From: Paludisphaera rhizosphaerae
GTDB taxonomy: Bacteria; Planctomycetota; Planctomycetia; Isosphaerales; Isosphaeraceae
NCBI RefSeq assembly: GCF_011065895.1
Contig: NZ_JAALCR010000002.1
Coordinates: forward strand, 124,001-188,000
Length of the DNA: 64,000 nt
Reading direction: 5' to 3'
Shown: positions 1 to 64,000 of the stretch, one piece after another
Position numbering within the stretch: position 1 is the stretch's first letter
Layout: each line of letters starts with the position of its first letter
Notes under the pieces: generated by a model
Told to the model about the DNA's origin: nothing
The model's input: the letters and a program-made list of their open reading frames with translations, nothing else
Databases searched by the model: none
Program-made: the position numbers and the translations under genes

Positions 1-1587
1 GGCGTCTACCTCGGCTGGTTCTTTGGTGTGGCTCTCGCGCTTACGGCGGTAACCGCCCTGGTACTTCGAACGAGTCGTGACGAAGTCGTCTCGTTGATTC
101 AACGCGACTGGTGGGCTGCTGTGCTGGCTGCAGCGGTTGGGATTCTCGTCCTGATTCCGTTTCTCGCTCACTATTTGCCGGCTGCTCGGGAGTTCGGCGG
201 CACGTTCAACGATGTCCAGGCTTACGGGCATCCCACGAACTGGTCGTGGTGGAACGTCGGTCCGAACAACTGGTTCTGGGGTTGGATCGATCGGCGATGG
301 CCGATCGGTCCCCATCCGTTCCCCTGGGAGTTGAACCTGGGAATCGGCTTCCTGACCACGGCAGCCTGCGGAGTGGGTCTCTATCTGAGCAAGAACTCAC
401 CGCTTGGACGGGTCGCTCTGGCAACGATGCTTCTGGTCTTGATCGCGATGACGTTGGTTCGGAACGATCGCGTCGTCTTGCTCGCTGGGGCAGCGGCCTG
501 CTTCGCCTTCGGTTGCCTTTTCCGAGAACCGGATTGGACGGAGCGAGGTGCGGGGGCCTTTGCTTTGGCTGTGGCTGTGCTGCTAGCCTGTCCTCCATAC
601 AACGACGCGATCAGAACGCTGACGCTTGTCCTCATGGTCTTCTGCTGGGTGCGTCTCTGGGAGCGACGCTCACGGCCCGACGGTCTTCTGGCTCCGGGGG
701 TAGGGCTGTTTCTGCTGACGTTGCATCTGTTGCCCTGGTCGACGATGTCGCTGATTGCGCCGGGAGCGGTCGCGGCTGGAGCCATCCTCTGCTACTTCCG
801 GCCGAAACACCGAACGGAGATCGTCCTGGCGAGCGTCGGCCTGTTCTTGATCGCAGGCGCGTTGCTATCGCTCGAGAGTCGTCCGGAAGTTCTCTACCAC
901 GCCGCCCTGGGTGTGGCTTTCGGCTGGGTGTGTTCGACGACGCTCCCGCAGGTTCGTCTGAAGCCGTCGCAACTCGTGCCGATTCTCGCGGTCTCTTTCG
1001 CGCTTGTGATTCTGCTGTATGGCAAAACCTCCCTCTGGTACGCGCTCTCGCCCTACATCCCGGGCGCCAAAGCGATCCGCGTGCCAAGTCGCGTGGTTCT
1101 CATCCTCCTCGTTCCGGCAGCGTTCGGTCTCGCCTCGTTAGTCGAACGGCTGGATCGAAGTCTCTGGGGGATGGCGGCCTGGTGCCTTGCCCTGCTCTGC
1201 CTCGTCGAGCAGAGCGGCACCACCGACTGCTATTCCCTGGCCGAGAGTCGGGCCCGGATCGCGGTGATCTCGCAACAGATCGACCCGAGCATGGGGACCT
1301 TCTACTATCGACCAGAGTCCGAGGAGTCCGGCTTCGTCCAGTACAACCTCGACGCCATGTGGGCTTCGCTGAATACCGGCATTCCAACGATCAACGGAAA
1401 CTCGGGGTGTTTCCCGAAAGATTGGTGGCCCTTCCCGCAGGCCGACGCTCCCAATAAGGCGACGACCGAAGCGGTCCTTCGCGCATGGTGCGAGAAATTC
1501 GGACTGGACCGTCGACGAGTGCAACGGATCGGTCGGCAAGCGGGACCGGACGAAAACGAGAAGCCCGTCAGCGATTCTGCTGAATGA
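1..1587 (+). CDS. Polytopic membrane protein, GT-C-like, C-terminal part (5' end outside window)
   Basis: The frame is open from the first base, so the gene begins upstream of the window; about 528 residues are visible. They form roughly ten hydrophobic helices, with short polar loops including an aromatic Trp/Asn-rich stretch near residues 75-95 and a Pro-Ser-Arg-Val loop before the last helices. A soluble tail of about 130 residues follows. This architecture recalls GT-C glycosyltransferase or YfhO-like membrane proteins, but no diagnostic motif is visible because the N-terminal loop, where the GT-C acidic motif would lie, is missing. The last 20 bases overlap the convergent S51 peptidase gene. 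Function is not assigned beyond an integral membrane protein. Confidence 0.7.
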   Translation, partial: GVYLGWFFGVALALTAVTALVLRTSRDEVVSLIQRDWWAAVLAAAVGILVLIPFLAHYLPAAREFGGTFNDVQAYGHPTNWSWWNVGPNNWFWGWIDRRWPIGPHPFPWELNLGIGFLTTAACGVGLYLSKNSPLGRVALATMLLVLIAMTLVRNDRVVLLAGAAACFAFGCLFREPDWTERGAGAFALAVAVLLACPPYNDAIRTLTLVLMVFCWVRLWERRSRPDGLLAPGVGLFLLTLHLLPWSTMSLIAPGAVAAGAILCYFRPKHRTEIVLASVGLFLIAGALLSLESRPEVLYHAALGVAFGWVCSTTLPQVRLKPSQLVPILAVSFALVILLYGKTSLWYALSPYIPGAKAIRVPSRVVLILLVPAAFGLASLVERLDRSLWGMAAWCLALLCLVEQSGTTDCYSLAESRARIAVISQQIDPSMGTFYYRPESEESGFVQYNLDAMWASLNTGIPTINGNSGCFPKDWWPFPQADAPNKATTEAVLRAWCEKFGLDRRRVQRIGRQAGPDENEKPVSDSAE

Positions 1588-2410
1588 CGCGATCCTTGAC
1601 GTCCCACGATCCGAGTTCCCCGCCCTGTCCAGCGTGGAGGACGTCGATTCGGAGAGGGGCGGCGGCTTTCGAGGGTTTCAAGACGACGACGTAAGAGGCT
1701 CCTCCCACCTCCCAGCGTTTGGCTCCGAGATCGACGATGAGCGCCGTGGACTCGTCGATCGCCACCCCCGCGGCTACTTCCGGATGGTCGCCCAGGACGC
1801 CGAGGAGCCGGTTGAGCCGGCTGCGTCGAAGCGCGTGCTGATCCACGACGACGCCGGGCAGGAATCCGAATCCGGTTCCAACGGAGGCCTTCTCGGTTCC
1901 GCCAGTAATCATCACGCGGGTCATCAACGCCGCGCCGGCCGAGGTCCCGCCGAGGACCCCCCCGCGAGCGAGGACCTTGCGGAAGGCGGCGTCGGTGGCG
2001 GTGCCGAGATAGGCGTCGGTCACACGCGACTGGTCGCCGCCGCTGAACCAAACGGCGTCCGCATCGTCGAGAGCGGCGACGAACTCGGGTTTATCGGCCT
2101 CGGCCCGCGATCGAGTGTGGAGGAGCTTGACGGAAGCGGCACCGTGCTTGCGCCAGGGCGCCAGGAACTCGTCCAGAGCCGGGCCGTCGGCGTCGGCGTC
2201 CTCGCTGGCCGTGGGGACGACGACGATCCGGGCCTTCGGACCGCCCGCCAGTTCGACGAACTTGCCGCGGACGGCGTCGGGCAGTCCGCCCCCGCCGCAA
2301 ATCACGAGATGGCCGACGAGCTCTTCGCTCCGGCCTTCCGATCCACCGAGGATCGCTCCGAGCCCAAGAATGATCACCAGACTACGGACGAATACATCGT
2401 TCCTGGTCAT
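1568..2410 (-). CDS. Cyanophycinase-like peptidase (family S51), exported
   Basis: This encodes 280 residues with an N-terminal hydrophobic signal sequence (about residues 8-24) and then a peptidase S51 fold. The nucleophile motif GTSAG puts the catalytic Ser at 157. An upstream FSGGDQ loop and a DQH motif with His192, followed by conserved Arg residues, are typical of the cyanophycinase/CphB family. Family members cleave beta-aspartyl-arginine or other alpha/beta-aspartyl peptides. The signal peptide suggests that it acts outside the cytoplasm on imported or external peptides rather than on stored cyanophycin. The ATG at 2410 was chosen because the longer frame adds 89 Arg/Pro-rich residues running across the tRNA-Cys gene. 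The 3' end overlaps the convergent membrane-protein gene by 20 bases. Substrate is not predictable. Confidence 0.88.
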   Translation of the reverse strand: MTRNDVFVRSLVIILGLGAILGGSEGRSEELVGHLVICGGGGLPDAVRGKFVELAGGPKARIVVVPTASEDADADGPALDEFLAPWRKHGAASVKLLHTRSRAEADKPEFVAALDDADAVWFSGGDQSRVTDAYLGTATDAAFRKVLARGGVLGGTSAGAALMTRVMITGGTEKASVGTGFGFLPGVVVDQHALRRSRLNRLLGVLGDHPEVAAGVAIDESTALIVDLGAKRWEVGGASYVVVLKPSKAAAPLRIDVLHAGQGGELGSWDVKDRVIQQNR

Positions 2411-2521
2411 GGGAAGTTCCGTGGGGTGGGCCGAGAAGAGGAGGAGCCCATCGGAAACGCCACGTCCCCGTGCGTCAGCTGATGCGACGGAAGGAGCGGC
2501 GGGCGAGAGAGATACGGTGAG

Positions 2522-2592
<71 letters not shown>

Positions 2593-2708
2593 GACGTTGG
2601 AGGATCACGGCTCGGCCGGGTCGTCCTCGTCGAGAGGGCTCTAACTTACCCGAGCCCCCGACAAAGGGCAAGGACACTTACCTCCCCATTGGCTCAACTG
2701 TGGGGCGG

Positions 2709-4910
2709 TCAGCGGGGTGATGAGGATTTCCCAAGCTTCTTCAGTTCCTCCTCGAGGATGGCACGGTGGCTGGAGGTGTTTTTCGATGCATCGAGTTGGT
2801 CGCGCGCCGAGGTCAGAAGGCGTCGGAAGGGCTCGGCTCGATCGGGGCCTCCGGCCTGGGCCGCCGATGCGAGCCGGCGTGTGAGCCGGTCCGGAAAGTC
2901 GGAGCCCGGCGGCCAGGGACCCACAACGATCGGATACCAAAGATCCAGGGCCCTGGAGAAATCCTCCTTGCGAATGCTGTCGGAGATTCGATGCAAAACC
3001 GCCGACTCGATCGCACGCCAGACGAACGGCGACCGTGAACGAGCGGGCGATTGAAGGAGCTGTTTGAGGAGGCCTTCGTAATCACCCGTCGCAACAAACT
3101 GATCGATCAACAGGGCGTCGTATTTCACCCGGCGTTGGGGATCTAGTCGTTCGGGATCCATGATCGTAAGGAGGTCCAGGATTTCTCTCGTTCGGCTAGC
3201 GGGCTGAATCTCGCTCACTGGGAGCGTCATCGACACGAGTGCAACCTCGTAACACCAGTCGAGCGTCGCTCGCTGGTCGCGAGGATCAGGCCGGTCGCTC
3301 ATCGCGAGCGGGCTCGCACCGGCGGGAGGCTCACTGGGAGCGACCCGTTGGGGGGCGTCCTTGTCGGACCACGTCTCGAGCCGATAGAGCGGATCCCCCA
3401 GATAGACCAATTTCCAGGGCTGCCCATAAGCCTCGTACGGGCCCTGTCGAAGGGCGGCGGAAAGCGGCATCTCAACGGACATCATCTGCGTCACGAGGTA
3501 CGGAGATCGGAAGGCCGTCAGGAACGGCTCGTTCATGGAACCGAAATAGGAATAGGCGCCTCGTTCCAGAAAGCGCCCGGCGATGGTCGTCGGATCGTTG
3601 GGGTACGCGGCGGAGAAGCTGTGGATCAAGGAGATGACCGACGGGGGGCCGAATGGAACGTCCCCGGCGAGGCCCGGTCCTCCCGGAATCGAAAAGTCCC
3701 TTGGTGCGCCCGAGGAGTTCATAAGGATTAGCCCCCGAGCGTTCGGGGCAGCCGTGGCTTCATGCCAGGCGTTCAGGTCGGCGGCGTTTCCGGAGCGAGC
3801 GAGGACGGCGTCGGGGTCTGGGCGAACCAGTTGCAGGATCGATGTCGCGCCTGTGACATCGTATTCCGACCAGGGTGGACCGCCCGAATAGGTGTTCCAA
3901 AGGAGCGACGATCGTGGCTGGAGGAAAAGCGAGGCCATCGCTCGGTACACCGACGCTGGCGCGTCGCCGAGCAGTCGGCCGGCATAGGCCCAGCGGAGAC
4001 GCAGGGAATCCGGGTCGACCGAGCCGCCGGGGAGATTCCGGCCAAGTAGGTCGTCCAGGGCCCGATCATCCTCACCGCTCGAGCCGTCCGCCGCTCGATA
4101 ACGATATGGCCAGTCGCCTGCCAGGGTGAGGAAGTCCACCTGGTCGCCGAGTTTCCCGGATTGTGGTGCGATCGAGGCGACACGGGAATCGACCCGCCGC
4201 GCGAAGTCCAGAGCCTGCGCCAATGTGGGGACGTCGTCGAATCCGAGCGTCTTCGAGGGCTTCCCCGGGGCGGCCTCGATCGTCAGGGGGTCGAGACGAA
4301 GCAAGGGCTGAAATCGACCTGCGGCCAGCGCCGCAGCCCCACAAAGCGAGGCGCTCCCGGGATGACTCAGGACGACTCCTGGCGGCGTCGGCCCCAGATC
4401 GCGAGGGAGTGAGCCGGCCGGCGGCGGATCGGCCGATTCGTCCTCGGCCCCCATCCAGGACCGCCCGACGGCACGTTCCGCCACTCGCCACTCGTCCATC
4501 GGCCCCGATCGAGTCGATTCGGCCGACGCCTTGAATCGGACGATCCTCGACGGATGAAAGGCCCGGACGAAGGCCGGAGTCCATATCGGGTCGTCGAGGA
4601 GAATGGGGAAGAAGGTCGTTTGGTTCCAGACCTCCAGCGCCGAGAAGAAGCTCGGAACGTCGTCCACTAGAACGATCTGGTCGACGACGCTGCGTCTCGG
4701 TCCCCGCGCACTTCGCCAGTAGGCCCCGGCCTCCACAAGATCCTTCAACTGGGGAACGTCCAGTGACTCGATTGGTACGACAGAGACGGCGATCGACGGG
4801 TCAAGCTCAGAGCTCGTTGAAACGCCCTGCGCCGGCCCTCGGGAGCAGCCTGTGAATACACTCAAGACAATCGACACTAGCGCCGTATATGTGGTGCGTC
4901 GGATGCGCAT
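2709..4910 (-). CDS. Large lipoprotein of unknown function, weakly gingipain-like
   Basis: This encodes 733 residues starting with a lipoprotein signal: Arg-rich n-region, hydrophobic core and a lipobox-like FTGC near residue 22. The mature protein is soluble. Its centre alternates beta-strand-like and Pro/Gly-rich segments. Around two thirds of the way along it has a run resembling the end of C25 (gingipain-like) domains: an Ala-Tyr-Pro-Asn-Asp segment, a Gly-Ala-Tyr-Ser-Tyr-Phe-Gly-Ser segment, then YLGDPLYRL. No catalytic Cys-His pair can be assigned, so a protease call is not justified. The C-terminal 180 residues look helical. The ATG at 4910 is preferred over one seven codons upstream because it gives a compact signal peptide. 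The gene stands alone, divergent from rbsD. Confidence 0.7.
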   Translation of the reverse strand: MRIRRTTYTALVSIVLSVFTGCSRGPAQGVSTSSELDPSIAVSVVPIESLDVPQLKDLVEAGAYWRSARGPRRSVVDQIVLVDDVPSFFSALEVWNQTTFFPILLDDPIWTPAFVRAFHPSRIVRFKASAESTRSGPMDEWRVAERAVGRSWMGAEDESADPPPAGSLPRDLGPTPPGVVLSHPGSASLCGAAALAAGRFQPLLRLDPLTIEAAPGKPSKTLGFDDVPTLAQALDFARRVDSRVASIAPQSGKLGDQVDFLTLAGDWPYRYRAADGSSGEDDRALDDLLGRNLPGGSVDPDSLRLRWAYAGRLLGDAPASVYRAMASLFLQPRSSLLWNTYSGGPPWSEYDVTGATSILQLVRPDPDAVLARSGNAADLNAWHEATAAPNARGLILMNSSGAPRDFSIPGGPGLAGDVPFGPPSVISLIHSFSAAYPNDPTTIAGRFLERGAYSYFGSMNEPFLTAFRSPYLVTQMMSVEMPLSAALRQGPYEAYGQPWKLVYLGDPLYRLETWSDKDAPQRVAPSEPPAGASPLAMSDRPDPRDQRATLDWCYEVALVSMTLPVSEIQPASRTREILDLLTIMDPERLDPQRRVKYDALLIDQFVATGDYEGLLKQLLQSPARSRSPFVWRAIESAVLHRISDSIRKEDFSRALDLWYPIVVGPWPPGSDFPDRLTRRLASAAQAGGPDRAEPFRRLLTSARDQLDASKNTSSHRAILEEELKKLGKSSSPR

Positions 4911-4979
4911 CGGGCCTCGGGGTCGTCTCAAGGGATGTGCGGGGACGCCGTTCGGGTGGAGCCAGGGTTCTTCACCCGT

Positions 4980-4985
4980 TATAAT
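4980..4985 (+). promoter_or_regulatory. Possible -10 element upstream of the ribose-pyranase gene
   Basis: A consensus TATAAT hexamer lies in otherwise GC-rich DNA in the divergent intergenic region, about 160 bases before the rbsD start. No convincing -35 hexamer is present at 16-18 bases upstream, so this is only a candidate promoter. Confidence 0.25.
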
Positions 4986-5146
4986 GTACGACGTGGAGGG
5001 GGCTCAAATCCTCCTCGGGCCGTGCGATCGGGCCGACGAAGTATCGAACGAGGAGGCTGCAACCGAGCGCCTTCGCGCTGGCGATTTCCCGATCGACGAG
5101 CCGCACGCGGTTTCAGGACTCTCTTTCAGGAAGGAAGGCGTGCGCG

Positions 5147-5542
5147 ATGAAGCGAGGAGGCATTCTCAATCCGGCGATCTGCTCACTGCTCGCCGAGCTG
5201 GGGCATACCGATGAGCTTCTGATCGTCGACGCCGCCTATCCGCTGCCCGGCGACGCCCACGTCATCGACCTGACCCTTACGCCTGGAATACCCCGTCTGC
5301 TGGACGTGCTTCGCGCCGTGGCTGAGGAATTGGTCATCGACGCGATCGCAGTCCCCTTTGAGATCAAGGACCATAGCCCCCGGCTGTTCCAGGAGATCCT
5401 CAAGTGCGTCGGCGAGGTCGACGTCGACGAGATCCCCTACCACGAGTTCAAGGAACAGTCGCTGGACGTCAAGGGGATCATCCGGACCGCCGAGTTCAGC
5501 CCCTACGCGAGCGTCCGAATCGTCGCCGGGAGCGCCTATTGA
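5147..5542 (+). CDS. rbsD: D-ribose pyranase / RbsD-FucU family mutarotase
   Basis: The 131-residue product matches the RbsD/FucU fold over its whole length (family size 130-140). It has the opening M-K-x-G-x-x-L-N-x-x-I, the LGHTDELLIVDA segment carrying the catalytic His near residue 20, a PLPGD loop, and near the C-terminus the F-S-P-Y-A-S stretch of the active site. The family interconverts pyranose and furanose or anomeric forms of ribose or fucose in the cytoplasm. A purine-rich Shine-Dalgarno (AGGAAGG) lies 8-12 bases before the ATG. No ribose transporter or kinase is next to it, so the sugar (ribose versus fucose) cannot be decided from context. Confidence 0.88.
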   Translation: MKRGGILNPAICSLLAELGHTDELLIVDAAYPLPGDAHVIDLTLTPGIPRLLDVLRAVAEELVIDAIAVPFEIKDHSPRLFQEILKCVGEVDVDEIPYHEFKEQSLDVKGIIRTAEFSPYASVRIVAGSAY

Positions 5543-5604
5543 GCCGCGAGGGACTCAGCGAATGAGCCGCCGAGGCTGGATAGCCTCGACGGCTCGAACG
5601 CCGG

Positions 5605-6636
5605 TCATTGCGGGGTCAGCGAGTCCTTCCATTCAGTCCCGAGGTCGGCCAGCGCCTTCCCGGTCGATTCCTTGAAAAGATCTTCAGAATACTTCCCTTC
5701 GCGCATGGCCTTGTTCAGCTTGAGGACAAAGTCCTTGTCGTACTTGCGCGAAACGTAGTCGAGGAACCGAGCCGTCACCCGATAGCTCTGATCGTGACGG
5801 GCCGTGTTGACGTTCAGGCGGCCGATGTTGGCCGGCTCGTACAGAACGAAGCGGACGTAATCCGCGACGCCCTCGACCAACCAACCTGGGTTGCGCCGGC
5901 CTCGGTATCGCTGAACGACGTGAGTCGACTCGTGGATCATGGCTCCCACGTCGCCAGGGTGGTCCTTGAACCACTTGGCGGACCCGGTGATCCTGCTGCC
6001 GGAGGCATACGCGGGAACGTCGATCCCGTTCTTGATTGAGAGATGGACGACACGAGCCGGCGTGTAGCCGTCGCTCTTGAGGGCCTCGTTGATGAGGTCG
6101 TAAGACTTCTCGCATTCGCGGGCGGCCTTATCGGCCCAGGGCTTCAACTCAGGGTCGTCCACCTCGTCGACGACGAATTCGACGGGGAACGCGAACCGAT
6201 GGACGGCGGGATCGGAGTCGACGGAGATCTCGGCGATCTGCAACGGCTCCTTGGCGTCCTTCGCAGGCACGAAGCGGACCGCCTTGAGCGACTTCTTGGG
6301 CTCGGCGTTTCCAGTCCCGTCATGGACGCCCGTCAAAGACTCGAACGCCTGGCCGTCCGTCGATCCTTCGAGCGTTCCGCCGTCAAGGCCGCGCCCCTTG
6401 ATGGAGACGGATCGAACCAGGACCGGTTCGTCGAACGTCAGAGTGACGGAGTCGCCCTCCGCTGGAGGCTTGTCGGTCGTGTAGGTCGTCGCGTCGTCGC
6501 CGTCGAAGGCGTACTGTCGGATGTGGTCTCCGGATGTCGGGAGCAACGAGACGACGGTGGCCGCGATGGGCGATTTCTTAACAGGGGCGTCGGGTTCGGC
6601 GAGGATCAGGGAGAGGCCGAGGGCGATCGGGAGCAT
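5605..6636 (-). CDS. Exported metallopeptidase of the plant basic-secretory-protein type with F5/8C-like domain
   Basis: This encodes 343 residues with a short signal peptide (about residues 1-14). Residues 25-145 look like a galactose-binding F5/8 type C beta-sandwich, including an AFDGDDATTYTT opening. Residues 150-340 match the basic secretory protein family, a zinc peptidase-like fold. HESTH (235-239) gives the HExxH zinc motif, followed by VVQR and by GWLVEGVADYVR, whose Glu/Asp supply the third ligand region. It is presumably secreted and acts on extracellular protein or glycan-bound protein; the substrate is unknown. An AAGGAA ribosome-binding site precedes the ATG by seven bases. The gene is convergent with rbsD. 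Confidence 0.82.
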   Translation of the reverse strand: MLPIALGLSLILAEPDAPVKKSPIAATVVSLLPTSGDHIRQYAFDGDDATTYTTDKPPAEGDSVTLTFDEPVLVRSVSIKGRGLDGGTLEGSTDGQAFESLTGVHDGTGNAEPKKSLKAVRFVPAKDAKEPLQIAEISVDSDPAVHRFAFPVEFVVDEVDDPELKPWADKAARECEKSYDLINEALKSDGYTPARVVHLSIKNGIDVPAYASGSRITGSAKWFKDHPGDVGAMIHESTHVVQRYRGRRNPGWLVEGVADYVRFVLYEPANIGRLNVNTARHDQSYRVTARFLDYVSRKYDKDFVLKLNKAMREGKYSEDLFKESTGKALADLGTEWKDSLTPQ

Positions 6637-6747
6637 CGGCGTTCCTTCAACGGCAGGGATCGGGCGGTGGATTCCAGAATCTCAGGATAACCGGCGGCCT
6701 CCCTCCGCCGCGAGGTGACAGTTCGCAGGACGAACGGAGGCCCGTGC

Positions 6748-7371
6748 ATGCCGAGGCGGAACCGAGTGGCTCCCGATGGAGTGATCCTCGCGGCGCCTGA
6801 TCGCGGAACGTTCATGGGGAATCGGGGAAAGCTCCACGACGCCGAAGGCCGTATTTGTCGAGACTGGCGTGTCCAGCGATGGTTGATTTGCGATCTGGAC
6901 TTCAACGAACGACGGCGCACGGTGATGGCTCCCGATCGCTACACCGAGCTCTTCTTCCTCGACGAAGCGACAGCCCTGGCCGCGGGCCACCGGCCCTGCT
7001 TCGAATGCCGCCGCCCCCGATTTCTGGCGTTTCAATCGGCCATGGAAGCGGGGCTCGGCGCTCCCTCCCTTGCCGCCAGCGACATCGACGATCGCTTGCA
7101 CCGGGAGCGCCTCACGCCGGAGGGGGCGAAACGTACCTTCGTCGCCGATCTGGAACGGCTGCCGGATGGCGTCTTCGTTGCACTTCGGGGCCGGCCGCAT
7201 CTGGTCTCCGGTGAGTCGATCTTCGCCTGGTCTTTCGGCGGCTACTCGGAGCCTCGACCGAGACCAGCCGGCCAGGTCGTCGTTCTGACACCTCCCTCAA
7301 CCGTCGCCGCGCTCGCGGCGGGATATCGGCCAGTCCTCCACGCTTTGATCAAGGGGATGGACGAGGAATAA
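6748..7371 (+). CDS. Conserved hypothetical protein with Ada-like Cys motif
   Basis: This is a 207-residue soluble protein without signal or membrane segments. A GHRPCFECRRPR segment resembles the GYRPCKRCRP zinc-site signature of Ada-type N-terminal domains, but only the two Cys of that segment are evident. The rest is basic and contains two long helical stretches. The ATG at 6748 was chosen because CGGAGG lies seven bases upstream; an earlier in-frame codon adds 11 residues. It ends 33 bases from the convergent giant TPR gene. The function is unknown; a role in nucleic-acid or metal handling is only a suggestion from the Cys motif. Confidence 0.65.
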   Translation: MPRRNRVAPDGVILAAPDRGTFMGNRGKLHDAEGRICRDWRVQRWLICDLDFNERRRTVMAPDRYTELFFLDEATALAAGHRPCFECRRPRFLAFQSAMEAGLGAPSLAASDIDDRLHRERLTPEGAKRTFVADLERLPDGVFVALRGRPHLVSGESIFAWSFGGYSEPRPRPAGQVVVLTPPSTVAALAAGYRPVLHALIKGMDEE

Positions 7372-7404
7372 GGCGTCGGATCGCGTGCTCCGGCGCCGGT
7401 TGCC

Positions 7405-10400
7405 TCAACCGATCCGAGGCGGACTCGTCTCGAACCACAGACGCGCGATCGGTCGACGCCACGCGGGGACGTGACTGGAGAGTCGACGGATCGTCCGCCG
7501 CCAGGCGCGGAGGGCAAGTTTATGGTCGATTGGGTCCACCCTGTGTTTCTGAGCCAGTTGCTTGAGGGCTTTTCCGGCACGGGTGGCGGCTCGCGACCGA
7601 TCCGAGGGCTCGGCTCTTTCGACGTTTGTAAGGAGTTGCGCCAGCCCCTGGACGTACGCGTGCAGGCCGTCGAAATCGGCGGTGATCTTCGGCTGGGCGA
7701 ACTTCACGGTCGCGTCGAGGTCGCCTCGCACCGCCGCGTCGAGCGCCAGCCAGACCGAGTGCCAGGGCGAGCGACCGTCTTCCGGCAATTCGAGAGCCGC
7801 GCGGGCGATCGCATTCGCCTCGGCCTCGTTCCCGATCGACCTCTGGGAGAGCGCGAGGCTGATCAGCATCCAGGGGGTTACGCCTTCTCTGTCGCGCCAA
7901 TCGCTGATCCACTTCACAACGGCGCGGGGACGGCCGGTCCGTCGCAGGGCGTAGCCAGTCATTGCCCAGGCCTCAAGGTTGTCGCGGATCGTGGCCCCGT
8001 GTCGACGGAGGCAAAGCCTGAGGGGGACGGCCTGCCGCAAGTTCCCCAGATGCCGGATGTGGGCCGTCAACGCCCTGATCGTCGCCTCGCCGCCGTTCGG
8101 GACGATCCGACGGAGGGCGCGACCGACTCGCAGAGCGCGCAAGAGGCCGCCCCGCCTGGCCCACGTTTCGCCGGCCCTGGGCGCTGCGTCAGGCTGAGCG
8201 AGCGCCGACTCATAGACCGCGTCCGCCGCGCGAGCCCACCCTGCCGCGACGATGGTCTCGTCGGCCGAAGTCCAGGGCCAGGTGGATTCGACGTCGGGGG
8301 CGATGAGGAGTCTTCTGAGTGCGTCGAGCGCGGCACCCTTTTCCTTCCTCACGGCGAGAAGCTGGATCTCCCTGGCCAACACGAACGCCAGAGCGTCCTG
8401 GTCCGGCCGCTGAAGCCTGGCGAGCGTCGCACCGGCTTCGTCCAACTCACGACTTTCGAGCTGAAGATCGAACAACTCCATCAGGGCGTAGTCGTACTCG
8501 GGGGCGAGGTCCACGGCGCGGGTGTAAGCTTGTTTCGCCCCAGCGCGATCGCCGCTGGCCAGGCGAGCCTGGCCGAGCAAGCCGAACACCCACGGGTCGT
8601 CAGGATAGAGTCGCGCCGAGTTCTCCGCGGCTTCTAGGTAGGCGTTGTTATCCTCGTCGTCGCGAGCCCATTCGGTGAGCCGACGCCATCCCCAGGCGTA
8701 GTCCGGATCTTCGTGGAGGAGGCTGCGCATGAGGGTTCGGGCCAGGGCGCGGTCGCCGCTCTTCGCAGCGACCCACGCGGCACGGCCGCGAAGGATCAAC
8801 GGCGTGCGGTCTCCGAAGACGGCCGGGGCGCATGCGGCCTCGGCCTCGTCGAACCGGCCGGCGTCGGCAAGGATCTCCGCCTTTCGGTCATGGATCTCCA
8901 GGTCGCGCGGCGAGATGGCGGCCGCCTGTTCCAGCGCCTTCAGTCGTTCATCAAGGTCGTCGGCATCCGTCAACTCGGCTTCCAGGGCCTTCCACGCTCG
9001 AGCATCGCCGGGGCGAGCGGCGACGATCTCTCGCGCAAGCTTTAGGGCTGCGTCAGACTCGCCGCACTCGTTCGACCATTCGGCGTAGGAGCGCCAGGCC
9101 CAGCTGTAAGCCGGGTCGAGCCTCAGGGCGACTTCGAGTCGGCTGCGCGCGGATTCCTTCTCACCGAGGTGCCACAGTGCATCAGCCAGGTGGCCATTGA
9201 CGATGGGGTCCATCGGCGAGGATCGGACGGCCCGCTCCAATACCGCACGCGATTCCTCATAGAGTCCCGATGCTTCCAGCGATTGAGCCAGCGAACAGGC
9301 CGCGCGTCCCCAGCCCGGGTTGATCGCCAGGGCCCGGTTCAAGGCTGCCCGTTCTCCCTCGACGTCATTCCGTGCGCGGAGCACCGTCGCCAGATCCAAC
9401 TGGACTCTGGGGAGCAGTGGGAACCGATCGGCGGCGCGACGAGCGAGCGACTCGGCCTCTTCCAGTTCCGAGCGGGAGACGTGTTCGTCGATGACGGCCG
9501 ACCAGGCGTGCCAGAGGTCGGGACGGGCTTCCCAGGCTTTGATCAGGACTTCGAGGAGTCCATCCGATCCCAACGTCCAGCGGGCGTGTCGCGCGAACGC
9601 GAGAAGTCCGTCGCCGTAGATGACCTGCCGCTTCAACTCCTCAGCGACGAACGCGAGCACCTCTCGACGCTCGGACTGCGTCTCGCTGGTCGATACGAGG
9701 CGGGTGATCGGGTGTTCGTTGTCCACGTCGCGCCGGACGGCTTCTCGATACGCTTCGCGCGCCTCGGCGAGCCGGCCGGCGTTTTCCAGGAGATAGCCAC
9801 GGATGCCGGCCTCGAAGGTGGATTCGGGTTCCAGGGCGGTTGCTCGGGCCATCTCGGCGAAGGCCTCATCGTGACCACCCGCCCGACTGAGGAGCATCGC
9901 TAGCTCGCGCCGACCCCACGCCGAGGCCGGGTGGACGTCCAGCAGCCGACGGAGCGCAGGCTCCACGACCTCCGGTCCTTCCCCTCGGAGGAATTCCACC
10001 ATTGTCTGGTGCATCGAGTAATTGTGGGGGGATCTTTCGCAGGCGGCCCTCAACTGGTCGAGCGCGGCCGCGCGGCCTTCCGTGTCGTCGAGCAGCGACG
10101 CCGCGGAACGTACTGCATCGACGGCGGACGGTTCGGACTCCAGGACCTCCCGCCAGAGCGTCAACGCCCCAGCCAGGTCGCCCCGGCCCGACGCGAGGGT
10201 TGCGGCTGCGCGAAGCCAATCGCCTCGGCGGCACCAGGTTCGCGCCTGCTCAAGGAGATCGGAAGCGTGGTCGAACCGACCGATCGTGGCGTTGGCTTCC
10301 GCGGCGAAAAGGAGCAACTCGCCGTCGTGGGGGCGCACTCTGAGCGCCGAATCAAGAACCTCCTGAGCCTCGGTCGCCCGATCGAGCGACATGAGAGCCG

Positions 10401-12513
10401 TGTGCAGCGTCCGCGCGGGCTGGGACGATTTCGCGGAGTGCCGGCGAACGCGATCGCGCATGAACTGGAGGGCTTCCTCCTCACGGCGAAGCATCCGGGC
10501 GGCGGAGAAGTACGTCCGCGCGAGCCATTCATCCTTATCGCTGAGACAGGCAGCGAGCCGGTGAAGCTCGACGGCTTCCTCGCGACGCCCAGCATTCCAG
10601 GCAATCCGGGCGAGGATCGACACCGCGGCGGCGTCCGTCGGCCTGGCGCGGAGAGCCAGTCTGGCTAGCCGCTCCGCATGCTCTTGCTCGCGAGCGTCGG
10701 CCAGCAACTCCTCGGCGTACTGGCGATGAAGGATGGGGTCAGCCTTGGGGGCTGCGCAGGCCTCCTGGTACAGGGCCAGACGGTCGTCGCGACGTCCAAA
10801 CTCCCGCAGGCAAGAAAGCTGGAAGAGTCGCAAGTTAACGTCGTTCGGGAACTGACTCCGAAGCGAGACGAGCGCGCCGAGATTCGCCGAGGTGTCGGCG
10901 TCGTAGATCGCCACCACGCGGCGGGCCTGAAGCGTGAGACGATGGTCGGGAGCCTCTGAGGTCAACGCCTGTAGCTCGGACGCCGCCGCTTCGCGGTCGT
11001 GTCTCGCGAGAGCGACCTTGATTCGGTGCAGTCGGTCGTACAACTCTTCGTCGGGGAGCCTCAGATCCGCCAGCAACTCCGGGCGATCTGCGGGCGCAAG
11101 AGTCATTCCGCGCGGGCCGACGGACCGGTAACGCTCAAAAAACGGGGCGGCGAGCGCCTCGCCCTCGTGGGGGAGCGAGGGGTCGCGGATCAACAACGTG
11201 CCGCGGCGTGCGTCGTAGCCGATCGCCGCCTGAAGGTGGGCGCTGCCGGGCTCGACCGTAGTGAGCGTGAACGGGACGCCCCGGTCCAGCAGCGCGACGG
11301 CCGCATCCCAGGTCACGGTGAACTCGCGGGCGATCCAGCCGTGGTTCGCGGCCCACGACCGCTCGCGGTGGTCGGGGGTGCCGTCGTAGCAGATCGCTTC
11401 CGCCACTTCGAGATGGTCCGCCGGTCGTCCCCAGAAACGCGCGAGCGCTGAGAGCGTCGCCGGGGCGCAGGTTTCGTGGTGCTGCCGGACGAACGGGACG
11501 GCCAGCTTAACTCGACGAGCGTCCGCCTCGGCGGCCTCCATACGATCGGCGACCTCCTTGAAGAAACCCTCGCCGGCCTCGCGAGCGTACTTCACCGCGC
11601 CTGCCACATCTCCCAGTCGGTAGGCAGCGTCGGATCGTCTTGCAGCCAGCCACCGAGCCGTCATGGAGTCCATCATCGGCGAGAGCTCGACGTAGCGGTC
11701 GAGCGTTGCCATGGCGTCGGCGTTCAGGCCGGCCTCGACCTGCAGAGCGGCCAGTTGCGAGGCGATCACGCCCGAACACATCCGGCGGTCCGCCTCGGTG
11801 AGAAACTCGATCGCGTCCGCCTCGCGATCCAGCAATTGAAGCAGATGGCCGTAGGCCTGGACGGCCGGGCGGTACCAGGGCTGGACGGCCAGGGCTTCCT
11901 TCGCGGCGGCCAGAGCTTCCTCGTATCGATCTTCCATCTCCAGCAGGCTCGACCGCTCGACGAGCAGCCAGGCGCGACCAGGGGTCATCCGTTCGGCCGC
12001 TTCCAGACGACGCTCGGCACGCTCGAAGTCGCGCAGGCCGCCCAGGGCGGCGGCGTAGGTGGCTTCCCAGTCGGCGCGGATTTCGTCCGAGGCATCGTCG
12101 AAACCGCCGGTTCGATCAAGGAAGCGCAGCGTCGCCAGCGGCCCTCGACGACCGAGCATGGTTCGCGCCCGATAGTAACGGGCTTCTGGGTCGTGCGGGT
12201 CGTCTCGCCAGGCGCGAAGCGGCAACGCCAGCCCAAGGCGGACGGCCCCGAGCTGCCAGGCCAGTCGACCGGCCAGCACCTTGGCGGCCGCTCCAGGCCA
12301 CCGCGTCATGGGGCCCAGGCGTTTCGCGATCTGGAAGGCCCCGAGGTAGTCACCGGCCTCGTAGAGTTCCCGGAGTCGGCTCAGCGCCTCGGGGGGCGTG
12401 GCGGCCGGCTTTGCCTTCTCTGACGTCGTCGTGCTCGTCATCGCTGAGGGTCTCGGGGACTTCCCTTGTGGGCTTCCTTCCGCACCGTCCATATCGGAGT
12501 ATATGTCCGACAC
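7405..12513 (-). CDS. Giant TPR protein with embedded C39-like cysteine peptidase domain
   Basis: The product has 1702 residues, almost entirely TPR-type helical repeats (ALxxxPxx, AxxxYxxALxL patterns) before and after residues 340-470. That insert is a papain-like C39 domain: QHHETCAPATLSAL gives a candidate Cys349, GSAHLQAAIGYD gives His425, and IRDPS gives Asp444. C39 domains in exporters remove Gly-Gly leaders; here no ABC transporter or membrane segment is attached, so it may be a cytoplasmic or scaffolded peptidase or an inactive binding domain. The gene has a GTG at 12513; ATG codons at 12492 and 12441 are alternatives, and none has a clear Shine-Dalgarno. It is the longest gene of the window and stands alone, divergent from the coiled-coil protein at 12808. 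Confidence 0.85.
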   Translation of the reverse strand: MSDIYSDMDGAEGSPQGKSPRPSAMTSTTTSEKAKPAATPPEALSRLRELYEAGDYLGAFQIAKRLGPMTRWPGAAAKVLAGRLAWQLGAVRLGLALPLRAWRDDPHDPEARYYRARTMLGRRGPLATLRFLDRTGGFDDASDEIRADWEATYAAALGGLRDFERAERRLEAAERMTPGRAWLLVERSSLLEMEDRYEEALAAAKEALAVQPWYRPAVQAYGHLLQLLDREADAIEFLTEADRRMCSGVIASQLAALQVEAGLNADAMATLDRYVELSPMMDSMTARWLAARRSDAAYRLGDVAGAVKYAREAGEGFFKEVADRMEAAEADARRVKLAVPFVRQHHETCAPATLSALARFWGRPADHLEVAEAICYDGTPDHRERSWAANHGWIAREFTVTWDAAVALLDRGVPFTLTTVEPGSAHLQAAIGYDARRGTLLIRDPSLPHEGEALAAPFFERYRSVGPRGMTLAPADRPELLADLRLPDEELYDRLHRIKVALARHDREAAASELQALTSEAPDHRLTLQARRVVAIYDADTSANLGALVSLRSQFPNDVNLRLFQLSCLREFGRRDDRLALYQEACAAPKADPILHRQYAEELLADAREQEHAERLARLALRARPTDAAAVSILARIAWNAGRREEAVELHRLAACLSDKDEWLARTYFSAARMLRREEEALQFMRDRVRRHSAKSSQPARTLHTALMSLDRATEAQEVLDSALRVRPHDGELLLFAAEANATIGRFDHASDLLEQARTWCRRGDWLRAAATLASGRGDLAGALTLWREVLESEPSAVDAVRSAASLLDDTEGRAAALDQLRAACERSPHNYSMHQTMVEFLRGEGPEVVEPALRRLLDVHPASAWGRRELAMLLSRAGGHDEAFAEMARATALEPESTFEAGIRGYLLENAGRLAEAREAYREAVRRDVDNEHPITRLVSTSETQSERREVLAFVAEELKRQVIYGDGLLAFARHARWTLGSDGLLEVLIKAWEARPDLWHAWSAVIDEHVSRSELEEAESLARRAADRFPLLPRVQLDLATVLRARNDVEGERAALNRALAINPGWGRAACSLAQSLEASGLYEESRAVLERAVRSSPMDPIVNGHLADALWHLGEKESARSRLEVALRLDPAYSWAWRSYAEWSNECGESDAALKLAREIVAARPGDARAWKALEAELTDADDLDERLKALEQAAAISPRDLEIHDRKAEILADAGRFDEAEAACAPAVFGDRTPLILRGRAAWVAAKSGDRALARTLMRSLLHEDPDYAWGWRRLTEWARDDEDNNAYLEAAENSARLYPDDPWVFGLLGQARLASGDRAGAKQAYTRAVDLAPEYDYALMELFDLQLESRELDEAGATLARLQRPDQDALAFVLAREIQLLAVRKEKGAALDALRRLLIAPDVESTWPWTSADETIVAAGWARAADAVYESALAQPDAAPRAGETWARRGGLLRALRVGRALRRIVPNGGEATIRALTAHIRHLGNLRQAVPLRLCLRRHGATIRDNLEAWAMTGYALRRTGRPRAVVKWISDWRDREGVTPWMLISLALSQRSIGNEAEANAIARAALELPEDGRSPWHSVWLALDAAVRGDLDATVKFAQPKITADFDGLHAYVQGLAQLLTNVERAEPSDRSRAATRAGKALKQLAQKHRVDPIDHKLALRAWRRTIRRLSSHVPAWRRPIARLWFETSPPRIG

Positions 12514-12678
12514 CGAATCTTGTAGTTGGGTTCTGATTTCCCCGGCGAATGTGACGATTAGGGACGGTCGACTCTGGCGTCGCCGGTTGGCAGCCGGCGT
12601 TCATTACACCGACGACCCCCGCTCTGTGTCTGAGAAAGTGGGTTGCGGAGATCTTTCCGGCGGAAACTTCCGAGTCGA

Positions 12679-12708
12679 TTGGCGAGTCTGAAGATTGGGG
12701 GGTATATT
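12679..12708 (+). promoter_or_regulatory. Putative sigma70-type promoter for the coiled-coil protein gene
   Basis: TTGGCG (12679-12684) and TATATT (12703-12708) are separated by 18 bases in the divergent gap between the TPR gene and the gene at 12808. This would give a leader of about 90 bases. Both hexamers match the consensus at four or five of six positions. Confidence 0.4.
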
Positions 12709-12807
12709 GAACTGTGTCACCGACCTCCCATCCCAAGTGCGCCTAGGGCCGTCGCCCGAGCGCACGCGGACGATTCTCTGTAAGCGATTGGCGACAGGAG
12801 ACGTGCG

Positions 12808-13338
12808 ATGTCGACCGCGGGCAAAGTGCTCAGCGTATTGATTCTCCTGGCCAGTCTCGGCTGGATCTTCCTCGGCGCCGGCGTGGCTCAGTTGAACCGC
12901 GGCTGGAATGAGAAGCTGGCCAAGCTTGCGGACGAGCTTGAGAAGGCCGAAGTCGGACTGCTGAAAGCCCAGGCCGATCTGATCCTGGTCAAAGACCAGA
13001 CCGCGAACTTCCAGAAGGGAATGGACGCGAAGGTCGCCGTGATCCGCGCTCGCATGGGAGACGTGGAGGCCGCCAACTCGCGGCTGAAGTCGATTCTGAA
13101 CAACATGCAGGCGCAACTCGGCACGATGGAATCGACCGTCGCCCAGGCGCGGCATGATCTGGAGGTGCGGAAGCAGGAAAAGGAGACGGAATCCAACCTG
13201 CTCGCCGACAGTCGCACTGAGGTTCTCCGGCTTCGGGGCGTGGACGATGAACTCTCCAAGCGTCTTGCCGACCTCCGCGACACGTTCAAGAAGACTTTCG
13301 ACTACAACGTGGGGAGCGTGGGCGGCTCGACCCACTGA
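12808..13338 (+). CDS. Membrane-anchored coiled-coil protein of unknown function
   Basis: This 176-residue protein has one N-terminal transmembrane helix (about residues 7-27) followed by an almost continuous heptad-rich coiled coil to residue 160, with a Gly/Ser tail. It has no catalytic motif. The topology suggests an inner-membrane anchor with a periplasmic or cytoplasmic coil that could act as a spacer or oligomerisation module. AGGAGA lies upstream of the ATG. It is followed by a lipid kinase gene after 44 bases, so co-transcription is possible. Confidence 0.7.
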   Translation: MSTAGKVLSVLILLASLGWIFLGAGVAQLNRGWNEKLAKLADELEKAEVGLLKAQADLILVKDQTANFQKGMDAKVAVIRARMGDVEAANSRLKSILNNMQAQLGTMESTVAQARHDLEVRKQEKETESNLLADSRTEVLRLRGVDDELSKRLADLRDTFKKTFDYNVGSVGGSTH

Positions 13339-13382
13339 TCGGCCCAGATCGTCTGGACGGAGCCTTCTGAGTTTCGACCCTT

Positions 13383-14456
13383 ATGATGCGACCAGCGGAC
13401 GGGCCGATAGGAGCGCCCGGGCCGCCCGCGGTCGAAGCGACCGCCGGCGGCTGGGTCGGAGTGGTGGCGAATCCGGCCTCAGGCCTGGGGCTGAGTCGTC
13501 GCAAGGCCGATCGACTCATCGCCGCACTTCGCGAATTGGGGTTCGACGCCGAACCCGCCTGGACGCCCGCCGACCGCGCATCAATGGTCGCGCGGGCCAA
13601 CGCCGATTCGTCCTGCCGTTGCCTGGTGGCGGTGGGAGGCGATGGCACAGTCTCGGCTCTCGTCAACGAGAGGCCGCTCGTCCCGATCACCATCCTCCCC
13701 ACGGGGACCGAGAATCTCGCCGCTCGCCATTTCAGGCTAAAGGGCGATCCGGTGGGACTTGCTGGGACGATCGTGGAGGGGAAGGTCGTCCCTGTCGACG
13801 TCGGCCTGGCGAATGGGCGTCGATTCTTGCTGATGACCGGATTCGGGTTCGACGGCGACGTCGTCACTCGCCATCACGGGACGCGGACGGCCTCGGGGTA
13901 CGTCCGCACCACCCACCGCGCCGCCTACGTCGAGCCCATCCTCCGAGCCAGCTTTTCTTACGCCTTCCCCAGGATCGCCGTTCGGATCGAGGATCCCGGC
14001 GCGGAGGAGACGCTGGTTGGGACCACGATCTTCGCCTTCAATCTCCCTCGATACGCCCTGAACCTTCCGTTCGCCCCGGCTGCACGTCAGGACGACGGGT
14101 TTCTGGACCTGGTCGTCTTCCGGGATCCCGGACCGTTCCAGGCCCTCTATTATCTTTGGCGGGTCGTGCGGGGGACGCATTTGCAGCTTTCCGGCGTGTA
14201 TCATCGTCGAGTTCGGAAGATCACGCTTTCGTCGAGGGGGGTCGTCCCGGTTCAGATCGACGGCGACCCCGGGGGACGGCTCCTCCCGATCTCGCCGGCT
14301 TCCGGACGTCTTCACACGGTCGATCGGGACTCTCCCACGACCTGCGATCTCTGGTCGATCGAGGTTTTGCCAAAAGCGCTTAGCGTGATCGTTCACCCCT
14401 CGTGGACGCCTGCGTCCCGCCGGGCTGCCCTCGCCGGTGGCGGCCTCTTCGGTTAA
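13383..14456 (+). CDS. Diacylglycerol/sphingosine-type lipid kinase
   Basis: The 357-residue protein starts with a disordered leader. The DAGK catalytic fold follows: [10 protein letters not shown] near residue 23 (first nucleotide-binding loop), [14 protein letters not shown] (the GGDGT signature) near residue 80, and [14 protein letters not shown], a PxGTxNxxAR-type motif. The C-terminal half is the beta-sandwich typical of YegS/DgkB-like enzymes, with a GFGFDG loop. The family phosphorylates lipid hydroxyls such as diacylglycerol using ATP at the inner membrane. The downstream KDO-8-phosphate synthase gene starts 50 bases later, suggesting a shared envelope-lipid transcription unit. The specific substrate cannot be told from sequence. 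Confidence 0.85.
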
Positions 14457-14506
14457 GATTCCGCCAGACGGAACGCCACGCTATCGCAAGAGCAGGAGTC
14501 GAAACG

Positions 14507-15340
14507 TTGAACGTCCCCAACCCGGTGACGATCGGCCCGGTCCAGATCGGAAACGGACGTCCTCTCGCCCTCATCGCCGGCCCCTGCGTCATGGAGCCAG
14601 GCGACATGACGCGGCGGATCGCGGGGCGGCTCGTCGAGATCTGCGGCGAACTCAAGATCCCGCTGATCTTCAAGGCGTCGTTCGACAAGGCCAACCGTTC
14701 GTCGGGCTCCAGCTTCCGGGGGCCGGGGCTGGAAGGCGGCATGGAGATCTTTCGTAAGATCAAGGCGGAAACCGGACTTCCGGTGACGACCGACGTCCAC
14801 GAGACGATTCAGGCCGCCCCCATCGCCGAGACCGTCGATCTGCTGCAGATCCCCGCGTTCCTGGCCCGCCAGACCGACCTTCTTGAAGCCGCCGCCGTCA
14901 CTCGCAGGCCGGTGAACGTCAAGAAGGGGCAGTTCATGGCCCCTTGGGACATGAAGAACGTCGTGGACAAGCTCCAGGAGTTCGGAGCGGCCGGGACCCT
15001 GTTGACCGAGCGGGGCACGACCTTCGGATACGGTCGGCTGGTCAATGACATGCGGGCGATCCCCCAGATGCAGGCGACGGGCGCGCCTGTGGTCTTCGAC
15101 GCAACTCACTCCGTTCAACTCCCCAGCGCCGGGGAGGGGGGAAAGACCAGCTCCGGCCAGCGCGAGATGATCCCGACTCTCGCCAGGGCGGCCGTCGCCG
15201 CCGGCTGCGACGCCCTTTTCCTGGAAGTTCATCCCGAGCCCGACAAGGCCCTCTCCGACGGCCCCAACTCGCTTCGTTTGGATGATCTCCCGGGCCTCCT
15301 GCGATCGCTGCTTCGGATTCGCGAAGCTCTCGCCGGCTGA
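14507..15340 (+). CDS. kdsA: 3-deoxy-8-phosphooctulonate synthase (KDO-8-P synthase)
   Basis: The protein has 277 residues, the normal KdsA length. It contains the [11 protein letters not shown] opening, the [11 protein letters not shown] loop that binds phosphoenolpyruvate, the [15 protein letters not shown] strand, [13 protein letters not shown], the [12 protein letters not shown] motif, and the DATHSVQLP and [15 protein letters not shown] metal/substrate segments. It condenses phosphoenolpyruvate with arabinose-5-phosphate to give KDO-8-phosphate for lipopolysaccharide core, in the cytoplasm. The start was set at the TTG at 14507 because an AGGAG box lies eight bases upstream and the family begins here; the longer frame overlaps the lipid kinase and has no homology character. 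It indicates that the organism can make KDO. Confidence 0.95.
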
Positions 15341-15594
15341 TTCGGGCGGAATCCGCCCCTTTCGACCGAACCAGGCGGAGCTTTCGACCGTATTTCTCCG
15401 GGGGAACCCCGGACAGGACTCGCGAACCCCGAGGCTCGGCGACACAATAGAGTGTATGGCCGAGGATCAAACCACATCCTCGGCCGCTGGACGTCCTCCT
15501 GCGAGGATCGTCCGTCGACGGCCCGCGACCGGCTCCAATCGATCATCCCCCCGGGGCGCGCGGCTCGAGCAATTCACCAGGAGCGACCGACTTG

Positions 15595-17514
15595 ATGGGG
15601 TCCATTCGTTGCGCAGGCGCCGCCCGGGCCGCCCTGCTCGGCTTCACGTCCGTAGCCGTTTTGCTCGTCTCGGGTTGCAACTACACGCCTCCTCCGCGCA
15701 CGGTCAAGCAGACCGGGACGTTCAGTCCCGGCGCGTCGGCGGTGAAGAACAAGCCGAAGACCAAGGCTCAGGGGGCGCAACGCCGGGAGGACGCCGAGCG
15801 CGCGGCCATCCTGGAAAGCTCGATCCAGCTCATCAAGACGGCCGCTCTTAAGCCGGGCGGCGACAACTTCCGGCTGGCGACTCAGAAGCTGACCCAGTAT
15901 TTCGACGGAACCTCTCAGGTCGAGTACCTCATCAAGCCCGAGGTGCTTCGGTTCCTCGGCCGCCAGCTTCCCCGAAAGATGCTGGAAGAGATCCAGGCGA
16001 CGGCTTGGTCCGAGGCTCGCGACGCGCGCCACATCGAAGACTGCATGATGTACAACGACGTCGCCACTCGAGTCGGCGGCACGGGGGACGATCTCGCTCG
16101 CGTCGGCCGCGTCTTCGATTGGGTCGTCGAGCAGATTCAATTGGTGCCCGCCGGCAGCATGGGGACGCCGCAGCTTCCCCAGGTTTATGCACGCCCCTAC
16201 GACCTCCTCCTGCGCGGGATGGCGACCGAGGTTCAAGGCTACTGGGCTGAGCGCTCCTGGTTGTTCATGGCCCTCTGCCGACAGCTCGGCGTGGACGTTG
16301 GACTGTTGACCTACTCGCGTGGAAACACCGTCGAGCCGGTGATTCCCAAGACGGGAGACGCACTTCAGCCCCTGGGCCCGCCGAGGGAGGACCGTCCCCC
16401 CAATGTCTGGATTTGCGCCGCCCTGATCGACGGCGAGGCGTACCTCTTCGACGCGCGAGCCGGCGTACCCGTCCCCGGGCCCGGCGGCCGAGGCGTCGCC
16501 ACGCTCCGCCAGGCGGTGAACGACCCTTCGATCCTGGAAGCGATGCAGCTTCCCAACCTCTCCCCTTATGACGTGAGCCGGGCGACGTTGCTCGCCAGCC
16601 CGACGAGAATCGGCGTAAAGCTCGACTCCAGCCGGGGATACTACACTCCGAAGATGCGGCTGCTTCAGAACGAGCTGGCGGGGACCAATAGGACCGTCCT
16701 CTACCACGATCCGGCCGTCCAGGAGGAGCACTTCGCCAAGGTGCTTGGCTCGGCGTTCGGCGGGGCCTCGTTCTGGACGCTCCCGCTTGAGGTCGAGACC
16801 CGCCTCTTCACGGACCCTCAGTTCGTCGCCGCGACTCAGCAATCGCTCCTCTTCTTCCGTGGCGAAATGCCCCTGCTCTACGCCCGAATCAAGCAGCTTC
16901 GGGGCGATCTGGCTGAGGCCGTCTCGGATTACGTCTCTTTCCGCTTCTCTGAGGGCGAGGTTTTCGTCACGAACAAGAACCAGGTGATTCCTTCCGCGAT
17001 CCAGGAAGGCCTGGACGCTTACGCGACCTATTACCTGGCGCTGGCTCACCTGGAACGCAAGGATCTGCGGCAGGCCGAGTTGATGTTCACGAAGGTCCTT
17101 GAGATTCTCCCCGAGCCGACGCCCGAGGCGGCTCCTTACTTCATGTTCCGCTGGGGGGCGCACAGCAACCTCGCGCGGATCTACGAGTCTCAGGGGGATT
17201 CTCGACGGGCGATCGCCCACTACACGGCGATCGATCCCACGATGCAGTTCCACGGGAATCTGCTTCGGGCCCGTTCCCTTGTCTTGAAGGACCCGATGCA
17301 GGAGGTGCCGGAGCCGCTCCCCCCTGCTCCCAAGGAGTTCAGCCGGATCAACGCCTCCAAGCCTGAGGCCGCCCCGGCCGCCGCCGATCCGGCCGCCGCA
17401 CCCGCCGCGCCGACTCCGTCGGAAACGCCGGCGACTACGCCGTCGAGTCCGACGGGAAATCCTGATGCGCCGCAAACTTCGACCGCACCGAAAGGATCGG
17501 GTGTGGTAGAATAA
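15595..17514 (+). CDS. Lipoprotein with transglutaminase-like core and TPR-like C-terminus
   Basis: About 639 residues. A signal peptide ends in the lipobox-like VSGC near residue 28. The segment around residues 150-310 resembles a transglutaminase-like domain: a helix with Cys in LFMALCRQLGVDV and a later strand YLFDARAGVPVPG with the expected Asp, though the His is not certain. Residues 440-570 carry TPR-like helical pairs, and the last 60 residues are an Ala/Pro/Thr-rich tail. It is probably an envelope lipoprotein. The start may be the ATG at 15595 or the TTG just before it; AGGAG lies 8-11 bases upstream. It follows kdsA after a 254-base gap in which no gene was seen. Confidence 0.7.
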   Translation: MGSIRCAGAARAALLGFTSVAVLLVSGCNYTPPPRTVKQTGTFSPGASAVKNKPKTKAQGAQRREDAERAAILESSIQLIKTAALKPGGDNFRLATQKLTQYFDGTSQVEYLIKPEVLRFLGRQLPRKMLEEIQATAWSEARDARHIEDCMMYNDVATRVGGTGDDLARVGRVFDWVVEQIQLVPAGSMGTPQLPQVYARPYDLLLRGMATEVQGYWAERSWLFMALCRQLGVDVGLLTYSRGNTVEPVIPKTGDALQPLGPPREDRPPNVWICAALIDGEAYLFDARAGVPVPGPGGRGVATLRQAVNDPSILEAMQLPNLSPYDVSRATLLASPTRIGVKLDSSRGYYTPKMRLLQNELAGTNRTVLYHDPAVQEEHFAKVLGSAFGGASFWTLPLEVETRLFTDPQFVAATQQSLLFFRGEMPLLYARIKQLRGDLAEAVSDYVSFRFSEGEVFVTNKNQVIPSAIQEGLDAYATYYLALAHLERKDLRQAELMFTKVLEILPEPTPEAAPYFMFRWGAHSNLARIYESQGDSRRAIAHYTAIDPTMQFHGNLLRARSLVLKDPMQEVPEPLPPAPKEFSRINASKPEAAPAAADPAAAPAAPTPSETPATTPSSPTGNPDAPQTSTAPKGSGVVE

Positions 17515-17570
17515 CGGGGAGTCGCCGAGCCTCCCCGAATTCCATCGTCATTCGTCGCGTTGAGAGGCCC

Positions 17571-18371
17571 ATGATTGACGACCTCTCCGAATCCGGTCCG
17601 TATTCGAATGGATCGTCACGACCGTCCGGGCGAGCCGTCAATGGGTCCTCGCCGGACGGCGGAGTTTCGCTGGCGTCTGGCGACGGGGATGATGCGGGTT
17701 GGGTCGTGGAGACGGTCGTCAGCCCGTTCCACTGCCTTTACCAGGACGCCCTGCACTTCCACACGCAGAGCCGCCTCGCCTATTCCGAGGCCGAAGCGTC
17801 TCGACTGGCCCGCGCTGCGTTCATGTTGTACATCGCTTCGGCGGAGGCTCTGGTCCGGCAGGCGGCCGTCGAGTTAGGCAGGCCCGAGCTACGGGGACTT
17901 CTCGCCGATCCAAGCCGTCCCCTTCCGCCTGCGGAAGCCTGGCGGCTTTTGCCGGCGATCGTCGCCGATCCCGGCGTGCCGACCCAGCCGTTCAACCCTG
18001 AATCCCCCCCCTGGCCGCAGTTCGCCGAACTGTTGATGCTGGAGACCTCGTGGGTTTATCCGGGGGCCGCCTCCACTCGTCGGGCCTACTATCACTCCTC
18101 GCGCCGCGACGGCGACTACGAGCCGATGGAGCCGCACAAGGTCCCGGCCTCGGTTCGTCGGATCGTCAAGACGGACTCGTTGAGCTTCCCTCGCACGGGT
18201 CTTCCTCGCGATCCCTACGCACTCCGACCCCGCCACCTTGATACCGCTCGAGGCGTGCTCGACGCCGCCATCGAGGCCCTGGATCGCCGGATGGGCGGCG
18301 CACTCTGCCAGAACAAACGCCACCGCGGCGAGCCCACCCGGATGATTTCGCCCTCGGGCGAGTCGGCCTGA
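17571..18371 (+). CDS. Conserved hypothetical protein
   Basis: This is a 266-residue soluble protein. The first 40 residues are Ser/Gly/Asp-rich and probably disordered. Residues 45-110 are helical with many His, Tyr and Ala. The C-terminal half is basic, with an Arg-Tyr-Tyr-His segment and a final helix. No signal peptide, membrane helix or recognised family motif is visible. It starts 56 bases after the transglutaminase-like lipoprotein with a weak AGAGG site, and may be in the same operon. I do not recognise the family. Confidence 0.6.
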   Translation: MIDDLSESGPYSNGSSRPSGRAVNGSSPDGGVSLASGDGDDAGWVVETVVSPFHCLYQDALHFHTQSRLAYSEAEASRLARAAFMLYIASAEALVRQAAVELGRPELRGLLADPSRPLPPAEAWRLLPAIVADPGVPTQPFNPESPPWPQFAELLMLETSWVYPGAASTRRAYYHSSRRDGDYEPMEPHKVPASVRRIVKTDSLSFPRTGLPRDPYALRPRHLDTARGVLDAAIEALDRRMGGALCQNKRHRGEPTRMISPSGESA

Positions 18372-18421
18372 GCGGCCGCTACCGGGTTCGCGCCCGCATC
18401 GTCAGCTACTATCCTTGATGC

Positions 18422-18441
18422 CCCGGGCTGGGAGGCCCGGG
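18422..18441 (+). other. GC-rich 7-bp inverted repeat
   Basis: CCCGGGC and GCCCGGG flank a 6-base loop in the gap before the glycosyltransferase gene, just upstream of its AAGGAGGA ribosome-binding site. No T-run follows, so it is not a standard intrinsic terminator; it could be a processing or attenuation hairpin. Confidence 0.35.
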
Positions 18442-18460
18442 TCAAGGAGGAGTTGCATCG

Positions 18461-19618
18461 ATGCGCGTTCTGATGGTGACCTCGTTCCCGATCCCCGGCG
18501 AGTACGACGGCACGGCGATGTTGCCGATCAAGATCCTCCGGGCTCTCAAGCCGCGCGGGGTCGACGTGGTCGTCGCCTACCTGCGGCTCCGGCCTCCAGC
18601 GGGGTTCTCAGCGACTCGGGAGGACTTCGAGGGGACGCCCGTCTACACGCTCCCTCCGTCGTCCTGGGTGGCTGGTCGAGGTCTTGAGCGGATCGCCCGC
18701 GAGCATCCGTTCGACGTGGTCCACGCTCAGCACTACGGCGGAGCCACCCGAGCCTACTTCGCCTGCCGCCGCAACCGCTGGCCGATGGTCTACGAGATCC
18801 ACTCGCTCCTAGGGGAAGAAGTCGAACGCGATCGGCTCGGACGGGGGCCCGTCTTCCGGGCGTACCGTGCGTTGGAACGTCGCGTCGTCGCGCACGCCGC
18901 TCAGATCATCGCACTGGGCGAGCCCGTGAAGGACGTCGTCGTCCGCGAGAAAGGCGTCCCCGAGGACCGCGTGAGAGTCATCTACCCCGGAATCGATCTG
19001 GGTGAGTACGAACGCCCTGTCCCCGATGTCCCGATTCCAGGGATCGGACCTGATCACCGGGTGGTGATGTACATCGGCAGCATCGTGCATCCCAACCAGG
19101 GAGTGCCTGTCCTCGTTGATGCGCTGCCCCAGATCTTCGCCGCCCGCCCAGACGCGCGCTGCGTCCTCGTCGGCGGGCCGGCCTCCGCGGGGGACGAGTA
19201 TCGGCGGAAGCTCGGCGAATATGGGGATCGACTGACCGTCATTACGGGGACGACGCCCGAACAGGTGGTCGCCCTGAGCCGTCGAGCCGACGTATTGATC
19301 CATCCTCGCCTGGCCTGTCGCGAGAACTACTCGGTCCAGAGCAAGCTGGCGGTCTATTTGGCGGCAGGTCGTCCGATCGTCGCGACCGATTTCGGCGACT
19401 ACCAGCGCCTGCTGGGCGAGACCGGAGCAGGAGTGCTCACAGAGGTCTCTCCCGAGGGGATCGCCGGCGGCGTTTTGAAGGTGCTTGACGACCCAGTTCT
19501 CGCGTCGCGACTCGCCGAGGCGTGCCGGCCGGTGGCCGAGGAATACTTCGGAATGGACCGCAACGTCGACCGCTACCTGGAGGTCTATCGCCGAGCCATC
19601 GACCAGGGGCCTCGTTGA
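18461..19618 (+). CDS. Glycosyltransferase family 4 protein
   Basis: The 385-residue protein shows the GT-B fold of GT4 enzymes. The N-terminal Rossmann half has MVTSFPIPGEYDG, DVVHAQHYGG and VYEIHSLLGEE. The C-terminal half has VIYPGIDLGEY, VMYIGSIVHPNQGV, and the donor-binding region HPRLACRENYSVQSKLAVYLAAGRPIVATD, including the E-N-Y-S-V-Q-S-K-L segment where the conserved acidic residue lies. It should transfer a sugar from a nucleotide donor, retaining configuration, probably in surface polysaccharide or glycolipid synthesis. AAGGAGGA lies nine bases before the ATG. Acceptor and sugar are not predictable. Confidence 0.88.
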   Translation: MRVLMVTSFPIPGEYDGTAMLPIKILRALKPRGVDVVVAYLRLRPPAGFSATREDFEGTPVYTLPPSSWVAGRGLERIAREHPFDVVHAQHYGGATRAYFACRRNRWPMVYEIHSLLGEEVERDRLGRGPVFRAYRALERRVVAHAAQIIALGEPVKDVVVREKGVPEDRVRVIYPGIDLGEYERPVPDVPIPGIGPDHRVVMYIGSIVHPNQGVPVLVDALPQIFAARPDARCVLVGGPASAGDEYRRKLGEYGDRLTVITGTTPEQVVALSRRADVLIHPRLACRENYSVQSKLAVYLAAGRPIVATDFGDYQRLLGETGAGVLTEVSPEGIAGGVLKVLDDPVLASRLAEACRPVAEEYFGMDRNVDRYLEVYRRAIDQGPR

Positions 19619-19628
19619 TCGGTCGCCC

Positions 19629-19656
19629 TTGACAGAATCGACGGTCCTTGTAACAT
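19629..19656 (+). promoter_or_regulatory. Putative promoter of tRNA-Thr
   Basis: A perfect TTGACA (19629-19634) is followed after 16 bases by TAACAT (19651-19656). The predicted start would lie about 35 bases before the tRNA-Thr gene, fitting an independent tRNA transcription unit. Confidence 0.55.
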
Positions 19657-19697
19657 TAAGACTCGCGTGTCGGGACCAACCACACGCGTCTCGCCTC

Positions 19698-19770
19698 GCC
19701 ACCTTAGCTCAGCTGGTAGAGCGCAGCTTTCGTAAAGCTGAAGTCCAGGGTTCGAGTCCCTGAGGTGGCT
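19698..19770 (+). tRNA. tRNA-Thr (anticodon CGT)
   Basis: This 73-nt tRNA has a perfect acceptor stem GCCACCT/AGGTGGC, a D arm with AGCTCAGCTGGTAGAGC, an anticodon stem CAGCT/AGCTG around loop TTCGTAA (anticodon CGT, reading ACG), and a T arm with GGTTCGAGTCC. The discriminator is T and CCA is not encoded. A pyrimidine-rich stretch follows. Confidence 0.95.
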
Positions 19771-19982
19771 TTCCCTCCTCTTTTCGAGCGTTCCAGCTCG
19801 ATCCATCAATCTCGCCCAGCAGGTCGTGCCGACTTTGGGGCGGCGAGCAGAAGCCCGTCTACGTTCGCGCCGAAACGCATCAGCGCGCAGAGACCGAATC
19901 AAGCGGTCAACGCACCGGTCGTTTTCTGCCACGTGGAGCCATCAGCCGTCGCGCCCTCTCGGACGCGACGGCCGTGAGTTCA

Positions 19983-21917
19983 TCAGCCCAGGAAGCCCTT
20001 CGACTTCATCAATTCAATGATACGGTCGACGCTCGCGTCCACGCTGATCTGCTCGGTCTGGAGGACGAGGTCTGGCGACTTCGGCTCCTCGAAGGTCGCG
20101 GTCACGCCGGGCATCTGCGCGATCTTGCCTTCATCGGCCAGGCGGTAGGCGCCGCTCTGGTCGCGAGACCGAAGGACTTCCATCGGCGCTGTGCAGTAGA
20201 CCTCCAGGACGCGGTCGCGTCCGATGAGGTCCTTGGCCTTTTCCCGGACCGACTCATGCGGAGCCACGAACGCCGCGATGGTGGTCAGACCCGCGTCATT
20301 CATGAGCTTGGCGACTTCGGCCGACCGCCGCAGGTTCTCGGATCGGTCGTCGGCGGTGAAGCCCAGGTCGCGGTTCAGGCCCTGTCGCATGTTCTGGCCG
20401 TACAGGACGGTCACGGCCTTCCCCTCGTCCCAAAGCCGGCGTTCCAGCTTGTAGGCGATTCGGCTCTTGCCGCTGCCGGTCAGGCCGACGAGCAACACCG
20501 TCGCTGGCTTCTGTGAGTATCGCTCCGCACGTTCGGCGGGCGCGACCAGGCTCTCACGGAACTTGAGGCGAACGGTCGATTCCGCTTCCCAGACGTCGCC
20601 CGGCGCACGTGTGCCGCCGGCTTCCAGAATCATCCCCGCGCCGACCGTGTTGTTCGTGAGCCGGTCGATCAGAATGAACGCGCCGGTCGAGGCGTTCGTG
20701 CGGTAAGGATCGCACGCGAGAGGCTGCGTCAGACTGAGCTGGACGTGGCCGACCTCATTCAGCCCAAGTCGTGGAATGGGCCGGTGTTCCAGCGTGTTGA
20801 CGTCGACCCCGTAGCGGAACGAGGAGACCTCCGCCGCCACCTGTCGCGTGGTCTGTTTCAGCGTGTAAGTCCGGCCGGGCACCAGGGGCTGCTCGGCCAT
20901 CCAGACGACCATCGCTTCGATTTCGTTGCTGACGTGCGGCGGACTGTCTGGATGAACCAGCATGTCGCCGCGGCTGACGTCGATCTCGTCGGTCAGCGTG
21001 ACCGTCACGGCCTGGGGCGCGAAGGCTTCCTCCAGCTCGCCGTCGTAGGTGACGATCGACTTGACGCGGCTGCGCTTGCCCGAAGGCAAGACCATCACCT
21101 CGTCCCCCTTGTGGAGGATCCCGGACGCCACCGTGCCGGCGAAGCCGCGGAAGTCGAGGTTGGGGCGGATGACGTACTGCACGGGGAAGCGGAGGTCGGC
21201 CAGGTTGCGGTCGCTGGCGATGTGGACCGTCTCCAGGTGATCCAGGAGCGCCGGGCCGTGGTACCAGGGCATGGCGTCGCTCTTGGAGGCGACGTTGTCC
21301 CCCTTAAGAGCCGACATCGGGATGAAGCTGATGTCGCGCAGGCCGAGCTTGGCGACGAAGCCCGTGTACTCGTCCTTGATCCGCTCGAAGACCTCCTGGG
21401 AGAAACCGACGAGGTCCATCTTGTTGATGGCGACGACCACGTGGCGAATGCCCAGCAGCGACACGATGAACGAGTGCCTGCGCGTCTGGGTCATCACCCC
21501 GTGGCGGGCGTCGATGAGGATGATGGCCAGTTGGCACGTCGAGGCGCCGGTGGCCATGTTGCGGGTGTACTGCTCGTGGCCGGGGGTGTCGGCGATGATG
21601 AACTTGCGGCGGTCGGTCGAGAAGTACCGATACGCCACGTCGATCGTGATCCCCTGCTCTCGCTCGGCCTTCAGGCCATCGGTCAGGAGCGCGAGGTCGA
21701 CCTCCCCTGCGCCAGTGGTGCCGACCTTCTCGCTGTCGCGTTTCACGGCGGCGAGTTGGTCCTCATAGATCATCTTCGTGTCGTGCAGCAGGCGGCCGAT
21801 GAGCGTACTCTTGCCGTCGTCGACGCTGCCGCAGGTCAGGAAGCGGAGCAGCTCCTTCTTCTGATGGCGGGCGAGGTAGGAGTGGATGTCTTCCTGACTC
21901 AGATCAACCTGTTGCAT
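19983..21917 (-). CDS. cysNC: Bifunctional sulfate adenylyltransferase subunit 1 / adenylylsulfate kinase
   Basis: 644 residues. Residues 20-440 are a CysN-type GTPase: [15 protein letters not shown] (P-loop), [17 protein letters not shown] (G3), NKMDLVGF (G4), then two beta-barrel domains. Residues 450-644 are an APS kinase domain with P-loop [23 protein letters not shown] and [10 protein letters not shown]. CysN uses GTP hydrolysis to drive APS formation by CysD, and the kinase makes PAPS. The usual kinase DGDN motif reads YGQN here, so kinase activity is less certain. The gene starts one base after the cysD stop, clear translational coupling. No downstream reductase gene is in the window. 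Confidence 0.95.
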
Positions 21918-21918
21918 C

Positions 21919-22833
21919 TCAGAAATAGCCCTCGCGCTTCTTCTGCTCCATCGACCCAGCCTCGTCGTGGTCGATCACTCGGCCTTGCCGCTCGGAGTTC
22001 TTGGCGAGCAGCATCTCCTCGATGATCTCGGGGAGGGTCGTCGCGTTGCTCTCGATGGCCCCGGTGAGGGGGTAGCAACCGAGAGTCCGGAAGCGGACGC
22101 GTTTGATCATCGGCTTCTCGCCGGGCCGCAGCGGCATCCGCTCGTCGTCCACCATGATAAGCGTGCCGTCGCGCTCGACGACCGGGCGGTCGTCGGCGAA
22201 ATAGAGCGGCACGATGGGGATATTCTCCAGGTGGATGTACTGCCAGACGTCCAACTCGGTCCAGTTGCTCAGGGGGAAGGCTCGGATGCTCTCCCCCTTG
22301 TCCACCTTGCCGTTGTAGAGGTTCCACAACTCCGGCCGCTGGTTCTTGGGATCCCACTGGTGAAGGCGGTCGCGGAAGCTGTAAACGCGTTCCTTCGCCC
22401 GGCTCTTCTCCTCGTCGCGGCGTGCGCCGCCGAAGGCCGCGTCGAACTGGTAGTGGTTCAACGCCTGCTTCAACGCCGCCGTCTTCATGACGTCGGTGTG
22501 CTTCTTCGACCCGTGGTCGAACGGGTTGATGTTCTGGGCCTTCCCCTCGGGGTTGATCCAGACCTTCAGGTCGAGCCCCTGCTCGCGACAGTACTGGTCG
22601 CGAAACTCGATCATCGCCCGGAACTTCCAGGTCGTATCGACGTGCAGCAGTGGGAACGGGAGCCGGCCGGGGTAGAACGCCTTCTGCGCCAGCCGGAGCA
22701 TGACGGCGGAGTCCTTGCCGATCGAATAGAGCATCACCGGCCGCTCGAACTCGGCGGCGACCTCGCGGATGATGTGGATGCTCTCCGCCTCAAGAACCTT
22801 CAAATGGGTCAGATTGTAACTGCTGCTGATCAT
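21919..22833 (-). CDS. cysD: Sulfate adenylyltransferase subunit 2
   Basis: The 304-residue protein matches CysD throughout (family about 302). It has the PP-loop-type [33 protein letters not shown], the [15 protein letters not shown] signature, the [15 protein letters not shown] segment, and the C-terminal basic tail with [23 protein letters not shown]. It catalyses ATP plus sulfate to APS and pyrophosphate in complex with CysN. An AGGAGG ribosome-binding site precedes the ATG. It is the first gene of a two-gene operon with cysNC. The products could feed assimilatory sulfate reduction or sulfation of polysaccharides. Confidence 0.96.
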
Positions 22834-23013
22834 TCGTCCTCCTGCTTGGCCTCGCTCCTATCGATCTTATAGATCCTCTTCTCGATCGACTAGGGCGACA
22901 TCTTGAGCCGCTCGCGTAAACGCCGGTCTCTCGGACGCTTGCGGGGCTTGATCGGTCGGGCTAACGTGGGGCGGAACGTGCTGGCGATTTCCATTCTCTG
23001 ACGGGGGTTGGCC

Positions 23014-23199
23014 ATGAAGTTTGTCGTGTATCGCGATGGAACGGGCGAGTACCGCTGGAGGCTGATCGCCTCAAACGGTCAGATCGTGGCGAGCGGAGAG
23101 GGCTACAAGAACAAGGCTGACTGTCTCTCGACCATCGCTTCCATCCAGAAAAACGCGCCGTCCGCCCCCGTTGAAGTCGAGACCGAAAAACCCGCCTGA
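23014..23199 (+). CDS. YegP family (DUF1508) small protein
   Basis: The 61-residue product is a single YegP/DUF1508 unit: FVVYRDGTGEYRWRLIASNG, then GEGYKNKADCLSTIASIQ, ending in an acidic, Pro-rich tail. The family often has two such units in tandem; one is present here. The ATG at 23014 is preferred to a TTG two codons upstream because a G-rich purine tract lies about seven bases before it. The family's cellular role is not established. It sits between the sulfate operon and a transposase remnant. Confidence 0.85.
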   Translation: MKFVVYRDGTGEYRWRLIASNGQIVASGEGYKNKADCLSTIASIQKNAPSAPVEVETEKPA

Positions 23200-23292
23200 G
23201 ACGCACTCAACTCGATGGTGGAGAATGCTCTAGGGGCGGAAAAATCGGGACGATCGTCGAGAACAGTCGGGCGTCTCGAACGTACTAGTAGT

Positions 23293-23643
23293 ATGAACAC
23301 CAACGATCGTCCGACCACGAAATCGCCCGTGGCCCTCGCTCGGGCGGCCCTCGACGTTGCGGGTGAGTCGCTGCCGGCGTACTCGTCCAAATATTCGCGC
23401 AAGGATTTCACGCAGCACCAGCTCTTCGCGATGCTGGCGGTGCGAAAGTCCTTGAAGCTTGACTACCGCGGCCTGGAAGTCCTTTTGCGGGACTGGGCCG
23501 AGCTGCGCGAGACCCTGGGTCTCCGCAAGGTTCCCGATCACTCCACGATCCAGAAGGCGGCCGCTCGCCTGATCGCGACCAAGGCACCGGTGCTTTCGTG
23601 GCTCCGCGGCCCTCGGTCCCCGCGCCCCCGACATGCCGCCTGA
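23293..23643 (+). pseudogene. Transposase remnant, N-terminal fragment (IS4/IS5-like)
   Basis: The 116-residue frame carries only the N-terminal region of an IS4/IS5-type transposase: a KYSRKDFTQHQLFAMLAVRK segment and the RGLEVLLRDWAELRETLGL and VPDHSTIQKAAARL helices that normally precede the DDE catalytic core. After residue 100 the sequence turns into a Pro/Arg-rich tail and stops. No DDE residues, terminal inverted repeats or target duplications are visible here. The most likely reading is a decayed insertion-sequence fragment; a domesticated DNA-binding fragment is a less likely alternative. Confidence 0.65.
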
Positions 23644-23657
23644 AAGGATGCAGGCGG

Positions 23658-23999
23658 TCAACCTAAACGCAGGGAGGCGAGGATCGACTCGGCGGCCCAG
23701 GCTCGGAGAGCCTCCGGGTCGCCGAGAACGTCCGGAGGGACCTCGAAGTAAGACTTGAGCGTCAAGCCCTCCCACGGCTGAAACGGGCCCATTCCCCGGG
23801 CCCGGAAGTCTCCCTCGGTCTGCTCATCCGCCTTCAAATAGAGCCTGCCGTTGCCGGCGAGCGCGAAAATACGGCCTCTCTGGTAGATCGCATATCCGCC
23901 GAACATCGCCCGCGAGGTGATCTCTCCCAACGGATCCAGCGCGGTGAGGACGGCCTCCAACCAGTCCGGGCGGTTCGGAGGCTTCTTTCGTTTAGTCAT
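23658..23999 (-). CDS. TfoX N-terminal domain protein
   Basis: The 113-residue protein is a stand-alone TfoX_N domain: RAMFGGYAIYQRGRIFALAGNGRLYLKAD, then FEVPPDVL and a final helix. In gamma-proteobacteria this domain forms the N-terminal half of the competence regulator Sxy/TfoX, but stand-alone versions are widespread and of unknown role. Its start overlaps the end of the metallophosphoesterase gene by eight bases, so it is translated from the same mRNA. It converges on the transposase fragment. Confidence 0.85.
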   Translation of the reverse strand: MTKRKKPPNRPDWLEAVLTALDPLGEITSRAMFGGYAIYQRGRIFALAGNGRLYLKADEQTEGDFRARGMGPFQPWEGLTLKSYFEVPPDVLGDPEALRAWAAESILASLRLG

Positions 24000-24819
24000 C
24001 GGCTCGAATGAACTCCGGCGAGGCGTCGGCCGAGCGCAAGAGGCAGGCGGTGGGCCTGCCGTAGCCGCCGCTCGTGTCGAGGCGAATGCGGACGGCGTCG
24101 ACTTCGGGCTTTCGGACGCGGTCGTGGCCCGTCACCTGGATCTTGCCCGGGAACCGAAGAGGAGACTCGGAGAGCGACCGGTCGGCGCCAAGCCAGACGG
24201 GGTACTCGTCCAGCCAGAGCAACTCGGTGTCGGAGCCGATCGTGGGCTTCAAGAACTCTCGTTCCCACTCCCGGGCGCGGAGGGCGATCAACTGCTGTCG
24301 TGCGTCGGCGGTCAGTTCTGGCGAGAGGCCGCAGTGCAAGAAGAGGTGGCCCTCAGCCTCGACGACCCATCGAAGGTTCGTTAGAAATGCGGCGTGCTCG
24401 GGGGGAATCGTCTCGCGGAACTGGCGAACATCGTCCAGCCAGCCGGTGCCTCGGGGGCGAGCCGCTCGACCCAGGTAGGATTGAAACGTCGGATCGGCGT
24501 CGTAGGCGATCCGGTAGCGAACCGACCAGTAGAACGAGGGTTCGCTCCCGTCCAGGCCAGCGGCCCGGACGAGAGCCAGGTCGTGGTTCCCCATCACGGC
24601 CGAGCCCCCCGCGGGACGACGCAGCAATTCCATAACCAGGTCGATCGTCCCCCGTACATCCGGTCCCCGGTCGACGAAATCACCCAGAAACACCAGCGAG
24701 CAACTGGACCAGTCCGGGAGCCTTTCGAGCAACTCCACCAACCGCTCCAACTCGTCCCGCTGCCCGTGGAGATCTCCCACGGCGATGATCGGATACTCGA
24801 CGTCGTCAGGCAGAATCAT
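23992..24819 (-). CDS. Metallophosphoesterase, Ser/Thr protein phosphatase-like
   Basis: The 275-residue product has the calcineurin-like phosphoesterase signature motifs in order: GDLHGQ near residue 17, GDFVDRGPD near residue 46, GNHDLALVRAAG near residue 77, and a later His-containing FLHCGLS and a GHDRVRKPEV segment. These bind two metal ions and a phosphate. It resembles PrpA/PP1-type or symmetrical diadenosine-tetraphosphatase-like enzymes; the exact substrate, phosphoprotein or nucleotide, cannot be told. It is cytoplasmic and heads a two-gene unit with the TfoX-domain gene. Confidence 0.88.
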   Translation of the reverse strand: MILPDDVEYPIIAVGDLHGQRDELERLVELLERLPDWSSCSLVFLGDFVDRGPDVRGTIDLVMELLRRPAGGSAVMGNHDLALVRAAGLDGSEPSFYWSVRYRIAYDADPTFQSYLGRAARPRGTGWLDDVRQFRETIPPEHAAFLTNLRWVVEAEGHLFLHCGLSPELTADARQQLIALRAREWEREFLKPTIGSDTELLWLDEYPVWLGADRSLSESPLRFPGKIQVTGHDRVRKPEVDAVRIRLDTSGGYGRPTACLLRSADASPEFIRADD

Positions 24820-24879
24820 GTCGCGTCCGAACGAAGGTCCGCTGGTTGGATTCCCGAATTCAGCCCAAAGCGCTCAGGG

Positions 24880-25185
24880 CTAGATCCGGGCACGTACTTC
24901 GCCCGATTCGACGCGGCTTTCCACCACGTTCGCCGACTGGCCGGGCATGTCCAGACAACGTCCGTCGCGCAGGCGGAATCGCCAGCGGTGCAAGGGACAG
25001 ACCACCGCCCCCTCTTCGATCCATCCCGACCCGAGCGATCCCCCGGCATGGGGGCAGCGATCGAAGAGGACCGCTACGGTCTCGCCCGAACGGACGACGG
25101 CCAGCCGCGCACCCGCGGCTTCGATCGCCACGCCTCGGCCGTCGGGGATTTCGTCGAACCGGCACAGGTAGGTCCATTCCGCCAT
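24880..25185 (-). CDS. Rieske [2Fe-2S] ferredoxin-like protein
   Basis: The 101-residue protein is a single Rieske domain. CPHAGG provides the first Cys-His pair and CPLHRW the second, 15-16 residues later, the standard C-x-H...C-x-x-H cluster ligation. It resembles the small Rieske subunits of nitrite reductase (NirD) or ring-hydroxylating dioxygenase ferredoxins and should act as a soluble electron carrier. The ATG at 25185 was chosen because the longer frame adds 19 Arg-rich residues with no domain character. No oxygenase or reductase partner gene is nearby, so the partner is unknown. Confidence 0.88.
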   Translation of the reverse strand: MAEWTYLCRFDEIPDGRGVAIEAAGARLAVVRSGETVAVLFDRCPHAGGSLGSGWIEEGAVVCPLHRWRFRLRDGRCLDMPGQSANVVESRVESGEVRARI

Positions 25186-25307
25186 TGCGATGAATCCTCG
25201 TCGCCGGCTACCTAGGACTTGCGTCCGAGGTCGCGCGGCCATTACATTCTAGCAGGCGTGGGGACGGACGTGCGTCGAGGACCGTGTAAGCCACGAAAGG
25301 CGGATGT

Positions 25308-26246
25308 GTGGAACGGGCGGCGGTCAAGATCCGAGGCTGTTTCCGTTGGCTCGTCTGGGGCGTCATCGCGTCGTCGACGGCCGGCTGCGGCGGGGCGGGT
25401 TCGTCGATCCCAGAACTGGTCTGGGGGATCCACGGCACGAAGCCGGGCTGGATCCACAAGCCTCGGGTCGCGGCCTTCGATCACGAGGACCATCTCTACG
25501 TCGCCGACCTCACCGACCGCATCCAGGTTTTCGACCGCGACGGCAAGTATCTCCGGGGCTGGCGGACGCCCGAGTTCAACGTCGACGGCCCCAGCGGATT
25601 GACCGTCGACCGTTACGGCCGGCTTCTCGTCGCCGACACCCACTTCTATCGCGTCCTTGTCTACGACCCGAGCGGTGAAATCCTGTTCCAGATCGGCGAC
25701 GGCGTGCAGGGAACCACGCCCGGTCGGTTCGGCTACCCGACCGACGTGGTCATCGATAAGGCGGGGAACTTCTACGTCTCCGAGTACGGTGAGAACGACC
25801 GCATCCAGGTCTTCTCTCCCAAGGGGGAGTGGATCCGCCAGTGGGGAGGCCACGGCTATGAGCCCGGCCAGTTCCTCCGGCCTCGCGCGATGGCGATCGA
25901 CGAGGACGAGCGGATCTACGTCGCCGATTCGTGCAACCATCGCATCCAGGTTTTCGACACCCAGGGGAAAGTGCTGAAGGTCTGGGGCGAGCGCGGGACG
26001 GGTCCCGGCCAGATGAGCTATCCGTACGACCTGTCCCTTGACTCCGATGGCTCGCTGTACGTCTGCGAGTACGGCAACAGCCGGGTGCAGAAGTTCTCCC
26101 GCGACGGCAAGCCGCTGGCGATCTGGGGAGGCGCCGGCCGCAAGCCGGGCGAGTTGTACAACCCCTGGGCGCTGGCCGTCGACTCTCGGGGGCTGGTTTC
26201 GGTCGTCGATTCGAACAATCATCGCGTTCAACGGTTCCGACTCTGA
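25308..26246 (+). CDS. NHL-repeat beta-propeller lipoprotein
   Basis: The 312-residue protein begins at a GTG with AAAGG eight bases upstream. It has a signal peptide with a lipobox-like TAGC near residue 27. The mature part is six NHL repeats, each with a core of the type YVADxxNHRIQVFDxxGKVLxxWG, e.g. near residues 65-80, 110-125, 155-175, 205-220, 253-268 and 295-310. These form a six-bladed propeller that usually mediates binding. It is the first gene of the long forward VWA/MoxR cluster and lies 12 bases before the next gene, so it is probably part of that operon. Confidence 0.85.
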   Translation: MERAAVKIRGCFRWLVWGVIASSTAGCGGAGSSIPELVWGIHGTKPGWIHKPRVAAFDHEDHLYVADLTDRIQVFDRDGKYLRGWRTPEFNVDGPSGLTVDRYGRLLVADTHFYRVLVYDPSGEILFQIGDGVQGTTPGRFGYPTDVVIDKAGNFYVSEYGENDRIQVFSPKGEWIRQWGGHGYEPGQFLRPRAMAIDEDERIYVADSCNHRIQVFDTQGKVLKVWGERGTGPGQMSYPYDLSLDSDGSLYVCEYGNSRVQKFSRDGKPLAIWGGAGRKPGELYNPWALAVDSRGLVSVVDSNNHRVQRFRL

Positions 26247-26258
26247 GGAGACGATGCG

Positions 26259-26525
26259 ATGAAGACGGGCGTCTGGATTCGGTCGAAGGCGAGACCGCTC
26301 GGATACCTTCTGATTGGGATGTGCATGGTCGGTTCGCTTGCCTCGCTGTTCGTCCTCCTGGTTCGAGTGCCGGCTCTGGCCGTCTCCAGGATGGATGAAC
26401 TCTACGGGACGCTCCTGGGAGCGGCCGTCGCCATGGCCTTCGTGATCGCGGCGCTGCTGATCAATCTCACGCTCATGGTCTACACCGCGACGAATGCGAC
26501 GGTCCCGCAAGGCCCGCGAAGCTGA
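26259..26525 (+). CDS. Small two-helix membrane protein
   Basis: The 88-residue product has two predicted transmembrane helices (about residues 16-37 and 52-74) and short polar ends. No family motif is recognised. It starts 12 bases after the NHL gene with GAGGAG upstream and is followed by the giant VWA gene after about 45 bases, so it is very likely an operon member. It may be an accessory subunit of the membrane complex encoded here; that is inference from position only. Confidence 0.7.
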   Translation: MKTGVWIRSKARPLGYLLIGMCMVGSLASLFVLLVRVPALAVSRMDELYGTLLGAAVAMAFVIAALLINLTLMVYTATNATVPQGPRS

Positions 26526-26569
26526 CCCTTGAAACAACGTCGAGGTCGTCTGGGGAGGGCGTGGCGAGG

Positions 26570-29500
26570 ATGCTGGGAAATCTCTCGATCAGCTTCGGTC
26601 AGCCCTGGTGGCTGATCCTGATCCCGCTGATCCTGGTCCCGCTGATTCTGATGGGCCGGGGCGGCCTGTCGGGGATGGGCAAGGGCCGCCGCGCGCTGGC
26701 GATCCTTCTGCGTTCGCTCATCGTCACGCTGATCGTGCTGGCGCTCGCCGAGTTGCAGTCGGTGCGGCGATCGGAACGATTGACGACGATGTTCCTGGTC
26801 GACGCCTCGCACAGCATCCCGCGCGAGCAGGAGAAGGCCGCCCTCGACTACGCCGCCGAGGCCTCGAAAAAACGACGCAAGGACGACCTCGTCGGCGTCG
26901 TCGTCTTCGGATCGTCACCGCGAGTCGAGGTCCCGCCCGCACCGAGTGAATTGAACCTGATGGGGATCGAATCCTCCATCGACGCCGAGAACACCGACCT
27001 CTCATCGGCCCTCAAGCTCGCGCTCGCCTCGTTCCCGGACGACACGGCCCGTCGCGTCGTGATCCTCTCCGACGGCAATGAGAATCGAGGCAAGCTGCTG
27101 GAGCAGGCCCTCGCGGCCAAGGGGCTGAACGTCCAGGTGGACGTCGTCCCGATCGACTACCATTACGACAAGGAGGTCCTCGTCGAGAAGGTGGCGATCC
27201 CGCCCGACGTGAAGAAGGGGGAGACGGTCAACATCAACGTGGTCGTCCGCGCCAGCGAGCCGACGCGCGGCAGCCTCCAGGTCTTCCAGAAAGGCGACGG
27301 CCACACCGCCACCGCGACCGGCGAGGACAAGCCGACCCCCGTGGAGCTGGAGCGCGGGCTCAACGTCTTCACCCTCAAGAAGGAAATCACCGAGCCGAAC
27401 TTCTATACCTTCCAGGCCGAGTTCACCCCCGAGGCCGGCTCCGGCGACAAGCGGGCGATCAACAACGTGGCCGAGGGTTTCACCCACGCCCGGGGCAAGG
27501 CGCAGGTGCTCCTGATCGAGGGGACGGCCGGCGAGCACGTCGAGTTGGTGAAGGCGCTCCGCGAGAAGGAAATCGAGGTTAAAACCCTCGTCGCACCCCG
27601 AATCGACGGCTCGGGCGGGGTCGGCGGCGACGCCCTGCCGGTCGACGTGGCCCAACTCCAGCCCTACGACGCCGTGATCCTGGCCAACGTGCCGAAGGAG
27701 TCGTTCACCGAGTCGCAGCATCAGTTGCTCGCCTCCAACTGCCACGACCTCGGCGCGGGGCTGATCATGCTGGGCGGTCGCGACAGCTTCGGGGCGGGGG
27801 GCTGGATGAACACCCCCGTCGAGAAGGCCCTGCCCGTCGACATGCAGATCAAAGCTCTGAAGGTCCAGGGCCTGGGGGCGATGGTCCTGATCATGCACGC
27901 CAGTGAGATTCCCGAAGGGAACTACTGGCAGAAGGTCGTCGCCAAGGCGGCGATCAACGCCCTCTCGACGTACGACTACGCGGGGATGCTCCACTGGGAG
28001 GGCCAGGAGGCGTGGCTCTTCACGCTCCGGCCGATCGGGTCGGGCCGGCCGATCATGCTCCGCGCGATCGACCGGATGACGCCCGGCGACATGCCAGACT
28101 TCGATCCTTCGCTGGTCAAGGCGATGACCGGCCTGAACAGCATCAAGGACGCCATGACGAAACACATCGTCATCATCAGCGACGGCGACCCCACGCCGCC
28201 GACGCCCGGCGTCCTGAACCAACTCGCCAACAGCAAGATCACAGTCACGTCGGTCCTGACCGCCGCCCACGGCAACGACCCTGGGGCGACGTCGGTGATG
28301 CAGAACATCGCCCGTCGCACCAAGGGGCGGTTCTACAACGTCACCAACCCCAGGGCCCTCCCGCAGATCTACCAGAAAGAGGCGCGGACGATCTCCCGCC
28401 CCTTGATCTTCGAGCAGGAAACGCCGTGGCTGGTGAAGTTGCAAAGCCCGATCACTGAGCCCGTGATGGGCCTCACAGGCGACCTTCCGGCCATCTCCGG
28501 ACTCGTCCTCACGAGTCTGAAGGAGAATGAGCTGGTCGAGGCCCCGATCCTCTCGCCCCTACCGACCGGGCAGGTCAACCCGGTACTGGCGCACTGGACC
28601 TACGGTCTGGGCCGCTCGGTGGCGTTCACCTCGGACGCAGGCCGGCGCTGGGCGAAGGCCTGGCCGGACTGGCAGAGCTACTCGGCCTTCTGGTCGCAGG
28701 TCGTCCGATGGGCGATGCGGCCCGCAGAGACGGGCAACCTGACGATGAGCGTCCGCCGCGAGGACGGCAAGCTCAAGGTCGTCGTCGACGCCCTGGACAA
28801 GGACGACAAGTTCCTCAACTTCCTCCAGATCCAGGGGAACGTCGTCGACCCCGACCTGAAGTCGGCGCCGATCACCCTGAGCCAGACCGCCCCGGGACGT
28901 TACGAGGCGACCGTCGACGCGGCCGATCGTCGTGGCAATTACTTCGTGAACCTCGGCTATCGCGGGCCGGACAAGACCCAGGGGGTCATCTCGAGCGGGG
29001 TCTCGGTCCCCTACTCCGATGAATATCGCGAGCTGCGTTCCAACCCGATCCCCCTCCAGACGGCCGCATCGTTGACCGATGGAATCGAGGTCGCCTGGAA
29101 GACCACGCCCGACGGCCGCATTGACCTGGCGCGAACGCTGGACGGCGTCGACCACTTTCGTCGCGATCCGGGGCTTAACATCCCCAAAGCCTTCCGCCCA
29201 CTTTGGCCGGTCCTCCTCTGGTCGGCCGCCCTGCTCTTCCTGGGCGACGTGGCCGTCCGGCGGATCGCCGTCGACGTCGGCCGGATGCGGCGGAGGGCGT
29301 CCGACGCCTGGCGACGATTCCGTGGCGAGGAAGTCGAAACCAAGAGCGACTACCTCGACCAGCTCAAGTCCCGCAAGGCCGAGGTCGGCGAACAGCTCGA
29401 CCGCGGCCGGTTCGCCTCCCGCTTCCAGGATGACGACGCCCCGCCCCCGACCGACGCCCCCGGCGCCGTTGCCCCAACGACGAGCGCCGGCTCCGACCGT

Positions 29501-29653
29501 CCCCGACCCGAACGCCCGACCGAACAGGCCGGTCCCGGCCTGGGGCCCGACGCACCTAAGGCCGAGGAAGGCGGATATACCAACCGCCTGCTCAAGGCCA
29601 AACGGAAGGTTTGGGAGGAGCGGGAGAAGGATGAGAAGGAGGACAAGAAGTGA
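26570..29653 (+). CDS. Giant VWA membrane protein with glutamine-amidotransferase-like domain
   Basis: About 1027 residues. Two N-terminal transmembrane helices (about residues 12-32 and 42-62) precede a VWA domain with FLVDASHSIP as a MIDAS-like site (D-x-S replaced by D-A-S-H-S). A beta-rich region follows, then a class I amidotransferase-like segment with LLIEGTAGEH and IMLGGRDSFGAGGW, where no catalytic Cys is visible, and a second VWA-like strand IVIISDGDP. A third hydrophobic helix (about residue 885) precedes a charged cytoplasmic tail rich in Pro, Asp and Lys. ATG at 26570 is preferred, with GGGAGG 11 bases upstream; the GTG at 26561 lies too close to it. VWA proteins of this type partner with MoxR ATPases in metal-dependent assembly or chaperone functions. 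Confidence 0.82.
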   Translation: MLGNLSISFGQPWWLILIPLILVPLILMGRGGLSGMGKGRRALAILLRSLIVTLIVLALAELQSVRRSERLTTMFLVDASHSIPREQEKAALDYAAEASKKRRKDDLVGVVVFGSSPRVEVPPAPSELNLMGIESSIDAENTDLSSALKLALASFPDDTARRVVILSDGNENRGKLLEQALAAKGLNVQVDVVPIDYHYDKEVLVEKVAIPPDVKKGETVNINVVVRASEPTRGSLQVFQKGDGHTATATGEDKPTPVELERGLNVFTLKKEITEPNFYTFQAEFTPEAGSGDKRAINNVAEGFTHARGKAQVLLIEGTAGEHVELVKALREKEIEVKTLVAPRIDGSGGVGGDALPVDVAQLQPYDAVILANVPKESFTESQHQLLASNCHDLGAGLIMLGGRDSFGAGGWMNTPVEKALPVDMQIKALKVQGLGAMVLIMHASEIPEGNYWQKVVAKAAINALSTYDYAGMLHWEGQEAWLFTLRPIGSGRPIMLRAIDRMTPGDMPDFDPSLVKAMTGLNSIKDAMTKHIVIISDGDPTPPTPGVLNQLANSKITVTSVLTAAHGNDPGATSVMQNIARRTKGRFYNVTNPRALPQIYQKEARTISRPLIFEQETPWLVKLQSPITEPVMGLTGDLPAISGLVLTSLKENELVEAPILSPLPTGQVNPVLAHWTYGLGRSVAFTSDAGRRWAKAWPDWQSYSAFWSQVVRWAMRPAETGNLTMSVRREDGKLKVVVDALDKDDKFLNFLQIQGNVVDPDLKSAPITLSQTAPGRYEATVDAADRRGNYFVNLGYRGPDKTQGVISSGVSVPYSDEYRELRSNPIPLQTAASLTDGIEVAWKTTPDGRIDLARTLDGVDHFRRDPGLNIPKAFRPLWPVLLWSAALLFLGDVAVRRIAVDVGRMRRRASDAWRRFRGEEVETKSDYLDQLKSRKAEVGEQLDRGRFASRFQDDDAPPPTDAPGAVAPTTSAGSDRPRPERPTEQAGPGLGPDAPKAEEGGYTNRLLKAKRKVWEEREKDEKEDKK

Positions 29654-29693
29654 CCTTGTCTTCAACTCTGAGGAGCCGAAAGCCGCTAGCGTC

Positions 29694-30007
29694 CCCTCTC
29701 CCCCCGGGAGAGGGTGGCCCGAAGGGCCGGGTGAGGGTCGCCGCGCTTCGGATCGAGTGGTGTCCAGAACAGTCTTCCCGGGAAGACAGATCGCGCAGCG
29801 ATCAGATGAGGGGGACGACCGGTCTGGGTCGCGCATCCCTCGCTTGGCTCTTGATCCAACGCCGATCCCCCCTCATCCGGCCGCGTTGCGGCCACCTTCC
29901 CCCGCGAGGGGGGAAGGCCGTTGTGGATCGGATATCAATCAAACCTTCCGCCGAAATCCCACGACCCTCACCCGCCGCTGCGCGGCTGCTCTCTCCCGGC
30001 GGGAGAG
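29694..30007. repeat. REP-like palindromic repeats between the giant VWA gene and moxR
   Basis: The 399-base gap 29654-30052 holds no convincing gene but at least three GC-rich palindromes: CCCTCTC...GAGAGGG (29694-29714), CCTTCCCCC-GCGAG-GGGGGAAGG (29895-29917) and CTCTCCC-GGC-GGGAGAG (29991-30007). Between them are near-copies of CCCTCACCCG / CGGGTGAGGG and of a GGCCGCGTTGCGGCC palindrome. Similar CTTCCCCCCTCG blocks recur at 36690-36830. They look like dispersed intergenic REP-type elements rather than a terminator. Confidence 0.7.
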
Positions 30008-30052
30008 GGGACGACTCTCAACATCTCGGCAATCTCGAAAGGAACCACGCCG

Positions 30053-31087
30053 ATGGCTGACGACGCGCCCGTGAAAGGGTCGGACATGGAGGCGCGGGCC
30101 GAGGAGTTCCGCAGCCGCTATAACCAGGTGAAGACCGAGATCTCCAAGGTGATCGTCGGCCATGACGAGATCGTCCACGGCGTCCTGACGTGCCTGTTCG
30201 TCGGCGGCCATGCGCTGCTGGAAGGCGTGCCGGGCCTGGGCAAGACGATGCTCGTCCGGACGCTGGCCGACGCGCTCTCGCTTGACTTCAACCGCATCCA
30301 GTTCACGCCCGACCTGATGCCGGCCGACGTCCTGGGCACGAACGTGATCGCCGAGACGCCCGACGGCCGCCGCGAGTTCCAGTTCCAGCGCGGGCCGATC
30401 TTCTCGCAGATCGTCCTGGCCGACGAGATCAACCGGGCGACGCCCAAGACGCAGTCGGCGCTGCTGGAGGCCATGCAGGAGCACTCAGTCACCGTCGGCG
30501 GGACGATGCACCGGCTCAAGGAGCCGTTCTTCGTCATGGCCACGCAGAACCCGATCGAGCAGGAAGGGACGTACCCCCTCCCCGAGGCCCAGCTCGACCG
30601 CTTCCTCTTCAAGCTCGTGGTCGGCTATTCGACCCGCGAGGAACTGGCGACGATCCTGGAACGCACCACCCGAGGGGAATTTCCCAAGGCCGCCAAGGTG
30701 TTGGACGGCGACGACCTGATCCGCTTCCAGAAGCTGGTCCGCGAGGTGATCATCGCGCCCCATGTCCAGGACTACGCAATCCGCCTGGCCCTGGCGACGC
30801 ACCCGCAAGGACCGTTCGCGGCGGCGACGACGAACCAGTATGTGCGATGGGGGAGCAGCCCGCGCGGGGTTCAGACCCTCGTCCTGGCAGCCAAGGTGCG
30901 CGCCTTGCTCGACGGTCGGTACAATGTTTCTTTCGAGGACCTGCGGCGGGTTTATCTGCCGTCGCTCCGCCACCGCGTTCTGTTGAACTTCGAGGCCCAG
31001 GCCGAGGGGATCGACCCGGACGAGGTGCTGCTGAAGGTGCTGGATTCGGTCCCGGAAAAGGCCGAGACGCCAGCCGCCGTGGCTTGA
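30053..31087 (+). CDS. MoxR family AAA+ ATPase
   Basis: The 344-residue protein is a MoxR-type AAA+ ATPase. It has Walker A GVPGLGKT (about residues 58-65), Walker B IVLADEINRATPKTQSALLEAMQE (about 121-145), sensor 1 in FVMATQNPIEQEGTYPLPEAQLDRF, and the C-terminal lid with RHRVLLNFEA. MoxR proteins form hexamers and work with VWA-domain proteins, such as those on both sides here, to activate or assemble client enzymes. ATG 30053 is used; an in-frame start 44 codons upstream would run through the palindromic repeats. GAAAGGA lies about ten bases before the ATG. Confidence 0.93.
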   Translation: MADDAPVKGSDMEARAEEFRSRYNQVKTEISKVIVGHDEIVHGVLTCLFVGGHALLEGVPGLGKTMLVRTLADALSLDFNRIQFTPDLMPADVLGTNVIAETPDGRREFQFQRGPIFSQIVLADEINRATPKTQSALLEAMQEHSVTVGGTMHRLKEPFFVMATQNPIEQEGTYPLPEAQLDRFLFKLVVGYSTREELATILERTTRGEFPKAAKVLDGDDLIRFQKLVREVIIAPHVQDYAIRLALATHPQGPFAAATTNQYVRWGSSPRGVQTLVLAAKVRALLDGRYNVSFEDLRRVYLPSLRHRVLLNFEAQAEGIDPDEVLLKVLDSVPEKAETPAAVA

Positions 31088-31098
31088 TTGAGGACTTG

Positions 31099-31500
31099 AT
31101 GCGATTCCGACCGAGGCGGGAGCCCGCCATGCACGACGTCTATGATCCGCCCCCCGCACCCGAGATCGAATTCGAGGCCCCGCGCCGCGAGCGGCTGGAC
31201 GTCTCCCACGGGGACGTCGCCTGCCTGGTCGGCCTCTGCTTCGCGCTCTTCGCGGCCTCGGCCCTGTTCTGGAGGTCGGAGCCGGTTGTGGCCATCATCG
31301 CCGCCGGGGCGGGTTCGTTGATCGTTCTCGAAAGCTGGCTCGCCGCGCTGACGGCGATCCACCGGCGGCCTCGGATGAGTCTGCAGGCCCGATGGATGGT
31401 CTTCCTCGCCGCGTTGGTCCCCTGGATCGTGGGTGTCTCCGCGGCCGTCGCATTCCTGCTGGCCTTGTTCTGGGCGACCGACCGGTATTTGCCGAGCTGA
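31099..31500 (+). CDS. Small membrane protein of the MoxR/DUF58 cluster
   Basis: About 133 residues. A charged N-terminus of 35-40 residues is followed by transmembrane helices at about 45-65, 68-88 and 105-128. No enzyme motif is visible. The start is uncertain: ATG 31099 lies 12 bases after the moxR stop, and ATG 31129 has a better GGGAG site. It sits between moxR and the DUF58 gene with a 19-base gap to the latter, so it belongs to the operon. Its role is unknown. Confidence 0.65.
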   Translation: MRFRPRREPAMHDVYDPPPAPEIEFEAPRRERLDVSHGDVACLVGLCFALFAASALFWRSEPVVAIIAAGAGSLIVLESWLAALTAIHRRPRMSLQARWMVFLAALVPWIVGVSAAVAFLLALFWATDRYLPS

Positions 31501-31518
31501 GACCAAACGGGAGCCCTC

Positions 31519-32412
31519 ATGGCCGCCGAAACCGCCGCGCCGCTGCTCGATCCCGAGTTCATGCACAAGCTCGAACAGCTCGAGCTGGTCAGCCGCAAGG
31601 TGATCGTCGGCCGCATGAAGGGCGAGCGCAAGAGCAAGCGCAAGGGGACTTCCGTCGAGTTCGCCGAGCACCGCCAGTACACGGCTGGGGACGACCTCCG
31701 CCACATCGACTGGAACGCCTTCGCCCGGCTCGACCGTCTCTTCCTCAAGCTCTTCCTGGAAGAGGAAGACCTGCACGTCCACACGCTGGTGGATTCCAGC
31801 CTGTCGATGGGTTTCGGCGAGCCCAGCAAGCTTCACTACGCCAAGCAGGTGGCCGCGGCGCTCGCGTTCGTCGGCCTGGTGAACAACGATCGGATCATCC
31901 TGGAGGCTTTTGCCTCGCGGCTCCAGCCCGGCATGCCGAACGTCCGGGGCCGTTCCCAGATGTGGCGGATCATCCAGTACCTGGAACGTCTCCAGCCCTC
32001 CGGGGAAAGCAACCTCACATCCGCCGCCCGCGACTTCGCCCTCAAACAGGGCGGCAAAGGCGTGGTCGTCGTCATTTCGGACTTCCTCGACAAGCACGGT
32101 TATGAAGACGCCCTGCGGTATCTGCTGGCCCGCAAGATGGACGTCTTCGTGATTCACGTCCTGGCCAAGGAAGAGGTCGAGCCCGAGCTGACCGGCGACC
32201 TCCGCCTGGTTGACTGCGAGGACGACGAGGAGGCCGACGTCACCATCAGCGCCCCGCTGCTGAAACGGTACAAGGAGAACCTCGACGCCTTCGTCGGAGG
32301 GCTCCGCGAATACTGCACCCGGCGCGGGATCACCTACGTTTTCACCACGAACCAGTTTCCTTTCGACAAGCTCGTGCTCAACTACCTGCGCGAGCGTGGG
32401 CTCCTGAAATGA
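31519..32412 (+). CDS. DUF58 domain-containing protein
   Basis: The 297-residue protein matches DUF58 well: SVEFAEHRQYTAGDDLRHIDW in the first third is the family signature, followed by a VWA-like fold with LVDSSLSMGFG (MIDAS-type D-x-S-x-S) and VVVISDFLD. Such proteins are standard partners of MoxR ATPases in Bat-like operons. It has no signal peptide or clear membrane helix. It overlaps the start of the next small gene by four bases (ATGA), indicating translational coupling. Confidence 0.92.
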   Translation: MAAETAAPLLDPEFMHKLEQLELVSRKVIVGRMKGERKSKRKGTSVEFAEHRQYTAGDDLRHIDWNAFARLDRLFLKLFLEEEDLHVHTLVDSSLSMGFGEPSKLHYAKQVAAALAFVGLVNNDRIILEAFASRLQPGMPNVRGRSQMWRIIQYLERLQPSGESNLTSAARDFALKQGGKGVVVVISDFLDKHGYEDALRYLLARKMDVFVIHVLAKEEVEPELTGDLRLVDCEDDEEADVTISAPLLKRYKENLDAFVGGLREYCTRRGITYVFTTNQFPFDKLVLNYLRERGLLK

Positions 32413-32546
32413 ATCGCTTCTGGATCACCAGTCCGTACGTCTTCTTCACGATCGGCGGCTTGCTCGTCGCCTACGTCCTCTACATGATGATCGCGCGCCG
32501 CAAGGGAGAACGCCCGGGCCACGCCGGGCGCGAGCCGGAACTGTAA
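32409..32546 (+). CDS. Tiny single-pass membrane protein, coupled to DUF58 gene
   Basis: A 45-residue frame starts at an ATG that overlaps the TGA of the DUF58 gene (ATGA at 32409-32412). It encodes one hydrophobic helix (about residues 9-28, VFFTIGGLLVAYVLYMMI) and a basic C-terminal tail with RRKGERPGHAGREPEL. The next gene begins 25 bases after its stop. Its stop-start coupling, conserved-looking topology and position in a tight operon support a real gene despite its size; it may be a small subunit or helper of the VWA complex. Confidence 0.7.
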   Translation: MNRFWITSPYVFFTIGGLLVAYVLYMMIARRKGERPGHAGREPEL

Positions 32547-32570
32547 AGTCGAGCCTGGGGAGGCCGTCGG

Positions 32571-34691
32571 ATGCCCGGGAATTTCTTCAGCCGACTGGGC
32601 TCGATCCACTTCAGCACGCCGTTGGGCTGGCCCATGTGGGCAGCGCTCGCGGCGGTGCCGACGGGGATCCTCGCGCTCTACTTCCTCAAACTCCGGCGAC
32701 GTTCCGTGGCGGTCTCCAGCACGCTGCTCTGGCGGAAGAGCCTGGAGGACCTCCACGTCAACAGCCTGTTCCAGCGACTCCGGAAGAACCTGCTGCTGTT
32801 CCTGCAACTGCTGGTCGCGGCTCTGGCAATGCTCGCGCTGGCGGGTCCGCAGATGAAGGGGGCCGGCGGCGAGGGGCGGCGGTTCGTCCTGGTGGTCGAC
32901 GCCTCCGCGAGTATGTCCGCCGTCGATGAATCCGGCGGGCCGAGCCGGCTGGATAAGGCGAAGGAAGAGTCCCGAAAGGTCGTCGGCGAAATGCAGGGAG
33001 ACGACCTGGCGATGGTCGTCTCGTTCTCGGATTCGGCCAGGGTCGTCTCAAACTACACGAGGGATAAGAGCCTCCTGCTCCGGCGGATCGACGGAATCAC
33101 GCCGACCCAGGGGACGACTTCGCTTCGCGAGGCTCTGCAGGTGGCCGCCGGGTTGGCGAACCCGTCCAAGCAGGTCGGCGAAGGCGTCGTCGCCACCTCG
33201 GCTCTGATCACGCCCAAGATGTTCATCTACACCGACGGCGGCTTCCCGGACGTCGAAGGCTTCAGCCTCGGCAACCTGGAACCCGAGGTCGTCGTGATCG
33301 GCCCGCCGCCTCCTCCCTACATTCCGCCCGTTGAGAACACGCCTCCGGCGCGGCCCGAGACCGCTGCCGACCCATCGGACAATCTCGCGATTCTCGCCCT
33401 CCAGTCGCGCCGGGTCGAGGAGAAGGCCGATTTGCACCAGGTCTTCGGTCGAGTGAAGAACTACCGAGACGAGAAGGCGACGACCGAGGCCCAACTCATC
33501 CGCAAGCGGCTCGACCAGCCGAATTCCGAGGGGGCGATGGTCGACGCCGTCTCCCTGGAGATCCCGCCGCAGAGCGAGCAAGCCTTCCAGTTCGACGTCC
33601 CCGAGTCGGGCGTCGCCTCGTTCGAGGTCCGGCTGACGACCAAGGACGCCCTGCCGCTGGACGACCATGCGTTCGTGGTCGTCGGCGACGCCCGCAAGGC
33701 CCGCGTGCTGGTCGTCTCGGCCGAGGATCGCTACCTCCTGGACGCCTTCAACACGCCGACGATCACCGAGAAGGCCGACGTGGCGATCGTCTCCCCCGAC
33801 GAGGCCAAGGGCGAAGCCGTCTCGCGCGACGTCCGGAGCGGCCGTTACGACCTGGTGATCTACGACGGCTGGCGGCCCGAGCAGCCCCCCGAGGCCAACG
33901 CCCTGTATTTCGGCGTCTTTCCCCCCGGACCTGGGTACGAATCGGCCCGGGACGTCGAGCACCCGGCGATCCTCGACTGGAACGTCAGCCACCCGATGAT
34001 GCAGTACGTTCGCGACCTCTCGCTCGTGTACGTCGCCAAGGCCCGCGTGATCGACACGCTTCCGCAGGCGGCCGTCACGCTCATCGAGGGCGAATCCGGG
34101 GCCCTGGCGTTCACGGTCCCTCGAGGCGGCTTTCTGGACGCCGTGACGACGTTCCCGCTCCTGGATGGCACGACCCCGAACACGACCTGGTTCCGCTACA
34201 TCAGTTTCCCGCTCTTCCTGTACAACGCGGTGCAGACGCTCGGCGGATCGCGCTCGGGCGAGGAGGTGGCCGTCGCTCGCCCCGGTCAGCCGGTCGTCGT
34301 CCGCGCTGAGACGACCGAGAAATCCATCATGGTTGCCCCGCCCGACGGCGCAGCCCCCCAGAAAATCGATCGCAACGCCCAGGGCGCGTTCGTCGACGAC
34401 GACGTGACGAACACCGGACTGTATGAGGCCCGCTGGACGGGGGGCGTCTCGCCGTTCGCCGTCAACCTGTTCGACCCGCGCGAGAGCGACCTCGCCACTC
34501 GCGGGCTCGTCCCGGCCGGAACGCCGGAGAGTCGAGCGGAGTCGTACAAGATCAAGATCGGCTACAACCCCATCGAGGGGACCCGCATCGTCCCCGACGT
34601 CCAGCGCGACTGGTGGAAGCTTCTGGCGCTGGCGGCTCTCGGCGTGCTCGTCGTCGAGTGGTACATCTACAATCGCCGCGTCTACGTTTGA
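32571..34691 (+). CDS. BatA-type VWA membrane protein
   Basis: 706 residues. The N-terminus matches the BatA family: two transmembrane helices (about residues 17-36 and 64-85) around a KLRRRSVAVSSTLLWRKSLED loop, then a VWA domain with LVVDASASMSAVDESG as its MIDAS-like site. The remaining 500 residues are beta-rich, including a segment resembling an amidotransferase-like fold, and a final transmembrane helix (about 678-698) ends close to the C-terminus. The ATG has GGGGAGG about eight bases upstream. It closes the MoxR/DUF58/VWA gene set. Confidence 0.85.
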   Translation: MPGNFFSRLGSIHFSTPLGWPMWAALAAVPTGILALYFLKLRRRSVAVSSTLLWRKSLEDLHVNSLFQRLRKNLLLFLQLLVAALAMLALAGPQMKGAGGEGRRFVLVVDASASMSAVDESGGPSRLDKAKEESRKVVGEMQGDDLAMVVSFSDSARVVSNYTRDKSLLLRRIDGITPTQGTTSLREALQVAAGLANPSKQVGEGVVATSALITPKMFIYTDGGFPDVEGFSLGNLEPEVVVIGPPPPPYIPPVENTPPARPETAADPSDNLAILALQSRRVEEKADLHQVFGRVKNYRDEKATTEAQLIRKRLDQPNSEGAMVDAVSLEIPPQSEQAFQFDVPESGVASFEVRLTTKDALPLDDHAFVVVGDARKARVLVVSAEDRYLLDAFNTPTITEKADVAIVSPDEAKGEAVSRDVRSGRYDLVIYDGWRPEQPPEANALYFGVFPPGPGYESARDVEHPAILDWNVSHPMMQYVRDLSLVYVAKARVIDTLPQAAVTLIEGESGALAFTVPRGGFLDAVTTFPLLDGTTPNTTWFRYISFPLFLYNAVQTLGGSRSGEEVAVARPGQPVVVRAETTEKSIMVAPPDGAAPQKIDRNAQGAFVDDDVTNTGLYEARWTGGVSPFAVNLFDPRESDLATRGLVPAGTPESRAESYKIKIGYNPIEGTRIVPDVQRDWWKLLALAALGVLVVEWYIYNRRVYV

Positions 34692-34709
34692 CGGCGTTTG
34701 GGCTTACGA

Positions 34710-36479
34710 TCAGGTCGCCGCAGGAGTATGACCGTCGGCGGCCGGCTCCGTCGAGTTCCGGCCCTCGGCTGAATTGTTGTTGTTATTGTTATTTGTCTGG
34801 ATGTGCAGGGCCTGCTCGACGGCCTCCATCAGCCGGTCGGACCGGAAAGGCTTGTAAAGGACCGTCTGCAAACCCTCCTGCCGGGCTTTGACGATCGAGT
34901 GGGTCGGATCGTAGCCGAAGCCGGTCATCAGGATGACGGGGGTGTCGGGGCGGACTTCCCGAAGCCGCTTGAAGATGGCGTAGCCGTCCATGTCGGGGAG
35001 GCGGATGTCGGCGAGGGTCGCGGAGTACGACTCCTGACGGGCCAGGGCGACGGCCTCCCGAGCGTCGCGGGCGGTCTCGACGACGGCGCCCTGCATGCCG
35101 AGGAGTTGGTGGGCCGAGCGCCTGATCGACTCGTCGGCGTCGACCACCAGCAGCCGGGCGCCGGCCAGGCGGGCGGCGGGTTGGACGGCGGGCCTTCCCG
35201 CCGCCGGCGCGGGGGCGAGGGTCGTCCCCATCTTCTGGATGATCTCGCGGATCTCGCGGGCTCGGTAGAGGAGGTGTCGCAGCCGCGCGATGACGTCCTC
35301 GTCGTGGCCGGCGTAGCGGTCCAGGACGGTGACGGCGTCGGTGATGACATCGTCGAGCGGCAGGGCGACCTCCCGGCTGATCGCCTGGACAGAGGCGTTC
35401 GCGGTGCTCGCCTTTTCGGCCTGGAGCAACTCCAGCGTATTGAGCGCGGAGGCGACGTTCCGGCCGTAGATTTCCAGAAACTGGCGGTCGCGGTCGTCGA
35501 AGGCGTCGGGCTGGCCGCTCTCGACGTTCAGGGTGCCGATGACGTTGCCGTGATAAACGAGCGGGACGGTCAACGAGCTTCGGGCGTTTTCAGCGCCCTC
35601 CAGATAGTACGGGTCCTTGGTCGTGTCCGGACAGAGGTAGCTCTGGCCGGTGGCCGCCACGAGGCCGGTCACTCCCTGCCCTTCCTTGGCCGCCGAAAGT
35701 TCCCGAGTCGCGGCCAGCGGAGTCATCCCCTCGGTCAGCAGCGGCACGAGCCGGCCGCTGGCGCGGTCGAGCAGGCGGATCTCGATGTAATCGAGCCCCA
35801 TCAGGTCCTTCATGTGCCGCGCGATGTTGAACTTCAGGAGGTCCGTCCGCTCCTCGACTCCCATCGAGGAGAGTTCCTCGGGGGTGAGGTCGGCCAGTTC
35901 GTCGCCGGCCTGAGCGATGGCGTTGACCTTCAACTGTTGCTGGGTCTCGTCGGTGATCTCGCGGGTCAGGGCGATCAGGTGGGTGAGGATCTGTTTCGCG
36001 TCGAAAACGGGGGTGACGGTCACCCGCAGGTAGCGGTTGTTCCGGATCTTGACGACCGTGCTCGAAGGCTGACGCGAGGCGACTGAGGTCGTGAACGGGC
36101 AGGGCTCCGGTCCGAGGATGTCCGCCTCGACCAGCACCTGGTAAAACCGTTCGCCCACCACGTGCGACGCATCCATGGTGAACGAGAGGAACTCCGGGTT
36201 CGCCCAGATGATCCGCAGGTCCGGGTCGACCACCGCCACACCATCGGCGATGGCGTCCAGGATCTCCTCGGCCTGAATGATCATCCCGACCCAACGCGCC
36301 GCGGCGAGCTGCGAGGCGTCGACGTAAACGCCGGCGAAGCGGCCGTCGCGAAGCAACGCCAGCGCCTTGGAGATCGAACGGACGGAGACGACGTCGACGT
36401 CGTCCCCCAGCTTGTCGAGGATGGCCTCGCCGTGCGACGCTTCCCGTTCGATGACTAGTACGCGAGGCTTCTCGGCCAC
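34710..36479 (-). CDS. PAS-GAF-receiver regulatory protein without histidine-kinase ATPase domain
   Basis: 589 residues. Residues 5-65 are receiver-like, with VLVIERE and a possible Asp54 (VYVDASQ). A PAS domain (about 70-180) follows, then GAF (about 205-350) and a helical segment (355-420). The C-terminal receiver (about 440-560) carries phospho-acceptor Asp491 (ADIRLPDMDG), Thr519 and Lys543. No H-box or HATPase_c follows the GAF domain, so it is not a conventional sensor kinase and may be a phospho-regulated scaffold. A run of seven Asn residues (563-569) precedes the polar C-terminus. It faces the VWA cluster tail to tail. Confidence 0.82.
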   Translation of the reverse strand: MAEKPRVLVIEREASHGEAILDKLGDDVDVVSVRSISKALALLRDGRFAGVYVDASQLAAARWVGMIIQAEEILDAIADGVAVVDPDLRIIWANPEFLSFTMDASHVVGERFYQVLVEADILGPEPCPFTTSVASRQPSSTVVKIRNNRYLRVTVTPVFDAKQILTHLIALTREITDETQQQLKVNAIAQAGDELADLTPEELSSMGVEERTDLLKFNIARHMKDLMGLDYIEIRLLDRASGRLVPLLTEGMTPLAATRELSAAKEGQGVTGLVAATGQSYLCPDTTKDPYYLEGAENARSSLTVPLVYHGNVIGTLNVESGQPDAFDDRDRQFLEIYGRNVASALNTLELLQAEKASTANASVQAISREVALPLDDVITDAVTVLDRYAGHDEDVIARLRHLLYRAREIREIIQKMGTTLAPAPAAGRPAVQPAARLAGARLLVVDADESIRRSAHQLLGMQGAVVETARDAREAVALARQESYSATLADIRLPDMDGYAIFKRLREVRPDTPVILMTGFGYDPTHSIVKARQEGLQTVLYKPFRSDRLMEAVEQALHIQTNNNNNNNSAEGRNSTEPAADGHTPAAT

Positions 36480-36913
36480 GTGGTCAACCCAGTGCTTCTA
36501 GGCTCGTCGGGCTGTAGCGTCGATGAGATCGGTTCGATCGACCGGGAAGGGGAGAAGGCGTCCCTGCAGGCGATCTTAGGTCATCCTAATGCCGCATCCC
36601 CCAACGGGCAAGCATCCGCTAGACTGGGGGGGACCTTTGGAATTTGGTGGATGATTTTCGGATTCAGAAGGGCCGCCGCAACGGCCTTCCCCCCTCGCGG
36701 TGGGAGGTGGCCGTTCAGGAGTTGTCAGTCGTCAGTTTCCAGAGAGGATCGTGAGTCCTCACGCCTGAGAACTGAGAACTGGCAACCGAGAACTCCTTGG
36801 CGCTCGTCCCCTCGAGGGGGGAAGACCGTCCCAGCCCACGATTCGGCCAAATTCCAGGAGCGCATCCCTAGATTGGCACGACGACGACCGTCGACCGAGG
36901 AAGGAACCACTCC
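36480..36913. repeat. Intergenic region with repeated GC-rich palindromes and AGAACTG-type short repeats
   Basis: This is a 434-base non-coding gap. It contains GGCCGCCGCAACGGCC (with the CCTTCCCCCCTCGCGG block following) and another CCCCTCGAGGGGGGAAG block at about 36810-36826, closely similar to those at 29895-29917. A run with GAGAACTGAGAACTGGCAACCGAGAAC at 36763-36792 repeats a short motif. No open frame with coding character was found. These resemble dispersed repeats of the same type as upstream of moxR. Confidence 0.55.
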
Positions 36914-37471
36914 ATGCGCCTCACCCAACGCCTGACCGCCCGCCAGGGGGCTTTGCTCGTCATCGACGTCCAGGAGAAGCTTGTCTCCGCGGTTCACGAC
37001 GGCCCGAAGGTCGTTTCGGCGGCCGTCCGTCTGATCAAGGGAGCGAGGCTGCTGGGCGTCCCCGTCCAGGCGACCGAACAGTACCCGAAGGGCCTCGGCC
37101 CGACCGTCACGCCGATCGCCGAACTCCTCCCCGAACGGCCCAGCAAACTGTCGTTCGCCTGCTGCTCCGTCCCGCAGGTTCTGGAACAGCTCTACGGCCG
37201 CCAGGTGCGGCACGTGACCCTGACCGGCCTGGAGGCCCACGTCTGCGTGGCTCAGACCGCGCTCGACCTTCTCGACCTGGGCTTCCGCGTCCAGGTCCCC
37301 GCCGACGCCGTCGCCTCGCGGAACCCCTTCGACCGCGACGTCGCCCTCCGCCGCCTGGAAGCCGCCGGCGCGACCATTTCCACCACCGAAGCCGTCCTCT
37401 TCGAATGGTGCGAGACCGCCGACCGCCCCGAATTCAAGGCGATCAGCGGTCTCGTCAAGGAACCGATCTAA
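36914..37471 (+). CDS. Isochorismatase-family cysteine hydrolase
   Basis: The 185-residue protein has the catalytic triad of the isochorismatase/nicotinamidase superfamily: Asp18 in LLVIDVQEKL, Lys78 in SKLSFACC, and Cys111 in THV-type context TGLEAHVCVAQTA. The compact length and the EAHVC segment place it nearer YcaC-like or unspecific hydrolases than nicotinamidases, which usually have extra metal-site residues. The substrate is unknown. AAGGAA precedes the ATG. It ends eight bases from the convergent sigma-factor gene. Confidence 0.85.
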   Translation: MRLTQRLTARQGALLVIDVQEKLVSAVHDGPKVVSAAVRLIKGARLLGVPVQATEQYPKGLGPTVTPIAELLPERPSKLSFACCSVPQVLEQLYGRQVRHVTLTGLEAHVCVAQTALDLLDLGFRVQVPADAVASRNPFDRDVALRRLEAAGATISTTEAVLFEWCETADRPEFKAISGLVKEPI

Positions 37472-37478
37472 GAGGCGA

Positions 37479-39161
37479 TCATTTCGCCTTCTCCAGGTCT
37501 TCGATCGTCAATTCGACGTCCTTGAAGTGGTTCTTGGCCCAGCCTATGAGCCGCTGGATCGCTTCGGTGTGGGCCTTGCACTCCTTGTATTTCTGAGTGC
37601 GATACTTGATCGACTCGTACTCTTGCTCTTTAACGAGTCGGCGGGATTTCGCCTGCTGATACCGGAGGAGTGCGGCCTCTCGATCGGGAACCTTCCGGGA
37701 GTTTTGAAGTATTCGGGACATCCTGTCTTGATCCACCGCGGGTGGTTCCAGATCCTGCGTCTGGAGGCCCACTTTCTTTGCGAATTCGACGGCCTCCTTC
37801 ACGGCCTGCGTCGCCTTGTCGAGTTCGTACCTCGACTCTGCCATCTGCTCGAATGCAGCTGGGTCGCCCTTCTGGGCCAAATCCTCTTCCTTACGGGCCT
37901 CGACTTCCATATCCCTCAGCCGAGCCACCAGAAGCCGGACAGGAGAGACGAGCACGTCGAGTTCAGTCCTGCTAACGACTTTTGAGTCGACGAGCTTCTG
38001 CGTGTATTGGTATCGCTGATAGACGTTGATTAATTCGGCTTCAATCTCCCTCAGGCCCTTGGGATCGAACGATTTCGGAGCGGCGTCGGTACGATCCCCG
38101 GCTGTTGGCGCAGTTGGCGCGGCGGTCGGTTTCCCCATCATTACGCCGATCAACCGATCCAGCTTCTGCTCAACCTCCGACAGGCGAGTCTCGACGCTCC
38201 TCAACGCCGACTCCGTGCTCTGAGCTTCGGGCTGAGCCTGAGGTTTGGTCGGTTCTTCCGGTTTCGCCGGTTCATTTGAAGGGCCGACCGTGAGTGCCAG
38301 GGCGCCGGCGGTCAGGCCGGTGGAGAGGAACGCGAATCCCAGCAGCTTCCAGGATGTGGTGGACATCGTCGAGAGTACTCCTTCGGCCAGCGCGGCGGCC
38401 GGCCAGGTTGTCGACGAAGGGGAGGCCCGCCAGATCCAGCCCAGGCTCGCGGCGAGTCCCGCGAACCGGCCTGCGGCGGAGGCCGTCGCCGCTACGAGCG
38501 ACGACGGGACGACGGCCGCCGCGAGGTCGAGCCGCGCGGCGGTCAGGCATGCCGAGGCGTCGAGCCCTCGACGCGTCAGACGCTCGTGCAGGATCGACCG
38601 GGCCTTGGCCATCCGGCTGCGGACCGTGCCGACCGGCCAACCCAACTCCGCCGCCGCCTGGTCATGCGTCCTGCCTCGCAGGTAGCAGAGGACCAGTGGA
38701 GCCCGGTACTTCTCAGGCAGTCGAGCAAGCTCGCCGTCGAGGACTTCCAGCGAGTCGTCGGCGGGTTTCTCCTGCACAGCCGGCGCGACCTGGACGCCAT
38801 CCCGGTCCCCCTCGCGGGAGCGCCGTTTCAGGACGTCCGACCGGGCGCGGAACGCCACGCGATGGGCCACGCTGTGAAGCCAGCCCGCCAGCGTCTCGGC
38901 CTCGCAGAGTCCGGCCCCCTTACGAACGAGGACGAGGAAGGTTGCCTGGAAGGCGTCTTCCACGTCCGCCGGATCGCGCAAGTACCGACGGCAGAGCGAC
39001 AGCACCAGGGGGCCGTGACGGTCCACGATGGCCTCGAAGGCCGATTCGTCGCGACCCTCCAGGAACCGCCGGAGAAGCGGACCGTCGCCGCCCGCCGGGT
39101 CGACCCCGTCGCGAAGCAGGCGTTCCACGTCCCGACCGGCCCGACTCCCCGATCGCAGCAT
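37479..39161 (-). CDS. Membrane-tethered ECF sigma factor with large C-terminal extension
   Basis: 560 residues from the ATG at 39161, chosen because GGGGAGGG lies about eight bases upstream; an ATG 37 codons earlier has no such site. Residues 20-115 are sigma region 2 (FEAIVDRHGPLVLSLCRRYLRDPADVEDAFQATF), 140-195 region 4 (LPEKYRAPLVLCYLRGRTHDQAAAELGWPVGTVRSR). A transmembrane helix lies at about 270-292 (KLLGFAFLSTGLTAGALALT), and 320-555 is a Pro-rich linker and coiled coil. This is the planctomycete type of ECF protein with an anti-sigma-like extension, where the extension would sense envelope state and control the sigma part. It faces a long upstream gap and converges on the isochorismatase gene. 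Confidence 0.88.
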   Translation of the reverse strand: MLRSGSRAGRDVERLLRDGVDPAGGDGPLLRRFLEGRDESAFEAIVDRHGPLVLSLCRRYLRDPADVEDAFQATFLVLVRKGAGLCEAETLAGWLHSVAHRVAFRARSDVLKRRSREGDRDGVQVAPAVQEKPADDSLEVLDGELARLPEKYRAPLVLCYLRGRTHDQAAAELGWPVGTVRSRMAKARSILHERLTRRGLDASACLTAARLDLAAAVVPSSLVAATASAAGRFAGLAASLGWIWRASPSSTTWPAAALAEGVLSTMSTTSWKLLGFAFLSTGLTAGALALTVGPSNEPAKPEEPTKPQAQPEAQSTESALRSVETRLSEVEQKLDRLIGVMMGKPTAAPTAPTAGDRTDAAPKSFDPKGLREIEAELINVYQRYQYTQKLVDSKVVSRTELDVLVSPVRLLVARLRDMEVEARKEEDLAQKGDPAAFEQMAESRYELDKATQAVKEAVEFAKKVGLQTQDLEPPAVDQDRMSRILQNSRKVPDREAALLRYQQAKSRRLVKEQEYESIKYRTQKYKECKAHTEAIQRLIGWAKNHFKDVELTIEDLEKAK

Positions 39162-39964
39162 GCCTTCGTCCCTCCCCTTCCCCGAGGTTAATGCATCGGG
39201 CGGGCTGACCAATCTGGGTTTCTTCTGAGGTTCCTCCGGATTCTCCCAATCGTTCTCGCCATCTGGGGCCATAGTCTACCTGGGAGCATCGCCCTGGAGG
39301 CTCCCGGTCGAGGCGTCGGGGAGTCTTGCCTGGAGAGACGAACAGCGATGCATTTCCGTTCGACAGCCCTGGATCAACGCGAGTGGCCGGCCAGTCCACG
39401 CTTGCCCGGACATGCGTGGGTATCGAAGCTGCCTCGGATCGAGATTTCGCGTGCGTCGCGTGTGCGAAAACGAGCAATCGAACCCATTGCCGCTGAAGGT
39501 CGATCAGTCGTAAATCGTTTATTCGTAAAGTACTTGGGGCGTTCATGGTCGCCGACTCAGCCGACGATCGGACCCAAACGGACCCACGGGATGCGACACG
39601 CGGATCTTGGGTGGATCCACTTCAGCGAACCAGTCCCTCGCAAGAGCGACCAGATAACCCCGGTCGAGCATTTGGCGGAAAGCGATGAGTCGGAGGATTA
39701 CCGAATGTCGACGATCGAAGCCAGGGATTCGGCACCCGGGTGTCGAACTCAACGCCATATGATGATTCATGTTGCGTTGATATTGGCTTTGATGCGCAGC
39801 CAACGAACGGACCCAATTCAAAGCCAACGTCGATCCAGGGGGATTCGGTACTTTCCTGCTTGCGGAAAGAACGGCCTGCGCCTAGACTACCTGAGATACG
39901 ACGTTCGTCGGAGCAGCGTACGGCAAGGGGATCGGAACCACGTCCAGGCGATGGGGGACGGGCT
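39162..39964. other. Long non-coding gap with an inverted repeat
   Basis: This is an 803-base divergent gap between the sigma factor gene and the coiled-coil gene. A perfect 9-bp inverted repeat TTGGCTTTG / CAAAGCCAA lies at 39783-39791 and 39819-39827. No frame with good coding character was found. It presumably contains the promoters of both genes. Confidence 0.5.
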
Positions 39965-41605
39965 ATGGTCGGCTTGAAGGAACTGGAGAAGCCGGTCGGG
40001 CGGGTTTACCGGCGGCTGCGCGTCCAGCGCTTCCTGGGGGCGACGGTCTGGTCGTGGGCCGGCGCGTTTCTGGTCGCCGCGGCCGCGATCGGCGCGTTCA
40101 AGGCCATGAATCGGCCGCTCCCCTGCCCTGATTGGGTTCCCTTCGCCGCGGCGGCCTTGACGGGTGTGCTGATCGCCCTGTTCGTCGCGGTCCTGACAGG
40201 CCCAAGCCGGCTCGACGCCGCGACGGCTCTCGATCGAGTGTTCCATCTCCACGAGCGAGTCAGCACCGCCCTGACGCTTCCCGACGATCTCCGCGGCAGC
40301 CCCGCCGGCCAGGCCCTTGTGGCCGACGCGATCAAACGCGTGGAGGCGCTCGACGTGGCCTCCGCGTTCGGATTCAGTGTTCCGCGACGGGCCTGGATCC
40401 CCATCGTGCCGGCGTTGATCGGCTTCGGCCTGCTCTTCGTCCCCGGCTGGGAGACGTCGGGAACCGCCCGCGCGGCGTCGACGACCAAGCCTCTGGACGC
40501 GAAGATCGTCGCCAAGCAGACTGAGGCCCTGGCCAAGAAAGTGGCCGCCCAGCGCGAGGCGATCGACAAGGACAAGTTCCCCGAAGCCCAGAACCTCCTG
40601 GCCGAGATTGAGAAGAAGTCGACCGAGCTGGCCAAAGCCCCGCCGGAGCAGAAGGACAAGCTTCTCGTCGAGATGAACAAGCTGAGCGACGCTCTCAAGG
40701 ATCGCCAGAAGCAACTCGGCTCGCCCGAGCAAATCGCCAAGCAACTCCAGCAGCTCAAGGACATGGGCGAGAAGGGCCCGGCGGATCAACTGGCCAAGGA
40801 CCTGGCGAAGGGGGATTTCGCCAAGGCCATGGAAGAGATCAAGCAGCTTCAGGAGAAGCTCAAGAACGACAAACTCACCCAGGCCGAGAAGAAGCAGCTT
40901 GAGAAGCAGCTAGGGGATGTCGCCAAAAAGCTCTCCGACATCGCCAACATGGCCGAGCGAAAGAAGCAGCTCGACGAGGCCCGCAAGAACGGCGGCCTGA
41001 CGCAGGAGCAGTACGACCGTGAGATGCAGAAGCTCCAGCAGCAGGCTGAGAACATGCAGAAGCTTCAGCAGCTTGCCGAGAAGGTCGCCCAGTGCCAGCA
41101 GGCCATGAAGAACGGCGACTCGCAGAAGGCCGCTGAGGCCATGAGCCAGGCCCAGCAGCAGGTCGCCGACATGGCCAAGAACATGGAAGAGATGCAGGCC
41201 CTCGACGACGCGCTGGCCGAGGTGATGGACGCCAAGAACGGGATGACCGAGGGCCTCAACCAACTCGGCGAAGGCATGGGAATGGGCGACGGTTTCTCGA
41301 ACCGTCGCAGCAATGGCAACAACGGCTCCGGGCGAGGCCGCGGCGCTGGCGACCGTCCCGAAGCCGCCGACGACACCTCGACCTACAAAACCAAGACCGC
41401 CCAGCAGATCCAGAAGGGGAAGGCGATCTTCCAGGGCTTCGGCGAGCCCGGCAAGGCCGTGAAGGGCGAGGCCCGCATCGACATCCAGGCGGAGCTTGAA
41501 GCCGGCTCCGGAGGCGCAGCGGACGCCCTCTCCAACCAGCGGATCCCCAAGAGCGTCGAGAAGCACGTGAAGTCGTACTACGACCAGCTCAACAAGGGCC
41601 GGTGA
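39965..41605 (+). CDS. Membrane protein with long coiled coil
   Basis: 546 residues from the ATG at 39965. Three hydrophobic helices (about residues 25-45, 60-82 and 148-168) are followed by a highly charged coiled-coil rich in Lys, Glu and Gln from about 190 to 480, then a Gly/Ser/Asp-rich stretch and a final helix. The longer frame that begins 75 codons upstream is not favoured because it crosses into the non-coding gap. No family motif was recognised; the topology is that of an inner-membrane anchor with a large rod domain. It may be regulated from the shared divergent gap with the sigma factor. Confidence 0.7.
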   Translation: MVGLKELEKPVGRVYRRLRVQRFLGATVWSWAGAFLVAAAAIGAFKAMNRPLPCPDWVPFAAAALTGVLIALFVAVLTGPSRLDAATALDRVFHLHERVSTALTLPDDLRGSPAGQALVADAIKRVEALDVASAFGFSVPRRAWIPIVPALIGFGLLFVPGWETSGTARAASTTKPLDAKIVAKQTEALAKKVAAQREAIDKDKFPEAQNLLAEIEKKSTELAKAPPEQKDKLLVEMNKLSDALKDRQKQLGSPEQIAKQLQQLKDMGEKGPADQLAKDLAKGDFAKAMEEIKQLQEKLKNDKLTQAEKKQLEKQLGDVAKKLSDIANMAERKKQLDEARKNGGLTQEQYDREMQKLQQQAENMQKLQQLAEKVAQCQQAMKNGDSQKAAEAMSQAQQQVADMAKNMEEMQALDDALAEVMDAKNGMTEGLNQLGEGMGMGDGFSNRRSNGNNGSGRGRGAGDRPEAADDTSTYKTKTAQQIQKGKAIFQGFGEPGKAVKGEARIDIQAELEAGSGGAADALSNQRIPKSVEKHVKSYYDQLNKGR

Positions 41606-41627
41606 TCGCGACCTCCGAACCTCGGGG

Positions 41628-42527
41628 TCACAGCCCGTCGCTGTTGCGGCCCCGAGGCTTCTGAATGTCGAGGATCATCTTGCCCCGGCGGAAGATCGAG
41701 ACCGTCCCCGTCGACTGGGAGACGCAGACCGAGAGAGCGTCGGTCGTGACCGTGATCGCCGCTCCGGCCTCATGACGCGTTCCCAGCCCCTGAGGCAGCG
41801 CCTCCTCCAGCTTGCCTCGCGGAGCCAGATATCGGGCGGCGCAGAGGACGACCCCATCACCCCGGACGATGTAGGCCCCGTCGATCGCGGAGAACTCCTT
41901 GATCGTCTCCTCCAACCGGTGGTCGAGGATGTTCCGCTCCTCTTCGGGATAACCGTGAAACGGGTTGAACACCAGCTGATGGCTTTGCGCGAGCACCCGT
42001 TCACAGTCCCCCACCACGAACAGGGCGCCGACAGGTCGCCCCTCGCGACCCTCAACCCCCAACTCGCTGGCGACGTTGAGAATCCGCTCGAAGACGGCCG
42101 GCCCCACGTCCGGCGGCAGGGGTTCGGCGGCGCCTGCGGTGAAGAGCTCGATCTCGGTCCCCATATCCAGGACCATGATCGTGTCCAGCGAGCCGGAGCG
42201 GTCCATGCCTGTGAGGCAGAGGATGCGGTCCCCCGCGTGGATCAGGTCCTCGGCGGCGGCGACGAGCGTGGCGACCTTCACCTGCCCCGCGCGGGTCATG
42301 GCGATGTCGGGGAGCTGGACGACCCGGCAGATCTCCTTGAACTCCTCGGGAGGCACGAAGTCGCATCGGCGCGAGACCAGGATGATCCGGAAGTTGACGT
42401 CGTCGATGAGAGCCTTCAGATCCGCGTCTTCCTCGACGACGTCGGCGTGCAGAAGCACGACGCGCGCGCCGACTTCACGGGCGATCGCGTGGGCGTGTCG
42501 GACCATGCTGCGCGTCAGCATCTTCAT
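41628..42527 (-). CDS. DacZ-like diadenylate cyclase (DAC domain with PK-C-like N-terminal domain)
   Basis: 299 residues from the ATG at 42527; the longer frame adds a Pro/Ser-rich leader without domain character. The N-terminal half (1-160) is an alpha/beta domain with LLHADV, DRILCLTGMDRSGSLDTIMVLDMG and ALFVVGD, similar to the pyruvate-kinase-C-like domain that precedes the DAC domain in archaeal DacZ. The C-terminal half has DAC motifs: DGAYIVRGDG (about 216-225), the RHR-type GTRHEAGAAIT (249-259), and SQSTGTVSIFRRG. It should convert two ATP to c-di-AMP. The RHR motif reads RHE here, so activity needs testing. A short gap separates it from the upstream exported protein gene. Confidence 0.82.
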   Translation of the reverse strand: MKMLTRSMVRHAHAIAREVGARVVLLHADVVEEDADLKALIDDVNFRIILVSRRCDFVPPEEFKEICRVVQLPDIAMTRAGQVKVATLVAAAEDLIHAGDRILCLTGMDRSGSLDTIMVLDMGTEIELFTAGAAEPLPPDVGPAVFERILNVASELGVEGREGRPVGALFVVGDCERVLAQSHQLVFNPFHGYPEEERNILDHRLEETIKEFSAIDGAYIVRGDGVVLCAARYLAPRGKLEEALPQGLGTRHEAGAAITVTTDALSVCVSQSTGTVSIFRRGKMILDIQKPRGRNSDGL

Positions 42528-42561
42528 AGCGAGGTGTCGAATCGGATCCGGGTCGAAAGGG

Positions 42562-44403
42562 TCAGGGGCGATGGGTCGTGGGAGCGGCGAACTCAACGGC
42601 GAGGCCGAGGACGCCGAGGTCGTCGAATTCGCGGGGGTCGTCGGCGGTCCCTGTCTGTTCGATACGAAGGACGTGCTCCCCTGGTCGAACCGCGTCAGCC
42701 GGAATTGGGACGCGAATACGCAGGACGGTTTCATTGGGGGTGTTGACGAATCGGTTGATGTAGTCGATCCGGCGGCCGTCGATCACGACGTAGGTCTTCA
42801 ACTCGCCCCGTTGGATGAACTCGGAGAACTGCAAACCGGTCGCCTCGCCCACGACGCCCAGCACGTCGAGCACGACGAACGCGGGGCCGGCGGCGTCGGG
42901 AGGAGCATCGAACGTCCGCTCCAGCGCGCCCCCTTCAGGCAAGGGCGGGTCGAAGAAAGGCGCCGAGCTCGCGACCTCGTTCCCCAGATGGTGCGAGCAC
43001 GGGTCGATCACCAGTCGAAGGCCGGGCTCCCGAACGATCAATCGGACGAGTCGGTCGCGGGGGATCGTCAGCGTTCCTGCGAACGGAGTGCTCAGAACCA
43101 GGGCCGAGTCGGTGAGGGACTCGACGGCGCCCTCAGCGAAGTCAGACTGCCGAGCGACCCCCAGAACCAGATCGTCGGTCGCCCGCCATTCCACTCGCGC
43201 CAGAGCCCCCGCAATCTGGGCTCCCGTTGCGGGGTCGCGACGGAAGTAGACCCCTGCGAGATCCTTCCAAGACAGGACGACCGAGCGTTCGTCGACCACC
43301 ATCTCCACCCGATCGCGATCGCCCCGAACGACCGAGCCGAAAAGCTGGTCGCCGACGACGAGGCGCGCTTCGTCCTGACTGGGGTCGAGTTCCAGGCTCG
43401 AGGGAACGGCGGCGAACCGCGCGACCTGGATCGCGCCGAGGTATCCCCCGAGGTTGGCGTCCTCGGCCGGATCTCCGGCTGCGGCGATGCGGATCGACTC
43501 GAGCGGGCCGGTTGGCCCGCGGCCGTGGGCCAGATCCTTGCCGTCGACGGAGACCTCGGTCCGGTCACCGACGAATCGGATCGTCAGTCGTCGCCAGTCG
43601 CCGTTTCGGGCGAGGCGTTGCACGGCCAGCCCTGGGCCTTCCGGGGTTTCAACGGCCAGGCTGTCCTCGGCCCAACCGAGGAGGATTCGGAGCGGGGCGG
43701 TTCCTCCGGGGCCGCGGTAGTTCAGGGTCAGGCTCCAGCTCTTCCCCGGGCGCACGACGCCGTCGTCTCGGAACGTCAGGTCGACTCGGCCGGCCTCGAT
43801 CGCCTCGTCGAATCGGTGCTCGATCGACGTCCCCCCCGGGGGAAGCAAGAGGGCCGATTCCCCGTCCTCGACCACGGCGCGCGGCTGACCGACGACGCCC
43901 CAGACGTTCGCGTCCAGGGCGTCGAAACCATCGGCCAGGATCCTGGCCTCTCCCAGGCGTTGAACAATCGACTGGATACCCGGTCGACGGAGAATCACGG
44001 CCTCGGACTGCCAGGGGACGGCCAGCGTGACGGAATCCGGCGAGATCGCCCGGAGAGTTCCGGAAATCCGCCCATCCTCGCCCAGCATCGCCTGGAAGGC
44101 CGGCGGAACCATCACGGCGCGAGGACCCTCAGCCGTGAATTCGACCACGCCGCCGGGTGCGATCGCCTGGACATGAGGCGCTGCGCCGGCTTCGCCAGCG
44201 GCCTGGAAACGGAAGCCCGTCGATCGTTCGAAGAGCAGGCGGCCCGTGAGACCGGGACCGCCCTGACGGACCAGTCGATCGGGGGACGGCTCTTCGGCCC
44301 TCGCGAATAAGGACGAGCCGACGACGGTCCCGAGGGCCGCCAGGGCGACGACGAGGGACCGAGAGGAAACGCGACCGACATGGGCGTTCGAGGTGGCTCT
44401 CAT
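42562..44403 (-). CDS. Exported protein of unknown function, beta-rich
   Basis: 613 residues from the ATG at 44403, with a signal peptide (about residues 12-36, core LVVALAALGTVVGSSLFA). The mature protein is predicted to be beta-strand rich: an N-terminal region with repeated VTLAVPW/VILRRPG-like strands, a LamG-like sandwich (about 170-330) including GDWRRLTIRFVGDRTEVSVDG, and a C-terminal galactose-binding-like sandwich with ERTFDAPPDAAGPAFVVLDV. No catalytic motif was recognised. The longer frame upstream runs over the divergent promoter region. It lies 34 bases upstream of the DacZ-like gene, possibly in the same transcript. Confidence 0.7.
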   Translation of the reverse strand: MRATSNAHVGRVSSRSLVVALAALGTVVGSSLFARAEEPSPDRLVRQGGPGLTGRLLFERSTGFRFQAAGEAGAAPHVQAIAPGGVVEFTAEGPRAVMVPPAFQAMLGEDGRISGTLRAISPDSVTLAVPWQSEAVILRRPGIQSIVQRLGEARILADGFDALDANVWGVVGQPRAVVEDGESALLLPPGGTSIEHRFDEAIEAGRVDLTFRDDGVVRPGKSWSLTLNYRGPGGTAPLRILLGWAEDSLAVETPEGPGLAVQRLARNGDWRRLTIRFVGDRTEVSVDGKDLAHGRGPTGPLESIRIAAAGDPAEDANLGGYLGAIQVARFAAVPSSLELDPSQDEARLVVGDQLFGSVVRGDRDRVEMVVDERSVVLSWKDLAGVYFRRDPATGAQIAGALARVEWRATDDLVLGVARQSDFAEGAVESLTDSALVLSTPFAGTLTIPRDRLVRLIVREPGLRLVIDPCSHHLGNEVASSAPFFDPPLPEGGALERTFDAPPDAAGPAFVVLDVLGVVGEATGLQFSEFIQRGELKTYVVIDGRRIDYINRFVNTPNETVLRIRVPIPADAVRPGEHVLRIEQTGTADDPREFDDLGVLGLAVEFAAPTTHRP

Positions 44404-44539
44404 GTCATGATTGTAAAGGGCCGCTCGCGAGGCGGGCAAGCGCGAGGACGGCGCCCCGTCGCCTCTTCGGGCGGGCGCAGGTAGGCTGTCGGTCTCGATT
44501 CCCTCCTCGCCGCCGCCCCATCCCACCAGGAGTCTCGCC

Positions 44540-45496
44540 ATGCCCCAGCCCCAGACCGGTGGACGGCCCATCACGCCGACCCTTTCGTACATCTTGCTGG
44601 CCCTCGCCTGCGCCGCGCCCGGCCTGGTGAGGGAAGCCCGCGCCGGAGCGACCATGGAAGAAGCGAAGAAGAGCTATCGGATCATCGTTTTCGGAGCCCA
44701 CCCCGACGACTGCGAGCTGACCACCGGCGGGACGGCCTCGCGGTGGGTCGATGCGGGTCACGCCGTGAAGTTCGTGAGCCTGACCAACGGCGATATCGGC
44801 CATCATGAGATCTCCGGCGGCCCTCTCGCCCGTCGTCGCCGCGAGGAGTCCGTCAGAGCCGCCAAGATCCTGGGGGTCGAGTCGCAGACTCTCGACAACC
44901 ACGACGGCGAGTTGATGCCCACGCTCGAAAACCGCAAGGCTGTCGCCCGAGCCATTCGTGAGTGGAAGGCCGACGTCGTCATCGCGCCGAGGCCCAACGA
45001 CTACCACCCCGACCACCGCTATACGGGGATTCTCGTCCAGGATACGGCCTACATGGTGGCGGTCCCCAACTTCTGCCCGGACACCCCGGCCCTCCGGACG
45101 AACCCCGTCTTCCTCTACGTCGCTGACCGCTTCCAGCAGCCGAATCCGTTCCGCCCCGACGTCGTCGTCTCCATCGACCCCGTTCTCGACAGGAAGGTCG
45201 CCGCGCTGGCCGAGATGGACTCTCAATTCTTCGAGTGGCTCCCCTGGATTGACGGCTATCTCGACCAGGTCCCCAAGGACCCCGCGACCCGTAAGACCTG
45301 GTTCCGGGAGCAGGTCCTCAAGCGTTATGGCGCCTCCGCCGACCGCTTCCGTGAGAAGCTCGTGGACCTCCTCGGCCCCGAGCGCGGCCGAGCCGTCCTC
45401 GCCGCCGAAGCATTCCAGGTCTGTGAGTACGGCCGACAACCGGATCGAGCGGACTTGCTGAAGATCTTTCCGTTCTTCGGCGACGCGGCGAAGTAA
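44540..45496 (+). CDS. PIG-L family deacetylase
   Basis: 318 residues. An N-terminal signal-like hydrophobic stretch (about 15-30) precedes the PIG-L fold: FGAHPDDCELTTGGT (metal site AHPDD), LTNGDIGHH, and later RPNDYHPDHRYTG, the HxDH-type second metal site. The family removes acetyl groups from N-acetylglucosamine-type substrates or bacillithiol/mycothiol precursors; the signal suggests an extracytoplasmic substrate. It is divergent from the exported protein gene and converges on the Gfo/Idh/MocA gene. No sugar-pathway partner is adjacent, so the substrate is unknown. Confidence 0.9.
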   Translation: MPQPQTGGRPITPTLSYILLALACAAPGLVREARAGATMEEAKKSYRIIVFGAHPDDCELTTGGTASRWVDAGHAVKFVSLTNGDIGHHEISGGPLARRRREESVRAAKILGVESQTLDNHDGELMPTLENRKAVARAIREWKADVVIAPRPNDYHPDHRYTGILVQDTAYMVAVPNFCPDTPALRTNPVFLYVADRFQQPNPFRPDVVVSIDPVLDRKVAALAEMDSQFFEWLPWIDGYLDQVPKDPATRKTWFREQVLKRYGASADRFREKLVDLLGPERGRAVLAAEAFQVCEYGRQPDRADLLKIFPFFGDAAK

Positions 45497-45509
45497 GTCG
45501 GGGCCGCTG

Positions 45510-46577
45510 TCAGAGGCTCGGATTCGAGAATTCCCGCAGCGGCAGCGTCACCGGCACCTGGTGGCGCGAGCTGCGGGCGACGGCCTCGGTGAACTGCATG
45601 TACCGGGCGCCGGTGGCGAAGTCCGTGTGGGTCACCGGGCGCTCGCCTCGAATCGCCGCGATGAAATCAGCCTCGACGTTCCAGTCGCCGCGCATGGAGT
45701 CGGGGATCGGCAGGAGCTTGGGGACCTGTTCGCCTCGGCGGAGGCCACGGATCTCATTCTTCAGCAGGTCGTAATAGATCGACCCTTCCGATCCGTGGAG
45801 GGCCACGCTCATCGTCCGCGGTCCCCACGTCACGGCGCTCAGTCGGTAGACGCCGACCGAGTCGTCTTCGTGGGTCGTGAGAACCTGGACGGTGTCTGGA
45901 GTGCCGACGGGCTTGGTCTTGTTGGTTTCGGGATCGAACCGCTCGGGAATCAGCTTCGAGGCGTAGGAGAGCACGCGATTCGCTGGTAGGACCCAGCGGA
46001 GTACCGTTTCATACAGGATGCCCAACGTGAGCATGTTGAAGCCCGAATATCGGGTCTTCTGCCGCCAGCCCATGGGCGTCGCGGGATCAGCCAGCTCGTC
46101 CGTTAGGCCGTCGACGTGGACCTCGCGTAACTGGCCGAGGAATCCCTTCTTGAGCAGCGAGCGGATGAACTCCTCGCCGGCGAGCCCGTAGGGACTGGGG
46201 ACGACCATCGCGGTTTGGCCGGGGCACTCGCGAGCCTTATCGAGCATCCGTTGAGCTTCGCGGGCGTTCATCGCCATCCGGGCCTGCGTCAGCACGTGTT
46301 TGCCGGCGTCGAGCGCGGCCAGCGTGACGGGGCAATGCAGATAGGGCCAGGTGCCGATCAGAACTGCGTCGATCGTCGGGTCCTGGATGACGTCTTCCCA
46401 ACTGCCGTAGGTCTTGGGGATCTTGAGTTCGCGTGCGGCGCGCGCTGAGGAGTCGCGCCGGCGATTGCAGACGCCGGCCAACTCAACGCCCGGGATCGCC
46501 TGAAACCCCGGAGCGTGACGGGTGCGGACGATCGCCCCCGCGCCGATCACGCCGATACGAATCGTCCCCCTCGGCAT
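45510..46577 (-). CDS. Gfo/Idh/MocA family oxidoreductase, divergent catalytic motif
   Basis: 355 residues. The N-terminal Rossmann fold has IGVIGAGAIVRTRHAPGF (GxGxxx) and AVLIGTWPYLH, followed by AALDAGKHVLTQARMAMNAREA. In classical members the last segment reads EKP, the Lys being a catalytic residue; here it reads QAR, as in a divergent subfamily. The C-terminal GFO_IDH_MocA_C half is beta-rich with VLTTHEDDSVGVYRL. It should be an NAD(P)-dependent sugar or cyclitol oxidoreductase, but without the usual Lys its chemistry is uncertain. It converges on the PIG-L gene. Confidence 0.88.
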   Translation of the reverse strand: MPRGTIRIGVIGAGAIVRTRHAPGFQAIPGVELAGVCNRRRDSSARAARELKIPKTYGSWEDVIQDPTIDAVLIGTWPYLHCPVTLAALDAGKHVLTQARMAMNAREAQRMLDKARECPGQTAMVVPSPYGLAGEEFIRSLLKKGFLGQLREVHVDGLTDELADPATPMGWRQKTRYSGFNMLTLGILYETVLRWVLPANRVLSYASKLIPERFDPETNKTKPVGTPDTVQVLTTHEDDSVGVYRLSAVTWGPRTMSVALHGSEGSIYYDLLKNEIRGLRRGEQVPKLLPIPDSMRGDWNVEADFIAAIRGERPVTHTDFATGARYMQFTEAVARSSRHQVPVTLPLREFSNPSL

Positions 46578-46659
46578 GCGCCCGTCCTACGGCTGATCAC
46601 GTCCCGTCGAAAACCCCCGGGCGGTCAAATTCGTCCGCCCGGAGATTGTATCGGCCAGG

Positions 46660-47157
46660 TCAAAGAGCGATCGGCAGATTCAGCTTCCTTCGGACGGCCA
46701 CGAACTGCCCGGCGTGGAGGATCGGATGCGTTCCCGCCAGGTGGATAAGCTGTCCGACCGTCGGGGCGAAGGGTGGGAGCTTGCCGCCGGCGGCTTCCTC
46801 CTTGTCGAGTTCCTCGTCGGGGAGCGAATTGAGCAGGCCGAGCGTCGCCTCGCGCTGGGTCTTCCAGAGCCCCAGGTACTCCTCGGGCGAGAGGAACTTG
46901 GAGGCGTCGTCGTTCGAGGTGTGCTCGCGATCGTGGTTCGCTTCAAAGCCTTCCGGCAACGCCGGCGACGAGCCGGGACGGATCATCTCCATCATGCGCC
47001 GCTCGCCGGAGATCAGGTGTCCGAGCTGCCAGGCGATATGGTTCATCCCTGGCACAGGGCGGATCAACAGGTCCGACTTCGACAGACCTTCGAGGTAGGT
47101 CTGCATGATCCTCTCGGAGCCGGCGAACGCCTTGCGGATCAGGTCCTTGGCCGTCAT
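46660..47157 (-). CDS. DinB family protein
   Basis: The 165-residue protein is a four-helix DinB-type domain with a likely metal site: NHIAWQLGHL near residue 40-49 and THPILHAGQF near residues 141-150 supply the His residues that coordinate the divalent metal. The family includes thiol-dependent enzymes (bacillithiol S-transferases, maleylpyruvate isomerases) and many uncharacterised members. It is predicted to be cytoplasmic. It lies 32 bases upstream of the TolB-like propeller gene on the same strand, so both may be co-transcribed. Confidence 0.88.
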   Translation of the reverse strand: MTAKDLIRKAFAGSERIMQTYLEGLSKSDLLIRPVPGMNHIAWQLGHLISGERRMMEMIRPGSSPALPEGFEANHDREHTSNDDASKFLSPEEYLGLWKTQREATLGLLNSLPDEELDKEEAAGGKLPPFAPTVGQLIHLAGTHPILHAGQFVAVRRKLNLPIAL

Positions 47158-47189
47158 GTTCGTTCCATCCTACGGGAGAGAGGGTGACT

Positions 47190-48272
47190 TCAGGGATTGG
47201 CCGCCGCTTTGGGCTCGGGAGCGGGGGCGAGCGTGAAATCGGCGATGAAGAGCTGGCTGTTGCGGTCAGTGCCGCGAGCGTTTGACGTCCACATCATCTT
47301 CGAGCCGTCTGGACTGAAGACCGGGAGGCCGTCGAAGCCGTCGTGATACGTCAGCCGTTCTTCGGCCTTCGTATCGACGTTCATCAGGTAGACCTCGTAG
47401 TTCGAGTGGCCGTGGCGGCTGGTCGAGTAGATGATGTGCCTGGAGTCCTTGTACCAGAACGGCCCCCAGTTGACCGAGTCCTCATTCGTCAGGGCTCGTT
47501 CGTCGGTCCCCTCCGCGTTATTGACGTAGAGCTGGAGCATGTCGTTCTCCTTGCGGTCGCTGCGGTAGACGATCCGCTTGCCGTCGGGCGAGAAGAACGG
47601 GCCTCCGTCATAGCCCTTGGAGTTCGTGATTCGCCGAGGATTCTTGCCGTCAACGTCCATCACGTAGATCTCGGCGTCGCCGTCGCGGAACGACGTGAAG
47701 ACGATCTGTTTGCCGTCAGGCGAGAAGCTTCCCTCCGCATCATAGCCCTGGGCATCGGTGAGGCGCGTCAGCCCCTTGCCGTCGAGATCGGCGCGAAAGA
47801 CGTCCATCCCTTCGGGAAAGCTCCAGCGGTATCGGCTTCCGGTTCGGCTGTAAGCGGTCCGGGGCCCCGAGGGCGACGGGTTCAGGTGGGTCGACCCGAA
47901 GATGATCGACCGGCCGTCGGGAGAGAAGAAGGCGCAGGTGCAGGCGCCCTCTCCCGTGCTGACCATCCTCGGGCGGGCGTTCGCGGCGAGGTCGGCCACG
48001 TAGATCTGGTACTCGTACTGGTTCGATTTGGGCTCCAGGAAGACGGCCTCAGGGAGGTTCGGAACGGCCTGGAAGACGATCTGCTTCCCGTCTGGGCTGA
48101 AGTAACCCTCGCCGGCTCGGAAGAAACCGAAAGTCACCTGCCGAACGTTGGTCAGGTGCTTCGATTCCAGCTTGGCGACTTCCTCGGCGGAAAGCGGTCG
48201 CCCGCTTGATCCGCCGGTTTGAGCGGTCAAGGCGGCGGTCAGCAAAAGGGCGGACGTCAGGGTGGGCGACAT
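47190..48272 (-). CDS. Exported TolB-like PD40 beta-propeller protein
   Basis: 360 residues with a signal peptide (about residues 1-19). The mature part consists of PD40/WD40-like repeats, each marked by FSPDGKxIVFxS, at about 58-66, 112-124, 187-196, 232-240 and 320-330. This is the TolB C-terminal type of propeller, usually involved in protein-protein interactions in the periplasm. No N-terminal TolB domain is present. It follows the DinB gene on the same strand and is divergent from the cobalamin adenosyltransferase gene. Confidence 0.88.
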   Translation of the reverse strand: MSPTLTSALLLTAALTAQTGGSSGRPLSAEEVAKLESKHLTNVRQVTFGFFRAGEGYFSPDGKQIVFQAVPNLPEAVFLEPKSNQYEYQIYVADLAANARPRMVSTGEGACTCAFFSPDGRSIIFGSTHLNPSPSGPRTAYSRTGSRYRWSFPEGMDVFRADLDGKGLTRLTDAQGYDAEGSFSPDGKQIVFTSFRDGDAEIYVMDVDGKNPRRITNSKGYDGGPFFSPDGKRIVYRSDRKENDMLQLYVNNAEGTDERALTNEDSVNWGPFWYKDSRHIIYSTSRHGHSNYEVYLMNVDTKAEERLTYHDGFDGLPVFSPDGSKMMWTSNARGTDRNSQLFIADFTLAPAPEPKAAANP

Positions 48273-48366
48273 CGGCTCGGGCCTCCTATGCTTCCTTCGG
48301 GGTCCTGGATCGCCTAGTATAGAGCCCGAGATATGGTATCGCCATGAGGCACGAGGCGCCGCCGAA

Positions 48367-48918
48367 GTGAAGATCTACACGAAGACGGGCGATGAAGGGA
48401 CCACCGGCATCCTGGGAAGCAAGCGGCTCCGCAAGGACGACGCCAGGATCGAGGCCTACGGAACGGTCGACGAACTGAATGCGGCCATCGGCGTGGCGCG
48501 AGCCCACGCGCTGGAGGCGACGGAGGACGAACTCGCCGCCCGGATCCAGGACGACCTGTTCACACTGGGCGCAGCACTGGCTGACCCGAATCCGGAAGGC
48601 CCGTTCCACAATCAGATCAACGACGAGCACATCGCCGCCCTGGAGAAGGCCATCGACGACCGCGTGGCTGAACTCGCTCCCATGCGGAGCTTCATCCTCC
48701 CCGGCGGCGCACCGGCCGCAGCCCAACTCCATCTGACGCGGACCGTCTGCCGACGGGCCGAGCGCCTGGTGGTTCATCTCGCGAACCTGGCCGACGAACA
48801 CGTCCCCTCGCCGGTCCTGATCTATCTCAACCGCCTGAGCGATCTCCTTTTCGTCATGGCGAGGACCGTCAACCACCACGCCGGCGTTCCCGACGTTCCG
48901 TGGATTTCGAAGAAGTGA
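48367..48918 (+). CDS. Cob(I)alamin adenosyltransferase, PduO type
   Basis: 183 residues from a GTG at 48367. The N-terminus KIYTKTGDEGTTGILGSKR is the PduO signature that binds ATP. Further on are RIEAYGTVDELNAAIG, FILPGGAPAAAQLHLTRTVCRRAER with the conserved Arg-Arg-x-Glu, and LNRLSDLLFVMAR near the C-terminus. It converts cob(I)alamin and ATP to adenosylcobalamin. GTG was chosen because the family begins precisely here and upstream in-frame sequence has no homology character. It stands alone, divergent from the propeller gene. Confidence 0.95.
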   Translation: MKIYTKTGDEGTTGILGSKRLRKDDARIEAYGTVDELNAAIGVARAHALEATEDELAARIQDDLFTLGAALADPNPEGPFHNQINDEHIAALEKAIDDRVAELAPMRSFILPGGAPAAAQLHLTRTVCRRAERLVVHLANLADEHVPSPVLIYLNRLSDLLFVMARTVNHHAGVPDVPWISKK

Positions 48919-49056
48919 GGATCGATCGACGATCCATGACCACGGGCTGATCCTCTGGGGATTCCCGTGGTCGCCTTTCGGGGGGCGTCGGTAGACTCGA
49001 TGGTTTCGAGTCGCCCTCGTTCCGTATCACCCTGAAGGGTCCACAAGGATCGTCTC

Positions 49057-50745
49057 ATGAGAAACACTGGCCGTCGTTTATCCTGGCTCGCCTACGCGGC
49101 GGCCGCTCTTCTGACCGGCCCGCTGCACGCTGGTGCGGCGGAGACCACCGGAATCTGGAAGCTCATCGTCCTGGCCGTCGGCGCGGACGAACTCGCGATC
49201 GTCGATCTGCACCGTAAGGACGGTCAGGCCGAGGGCGTGCTCGTGAGCGGCCGGGAACGGCTTCTCGACAAGGCCCGCGTGGAAAACGTCAAGCTTGAAG
49301 ACGGACGGACCTCGTTCAAGCTGACAGGCGGGCTCGCCATGACGTTCGACGGAGCGCTCGCGACCGACGGTCCGAACGCAGGGAAGGTCTTTGGCACGGT
49401 CGACCTCGGCAACTCCATCTTCCCCGCGCGTCTGGAAAAGACGACCGAGGAGAAACTCGGCCCGGCTCAGAGCGGGGCGATGAACCAGGACTATTTCGCG
49501 GCTCGAAGCGACCGTGACCCGAAGTCCTCGATCGACAAGCTCAAGAAGCTGATCGAGAAGAACGACCATTCCCCCGTCTGCTACGCGTTCTATGAAGGGA
49601 TTCTGCAGAAGGCTCAGGCGGCCGAGATCCCCGTCGCCGAGGTCGAGGCCTTGCTGGCCGACTGGCGGCGCGAGGCGGCTCCCTACGGACCCGTTTGGAC
49701 CACCGAGGTTGCGAAGAAGGCCCTGACCGCTCTCGCGGACCAGAAGGTATACGCTGAGACCGCGCTCACCTTGGGCAAGGAGATCGAGGCGGGCATGCCG
49801 GCCGACGCTCCCGCGGAGTCGCGGGTCGAGGTTCTGAAGTTGCTCGCCTCCGCCGCGAAGAACAGCGGCAAGCCTGATCTCGCCGCCGACGCCGAGAGCC
49901 GCGCCGCGAAGTACGACGCCCAAATCGACGAGGAGTACCACACGAAGGTCCCCCCGTTCAAGCCGACCCCCTATGCGGGCAAGGTCGGCGGCAAGCCCGT
50001 CGTCTTTGAACTGTTCACCGGCGCTCAGTGCCCCCCTTGCGTCGCCGCCGACGTCGCTTACGACGGCCTGCTGAAGACCTACAAGCCGACCGAGTTCATC
50101 GGACTTCAGTATCACCTTCACATCCCCGGCCCGGATCCGATGACCACGAAGGAGACGCTCGACCGCGCCAAGTACTATGCGGAGGACTTGAGGGGAACTC
50201 CTTCCACGTTCATCAACGGCCGCTCCGAAGCCGGCGGCGGCGGGTCGATGGCCATGTCGGAAGGGAAGTATTCGCAGTATCGCGAAATCGTCGACAAGCT
50301 GCTCGAAGAGAAGCCGGCGGCGGAGATCGTGCTTGACGCCAAGCGGAAGGGCGATGAGATCGCGATCGTCGCTCAGGCCAAAACGGATGCGAAAGGCCAG
50401 AACTCCTCCATCAAGCTGCGTCTGGCTCTGACCGAGGAGTCGATCCGTTACGTCGGCGGTAACAAGCTGCGGTTCCACCACCACGTCGTCCGCGCCCTGC
50501 CCGGCGGCGTCGAAGGGACCGCGATCGCCGACAACGCCGGCAAGCTTGAGATCAAGTTCGACCTCGCCGAACTGCGAAAGAAGACCCAGGAATACCTCAC
50601 CGAGTTCGCCGAGACGCGACCCTTCTTCGCCGCGCCACCCGCGCTCGATTACAAGAATCTCTCAGTCGTGGCCTTCGTCCAGGACGACCACGACAAGTCC
50701 ATCCTGGGTGCGGCGTCGGTCCCCGTCACCGAAGCCACTCCCTGA
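49057..50745 (+). CDS. Exported thioredoxin-fold protein with CPPC motif
   Basis: 562 residues with a signal peptide (about 1-28, cleaved after HAGAA). A beta-rich N-terminal region and a helical stretch (about 130-280) precede a thioredoxin-like domain whose active-site motif is CPPC in FTGAQCPPCVAAD (about 324-336); GTPSTFINGR (about 387-396) carries the cis-Pro loop. The last 150 residues are beta-rich. It is likely a periplasmic thiol-disulfide protein or a Trx-fold carrier. A strong intrinsic terminator follows the stop by about ten bases. Confidence 0.85.
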   Translation: MRNTGRRLSWLAYAAAALLTGPLHAGAAETTGIWKLIVLAVGADELAIVDLHRKDGQAEGVLVSGRERLLDKARVENVKLEDGRTSFKLTGGLAMTFDGALATDGPNAGKVFGTVDLGNSIFPARLEKTTEEKLGPAQSGAMNQDYFAARSDRDPKSSIDKLKKLIEKNDHSPVCYAFYEGILQKAQAAEIPVAEVEALLADWRREAAPYGPVWTTEVAKKALTALADQKVYAETALTLGKEIEAGMPADAPAESRVEVLKLLASAAKNSGKPDLAADAESRAAKYDAQIDEEYHTKVPPFKPTPYAGKVGGKPVVFELFTGAQCPPCVAADVAYDGLLKTYKPTEFIGLQYHLHIPGPDPMTTKETLDRAKYYAEDLRGTPSTFINGRSEAGGGGSMAMSEGKYSQYREIVDKLLEEKPAAEIVLDAKRKGDEIAIVAQAKTDAKGQNSSIKLRLALTEESIRYVGGNKLRFHHHVVRALPGGVEGTAIADNAGKLEIKFDLAELRKKTQEYLTEFAETRPFFAAPPALDYKNLSVVAFVQDDHDKSILGAASVPVTEATP

Positions 50746-50755
50746 TTGACGTCCC

Positions 50756-50796
50756 AGCCGGACGAGCCCGTCATCGGGCTCGTCCGGCTTTTTTTT
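50756..50796 (+). terminator. Intrinsic (rho-independent) terminator
   Basis: A perfect 15-bp stem, AGCCGGACGAGCCCG paired with CGGGCTCGTCCGGCT, surrounds a TCAT loop and is followed by a run of eight T. It lies about ten bases after the stop of the thioredoxin-fold gene and should end that transcript. Confidence 0.95.
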
Positions 50797-50844
50797 GTCC
50801 CATCGCGTAATGATCGTTGATGAGACTCGTATGCGAATTAGCCC

Positions 50845-50873
50845 TAGACGACGAACTGCATCCATGCTATGAT
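50845..50873 (+). promoter_or_regulatory. Putative extended -10 promoter upstream of the LEPR-XLL/sigma-like gene
   Basis: TGC followed by TATGAT (50868-50873) forms an extended -10; TAGACG (50845-50850) is a possible -35 17 bases away. This lies downstream of the intrinsic terminator, so the next gene would have its own promoter with a leader of about 145 bases. Confidence 0.4.
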
Positions 50874-51024
50874 TGATTGCATGCGGGGCAAACTGATCTC
50901 GATGAGGCTCTGCGATTCGATTAAGTTGTGCCCCCGCGATCGGTCACAAACGCTGATTCGCGTCTTATGGTAGGAAAAGACAGAGTCTTAGTCGGACTGG
51001 CCCATGCATTAAGGAGGGCAGGAC

Positions 51025-51843
51025 GTGGCGGGCGGAAGTGGGCGAGAACGTCGAGTGCATCGGTCGTACAAGCCGGCCGTCGAGGGGATCGAGGCGCGCC
51101 GCCTGCTATCTGGCGCCACCCTCGCCGCGACGTTGTCGGTCCCGACGACAGATCACCAGACTCTCCTCGACTCCGCATCATCGCCTTCCATTTACCCAGA
51201 CTCTCCGGTCTCCTCCGGTAACGCCTGGGACGCAGCCCTCCTCGACGCCCGGCTCGATGATTTTTTCTCCAGCCTCGGCACCGCGACCGAGGAACCCCAG
51301 GTCGTCTCGACGCTCGACCAGGAGGCGATGGCCTCGGGTCTTAACCAGCTCGACCGATATCTGACCTCGTCATGGAAGCGTGCAGGGGTATCCCCCCAGT
51401 CGTACGAGGACTCCTCGCAGGCGGTGTACATCACCCTCCTCCAGCAGCTTGGTCGGAGCCGGTTCGACGCCATGTTGAGCGACGTCGGCCGTTGGGGGAT
51501 CAAGGAGGTCTTCAGCAAGGAGACCGACGAGGGCCAGGACTTCTTCCGCGCCGTGGACATGGTCAAGAAGCGAGTTCAGCGGGAGCGGACGTATCAGCCG
51601 CTCGACGACGCCGCTTTCGCCGCGGCCGATCTGGAAACCCAGTCCCGACTCGACGCTCTTCGCGAGGTCATGGACCGGACGCTCACTCCCCGCGAGGCCA
51701 GCCTCATCCAGGAATCCCTGAAAGGGCTGACCCCCTCCGAGATCGCCCTCCAGTGGGGCGTCGCCCCCAAGACGGTCAGCAACGAGAAGACTCGCGTGCT
51801 CAACAAGCTTCGCGACGTCCTTCAGGGCCAGTTGGCGGACTGA
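51025..51843 (+). CDS. Sigma-like/HTH protein with LEPR-XLL-like N-terminus
   Basis: 272 residues from a GTG at 51025 with a perfect AAGGAGG seven bases upstream. Residues 18-30 (AVEGIEARRLLSG) resemble the LEPR-XLL motif found at the N-termini of large planctomycete surface proteins. The middle region (about 70-200) is helical with a sigma region 2-like character (SYEDSSQAVYITLLQQLG, FFRAVDMVKKRVQRER). Residues 220-268 are a sigma region 4/LuxR-like HTH: LTPREASLIQESLKGLTPSEIALQWGVAPKTVSNEKTRVLNKL. This pairing of a surface-protein motif with a transcriptional domain is unexpected. It is followed by a VWA lipoprotein gene. Function is inferred only. Confidence 0.75.
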   Translation: MAGGSGRERRVHRSYKPAVEGIEARRLLSGATLAATLSVPTTDHQTLLDSASSPSIYPDSPVSSGNAWDAALLDARLDDFFSSLGTATEEPQVVSTLDQEAMASGLNQLDRYLTSSWKRAGVSPQSYEDSSQAVYITLLQQLGRSRFDAMLSDVGRWGIKEVFSKETDEGQDFFRAVDMVKKRVQRERTYQPLDDAAFAAADLETQSRLDALREVMDRTLTPREASLIQESLKGLTPSEIALQWGVAPKTVSNEKTRVLNKLRDVLQGQLAD

Positions 51844-51992
51844 CCGCCGCGCTTCGTCCTGTCTCGACATGCTAGTCGGAAAATCCTGGGACGAGCCGTC
51901 AAGGCGAATTCGCCTGGCTCCTCGTGATTTGCGCGCGTAAGCTGTTTCTTGAGCGAGACGGCCCCTTCGCGCCCTAAAGTCGAGGAAGCCTG

Positions 51993-52799
51993 ATGCGGTC
52001 CGCGATTCCATCCTGCGTTCTCGCGCTTCTGGCTGCGTGTTCATTCGCGGCAGGCCAGGAAGGATCGTCGAAGCCCCCAGCCGATGCCGGGAAGAAGCTC
52101 GCGCCCGTCGCGCCCCCCTCCGATCGCCGGAAGGTCAAGGTCGACGAGAATCCCCGGGTCATGACGCCCGAGGAGATCGAGGCCCGCAAGAAAAGCCCAT
52201 TCCTCCGGCCGCCTGGTGCTCAGGATGACGAGCACTACGAACCCGAGGATCTTCGCGACCTGCCGCCGTGGAGTCACGCGAGTTTCTTCGGGATTTCAGC
52301 ACGCGGACGGTTCATCGTCTATGTGCTGGACCAATCAGGCAGCATGATCGACGACGACCGGATGGTTCGAGCCACCAGCGAGCTACGGCGGAGCGTGAAC
52401 GCGCTGCACAGCCCCCAGAAGTTCGAGGTCATCTTCTACAACGACCTCGCAACCACGATGCCCGGCGGGCCGACGCCCCGCGAGGCCGATCAGCGCACGA
52501 AGGAGCAGCTTCGGAACTGGCTCCATCTGATTGACCCTGACGGCGGCACCAGTCCGAAACGGGCCGTGCTCCAGGCACTGGGGATGCGGCCTGACGCCGT
52601 CTTCTTGCTCTCGGACGGCGATTTCCCGGAAGGAACCGTCGAGTCGATCGCCGCCGCCAACGGCCGCAAGGTGCCCATCCACTGCGTGGACCTGGCCGGC
52701 GGCCTGGCTGGCGACGCCCTCCAGAGGATCGCCCGTGAGAGTGGCGGACGATACGCCTCGCGCCCCGGGAGCCTGCACGACGTCGGCTCGGGGCGCTGA
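51993..52799 (+). CDS. VWA-domain lipoprotein
   Basis: 268 residues starting with a lipoprotein signal whose lipobox is LAAC near residue 16. A Pro/Lys-rich linker (about 25-90) precedes a VWA domain beginning FIVYVLDQSGSM (MIDAS D-x-S-x-S), with VFLLSDGDFPEG and a final GGRYASR. Such proteins bind partner proteins in a metal-dependent way. GAGGAA lies six bases before the ATG. It ends 16 bases from the convergent coiled-coil gene. Confidence 0.85.
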   Translation: MRSAIPSCVLALLAACSFAAGQEGSSKPPADAGKKLAPVAPPSDRRKVKVDENPRVMTPEEIEARKKSPFLRPPGAQDDEHYEPEDLRDLPPWSHASFFGISARGRFIVYVLDQSGSMIDDDRMVRATSELRRSVNALHSPQKFEVIFYNDLATTMPGGPTPREADQRTKEQLRNWLHLIDPDGGTSPKRAVLQALGMRPDAVFLLSDGDFPEGTVESIAAANGRKVPIHCVDLAGGLAGDALQRIARESGGRYASRPGSLHDVGSGR

Positions 52800-52815
52800 G
52801 GACGCACCGCGAATC

Positions 52816-53868
52816 TCACTGAGTCGCCGAGACCGAGCCCATCGGGCTTCCTCGGATCGTCATCCCCTCGGGCAAAGGCCGGGCGGCCACGCTGAACCCG
52901 CGATCGTTCAATTCGTCGCGGAGTTGGCGGTAGAGCGCGAAGCTGTCCGGATAGACCCACATCGTCACGACGGCCCGTCCGGGACTCAGCCGGTTGAGGG
53001 CCCGCGAGTATTCCGAGATCGGGTTGCGGGTTGATTCATAGGTCTCTCCGCGGGACTCAGAGGTCGGGACGACTTCCCAACCCCGCAGGTCGAAGCGAAT
53101 GCTGTGACGCTCAATCAACTCCTCGATCCCCGACTGGGCCCGCCCGAGAACGTAGCTCAATTTGAACGAACCGACGGGACCGACCTGAGACGCCAGGATC
53201 CCCGTCCGCTCCGCCATCCTCAATCGAACCTGGGCATCAGACTTGGCCAGTTCCAGGAGACGTTCCAGATCGATGAAGCTGATCCGATTCCGGTGCAGCT
53301 CGAAGTGGAACTCCTCGGCGCGGGCCGGTCGGGCGACGGGGTTCTTGCTCAGGATCGAGGTCGCTTTCGGGAGCGGCAGGTTCCGAAGGTTGGCGACCTC
53401 GTTCGCCAGGTGGTCGCGCTCGGCCTTAAGGACTCCCCCCTTGGCCGAGACCCGGGCGATCTGCGTCGACGGATCACGAACGCGAAAGGCCAGCTTGCGC
53501 GCTCGGGCCGCGTCGAGCGCCGCCTGATTCGCGGAGGCTGCCAGCATCTGCTTCGCCTCGGCGGCTCGCGACTCCGCCAGGGCCCGATCTCGCGCGGCGG
53601 CGTCGCGCTCGGCTTCGGCCTTGGCGATCGCCTCGCGGTCCAGCGTCGGAGCGGGCGGAGGAGCAGCGGGCTCGGGCTCGGGTTCCTCCTCGATCTCGAT
53701 CACTTCGGGGACCGGGGCCGGAGAGGTCGCGGCGATGGCTGGAGCAGGCGAGGGAACGGGCGTATGGTCGGGCTCAGCGGGCCGAGGGCGGTTCACGAGG
53801 AAGGACAGGAGCAGCAGCCCGGCGAGGACGCTCGTGACCGTCAGCGCGTCTCGAAATCTGGAGGTCAT
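52816..53868 (-). CDS. Single-pass membrane protein with Pro-rich linker, coiled coil and C-terminal domain
   Basis: About 350 residues from the ATG at 53868, which overlaps the stop of the upstream gene by one base (TGATG); a GTG two codons earlier is an alternative. One transmembrane helix (about 10-26) is followed by a Pro/Glu-rich stretch (30-75), a coiled coil (77-165) and a C-terminal alpha/beta domain. That domain contains FHFELHRNRISFIDL near residue 190 and AVVTMWVYPDSFALYRQLRDELNDRGFSVAAR near 300. This C-terminal unit resembles two segments of the 801-residue neighbour. The function is unknown; translational coupling suggests the pair forms one complex in the envelope. Confidence 0.75.
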   Translation of the reverse strand: MTSRFRDALTVTSVLAGLLLLSFLVNRPRPAEPDHTPVPSPAPAIAATSPAPVPEVIEIEEEPEPEPAAPPPAPTLDREAIAKAEAERDAAARDRALAESRAAEAKQMLAASANQAALDAARARKLAFRVRDPSTQIARVSAKGGVLKAERDHLANEVANLRNLPLPKATSILSKNPVARPARAEEFHFELHRNRISFIDLERLLELAKSDAQVRLRMAERTGILASQVGPVGSFKLSYVLGRAQSGIEELIERHSIRFDLRGWEVVPTSESRGETYESTRNPISEYSRALNRLSPGRAVVTMWVYPDSFALYRQLRDELNDRGFSVAARPLPEGMTIRGSPMGSVSATQ

Positions 53869-56273
53869 CACCACACCCCCTGCTCGAGGAACCGAGGATT
53901 CTGAGCCCCGGCGACCTGGAGCGACATCGGCCAGTTCAGCCCCGAGAAAAGGATCTGCCGACGAGCTTCCCAGAAGTTCTGGGCGCCGTCCTCCTCCACC
54001 AGGAACTTGACCCGAGGCCTGGGACGGATGCCCGGATCGACCTCCGCTCGCTTTCGAGCCACGGCCTCCAGGTTGCGAACGAACAGATCCTCGTCGCGGC
54101 GAGTCCTCAACGCCTGGTTGGTAATCCGGTAGCCGCCGGGCTGAATCGTGAGGCCGTCCGTCCCGCAGGCGACGACGATCTCGAACGGGATCTCCACAGC
54201 CGTCTCCGGCTTCTCCTCGTCATTAGGGATCAGCGGCTTCATCTCAGGATCCGCGGAAGCCGAAGCTCCCGGCGCTCCCCCAGAACCGGCTCGACCGGAT
54301 TCGGAATCGGCGCCGATCATTAGACCCGGAGAAGGTTGCGAATTCGACGAGCCGAGCCCGATCGGCGAGCCCATTCCCGAGCCGAGGCCGGCGAGGCGCG
54401 GCATCGAAGTAACGCTCCGCGGGGGATTTCCCGAGGCGTTCGCCGGAGGCGTCATTCCACCGGCAGCGTTGCTTCGAGCCGATGAGCCACGGGCTCCTTC
54501 ACTGTTTTCCCCCGTCGCAGGTTGGGCGCTTCCTGCGGGCGGCCCGTTCGACGCTCCCCCGCCCCACATCAGCCCACCCATGGACTGAGGCGATTCCGTA
54601 CCGGAGCCGCCTGCCGGCGCGGGCTGGAGGTTATCGTCGAACGCCCCTGTCGTGGACTTCGGAGCTTCCAGTTGGTTTCCACTGCCCGATCGTCGTGCGA
54701 GCCCTTGCCCGGCCGTCGTGCCTGGACGCCTGGTTGACTCGCCAGCACCGGCGTTGGCAGGGCGACCTCCGTCAGCCCCACGTGCGATCCCACTCGGCGG
54801 AATTCCGGCTCCTTGCAGTCCGCCGGCGTCGCCTCTCCGCTGCAGGTTGAGGATCTCGTCGGCTAGTGTGCCGGGCTCATCGCCGTTCTCGGCAGGCCCT
54901 CGTTCCGAGGGGTTACGGCCCGTCCCATAGGGACCTCGCAGCCAATCGTCGCCCCCGATCGCACCAACGCCTCCACTGCCCGCCGGGCGGGAGCCGCTGC
55001 CTCCTCGAGTCGTTCCGCCGGCACCCATCGGGCCGCCTGGTGGGCCTTCCTGCTGGCCCTCGGCTCCCTGACGGCCGACCGCGCCGAGGCCTGGCCGGGA
55101 GGTCGGCCAGACGAAGTCGCCCGGCGATTCGGTTCCGGCATTCGATCCATTTCCGCCGGAAACGGGTTTGCCCCCTCGTCCTGCGTTGAAGGCCTGGGCG
55201 ATCGTCCGTGCGTCGTCGTTCCCGGGCCAGGAGAGGCCTTCGCCAGAGCCTGGCTTGGCCGTCCCTCCTGACGTCCTTGATCCTGTCGAGCCAGCGGGCG
55301 AGCCCGCGAGACCCGACGAAGGGACGGAGATCGACGGCGAGCCGTCCCAGGTGGCGAGGTCGTCGTAATTCGGGACGTGAATATCGAGATTCTGCTCGAC
55401 CAACTCGTAGCCGAAGGCGATTCCCAGCGGTTCCAGACGAGATCGGATCTCATAATAGGCGCGGACGCCGTCGGGCCGGACGAGGAAGACGAAATAGGGA
55501 ACCACGGGCGAGCCGTCCGGGCTTCCCGCCGTTTTGACCTTCAGCAGCTCTCGAGCGATCGCCACGACGACCGGGCTCGATCGCGGGGTCATGATCCCGG
55601 CGAGGTCCGTCATGTTGAACGTGGGGCCATTCGGCTTGATCGTCACGGCCCCGGACGTGCACTCGATGACGATCGGCCGCTTCCAGGTTCCGTTCTCGCC
55701 CTGGTAGGGAAGAACGGCGTAACTCCCCTCCCCCGGCGCCTTGGCGATCGCCGCTTTGAGGGCGTCGCGCTCCTGGACCAAAACGTCGCGCTGGGCGGCG
55801 AAGGCGTCGACTTCGCGATCCAGCCTGTTCGACTTCTGCTCAAGCTGAGCGATCTGCGTCTTGACGAGCATCTCGCGTCGTCGCCAGCCTTCCGATTCGG
55901 CGGTCGCCTTCTTTCGGGCTGCCTCCAGGCTGGCGGCTTCGCGGTCCAACCGTTGAGCCTCCGCGCGTTCGCGGGCGGTCGCCTCGGAGATCTGTGCCAG
56001 AGCCTTCGGCGTTGGATCTTCGGGGACCGGTTGCGGAGGGGACGGAGCGACGGTCGGCCGAGGCTTCTTGACGACCTTCGGCGGAGGTTGGGGGATTGGG
56101 GCGGGCTCGGCAGCCGGACTCGCATTGACGACCTCGATCGTCTGCGGTTTCCTGGCGTCCAGGAGCGACTGTCTGTGGATCGAGACGACCAGGTGCAGCG
56201 CTCCACCCAGGCTCGCCACAATCAGGGCGAGCATGGCGAGTTCCGCCTGGATCCTTCGCTTGCCGATCGCCAC
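53868..56273 (-). CDS. Single-pass membrane protein with Pro-rich linker, coiled coil, repeated domain and long Gly/Ser-rich spacer
   Basis: 801 residues from a GTG at 56273, with GGAGG upstream. A transmembrane helix (about 11-31) is followed by a Pro-rich region (50-90) and a coiled coil (95-180). Domain copy 1 (about 199-300) contains IVIECTSGAVTIKPNG and FVFLVRPDGVRAYYEIRSRL; copy 2 (about 696-790) contains IVVACGTDGLTIQPGG and VKFLVEEDGAQNFWEARRQI. A low-complexity Gly/Ser/Pro/Ala spacer (about 310-690) lies between them. The same domain type ends the downstream coupled protein. The architecture, TM plus Pro-rich plus coil, recalls TonB/TolA- or MotB-like envelope-spanning proteins, but no such family motif was seen. 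Confidence 0.75.
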   Translation of the reverse strand: MAIGKRRIQAELAMLALIVASLGGALHLVVSIHRQSLLDARKPQTIEVVNASPAAEPAPIPQPPPKVVKKPRPTVAPSPPQPVPEDPTPKALAQISEATARERAEAQRLDREAASLEAARKKATAESEGWRRREMLVKTQIAQLEQKSNRLDREVDAFAAQRDVLVQERDALKAAIAKAPGEGSYAVLPYQGENGTWKRPIVIECTSGAVTIKPNGPTFNMTDLAGIMTPRSSPVVVAIARELLKVKTAGSPDGSPVVPYFVFLVRPDGVRAYYEIRSRLEPLGIAFGYELVEQNLDIHVPNYDDLATWDGSPSISVPSSGLAGSPAGSTGSRTSGGTAKPGSGEGLSWPGNDDARTIAQAFNAGRGGKPVSGGNGSNAGTESPGDFVWPTSRPGLGAVGRQGAEGQQEGPPGGPMGAGGTTRGGSGSRPAGSGGVGAIGGDDWLRGPYGTGRNPSERGPAENGDEPGTLADEILNLQRRGDAGGLQGAGIPPSGIARGADGGRPANAGAGESTRRPGTTAGQGLARRSGSGNQLEAPKSTTGAFDDNLQPAPAGGSGTESPQSMGGLMWGGGASNGPPAGSAQPATGENSEGARGSSARSNAAGGMTPPANASGNPPRSVTSMPRLAGLGSGMGSPIGLGSSNSQPSPGLMIGADSESGRAGSGGAPGASASADPEMKPLIPNDEEKPETAVEIPFEIVVACGTDGLTIQPGGYRITNQALRTRRDEDLFVRNLEAVARKRAEVDPGIRPRPRVKFLVEEDGAQNFWEARRQILFSGLNWPMSLQVAGAQNPRFLEQGVW

Positions 56274-56392
56274 CGCCCCACCTCCGCGTCCTTGCGCTCT
56301 GAGCGCATGGTCCGGATCCAGCGCCTTTTTGCGGCGTAGCTACTAGATCGGATCGGCGGGGCTTGAGCCTTGAATCGGTGAAGCGGACTTGA

Positions 56393-57544
56393 TCAGTCGG
56401 CCGCCGCCAGGATCGCTCTAAGTCGATCCTCGGAAAGCGGTACAGGATTCCCCTTCATGCTGCTGGCACGCTGAGCGCCCGCGATGACGGCGTCCTGATC
56501 GGCCTGTGAAGCGTTCAAACGCAGCGGGGCGATCGCGAGTCTCGCGCAGAGGTCGCGAACCCAGGCGACTCCGTCGTGAACCTCGGCGTTCGGATCGCCG
56601 GTCAGCATCGTCGCGACTTCGCGATAACGTCGCATGGTCTGGTCGCCATCGCCCCGGATCTGCAATTCGGCGATGTTCGCCTCCATCACGAACGGAAGCA
56701 GCCGAGCGCAGATGGCCCCGTGATGGAGCCCGAACATTCCACCCAGAACCCCGGCAAAACCGTGAACGGCGCCGAGCTTTGCGTTTGCCAAGGCGAGACC
56801 TCCCAGCAACGAGGCGACCGCCATGTCCTCCCGCGCTTCCCGGTTCGAGCCGTCTCGAAAGGCGGCTTCCAGTGAACGGGCCGCGCGGGTGATGCCCTCG
56901 CGACAAAGACCATCGGTCATCGGGTTGGCAGCCAGGCTCACGAAGGGCTCGATGAGTTGCGTCAGAGCGTCCATACCCGTGTAAGCGGTGACCTCGGGCG
57001 GGACGGTGAGAGTCAGCGCCGGGTCGACAAGAGCCACGCGCGGGAGCATGTCCGGGCTTCGCAGGCTGACCTTCACGCGATGCTCGGGAACGTCGAGGAC
57101 CGCGTTGCGCGTGACCTCTGAGCCGGTTCCCGCGGTGGTAGGGATGGCGATGAAAGGGAGCGGGGACGCGGTCAGAGGTCGACCTGCTCCCACGACCTCA
57201 AGATGATCGAGCAGGCTGCCGTACTGAGTCGCCATTGCCGCGGCGGCCTTGCCCGCATCGATCACGCTTCCGCCGCCGATGGCGACCACCACGTTGCAGT
57301 CCTCGGCGCGGGCCATGGCGGTCGCCGCCTCCACCGTCTGGAAGCGGGGTTCGCCTTCGACGCGGAACGCGAGGCTGGCGATGTCGAGATCGGCGAGCCG
57401 CGCGCTGAGAACCTCGCCGTATCTCCCCTCTCGTCCGAGAACGAGCAAGGCCTTCGAGCCGAGTTCCTTGATCATCCTCGGGAGTTGCTCGAAGGCTTCC
57501 CAGCCGAAGACAATGCGGCCCGCGGTGGCGAACTCGAAGTTCAT
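56393..57544 (-). CDS. Iron-containing alcohol dehydrogenase
   Basis: 383 residues with the group III ADH fold: VVAIGGGSVIDAGKAAA (nucleotide-binding), AIPTTAGTGSEVT, and the iron-site region with GMDALTQLIEPF, AVHGFAGVLGGMFGLHHGAICARLLP containing His residues. It reversibly oxidises an alcohol with NAD(P); the fold also includes maleylacetate reductases and glycerol dehydrogenases, so the substrate is open. The gene starts inside the stop codon of the upstream ABM monooxygenase gene (ATGA overlap), so both are translated together. Confidence 0.9.
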   Translation of the reverse strand: MNFEFATAGRIVFGWEAFEQLPRMIKELGSKALLVLGREGRYGEVLSARLADLDIASLAFRVEGEPRFQTVEAATAMARAEDCNVVVAIGGGSVIDAGKAAAAMATQYGSLLDHLEVVGAGRPLTASPLPFIAIPTTAGTGSEVTRNAVLDVPEHRVKVSLRSPDMLPRVALVDPALTLTVPPEVTAYTGMDALTQLIEPFVSLAANPMTDGLCREGITRAARSLEAAFRDGSNREAREDMAVASLLGGLALANAKLGAVHGFAGVLGGMFGLHHGAICARLLPFVMEANIAELQIRGDGDQTMRRYREVATMLTGDPNAEVHDGVAWVRDLCARLAIAPLRLNASQADQDAVIAGAQRASSMKGNPVPLSEDRLRAILAAAD

Positions 57545-57846
57545 GATGCGTCGTCGATCGGGTGGATCAGCTCGAATTTCGCCGATGATCGCTGGCCGGA
57601 CTGCATCGCGGCAGCCTTCTCCGCCCAGGCGGCGTAGTGAGTCGTCTCCTTGTGAGCCGCGAAGCCTTCCGGCGTGCGGTAGATCTCATAGAGCGAGAAC
57701 TTCGTCGGGTCGTCATTCTGCTGCAGGACGTCGAAGCGAAGGCAGCCCGGCTCCTGAAGGCTGCCGCGCGAATTCTCGACGCAAGCGGCGCGGAAGGCCT
57801 CGACGCATTCCGGCTTGACCTGGATGTTGGCGATCACCACGAACAT
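57541..57846 (-). CDS. Antibiotic biosynthesis monooxygenase (ABM) domain protein
   Basis: 101 residues from the ATG at 57846, with GGGAGG just upstream; a longer frame adds 51 Arg-rich residues. The ABM dimeric alpha/beta-barrel pattern is clear: FVVIANIQVKPECVEAFRAAC, EPGCLRFDVLQQNDDPTKFSLYEIYRTPEGFAAHKETTHYAAW. Members include quinone/aromatic monooxygenases and LsrG-like AI-2 processing enzymes. Its stop overlaps the start of the iron ADH gene by four bases, suggesting that both act on the same carbonyl or quinone metabolite. Confidence 0.9.
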   Translation of the reverse strand: MFVVIANIQVKPECVEAFRAACVENSRGSLQEPGCLRFDVLQQNDDPTKFSLYEIYRTPEGFAAHKETTHYAAWAEKAAAMQSGQRSSAKFELIHPIDDAS

Positions 57847-57989
57847 GAACGGACCTCCCGGGGGCTCTCGACGATCAAGGCGACATCTTAGGCTGCGGCC
57901 GTCGATCGCTTCAAGCAGAGCACGCTGCAAGTGGGCCGAGATTTGACCTAGACTGGAGTCGGACATCCTCCTCCAGCCCCCGAACCGAC

Positions 57990-60379
57990 ATGCCCGCACC
58001 CCTCCTGCTCACGGCCGCGGCCCTTGCGTTCCTCGCCGAGCCGACGTCGCTGGCCCCCATTTCCGCCCGATCCTTCCACGTCGCTCCCGATCAGCCGGCG
58101 AGGCTCGACTGGAAGCCCATCGGCGATGGCGAGCCGAGCCTGGAATACCTCGTCCGGGACTACACCGGCGCGGAGGAGGCTCGTGGGAAGGCTGCGGTGG
58201 TCGATGGCGTCATTCGGGTCGAGCGATCGTTCCGACAGGGCTATCACGAGGTCGAATTCCCCGCGACCTCCCAGCGATTCGGTGTACTCGCTTTGCCCAA
58301 GGCCGAGGGAGATCCGGATCCCTTCTTCGCCATGGACGCAGCCATGTCGTGGCTCGTTCGCGACGATCAGACCCGCGACGAGTTGATCGCCTTCGCAAGG
58401 GGCGTCGGCCTGAGCATGATTCGCGAACGGATGACCTGGAACGCAATCCAGCCGGCCCCCGACCGCTGGGACTGGGAGGCCGGCTCTCGCTTTGAGCGGC
58501 TTCAGCATTCCTATCACGCCGCCGGCATCCCGTTCTGGAGATGGGCCATGATGCTCCCCGATGGGCTGGGCGAGTCGGCAAATACTCGAAGGATCTCGTC
58601 GCCACGGCGGACGCCTGGCGCACGATCGGCCAACGCTGGAGCCGTTACTGGGGAGGCGTGGAGATCTGGAACGAGCCCGATATCAGCTTCGGCGGTGACA
58701 TGCCCGGCGATCAGTACGCCTCCTACGCCAAGGCCGTCGCCTACGGTCTGCGTCGTGCTGAAACGCCGGCGCCGATCGTCGGCGGCGTGACCGCCCGTTT
58801 CGCGCCGACGTTCCTCGACGACTGCGCATCGGGCGATCTGATTCGACGAATCGACGCGTTCAGCTTCCACGACTACGGACCCGCGATGGCGTTCGAGGAT
58901 CTCATCGCCCAGTATCGCGAATGGCTTCGGACTTCAGGGGTGGCCGACCTCCCGCTCTGGGTGACGGAATGCGGCTGGCCCTGGAATCGTGGTCCGGAGC
59001 GGCCTCCCGTCGACCAGGATCGCGCCAGCGCGGCGCAGATCGCGATGAAGGCCGTTGAGGCCCGTGCTTGCGGCGTCGAGCGATTCTTCACGTTCGTCTA
59101 TCCCTTCTATGAGGAGAACGCCAAGAACTTCAGCGTAATGGACCGCCGCGCGACGCCGCTGCGCTCCATGACGGCCTATGCCCAGACGATGAGGGCGCTC
59201 AAGGGGCTCCGCTACGTAGGGGATCTCCATTGCGACGACTCGCGAATCGCCCGCGCTCGGGTCTTCGGCGACGAGCTTCGCGCGGTCGTAGTTCTTCACT
59301 CAGCGACGCCTGAGGCCGAATTCCGCAAGCGTGGACCGATCCAGCTCGGGGCGATTCCTCGTCGTGTCGAGGGAGCGGACGGCCGTGAGCATGCGGTTCG
59401 AGACGGACGATTCGAGATGGCCGATGGGTTAGCCTTCGTCTGGTTCGACGCTGCTGCGCTAAAAGGGCTCGTGGATAGCAACACTCGCGCAGGAGGTCTG
59501 CATCCCGGCCCTCGATCGTCTAGAGTCGCTCAAGCCGAGCCGATCGTGCTCCGGCTTCGGTTCGATCCGGCGCACGTCACGCCGAGCTCAAGCGGTTACC
59601 ACGTCAAGTCGCCCTCGCGGACGCTGCCGGTGGTCGTTGATGCGATGAACCTTGGGGACTCTGCAGAGTCTCTCGACCTCACGTTGACCGTCGGGTCGAA
59701 ACCGATCGACGGCGTCCGAAAGGCCTCGGTCGGTCCGCGGTCGCAGGCGGAGTCGCGCTGGGAAGTGCCGCTCGCTGGCCGCTTCGCGGATTTTGAGCCC
59801 CTGCAGCTCCAGGTCGCGGCCAGGGGGAGCGGCAGTGTGCGCGATCGTTTGGCGTTCACCCTCCTGGGCGAGCCGAGCTTTGAGGAGGCTGTCGCGCATC
59901 TCAAGACGAGAGAACGTCTGCCGATCGACGATCTGACGCGATGGTCTCCCAACGTCGGCGCAGGCGGCGAGATGAGGATGGAAGTCGCGGAGGGGTCAGG
60001 TTGGCGGCTGGTCACCCGTCATCGACCGAACACCGACCGCTGGGTTTATCCCTTCTTCCGTCTTCCCCCGTCGGTCGACCTCTCCGATGCGAAGGGCCTG
60101 CTCGTCCGCGCCCGCTGCAAATCGAACGCCCAGGTTCGCGTCTTCCTCTGGGAGGGAGAATCCGGCGTGGGTTATATCAACGGCTCGAGCCTGATCCCGG
60201 CGGACGATCGCTGGCACGCAGCTCGCGTCGACTTTCGAGCACTCGAACGCAGCCACGCCAACGCGATCGACCCAAACGGGAAGCTTGATCTGAAGGACGT
60301 GCGCAAGATCAGCATCGGCGTGAACGATCAGGTCGACGCGAATGAGTTGGAAATCGGCGACGTCTTCGTCGTTCGGTGA
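57990..60379 (+). pseudogene. Secreted clan-A glycoside hydrolase, frameshifted near 58530
   Basis: The gene reads in one frame from the ATG at 57990 to about 58530, then in the next frame to the stop at 60379; joined, the product is about 796 residues. It has a signal peptide, a beta-sandwich, then a TIM barrel with WNEPD (Glu codon at 58673) as acid/base and WVTECGW (Glu codon at 58967) as nucleophile, typical of clan GH-A (GH39/GH5-like) enzymes. A C-terminal beta-sandwich follows. At ATCCCGTTC (58527-58535) one missing base restores continuous IPVLEMGHDAPRW. The second frame stays open for 600 codons with intact motifs, so this may be a recent mutation or a sequencing error. Confidence 0.85.
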
Positions 60380-60384
60380 GGGGT

Positions 60385-60771
60385 TCAGGACCGAGCGGCG
60401 TGAACCCGTCCGAGCAACGAGACGAGTGCGTCCTTGCCGACCGGTTTGACCAGATGGTCGGAGAAATCCAGCTCGGACCAGTCCGCATCATCGGGCGCGT
60501 ACCCCGTGACGGCGATCAGCGAGGCCCGTTCCAGGCCCGCATCGCGGAGGCTTCGCGCAACGGCGTAACCGTCGATATCCGGGAGCGAGAGGTCCAGCAA
60601 GACCACGTCCGGGTCGAAACCCGTGGCCGTTTGGATCGCCGAACGACCGTCGTAGGCCACGGCTACTTCGTACCCGTGCATCCGAAGCAGCATGGCCGTG
60701 GTGTCGGCGGTGTCGCGATTGTCCTCGACGATGAGGATTCGGGCGACGCCGGTGGGAGCAATGCTGTCCAT
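60385..60771 (-). CDS. Stand-alone response-regulator receiver domain
   Basis: 128 residues from the ATG at 60771; a longer frame adds 44 Cys/Arg-rich residues without domain character. The receiver fold is complete: LIVEDNRDTAD (acidic pocket), VVLLDLSLPDIDGYA with the phospho-acceptor Asp, VTGYAPDD with Thr, and DHLVKPVGKD with Lys. No output domain follows, so it acts as a CheY/Spo0F-like phospho-relay or as a partner of a hybrid kinase. No kinase gene is adjacent. It is tail to tail with the frameshifted glycoside hydrolase. Confidence 0.92.
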   Translation of the reverse strand: MDSIAPTGVARILIVEDNRDTADTTAMLLRMHGYEVAVAYDGRSAIQTATGFDPDVVLLDLSLPDIDGYAVARSLRDAGLERASLIAVTGYAPDDADWSELDFSDHLVKPVGKDALVSLLGRVHAARS

Positions 60772-61211
60772 GGACGAAACTCCAGCCCATTCGCAGACGA
60801 CGCGGGTGGCTTCTGCATCCCGAGCTTGAATCAATGCAAATTCGGATCCATTGCCTCGCATCGACCTATCCGCGCTGCACCGCGCGTCGATTCTACGCAA
60901 CATGCGAGCAAGGCAATGACGTCACGCAATCAGTGGTCAGGCTTCTTCGCGTTTGGCTGCGATTTGTGGGTCTCTCGCTTCGAGTTCGATTCGTCGAACG
61001 TATCGGGATCTGTGGTCTCCCGCAAGAACGATCGCTCGATGCTCGCCGATTGTTCATCTAGCCATGGGTGTCAGTGATGGGTCGCTTCACAGCGATTGAA
61101 CGGTTCTCGGGGAATGAACTCTGGGAGAGGACGAATACACTCCCGACCCGGAGGACCGCCGATGAAGTTCCGCGGACCGACGGCGAGCGAGACACGATTT
61201 GGGAGGATGCC
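60772..61211. other. Intergenic region, no gene recognised
   Basis: This is a 440-base gap between the divergent receiver gene and the small membrane protein gene. Short frames are present but none has a convincing start, ribosome-binding site and coding character. It presumably contains both promoters. Confidence 0.5.
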
Positions 61212-61484
61212 ATGAAACCCATCTTCGTCCAGGTTAGGAACGGTGAGAAGGACGTCCGCTGGCTGCCTTTGTTCGGCTTCGCCGTTCTGTTGATCGTCGC
61301 AGGAGCGGCGATCTGTGAGGCGCTTGCGTATGTCGTAACTGGCGACGTCGTTGTTGCCGCCGCGATTCTCGGGGCGATCGTCGGGCTCTTCCTGGCAGTC
61401 CGCCAGATCATCGCGACGATCGCCTATCAGCCGATCGTTCTTCCTGAGAGCGAGGACGTCGAGCACGACGTCCTCGCTTCCTGA
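61212..61484 (+). CDS. Small two-helix membrane protein
   Basis: 90 residues from the ATG at 61212, preceded by GGGAGG at five bases; the longer upstream frame lacks this. Two transmembrane helices (about 20-41 and 44-65) and a charged C-terminus with Glu/Asp are visible. I do not recognise a family. It ends 12 bases from the convergent gamma-glutamyltransferase gene. Confidence 0.65.
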   Translation: MKPIFVQVRNGEKDVRWLPLFGFAVLLIVAGAAICEALAYVVTGDVVVAAAILGAIVGLFLAVRQIIATIAYQPIVLPESEDVEHDVLAS

Positions 61485-61495
61485 CGACGCGGCGA

Positions 61496-63265
61496 TCAGT
61501 CGCCCGACGCTTTGACGGTAGCCCGGCGAGTATCCGGAGCGCCGTGGAGCTTGCCACCGGGGACGTCGACGACGATGGAGTTGGCGTCCCCCTGGCGGTC
61601 GGCGAGTCTCCACTTGTGGCCCAGATCCGTCAGGGCTTTGAGTGTCGCCTCCGGCCAGTTGCGGCCCTCGAGCGTCAGCACGTCGGGAAACCACTGGTGA
61701 TGGGTTCGATGCTGGTCGACCGCAGCCTGAGCGTCGAGACCGAATTCCAGGACGCCCAGCACCACCCAGAGCGTGGTGTTGGGAATGGTCCGCCCGCCGG
61801 GAGAGCCGGTGACCAGGTGAACCTTGCCCTCTTTCAGAACGATCGTCGGGCACTGGGAGCTTAGCATCCGTTTGCCGGGGGCGATCTGGTTGGGATAAGT
61901 CCCGATCGCTCCAGCGTCGTCGGTACGACCAGGGCGGAGGTTGAAGTCGCCCATCTCGTTGTTCAGGATGAACCCCGCCCCCTTCACAACGGCCTTTGCG
62001 CCGTAGCTCTCCTCCAGGGTGTACGTCATCGCGACGGCTCCGCCCTCTCCGTCGACCACAGAGAAATGCGTGGTGTGGTTGGGCTCGGTGGCGATGATCG
62101 GAAAGGGCGCGAGATGCGCGCTGGGGGTGGCGTGCGAGTCGTCGATTGTCCGCGCCAACTCGTCGGCGACGGCCTTGGAAGTTAGCTCTGCGACGGAGAC
62201 GTCAACGTAGTCGGGGTCGGCGATCTTCGTCGCCCGGGTGAAGTAGGCGCGTCGCATCGCCTCGGTCACGCGGTGGAGCGTTCGGGGCGATTGCGGGCCG
62301 TCAGCGCGGAGGTCGTAGCGCTCGAGGATGTTGAGCATTTGGCAGAGGACGATCCCACCGGACGCCGCAGGACCCATGCCGTAAACGTCATAGCCGCGGA
62401 ACGTCGTATGGACCGGCGGCCGCTCCTTGGCTCGGTAGTCGGCCAGATCCTTCTTCGAGATCCAACCGCCGCGCTCGGTCATGTACGCAGCGATCAGGTC
62501 GGCCGTCCGTCCACTGTAGAACTCGTCCGGTCCCTCGGCGGCGATCCGTTCGAGCGTCGCGGCGAGGTCGCCCTGGATGAGTCGGTCGCCGCCATGCCAG
62601 GGTTGGCCGTCGGGCTTGCCGAAAGCGGCGATCGATTCAGGGAAGTCGACCATGCGATTCTGAAAAGCCGGCCGACCGGGAACGCTGGCCGGTGCATCCG
62701 GGTTGTGGGGGCGGAGCTGCCCGTTGAGCGCACGAGCCAGTTCGTCGGAAATCTCGAATCCCTCACGAGCCAGCTTCACGGACGGCGCGACGAGGTCGCG
62801 CCAGGGGAGCCGGCCCCATTTCGCGTGCGCTTCGCCCAGTCCACGAACCGTACCAGGGACCCCAGCCGCCCAGGCTCCAGCGCGGTGTCGAGGAAGGAGT
62901 TTGCCCTCGGCGTCGAGATACATCCGAGGCTTGCCCGCGCCCGGCGCTGTCTCGCGGAAGTCGAGCGTGACAATCTGCTTGGACTTAGGGAGGTAGGCGA
63001 CGATGAAGCCGCCGCCGCCGATGTTTCCGGCTTCGGGAAGGGTCACAGCCATCGCGAACGCCGTGGCCACGGCCGCGTCGATCGCGTTGCCGCCCGCCCG
63101 CAGGACGTCCCGGCCGACGTCCGCCGCATTCGACTCCTGCGCCGACACGACGTATTTGCTGAACGTCCCGCCCTGTCCCAGGGCGCAGGTCGGCAGGACC
63201 GTCGCCAGGATCAGGCACAACGCCGCGCGCGCGGCTCCACTTCGACTCGTCACGCAATCTGACAT
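61496..63265 (-). CDS. ggt: Gamma-glutamyltransferase, exported
   Basis: 589 residues with a signal peptide (about 10-30). The precursor has FRETAP (substrate Arg, about 103-108), the large-subunit GNIGGGGF loop, and the autoprocessing site NHTTHFSVVDGEGGAVAMTYTLE, with Thr398 as the future N-terminal nucleophile of the small subunit. GSPGGRTIPNT (about 500) and GAKA nearby complete the oxyanion region. It cleaves gamma-glutamyl bonds, e.g. in glutathione, outside the cytoplasm. The length and Thr-Thr-His-Phe processing motif are normal for the family. No operon partner is clear. Confidence 0.95.
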   Translation of the reverse strand: MSDCVTSRSGAARAALCLILATVLPTCALGQGGTFSKYVVSAQESNAADVGRDVLRAGGNAIDAAVATAFAMAVTLPEAGNIGGGGFIVAYLPKSKQIVTLDFRETAPGAGKPRMYLDAEGKLLPRHRAGAWAAGVPGTVRGLGEAHAKWGRLPWRDLVAPSVKLAREGFEISDELARALNGQLRPHNPDAPASVPGRPAFQNRMVDFPESIAAFGKPDGQPWHGGDRLIQGDLAATLERIAAEGPDEFYSGRTADLIAAYMTERGGWISKKDLADYRAKERPPVHTTFRGYDVYGMGPAASGGIVLCQMLNILERYDLRADGPQSPRTLHRVTEAMRRAYFTRATKIADPDYVDVSVAELTSKAVADELARTIDDSHATPSAHLAPFPIIATEPNHTTHFSVVDGEGGAVAMTYTLEESYGAKAVVKGAGFILNNEMGDFNLRPGRTDDAGAIGTYPNQIAPGKRMLSSQCPTIVLKEGKVHLVTGSPGGRTIPNTTLWVVLGVLEFGLDAQAAVDQHRTHHQWFPDVLTLEGRNWPEATLKALTDLGHKWRLADRQGDANSIVVDVPGGKLHGAPDTRRATVKASGD

Positions 63266-63494
63266 CGGCTCGTCCGTCTCGACCTTTTGGGTGTGATGCG
63301 TCGTCGCCCACGCGATCGGGTCGGGCTGATCGAGCGGGGTCTCTCTGGGGGATGTCGGCTTACTGACTACGCTGAGCGAACCGGACCGCCGACCATAATC
63401 CTGACCTCATCAGAAGCGGCAGCAGCAGTTCGGAGTCAAGCGGTGTGGGCTAAGGGAGCAATCCACGTCAGCCTAACAGTCTTTGTTGACAACG

Positions 63495-63839
63495 TCACTC
63501 GCTCGATCGGCTTCCGCTCGGCATGACCGTTTCGGCCATCTCGAATGAGATGGTACCACCTTTGGGAAAGATCTGGACATCCCTGGCTCGTGACTCGTAT
63601 CCATCGTCGAAGACAATCAAGAATGGAAACGCGCTGATTCGATCCTCTATCTGATCGAGGAGGCTGAACGTCTGGTTGTTGACGATCTCCTCGTATTCCT
63701 CGAACAACCGACGCAGCGATTCGGGCATCTGATCCACATGGACCGTTCCGGAGTAGCACCCTTTCGTGTATTCGACGTCAGCCGTCGCGATCGGATTTCG
63801 ATCCCCGTTAAGGATCGTAACGACTCGATGCGGCATCAT
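63495..63839 (-). CDS. Small protein of unknown function, coupled to the upstream gene
   Basis: 114 residues starting with two consecutive ATG codons; the preceding gene's TGA stop overlaps both (ATGATG). The product is acidic, with a beta-rich first half (RVVTILNGDRNPIATADVEY) and a helical middle (PESLRRLFEEYEEIVNNQ). GGAGG lies about seven bases before the start. No family motif is recognised. Because it is translationally coupled to the partial upstream gene, the pair probably works together. Confidence 0.6.
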   Translation of the reverse strand: MMPHRVVTILNGDRNPIATADVEYTKGCYSGTVHVDQMPESLRRLFEEYEEIVNNQTFSLLDQIEDRISAFPFLIVFDDGYESRARDVQIFPKGGTISFEMAETVMPSGSRSSE

Positions 63840-64000
63840 GGCTCCTCCATTACAGTGTCGACGAATGCCCGGGACAGACGGTCAAGCTTGCCATCGACGA
63901 ATCCAGCGGCTCCGTCGGGATGAGTGATCCGAAAGTGATTCGGCAACCTCCGCGTTGGATCGGGCATGACATCGAAGCCAGCATATCGGATAGCATCCTC
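63836..64000 (-). CDS. C-terminal end of an unknown protein (5' part outside window)
   Basis: The reverse strand is open from the last base of the window to a TGA at 63836-63838, encoding at least 54 residues: a segment with RYAGFDVMPDPTRRLPNHFRITHPDG, then a helical tail AFVDTVMEEP. Only the end of this gene is present, so no family can be named. Its stop overlaps the start of the 114-residue gene. Confidence 0.55.
   Translation of the reverse strand, partial: EDAIRYAGFDVMPDPTRRLPNHFRITHPDGAAGFVDGKLDRLSRAFVDTVMEEP

What the first reader, a model, noticed from the sequence alone, without database searches (positions are those of the whole stretch)
52816..56273. Coupled pair of membrane coiled-coil proteins apparently sharing a repeated, unnamed C-terminal domain
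The 801- and 350-residue proteins overlap by one base and both have TM, Pro-rich linker and coiled coil. The larger one holds two copies of an alpha/beta unit (about residues 199-300 and 696-790), with IVIECTSGAVTIKP/IVVACGTDGLTIQP and FLVRPDG/FLVEEDG segments. The smaller one ends in a similar unit (VTMWVYPDSFALYRQL). I know of no named family for this unit; it could be the core of a planctomycete envelope complex.
Basis: partly seen in the sequence, partly recalled or inferred. Interest (0 to 1): 0.74.

Follow-up and report, generated by a model that had tools for sequence, protein, structure and literature searches.

The report
Planctomycete motor-type membrane protein pair
Two neighbouring envelope proteins look like the two moving arms of a proton-driven bacterial motor; in this bacterium's family the pair is kept although the motor's usual channel gene and proton-binding residue are gone.

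Summary
In detail: two minus-strand genes overlap by one base (801 and 350 aa), each with an N-terminal TM helix, Pro-rich linker and coiled coil. The 801-aa protein (A) carries two copies of one alpha/beta unit (profile E 2e-14; same predicted fold). The smaller protein (B) ends in a related but expanded unit, linked to A's only through an intermediate.

In the five other families sampled that hold the pair, a long-tailed MotA/TolQ/ExbB-type channel gene precedes it (15 of 15 loci; 35 of 39 in a second set). There B's TM helix has the Asp of ExbD/TolR/MotB (69 of 69 readable), while A has Ala (52 of 55). The nearest solved structures to A's second unit are ExbD/TolR periplasmic domains (Z about 7, modest). 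A and B are most likely paired transpore subunits of a planctomycete 5:2-type motor.

In the window's family (Isosphaeraceae) that channel was not found (0 of 37 genomes), B's Asp is replaced (often Arg/Lys), A has a conserved Glu before its helix, and a family-only channel gene lies elsewhere (36 of 37). Whether the pair is still powered there is unresolved. New variant of a known kind.

The parts
53868..56273 (-). gene A, 801 aa: TM, Pro-rich linker, coiled coil, unit 1, Gly/Ser/Ala/Pro-rich tether, unit 2
   Evidence: A directly before B in fetched loci; dN/dS 0.32-0.33 against two genus members, dS above 1
56181..56246 (-). TM helix of A (about residues 10-31), with Glu11 directly before the hydrophobic stretch
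   Evidence: helix 3-40; Glu in 15 of 16 Isosphaeraceae rows (one gap), 0 of 20 other rows
56016..56141 (-). Pro-rich linker of A (about residues 45-86)
   Evidence: sequence, low pLDDT
55740..56015 (-). coiled-coil helix of A (residues 87-178)
55401..55685 (-). unit 1 of A (residues 197-291), alpha/beta unit homologous to unit 2
54213..55337 (-). 375-residue low-complexity tether of A (residues 313-687; 90 Gly, 46 Ser, 45 Ala, 40 Pro)
53913..54197 (-). unit 2 of A (residues 693-787); nearest solved structures are ExbD and TolR periplasmic domains
52816..53868 (-). gene B, 350 aa: TM, Pro-rich linker, coiled coil, C-terminal domain
53794..53862 (-). TM helix of B (residues 3-25); the Asp conserved in other families aligns with Arg here
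53383..53637 (-). coiled coil of B (residues 78-162)
52849..53316 (-). C-terminal domain of B (residues 185-340), expanded relative of the unit
53868..53868 (-). one-base stop/start overlap of A and B

Best explanation
A and B are the two non-identical transpore-type subunits (TolR/ExbD/MotB role) of a planctomycete proton-motor system found, in the genomes sampled, in the window's class. In most families a long-tailed MotA/TolQ/ExbB-type channel protein, A and B are encoded together. By analogy with 5:2 motors, the channel pentamer would sit in the inner membrane, the A and B helices would pass through it side by side, B's Asp would be the proton site, and the coiled coils and units would carry motion into the periplasm, with A's second unit on a long flexible tether able to reach the cell wall or outer membrane. 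In Isosphaeraceae (the window) the pair is kept under purifying selection but re-wired: the cognate channel gene is not found, B's Asp is replaced, A has a conserved Glu before its helix, and a family-only channel encoded elsewhere is the likeliest partner. Shown: gene order, co-inheritance, residue conservation, unit duplication, predicted folds. Inferred: heterodimer, stoichiometry, proton flow, outer-membrane reach, and that the family-only channel is the partner.
For: Channel gene (PF01618, E 9e-8 to 2e-13 in the four scanned) directly upstream of A in 15 of 15 non-Isosphaeraceae loci, and upstream of A in 35 of 39 further named loci with over 1.8 kb upstream (32 by six-frame search). Genome-wide: the 15 of 22 non-Isosphaeraceae relatives with B are exactly the 15 with this channel (380 bits or more); the other 7 lack both. 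In a phylum sample of 294 genomes, 45 of 45 non-Isosphaeraceae genomes with strong B also have it. B's TM motif DSFLDIVANIVGILIILIV: Asp in 69 of 69 readable sequences (68 by pattern, L065 by eye); A's LFPFLAVLICTMG: Ala 52, Thr 2 (L065 by eye), Asp 1 of 55. TM profiles of A and B pick out the A- and B-like genes beside a second channel family among 1,636 N-termini (A2: 7 of 7 at E 2e-6 or better; B2: 4 of 5 at about 5e-8 or better, one at 0.005). A unit 2 against PDB: ExbD 8p9r Z 7.7 (71 of 74 residues, 2.5 A), four more ExbD/TolR entries in the first seven; the hypothesis had been noted. Isosphaeraceae: this channel 0 of 37; own channel 36 of 37 and 0 of 22 elsewhere; no acidic residue in B's Asp column in 38 rows of two overlapping alignments; A Glu 15 of 16 against 0 of 20.
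Against: No ExbD hit among the listed Pfam/NCBIfam matches for A, B or relatives (lists capped at 25). Direct profile comparison of the units with four canonical ExbD sequences finds nothing (E 0.15-0.38). Foldseek E-values are not significant (TolR 0.38, ExbD 0.61), Z below 8 is common for unrelated folds, and pantothenate kinase, uS11 and actin-like folds score close behind. B's domain has no clear structural match. Of the second set 4 of 39 loci lack the channel (L166, L167, L170, all Schlesneria; L195, where no A was called either), and L183 has it on the other strand; 12 further loci end too near to tell. One genome (G245) has the channel with only a weak B. 11 of 41 Isosphaeraceae B rows (the window and two truncated rows among them) hold a scattered acidic residue in or at the edge of the helix. 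The channel set is itself not resolved as one clade (p-AU 0.28 for one clade). No channel gene is beside the pair in the window's genus.
Confidence: 0.68

Rival explanations
1. In Isosphaeraceae the pair is a decommissioned motor: it lost its channel and proton site and now acts as a static coiled-coil tether between inner membrane and wall or outer membrane.
For: Cognate channel in 0 of 37 genomes; B's Asp replaced by Arg/Lys/Gly/Ser/Thr/Trp in the rows aligned; genes intact, dN/dS 0.19-0.33.
Against: A has a conserved Glu just before its helix, and a family-only channel appears in 36 of 37 genomes, which suggests replacement rather than loss.
Confidence: 0.4
2. In Isosphaeraceae the pair is still powered, by the family-only channel (relocated and fast-evolving, or recruited), perhaps with A's Glu as ion site and a further small membrane partner.
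For: Complementary distribution of the two channels; a tree with both channel sets on one side of a branch is not rejected (p-AU 0.36); 16 of 16 cognate channels and 9 of 10 Isosphaeraceae channels end in Ala-Ala (alignment).
Against: In the free tree the Isosphaeraceae channel groups with other paralogues (98/97); it has its own membrane partner next to it (6 of 9 loci, and the own genome), not the pair; the Glu is not at the aligned Asp position.
Confidence: 0.38
3. The pair is an unrelated envelope coiled-coil complex that merely travels with a channel gene.
For: No sequence-level ExbD match; modest structural Z.
Against: Strict co-inheritance (45 of 45), ExbD-type Asp helix in B (69 of 69 readable), and the same three-part pattern in further paralogous loci.
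Confidence: 0.1
4. The trio is an antiphage system of Zorya type.
For: The channel profile's best PDB sequences are 8vvn and 8vvi (E 4e-6, named there only MotA/TolQ/ExbB; that they are Zorya proteins is recalled), and a channel member hits PADLOC ZorA2 (E 7e-9).
Against: No ZorB hit for the window's A and B or for A and B of L071; mostly single-copy, class-wide inheritance. ZorC-E were not searched for.
Confidence: 0.03

Closest known systems
ExbD/TolR (PF02472) with ExbB/TolQ
   Same: N-terminal TM helix with Asp (B outside Isosphaeraceae), C-terminal alpha/beta domain of similar predicted fold (A unit 2), adjacent MotA/ExbB-family channel gene outside Isosphaeraceae
   Different: no PF02472 match; two unlike partners, with rare exception only one with Asp; long coiled coils; unit duplicated in A with a long tether; window version lacks Asp and adjacent channel
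AglR-AglQ/AglS of Myxococcus (PMC9389320, passages read)
   Same: one channel-type protein with two MotB/TolR-like proteins
   Different: there AglQ and AglS are both described as having the conserved Asp; here A has Ala
[quoted passage not shown]
   Same: a tolQ-like gene with two unlike tolR-like partners is described for the PVC group
   Different: A and B have no vWA hit; the parts I read do not mention duplicated units, the Ala/Asp split or an Isosphaeraceae change
ZorA/ZorB of Zorya
   Same: long-tailed MotA-like channel subunit (weak PADLOC match)
   Different: no ZorB match in A or B; other Zorya genes not searched for

Membership tests
ExbD/TolR (PF02472) | Pfam/NCBIfam profile match | tested here: not met
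   none at E up to 1 for the window's A and B; none among listed hits for relatives
ExbD/TolR (PF02472) | Asp at the start of the single TM helix | tested here: not met
   window: Arg aligned; outside Isosphaeraceae B meets it, 69 of 69 readable
ExbD/TolR (PF02472) | periplasmic ExbD/TolR fold | tested here: inconclusive
   A unit 2: ExbD Z 7.7, TolR Z 7.0, Foldseek E 0.4-0.6; B no clear match
ExbD/TolR (PF02472) | cognate MotA/TolQ/ExbB channel gene | tested here: not met
   not beside the window pair; cognate channel 0 of 37 Isosphaeraceae genomes; met in 15 of 15 plus 35 of 39 other loci
5:2 ion-driven rotary motor | five channel subunits around two transpore helices | not testable with these tools
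   no complex prediction or structure available
TPH-vWA motor partners (PMC12204202) | vWA domain on the transpore protein | tested here: not met
   no VWA hit in P0001 or P0002
Zorya (ZorAB) | ZorB-type partner | tested here: not met
   no PADLOC ZorB hit for P0001, P0002 or the L071 relatives

The most novel reading that the evidence does not exclude
Isosphaeraceae have naturally re-engineered a proton motor: the proton site moved from B's Asp to a Glu in A, the old channel was swapped for (or evolved into) a family-only channel encoded elsewhere, and a further small membrane partner with an Ig-like domain joined. Together with the Ala/Asp split in other families, this would be a motor driven by one proton site per transpore heterodimer instead of two.
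Probability: 0.22. Interest if true: 0.85.

Novelty: new variant of a known kind. Interest (0 to 1): 0.62.

Why it matters
Known 5:2 motors are generally modelled with two transpore helices that each hold an Asp and take turns as the rotor moves (general knowledge). A system whose two partners are unlike, with nearly always only one Asp, inherited across a whole class, would test that alternating model directly. The Isosphaeraceae version offers a natural experiment in how such a motor is re-wired or retired. It also gives a testable identity to a gene pair without a domain name in a phylum with unusual envelopes.

Tried and rejected
Pfam, NCBIfam and PADLOC scans of A and B gave only weak, mostly coiled-coil matches. 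A profile of B against PDB sequences gave mostly coiled coils (best 60 of 246 shown). Foldseek found no significant match for either model; VIA gave nothing convincing for B. Canonical ExbD (only four sequences gathered) did not align to the units by profile. The idea that the helix of the Isosphaeraceae membrane partner (GEDSFVAVVVTKL) derives from B's helix was not supported (best E 1.5). Whether the Isosphaeraceae channel belongs with the cognate channels could not be settled. For P. limnophila essential genes (PMC10632474) and a planctomycete proteome (PMC8567305) a term search of the main text gave no passage on such genes beyond one general mention of 'biopolymer transport protein complexes'; supplements could not be read. 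Searches for prior description; of what I opened (section 8 and passages of PMC12204202, passages of PMC9389320 and PMC12505986, term searches of the two papers above; otherwise listings) only PMC12204202 describes heterologous tolR-like pairs. Mahajan et al. 2020b, cited in PMC8567305 for new planctomycete protein families, did not come up.

Method limits: genes in fetched loci were called with a home-made ORF script, which missed three channel genes later found by six-frame search and truncated some starts; the genome search scored only part of its candidates in large genomes, so absences there are not absolute. Named loci L139-L162 were taken as Isosphaeraceae and L163-L218 as others from titles, identity and contig lengths equal to those of classified genomes; most of L139-L162 are the same genomes as the unnamed Isosphaeraceae set, so those two sets are not independent. 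Rows dropped: L183 and L193 (start not readable) from the Asp count; 10 of 65 A sequences with unreadable N-terminus from the Ala count; 12 edge loci, and L171, L183, L187, L201, L214 with short upstream DNA (four of these five do show the channel upstream, L183 on the other strand), from the 39. A by-eye Glu count gives 27 of 27 distinct Isosphaeraceae A sequences (25 by script, L152 and L153 by eye), with L078, L142, L085, L146, L149 dropped as truncated or fragments.
Full report
OBSERVATION. The two ORFs are as described: 53868-56273 (-), 801 aa, and 52816-53868 (-), 350 aa, sharing one base. AlphaFold2 with alignments of 36 (A) and 42 (B) sequences gives for each a TM helix, a low-confidence Pro-rich stretch, a long helix and a globular part. 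In A the units lie at 197-291 and 693-787 with the same order of elements (three strands, two helices, strand, helix, strand), separated by a 375-residue Gly/Ser/Ala/Pro-rich tether. Profile comparison confirms duplication (E 2.4e-14), and 88 of 97 distinct A sequences have both units, the nine exceptions being fragments or a misread start.

NEIGHBOURHOOD. B is found in 51 of 59 and A in 50 of 59 relatives, a few of these being weak coil-only matches. In the 15 non-Isosphaeraceae loci with B, the gene directly upstream of A is one protein family with a MotA_ExbB domain (PF01618; four members scanned) and a long C-terminal tail. In named genomes (294 stretches; the best 80 kept and seen) the 80 titles are planctomycete taxa apart from one unresolved MAG ('bacterium'). 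Of 39 non-Isosphaeraceae loci there with over 1.8 kb upstream, 35 have the channel upstream of A on the same strand; four have none (L166, L167, L170, L195; in L195 no A was called); L183, with short flank, has it on the other strand; 12 loci end too near to tell. The family code f1 is identified as Isosphaeraceae because contigs of Paludisphaera, Singulisphaera and others have the same lengths as those of f1 genomes; the window's genus is probably Paludisphaera by the same token (inference).

CO-INHERITANCE. The 15 of 22 non-Isosphaeraceae relatives with B are exactly those with the cognate channel at 380 bits or more; the other seven lack both. In a phylum sample of 294 genomes, strong B (147 bits or more) occurs in 47, all in the window's class: two Isosphaeraceae and 45 others; all 45 others hold the channel (226 bits or more), and one genome (G245) has the channel with only a weak B. 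In the 37 Isosphaeraceae genomes the best match to the channel profile is about 117 bits, far from 380 (candidates only partly scored in large genomes), and six-frame search of 49 fetched Isosphaeraceae loci finds none at the pair (upstream length varies, and some loci repeat a genome).

RESIDUES. Outside Isosphaeraceae B's helix reads DSFLDIVANIVGILIILIV; the second Asp is present in 69 of 69 readable sequences (68 by pattern, L065 by eye) and sits where ExbD, TolR and MotB have their conserved Asp (role as stated in PMC9389320 and PMC12204202, passages and section read). A's helix reads LFPFLAVLICTMGALI, with Ala at that place in 52, Thr in 2 (L065 by eye) and Asp in 1 (L212) of 55 readable sequences. 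In Isosphaeraceae the Asp column of B is Arg 8, Gly 5, Lys 4, Trp, Ser, Thr, one gap in 21 rows, and Arg 8, Lys 3, Ser 3, Gly 2, Thr 1 in 17 rows of a second alignment that shares most genomes; none is acidic. Singulisphaera keeps much of the motif with Gly in place of Asp. The window has an Asp one residue further on, where two genus members have Gln. Eleven of 41 Isosphaeraceae B rows have a scattered acidic residue in or at the edge of the helix core, the window and two truncated rows among them. Isosphaeraceae A has Glu just before the hydrophobic stretch in 15 of 16 rows (one gap) against 0 of 20 other rows. Both genes are under purifying selection within the genus (dN/dS 0.32-0.33 for A, with dS above 1, and 0.19-0.25 for B, two comparisons each).

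FOLD. The ExbD/TolR hypothesis was written down before any fold search. A's model against PDB by VIA-align: top match ExbD periplasmic domain 8p9r, Z 7.7, 71 of 74 residues, 2.5 A, with 8vgd, 5by4 (TolR), 8vgc and 8pek also in the first seven, all on unit 2. The other two of the seven are pantothenate kinase, and uS11 and actin-like folds follow closely. Foldseek alone is not significant, and Z under 8 is often chance, so the fold evidence is supportive, not proof. B has no clear match.

A WIDER SUPERFAMILY. The same pattern recurs: a channel with an N-terminal CxxC (zinc-ribbon-like) motif with A2 (LFPFLSILACVIG, one unit; found by pattern in 7 of 8 loci) and B2 (DSLLDTMTNVVGIL; 5 of 8), and a short channel with A3 and B3 (2 of 3 each by pattern). 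TM profiles of A and B pick out A2 and B2 among 1,636 N-termini, and A2 aligns with B2 over 242 columns, coiled coil included (E 3.6e-10), so A-type and B-type proteins are probably ancient paralogues. In a tree of 46 channels the 40 of these systems lie on one side of a branch from six canonical ExbB-type proteins (100/100); the cognate channels are not resolved as one clade, nor is one clade rejected (p-AU 0.28). Isosphaeraceae carry their own channel (36 of 37 genomes, 0 of 22 others) and a small membrane partner with one N-terminal TM helix, further hydrophobic stretches and, in the one scanned, an Ig-like domain (36 of 37). In the tree this channel groups with the paralogues (98/97), but a tree with it and the cognate channels together is not rejected (p-AU 0.36).

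MECHANISM. Most likely A and B form the transpore part of a proton-driven machine whose coiled coils and units carry motion into the periplasm; A's tethered second unit would act like the reach of TonB/TolA. With Asp only in B, one proton site per pair is the simplest reading. In Isosphaeraceae the machine is re-wired or retired; the evidence does not decide. Shown: duplication, order, co-inheritance, residues, predicted folds. Inferred: complex, stoichiometry, proton use, outer-membrane contact.

KNOWN AND NEW. Heterologous tolR-like pairs beside tolQ-like genes are described for the PVC group (PMC12204202, section 8 and passages read) and AglQ/AglS for Myxococcus (PMC9389320, passages read). 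I found no description of this pair, the Ala/Asp split, the duplicated tethered unit or the Isosphaeraceae change in the searches named (open-licence library only, mostly listings seen). It is therefore a new variant of a known kind; the window proteins themselves fail tested defining features of PF02472 and are not filed as members.

Noticed in passing
own genome G000:C7:246215-248368 (locus L219), outside the window: Isosphaeraceae-only long-tailed MotA/ExbB-type gene followed by a small membrane protein with an invariant GEDSFVAVVVTKLTGALLF helix; each in 36 of 37 family genomes, 0 of 22 others.
   Followed up: partly
L229-L235, L237: Second paralogous system: channel with N-terminal CxxC (zinc-ribbon-like) motif, plus A2 and, in five of eight loci, B2.
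   Followed up: partly
L221, L226, L238: Third paralogous system: about 290-aa channel with A3 and B3 types nearby.
   Followed up: partly
L243, L244, L245: Family f3, where 6 of 6 sampled genomes lack B, has a short channel gene near a TM-coil-vWA protein (MWMLDVFCCALGCVTLL helix), resembling published TPH-vWA motor partners (VWA hit for L245).
   Followed up: no
window 51993-52799 (+): Secreted-looking vWA protein ending 16 bases from B and convergent with it; its family is present in 13 of the 26 Isosphaeraceae stretches examined, window included, of interest given published vWA motor transducers.
   Followed up: no
window 51025-51843 (+): Regulator with a C-terminal GerE/sigma-region-4-like domain and no recognised N-terminal domain; its family occurs in four of the stretches examined.
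   Followed up: no
L212, gene A: Only readable A sequence with Asp (FPFLDVLVCTMG) at the place where others have Ala or Thr; possible ancestral state or reversion.
   Followed up: no
L070 channel gene: Channel beside an Asp-bearing B has a degraded-looking pore motif (VVGLLGSALLTAM, ALDPTILAV); a second related channel (L236) lies elsewhere in that genome.
   Followed up: no
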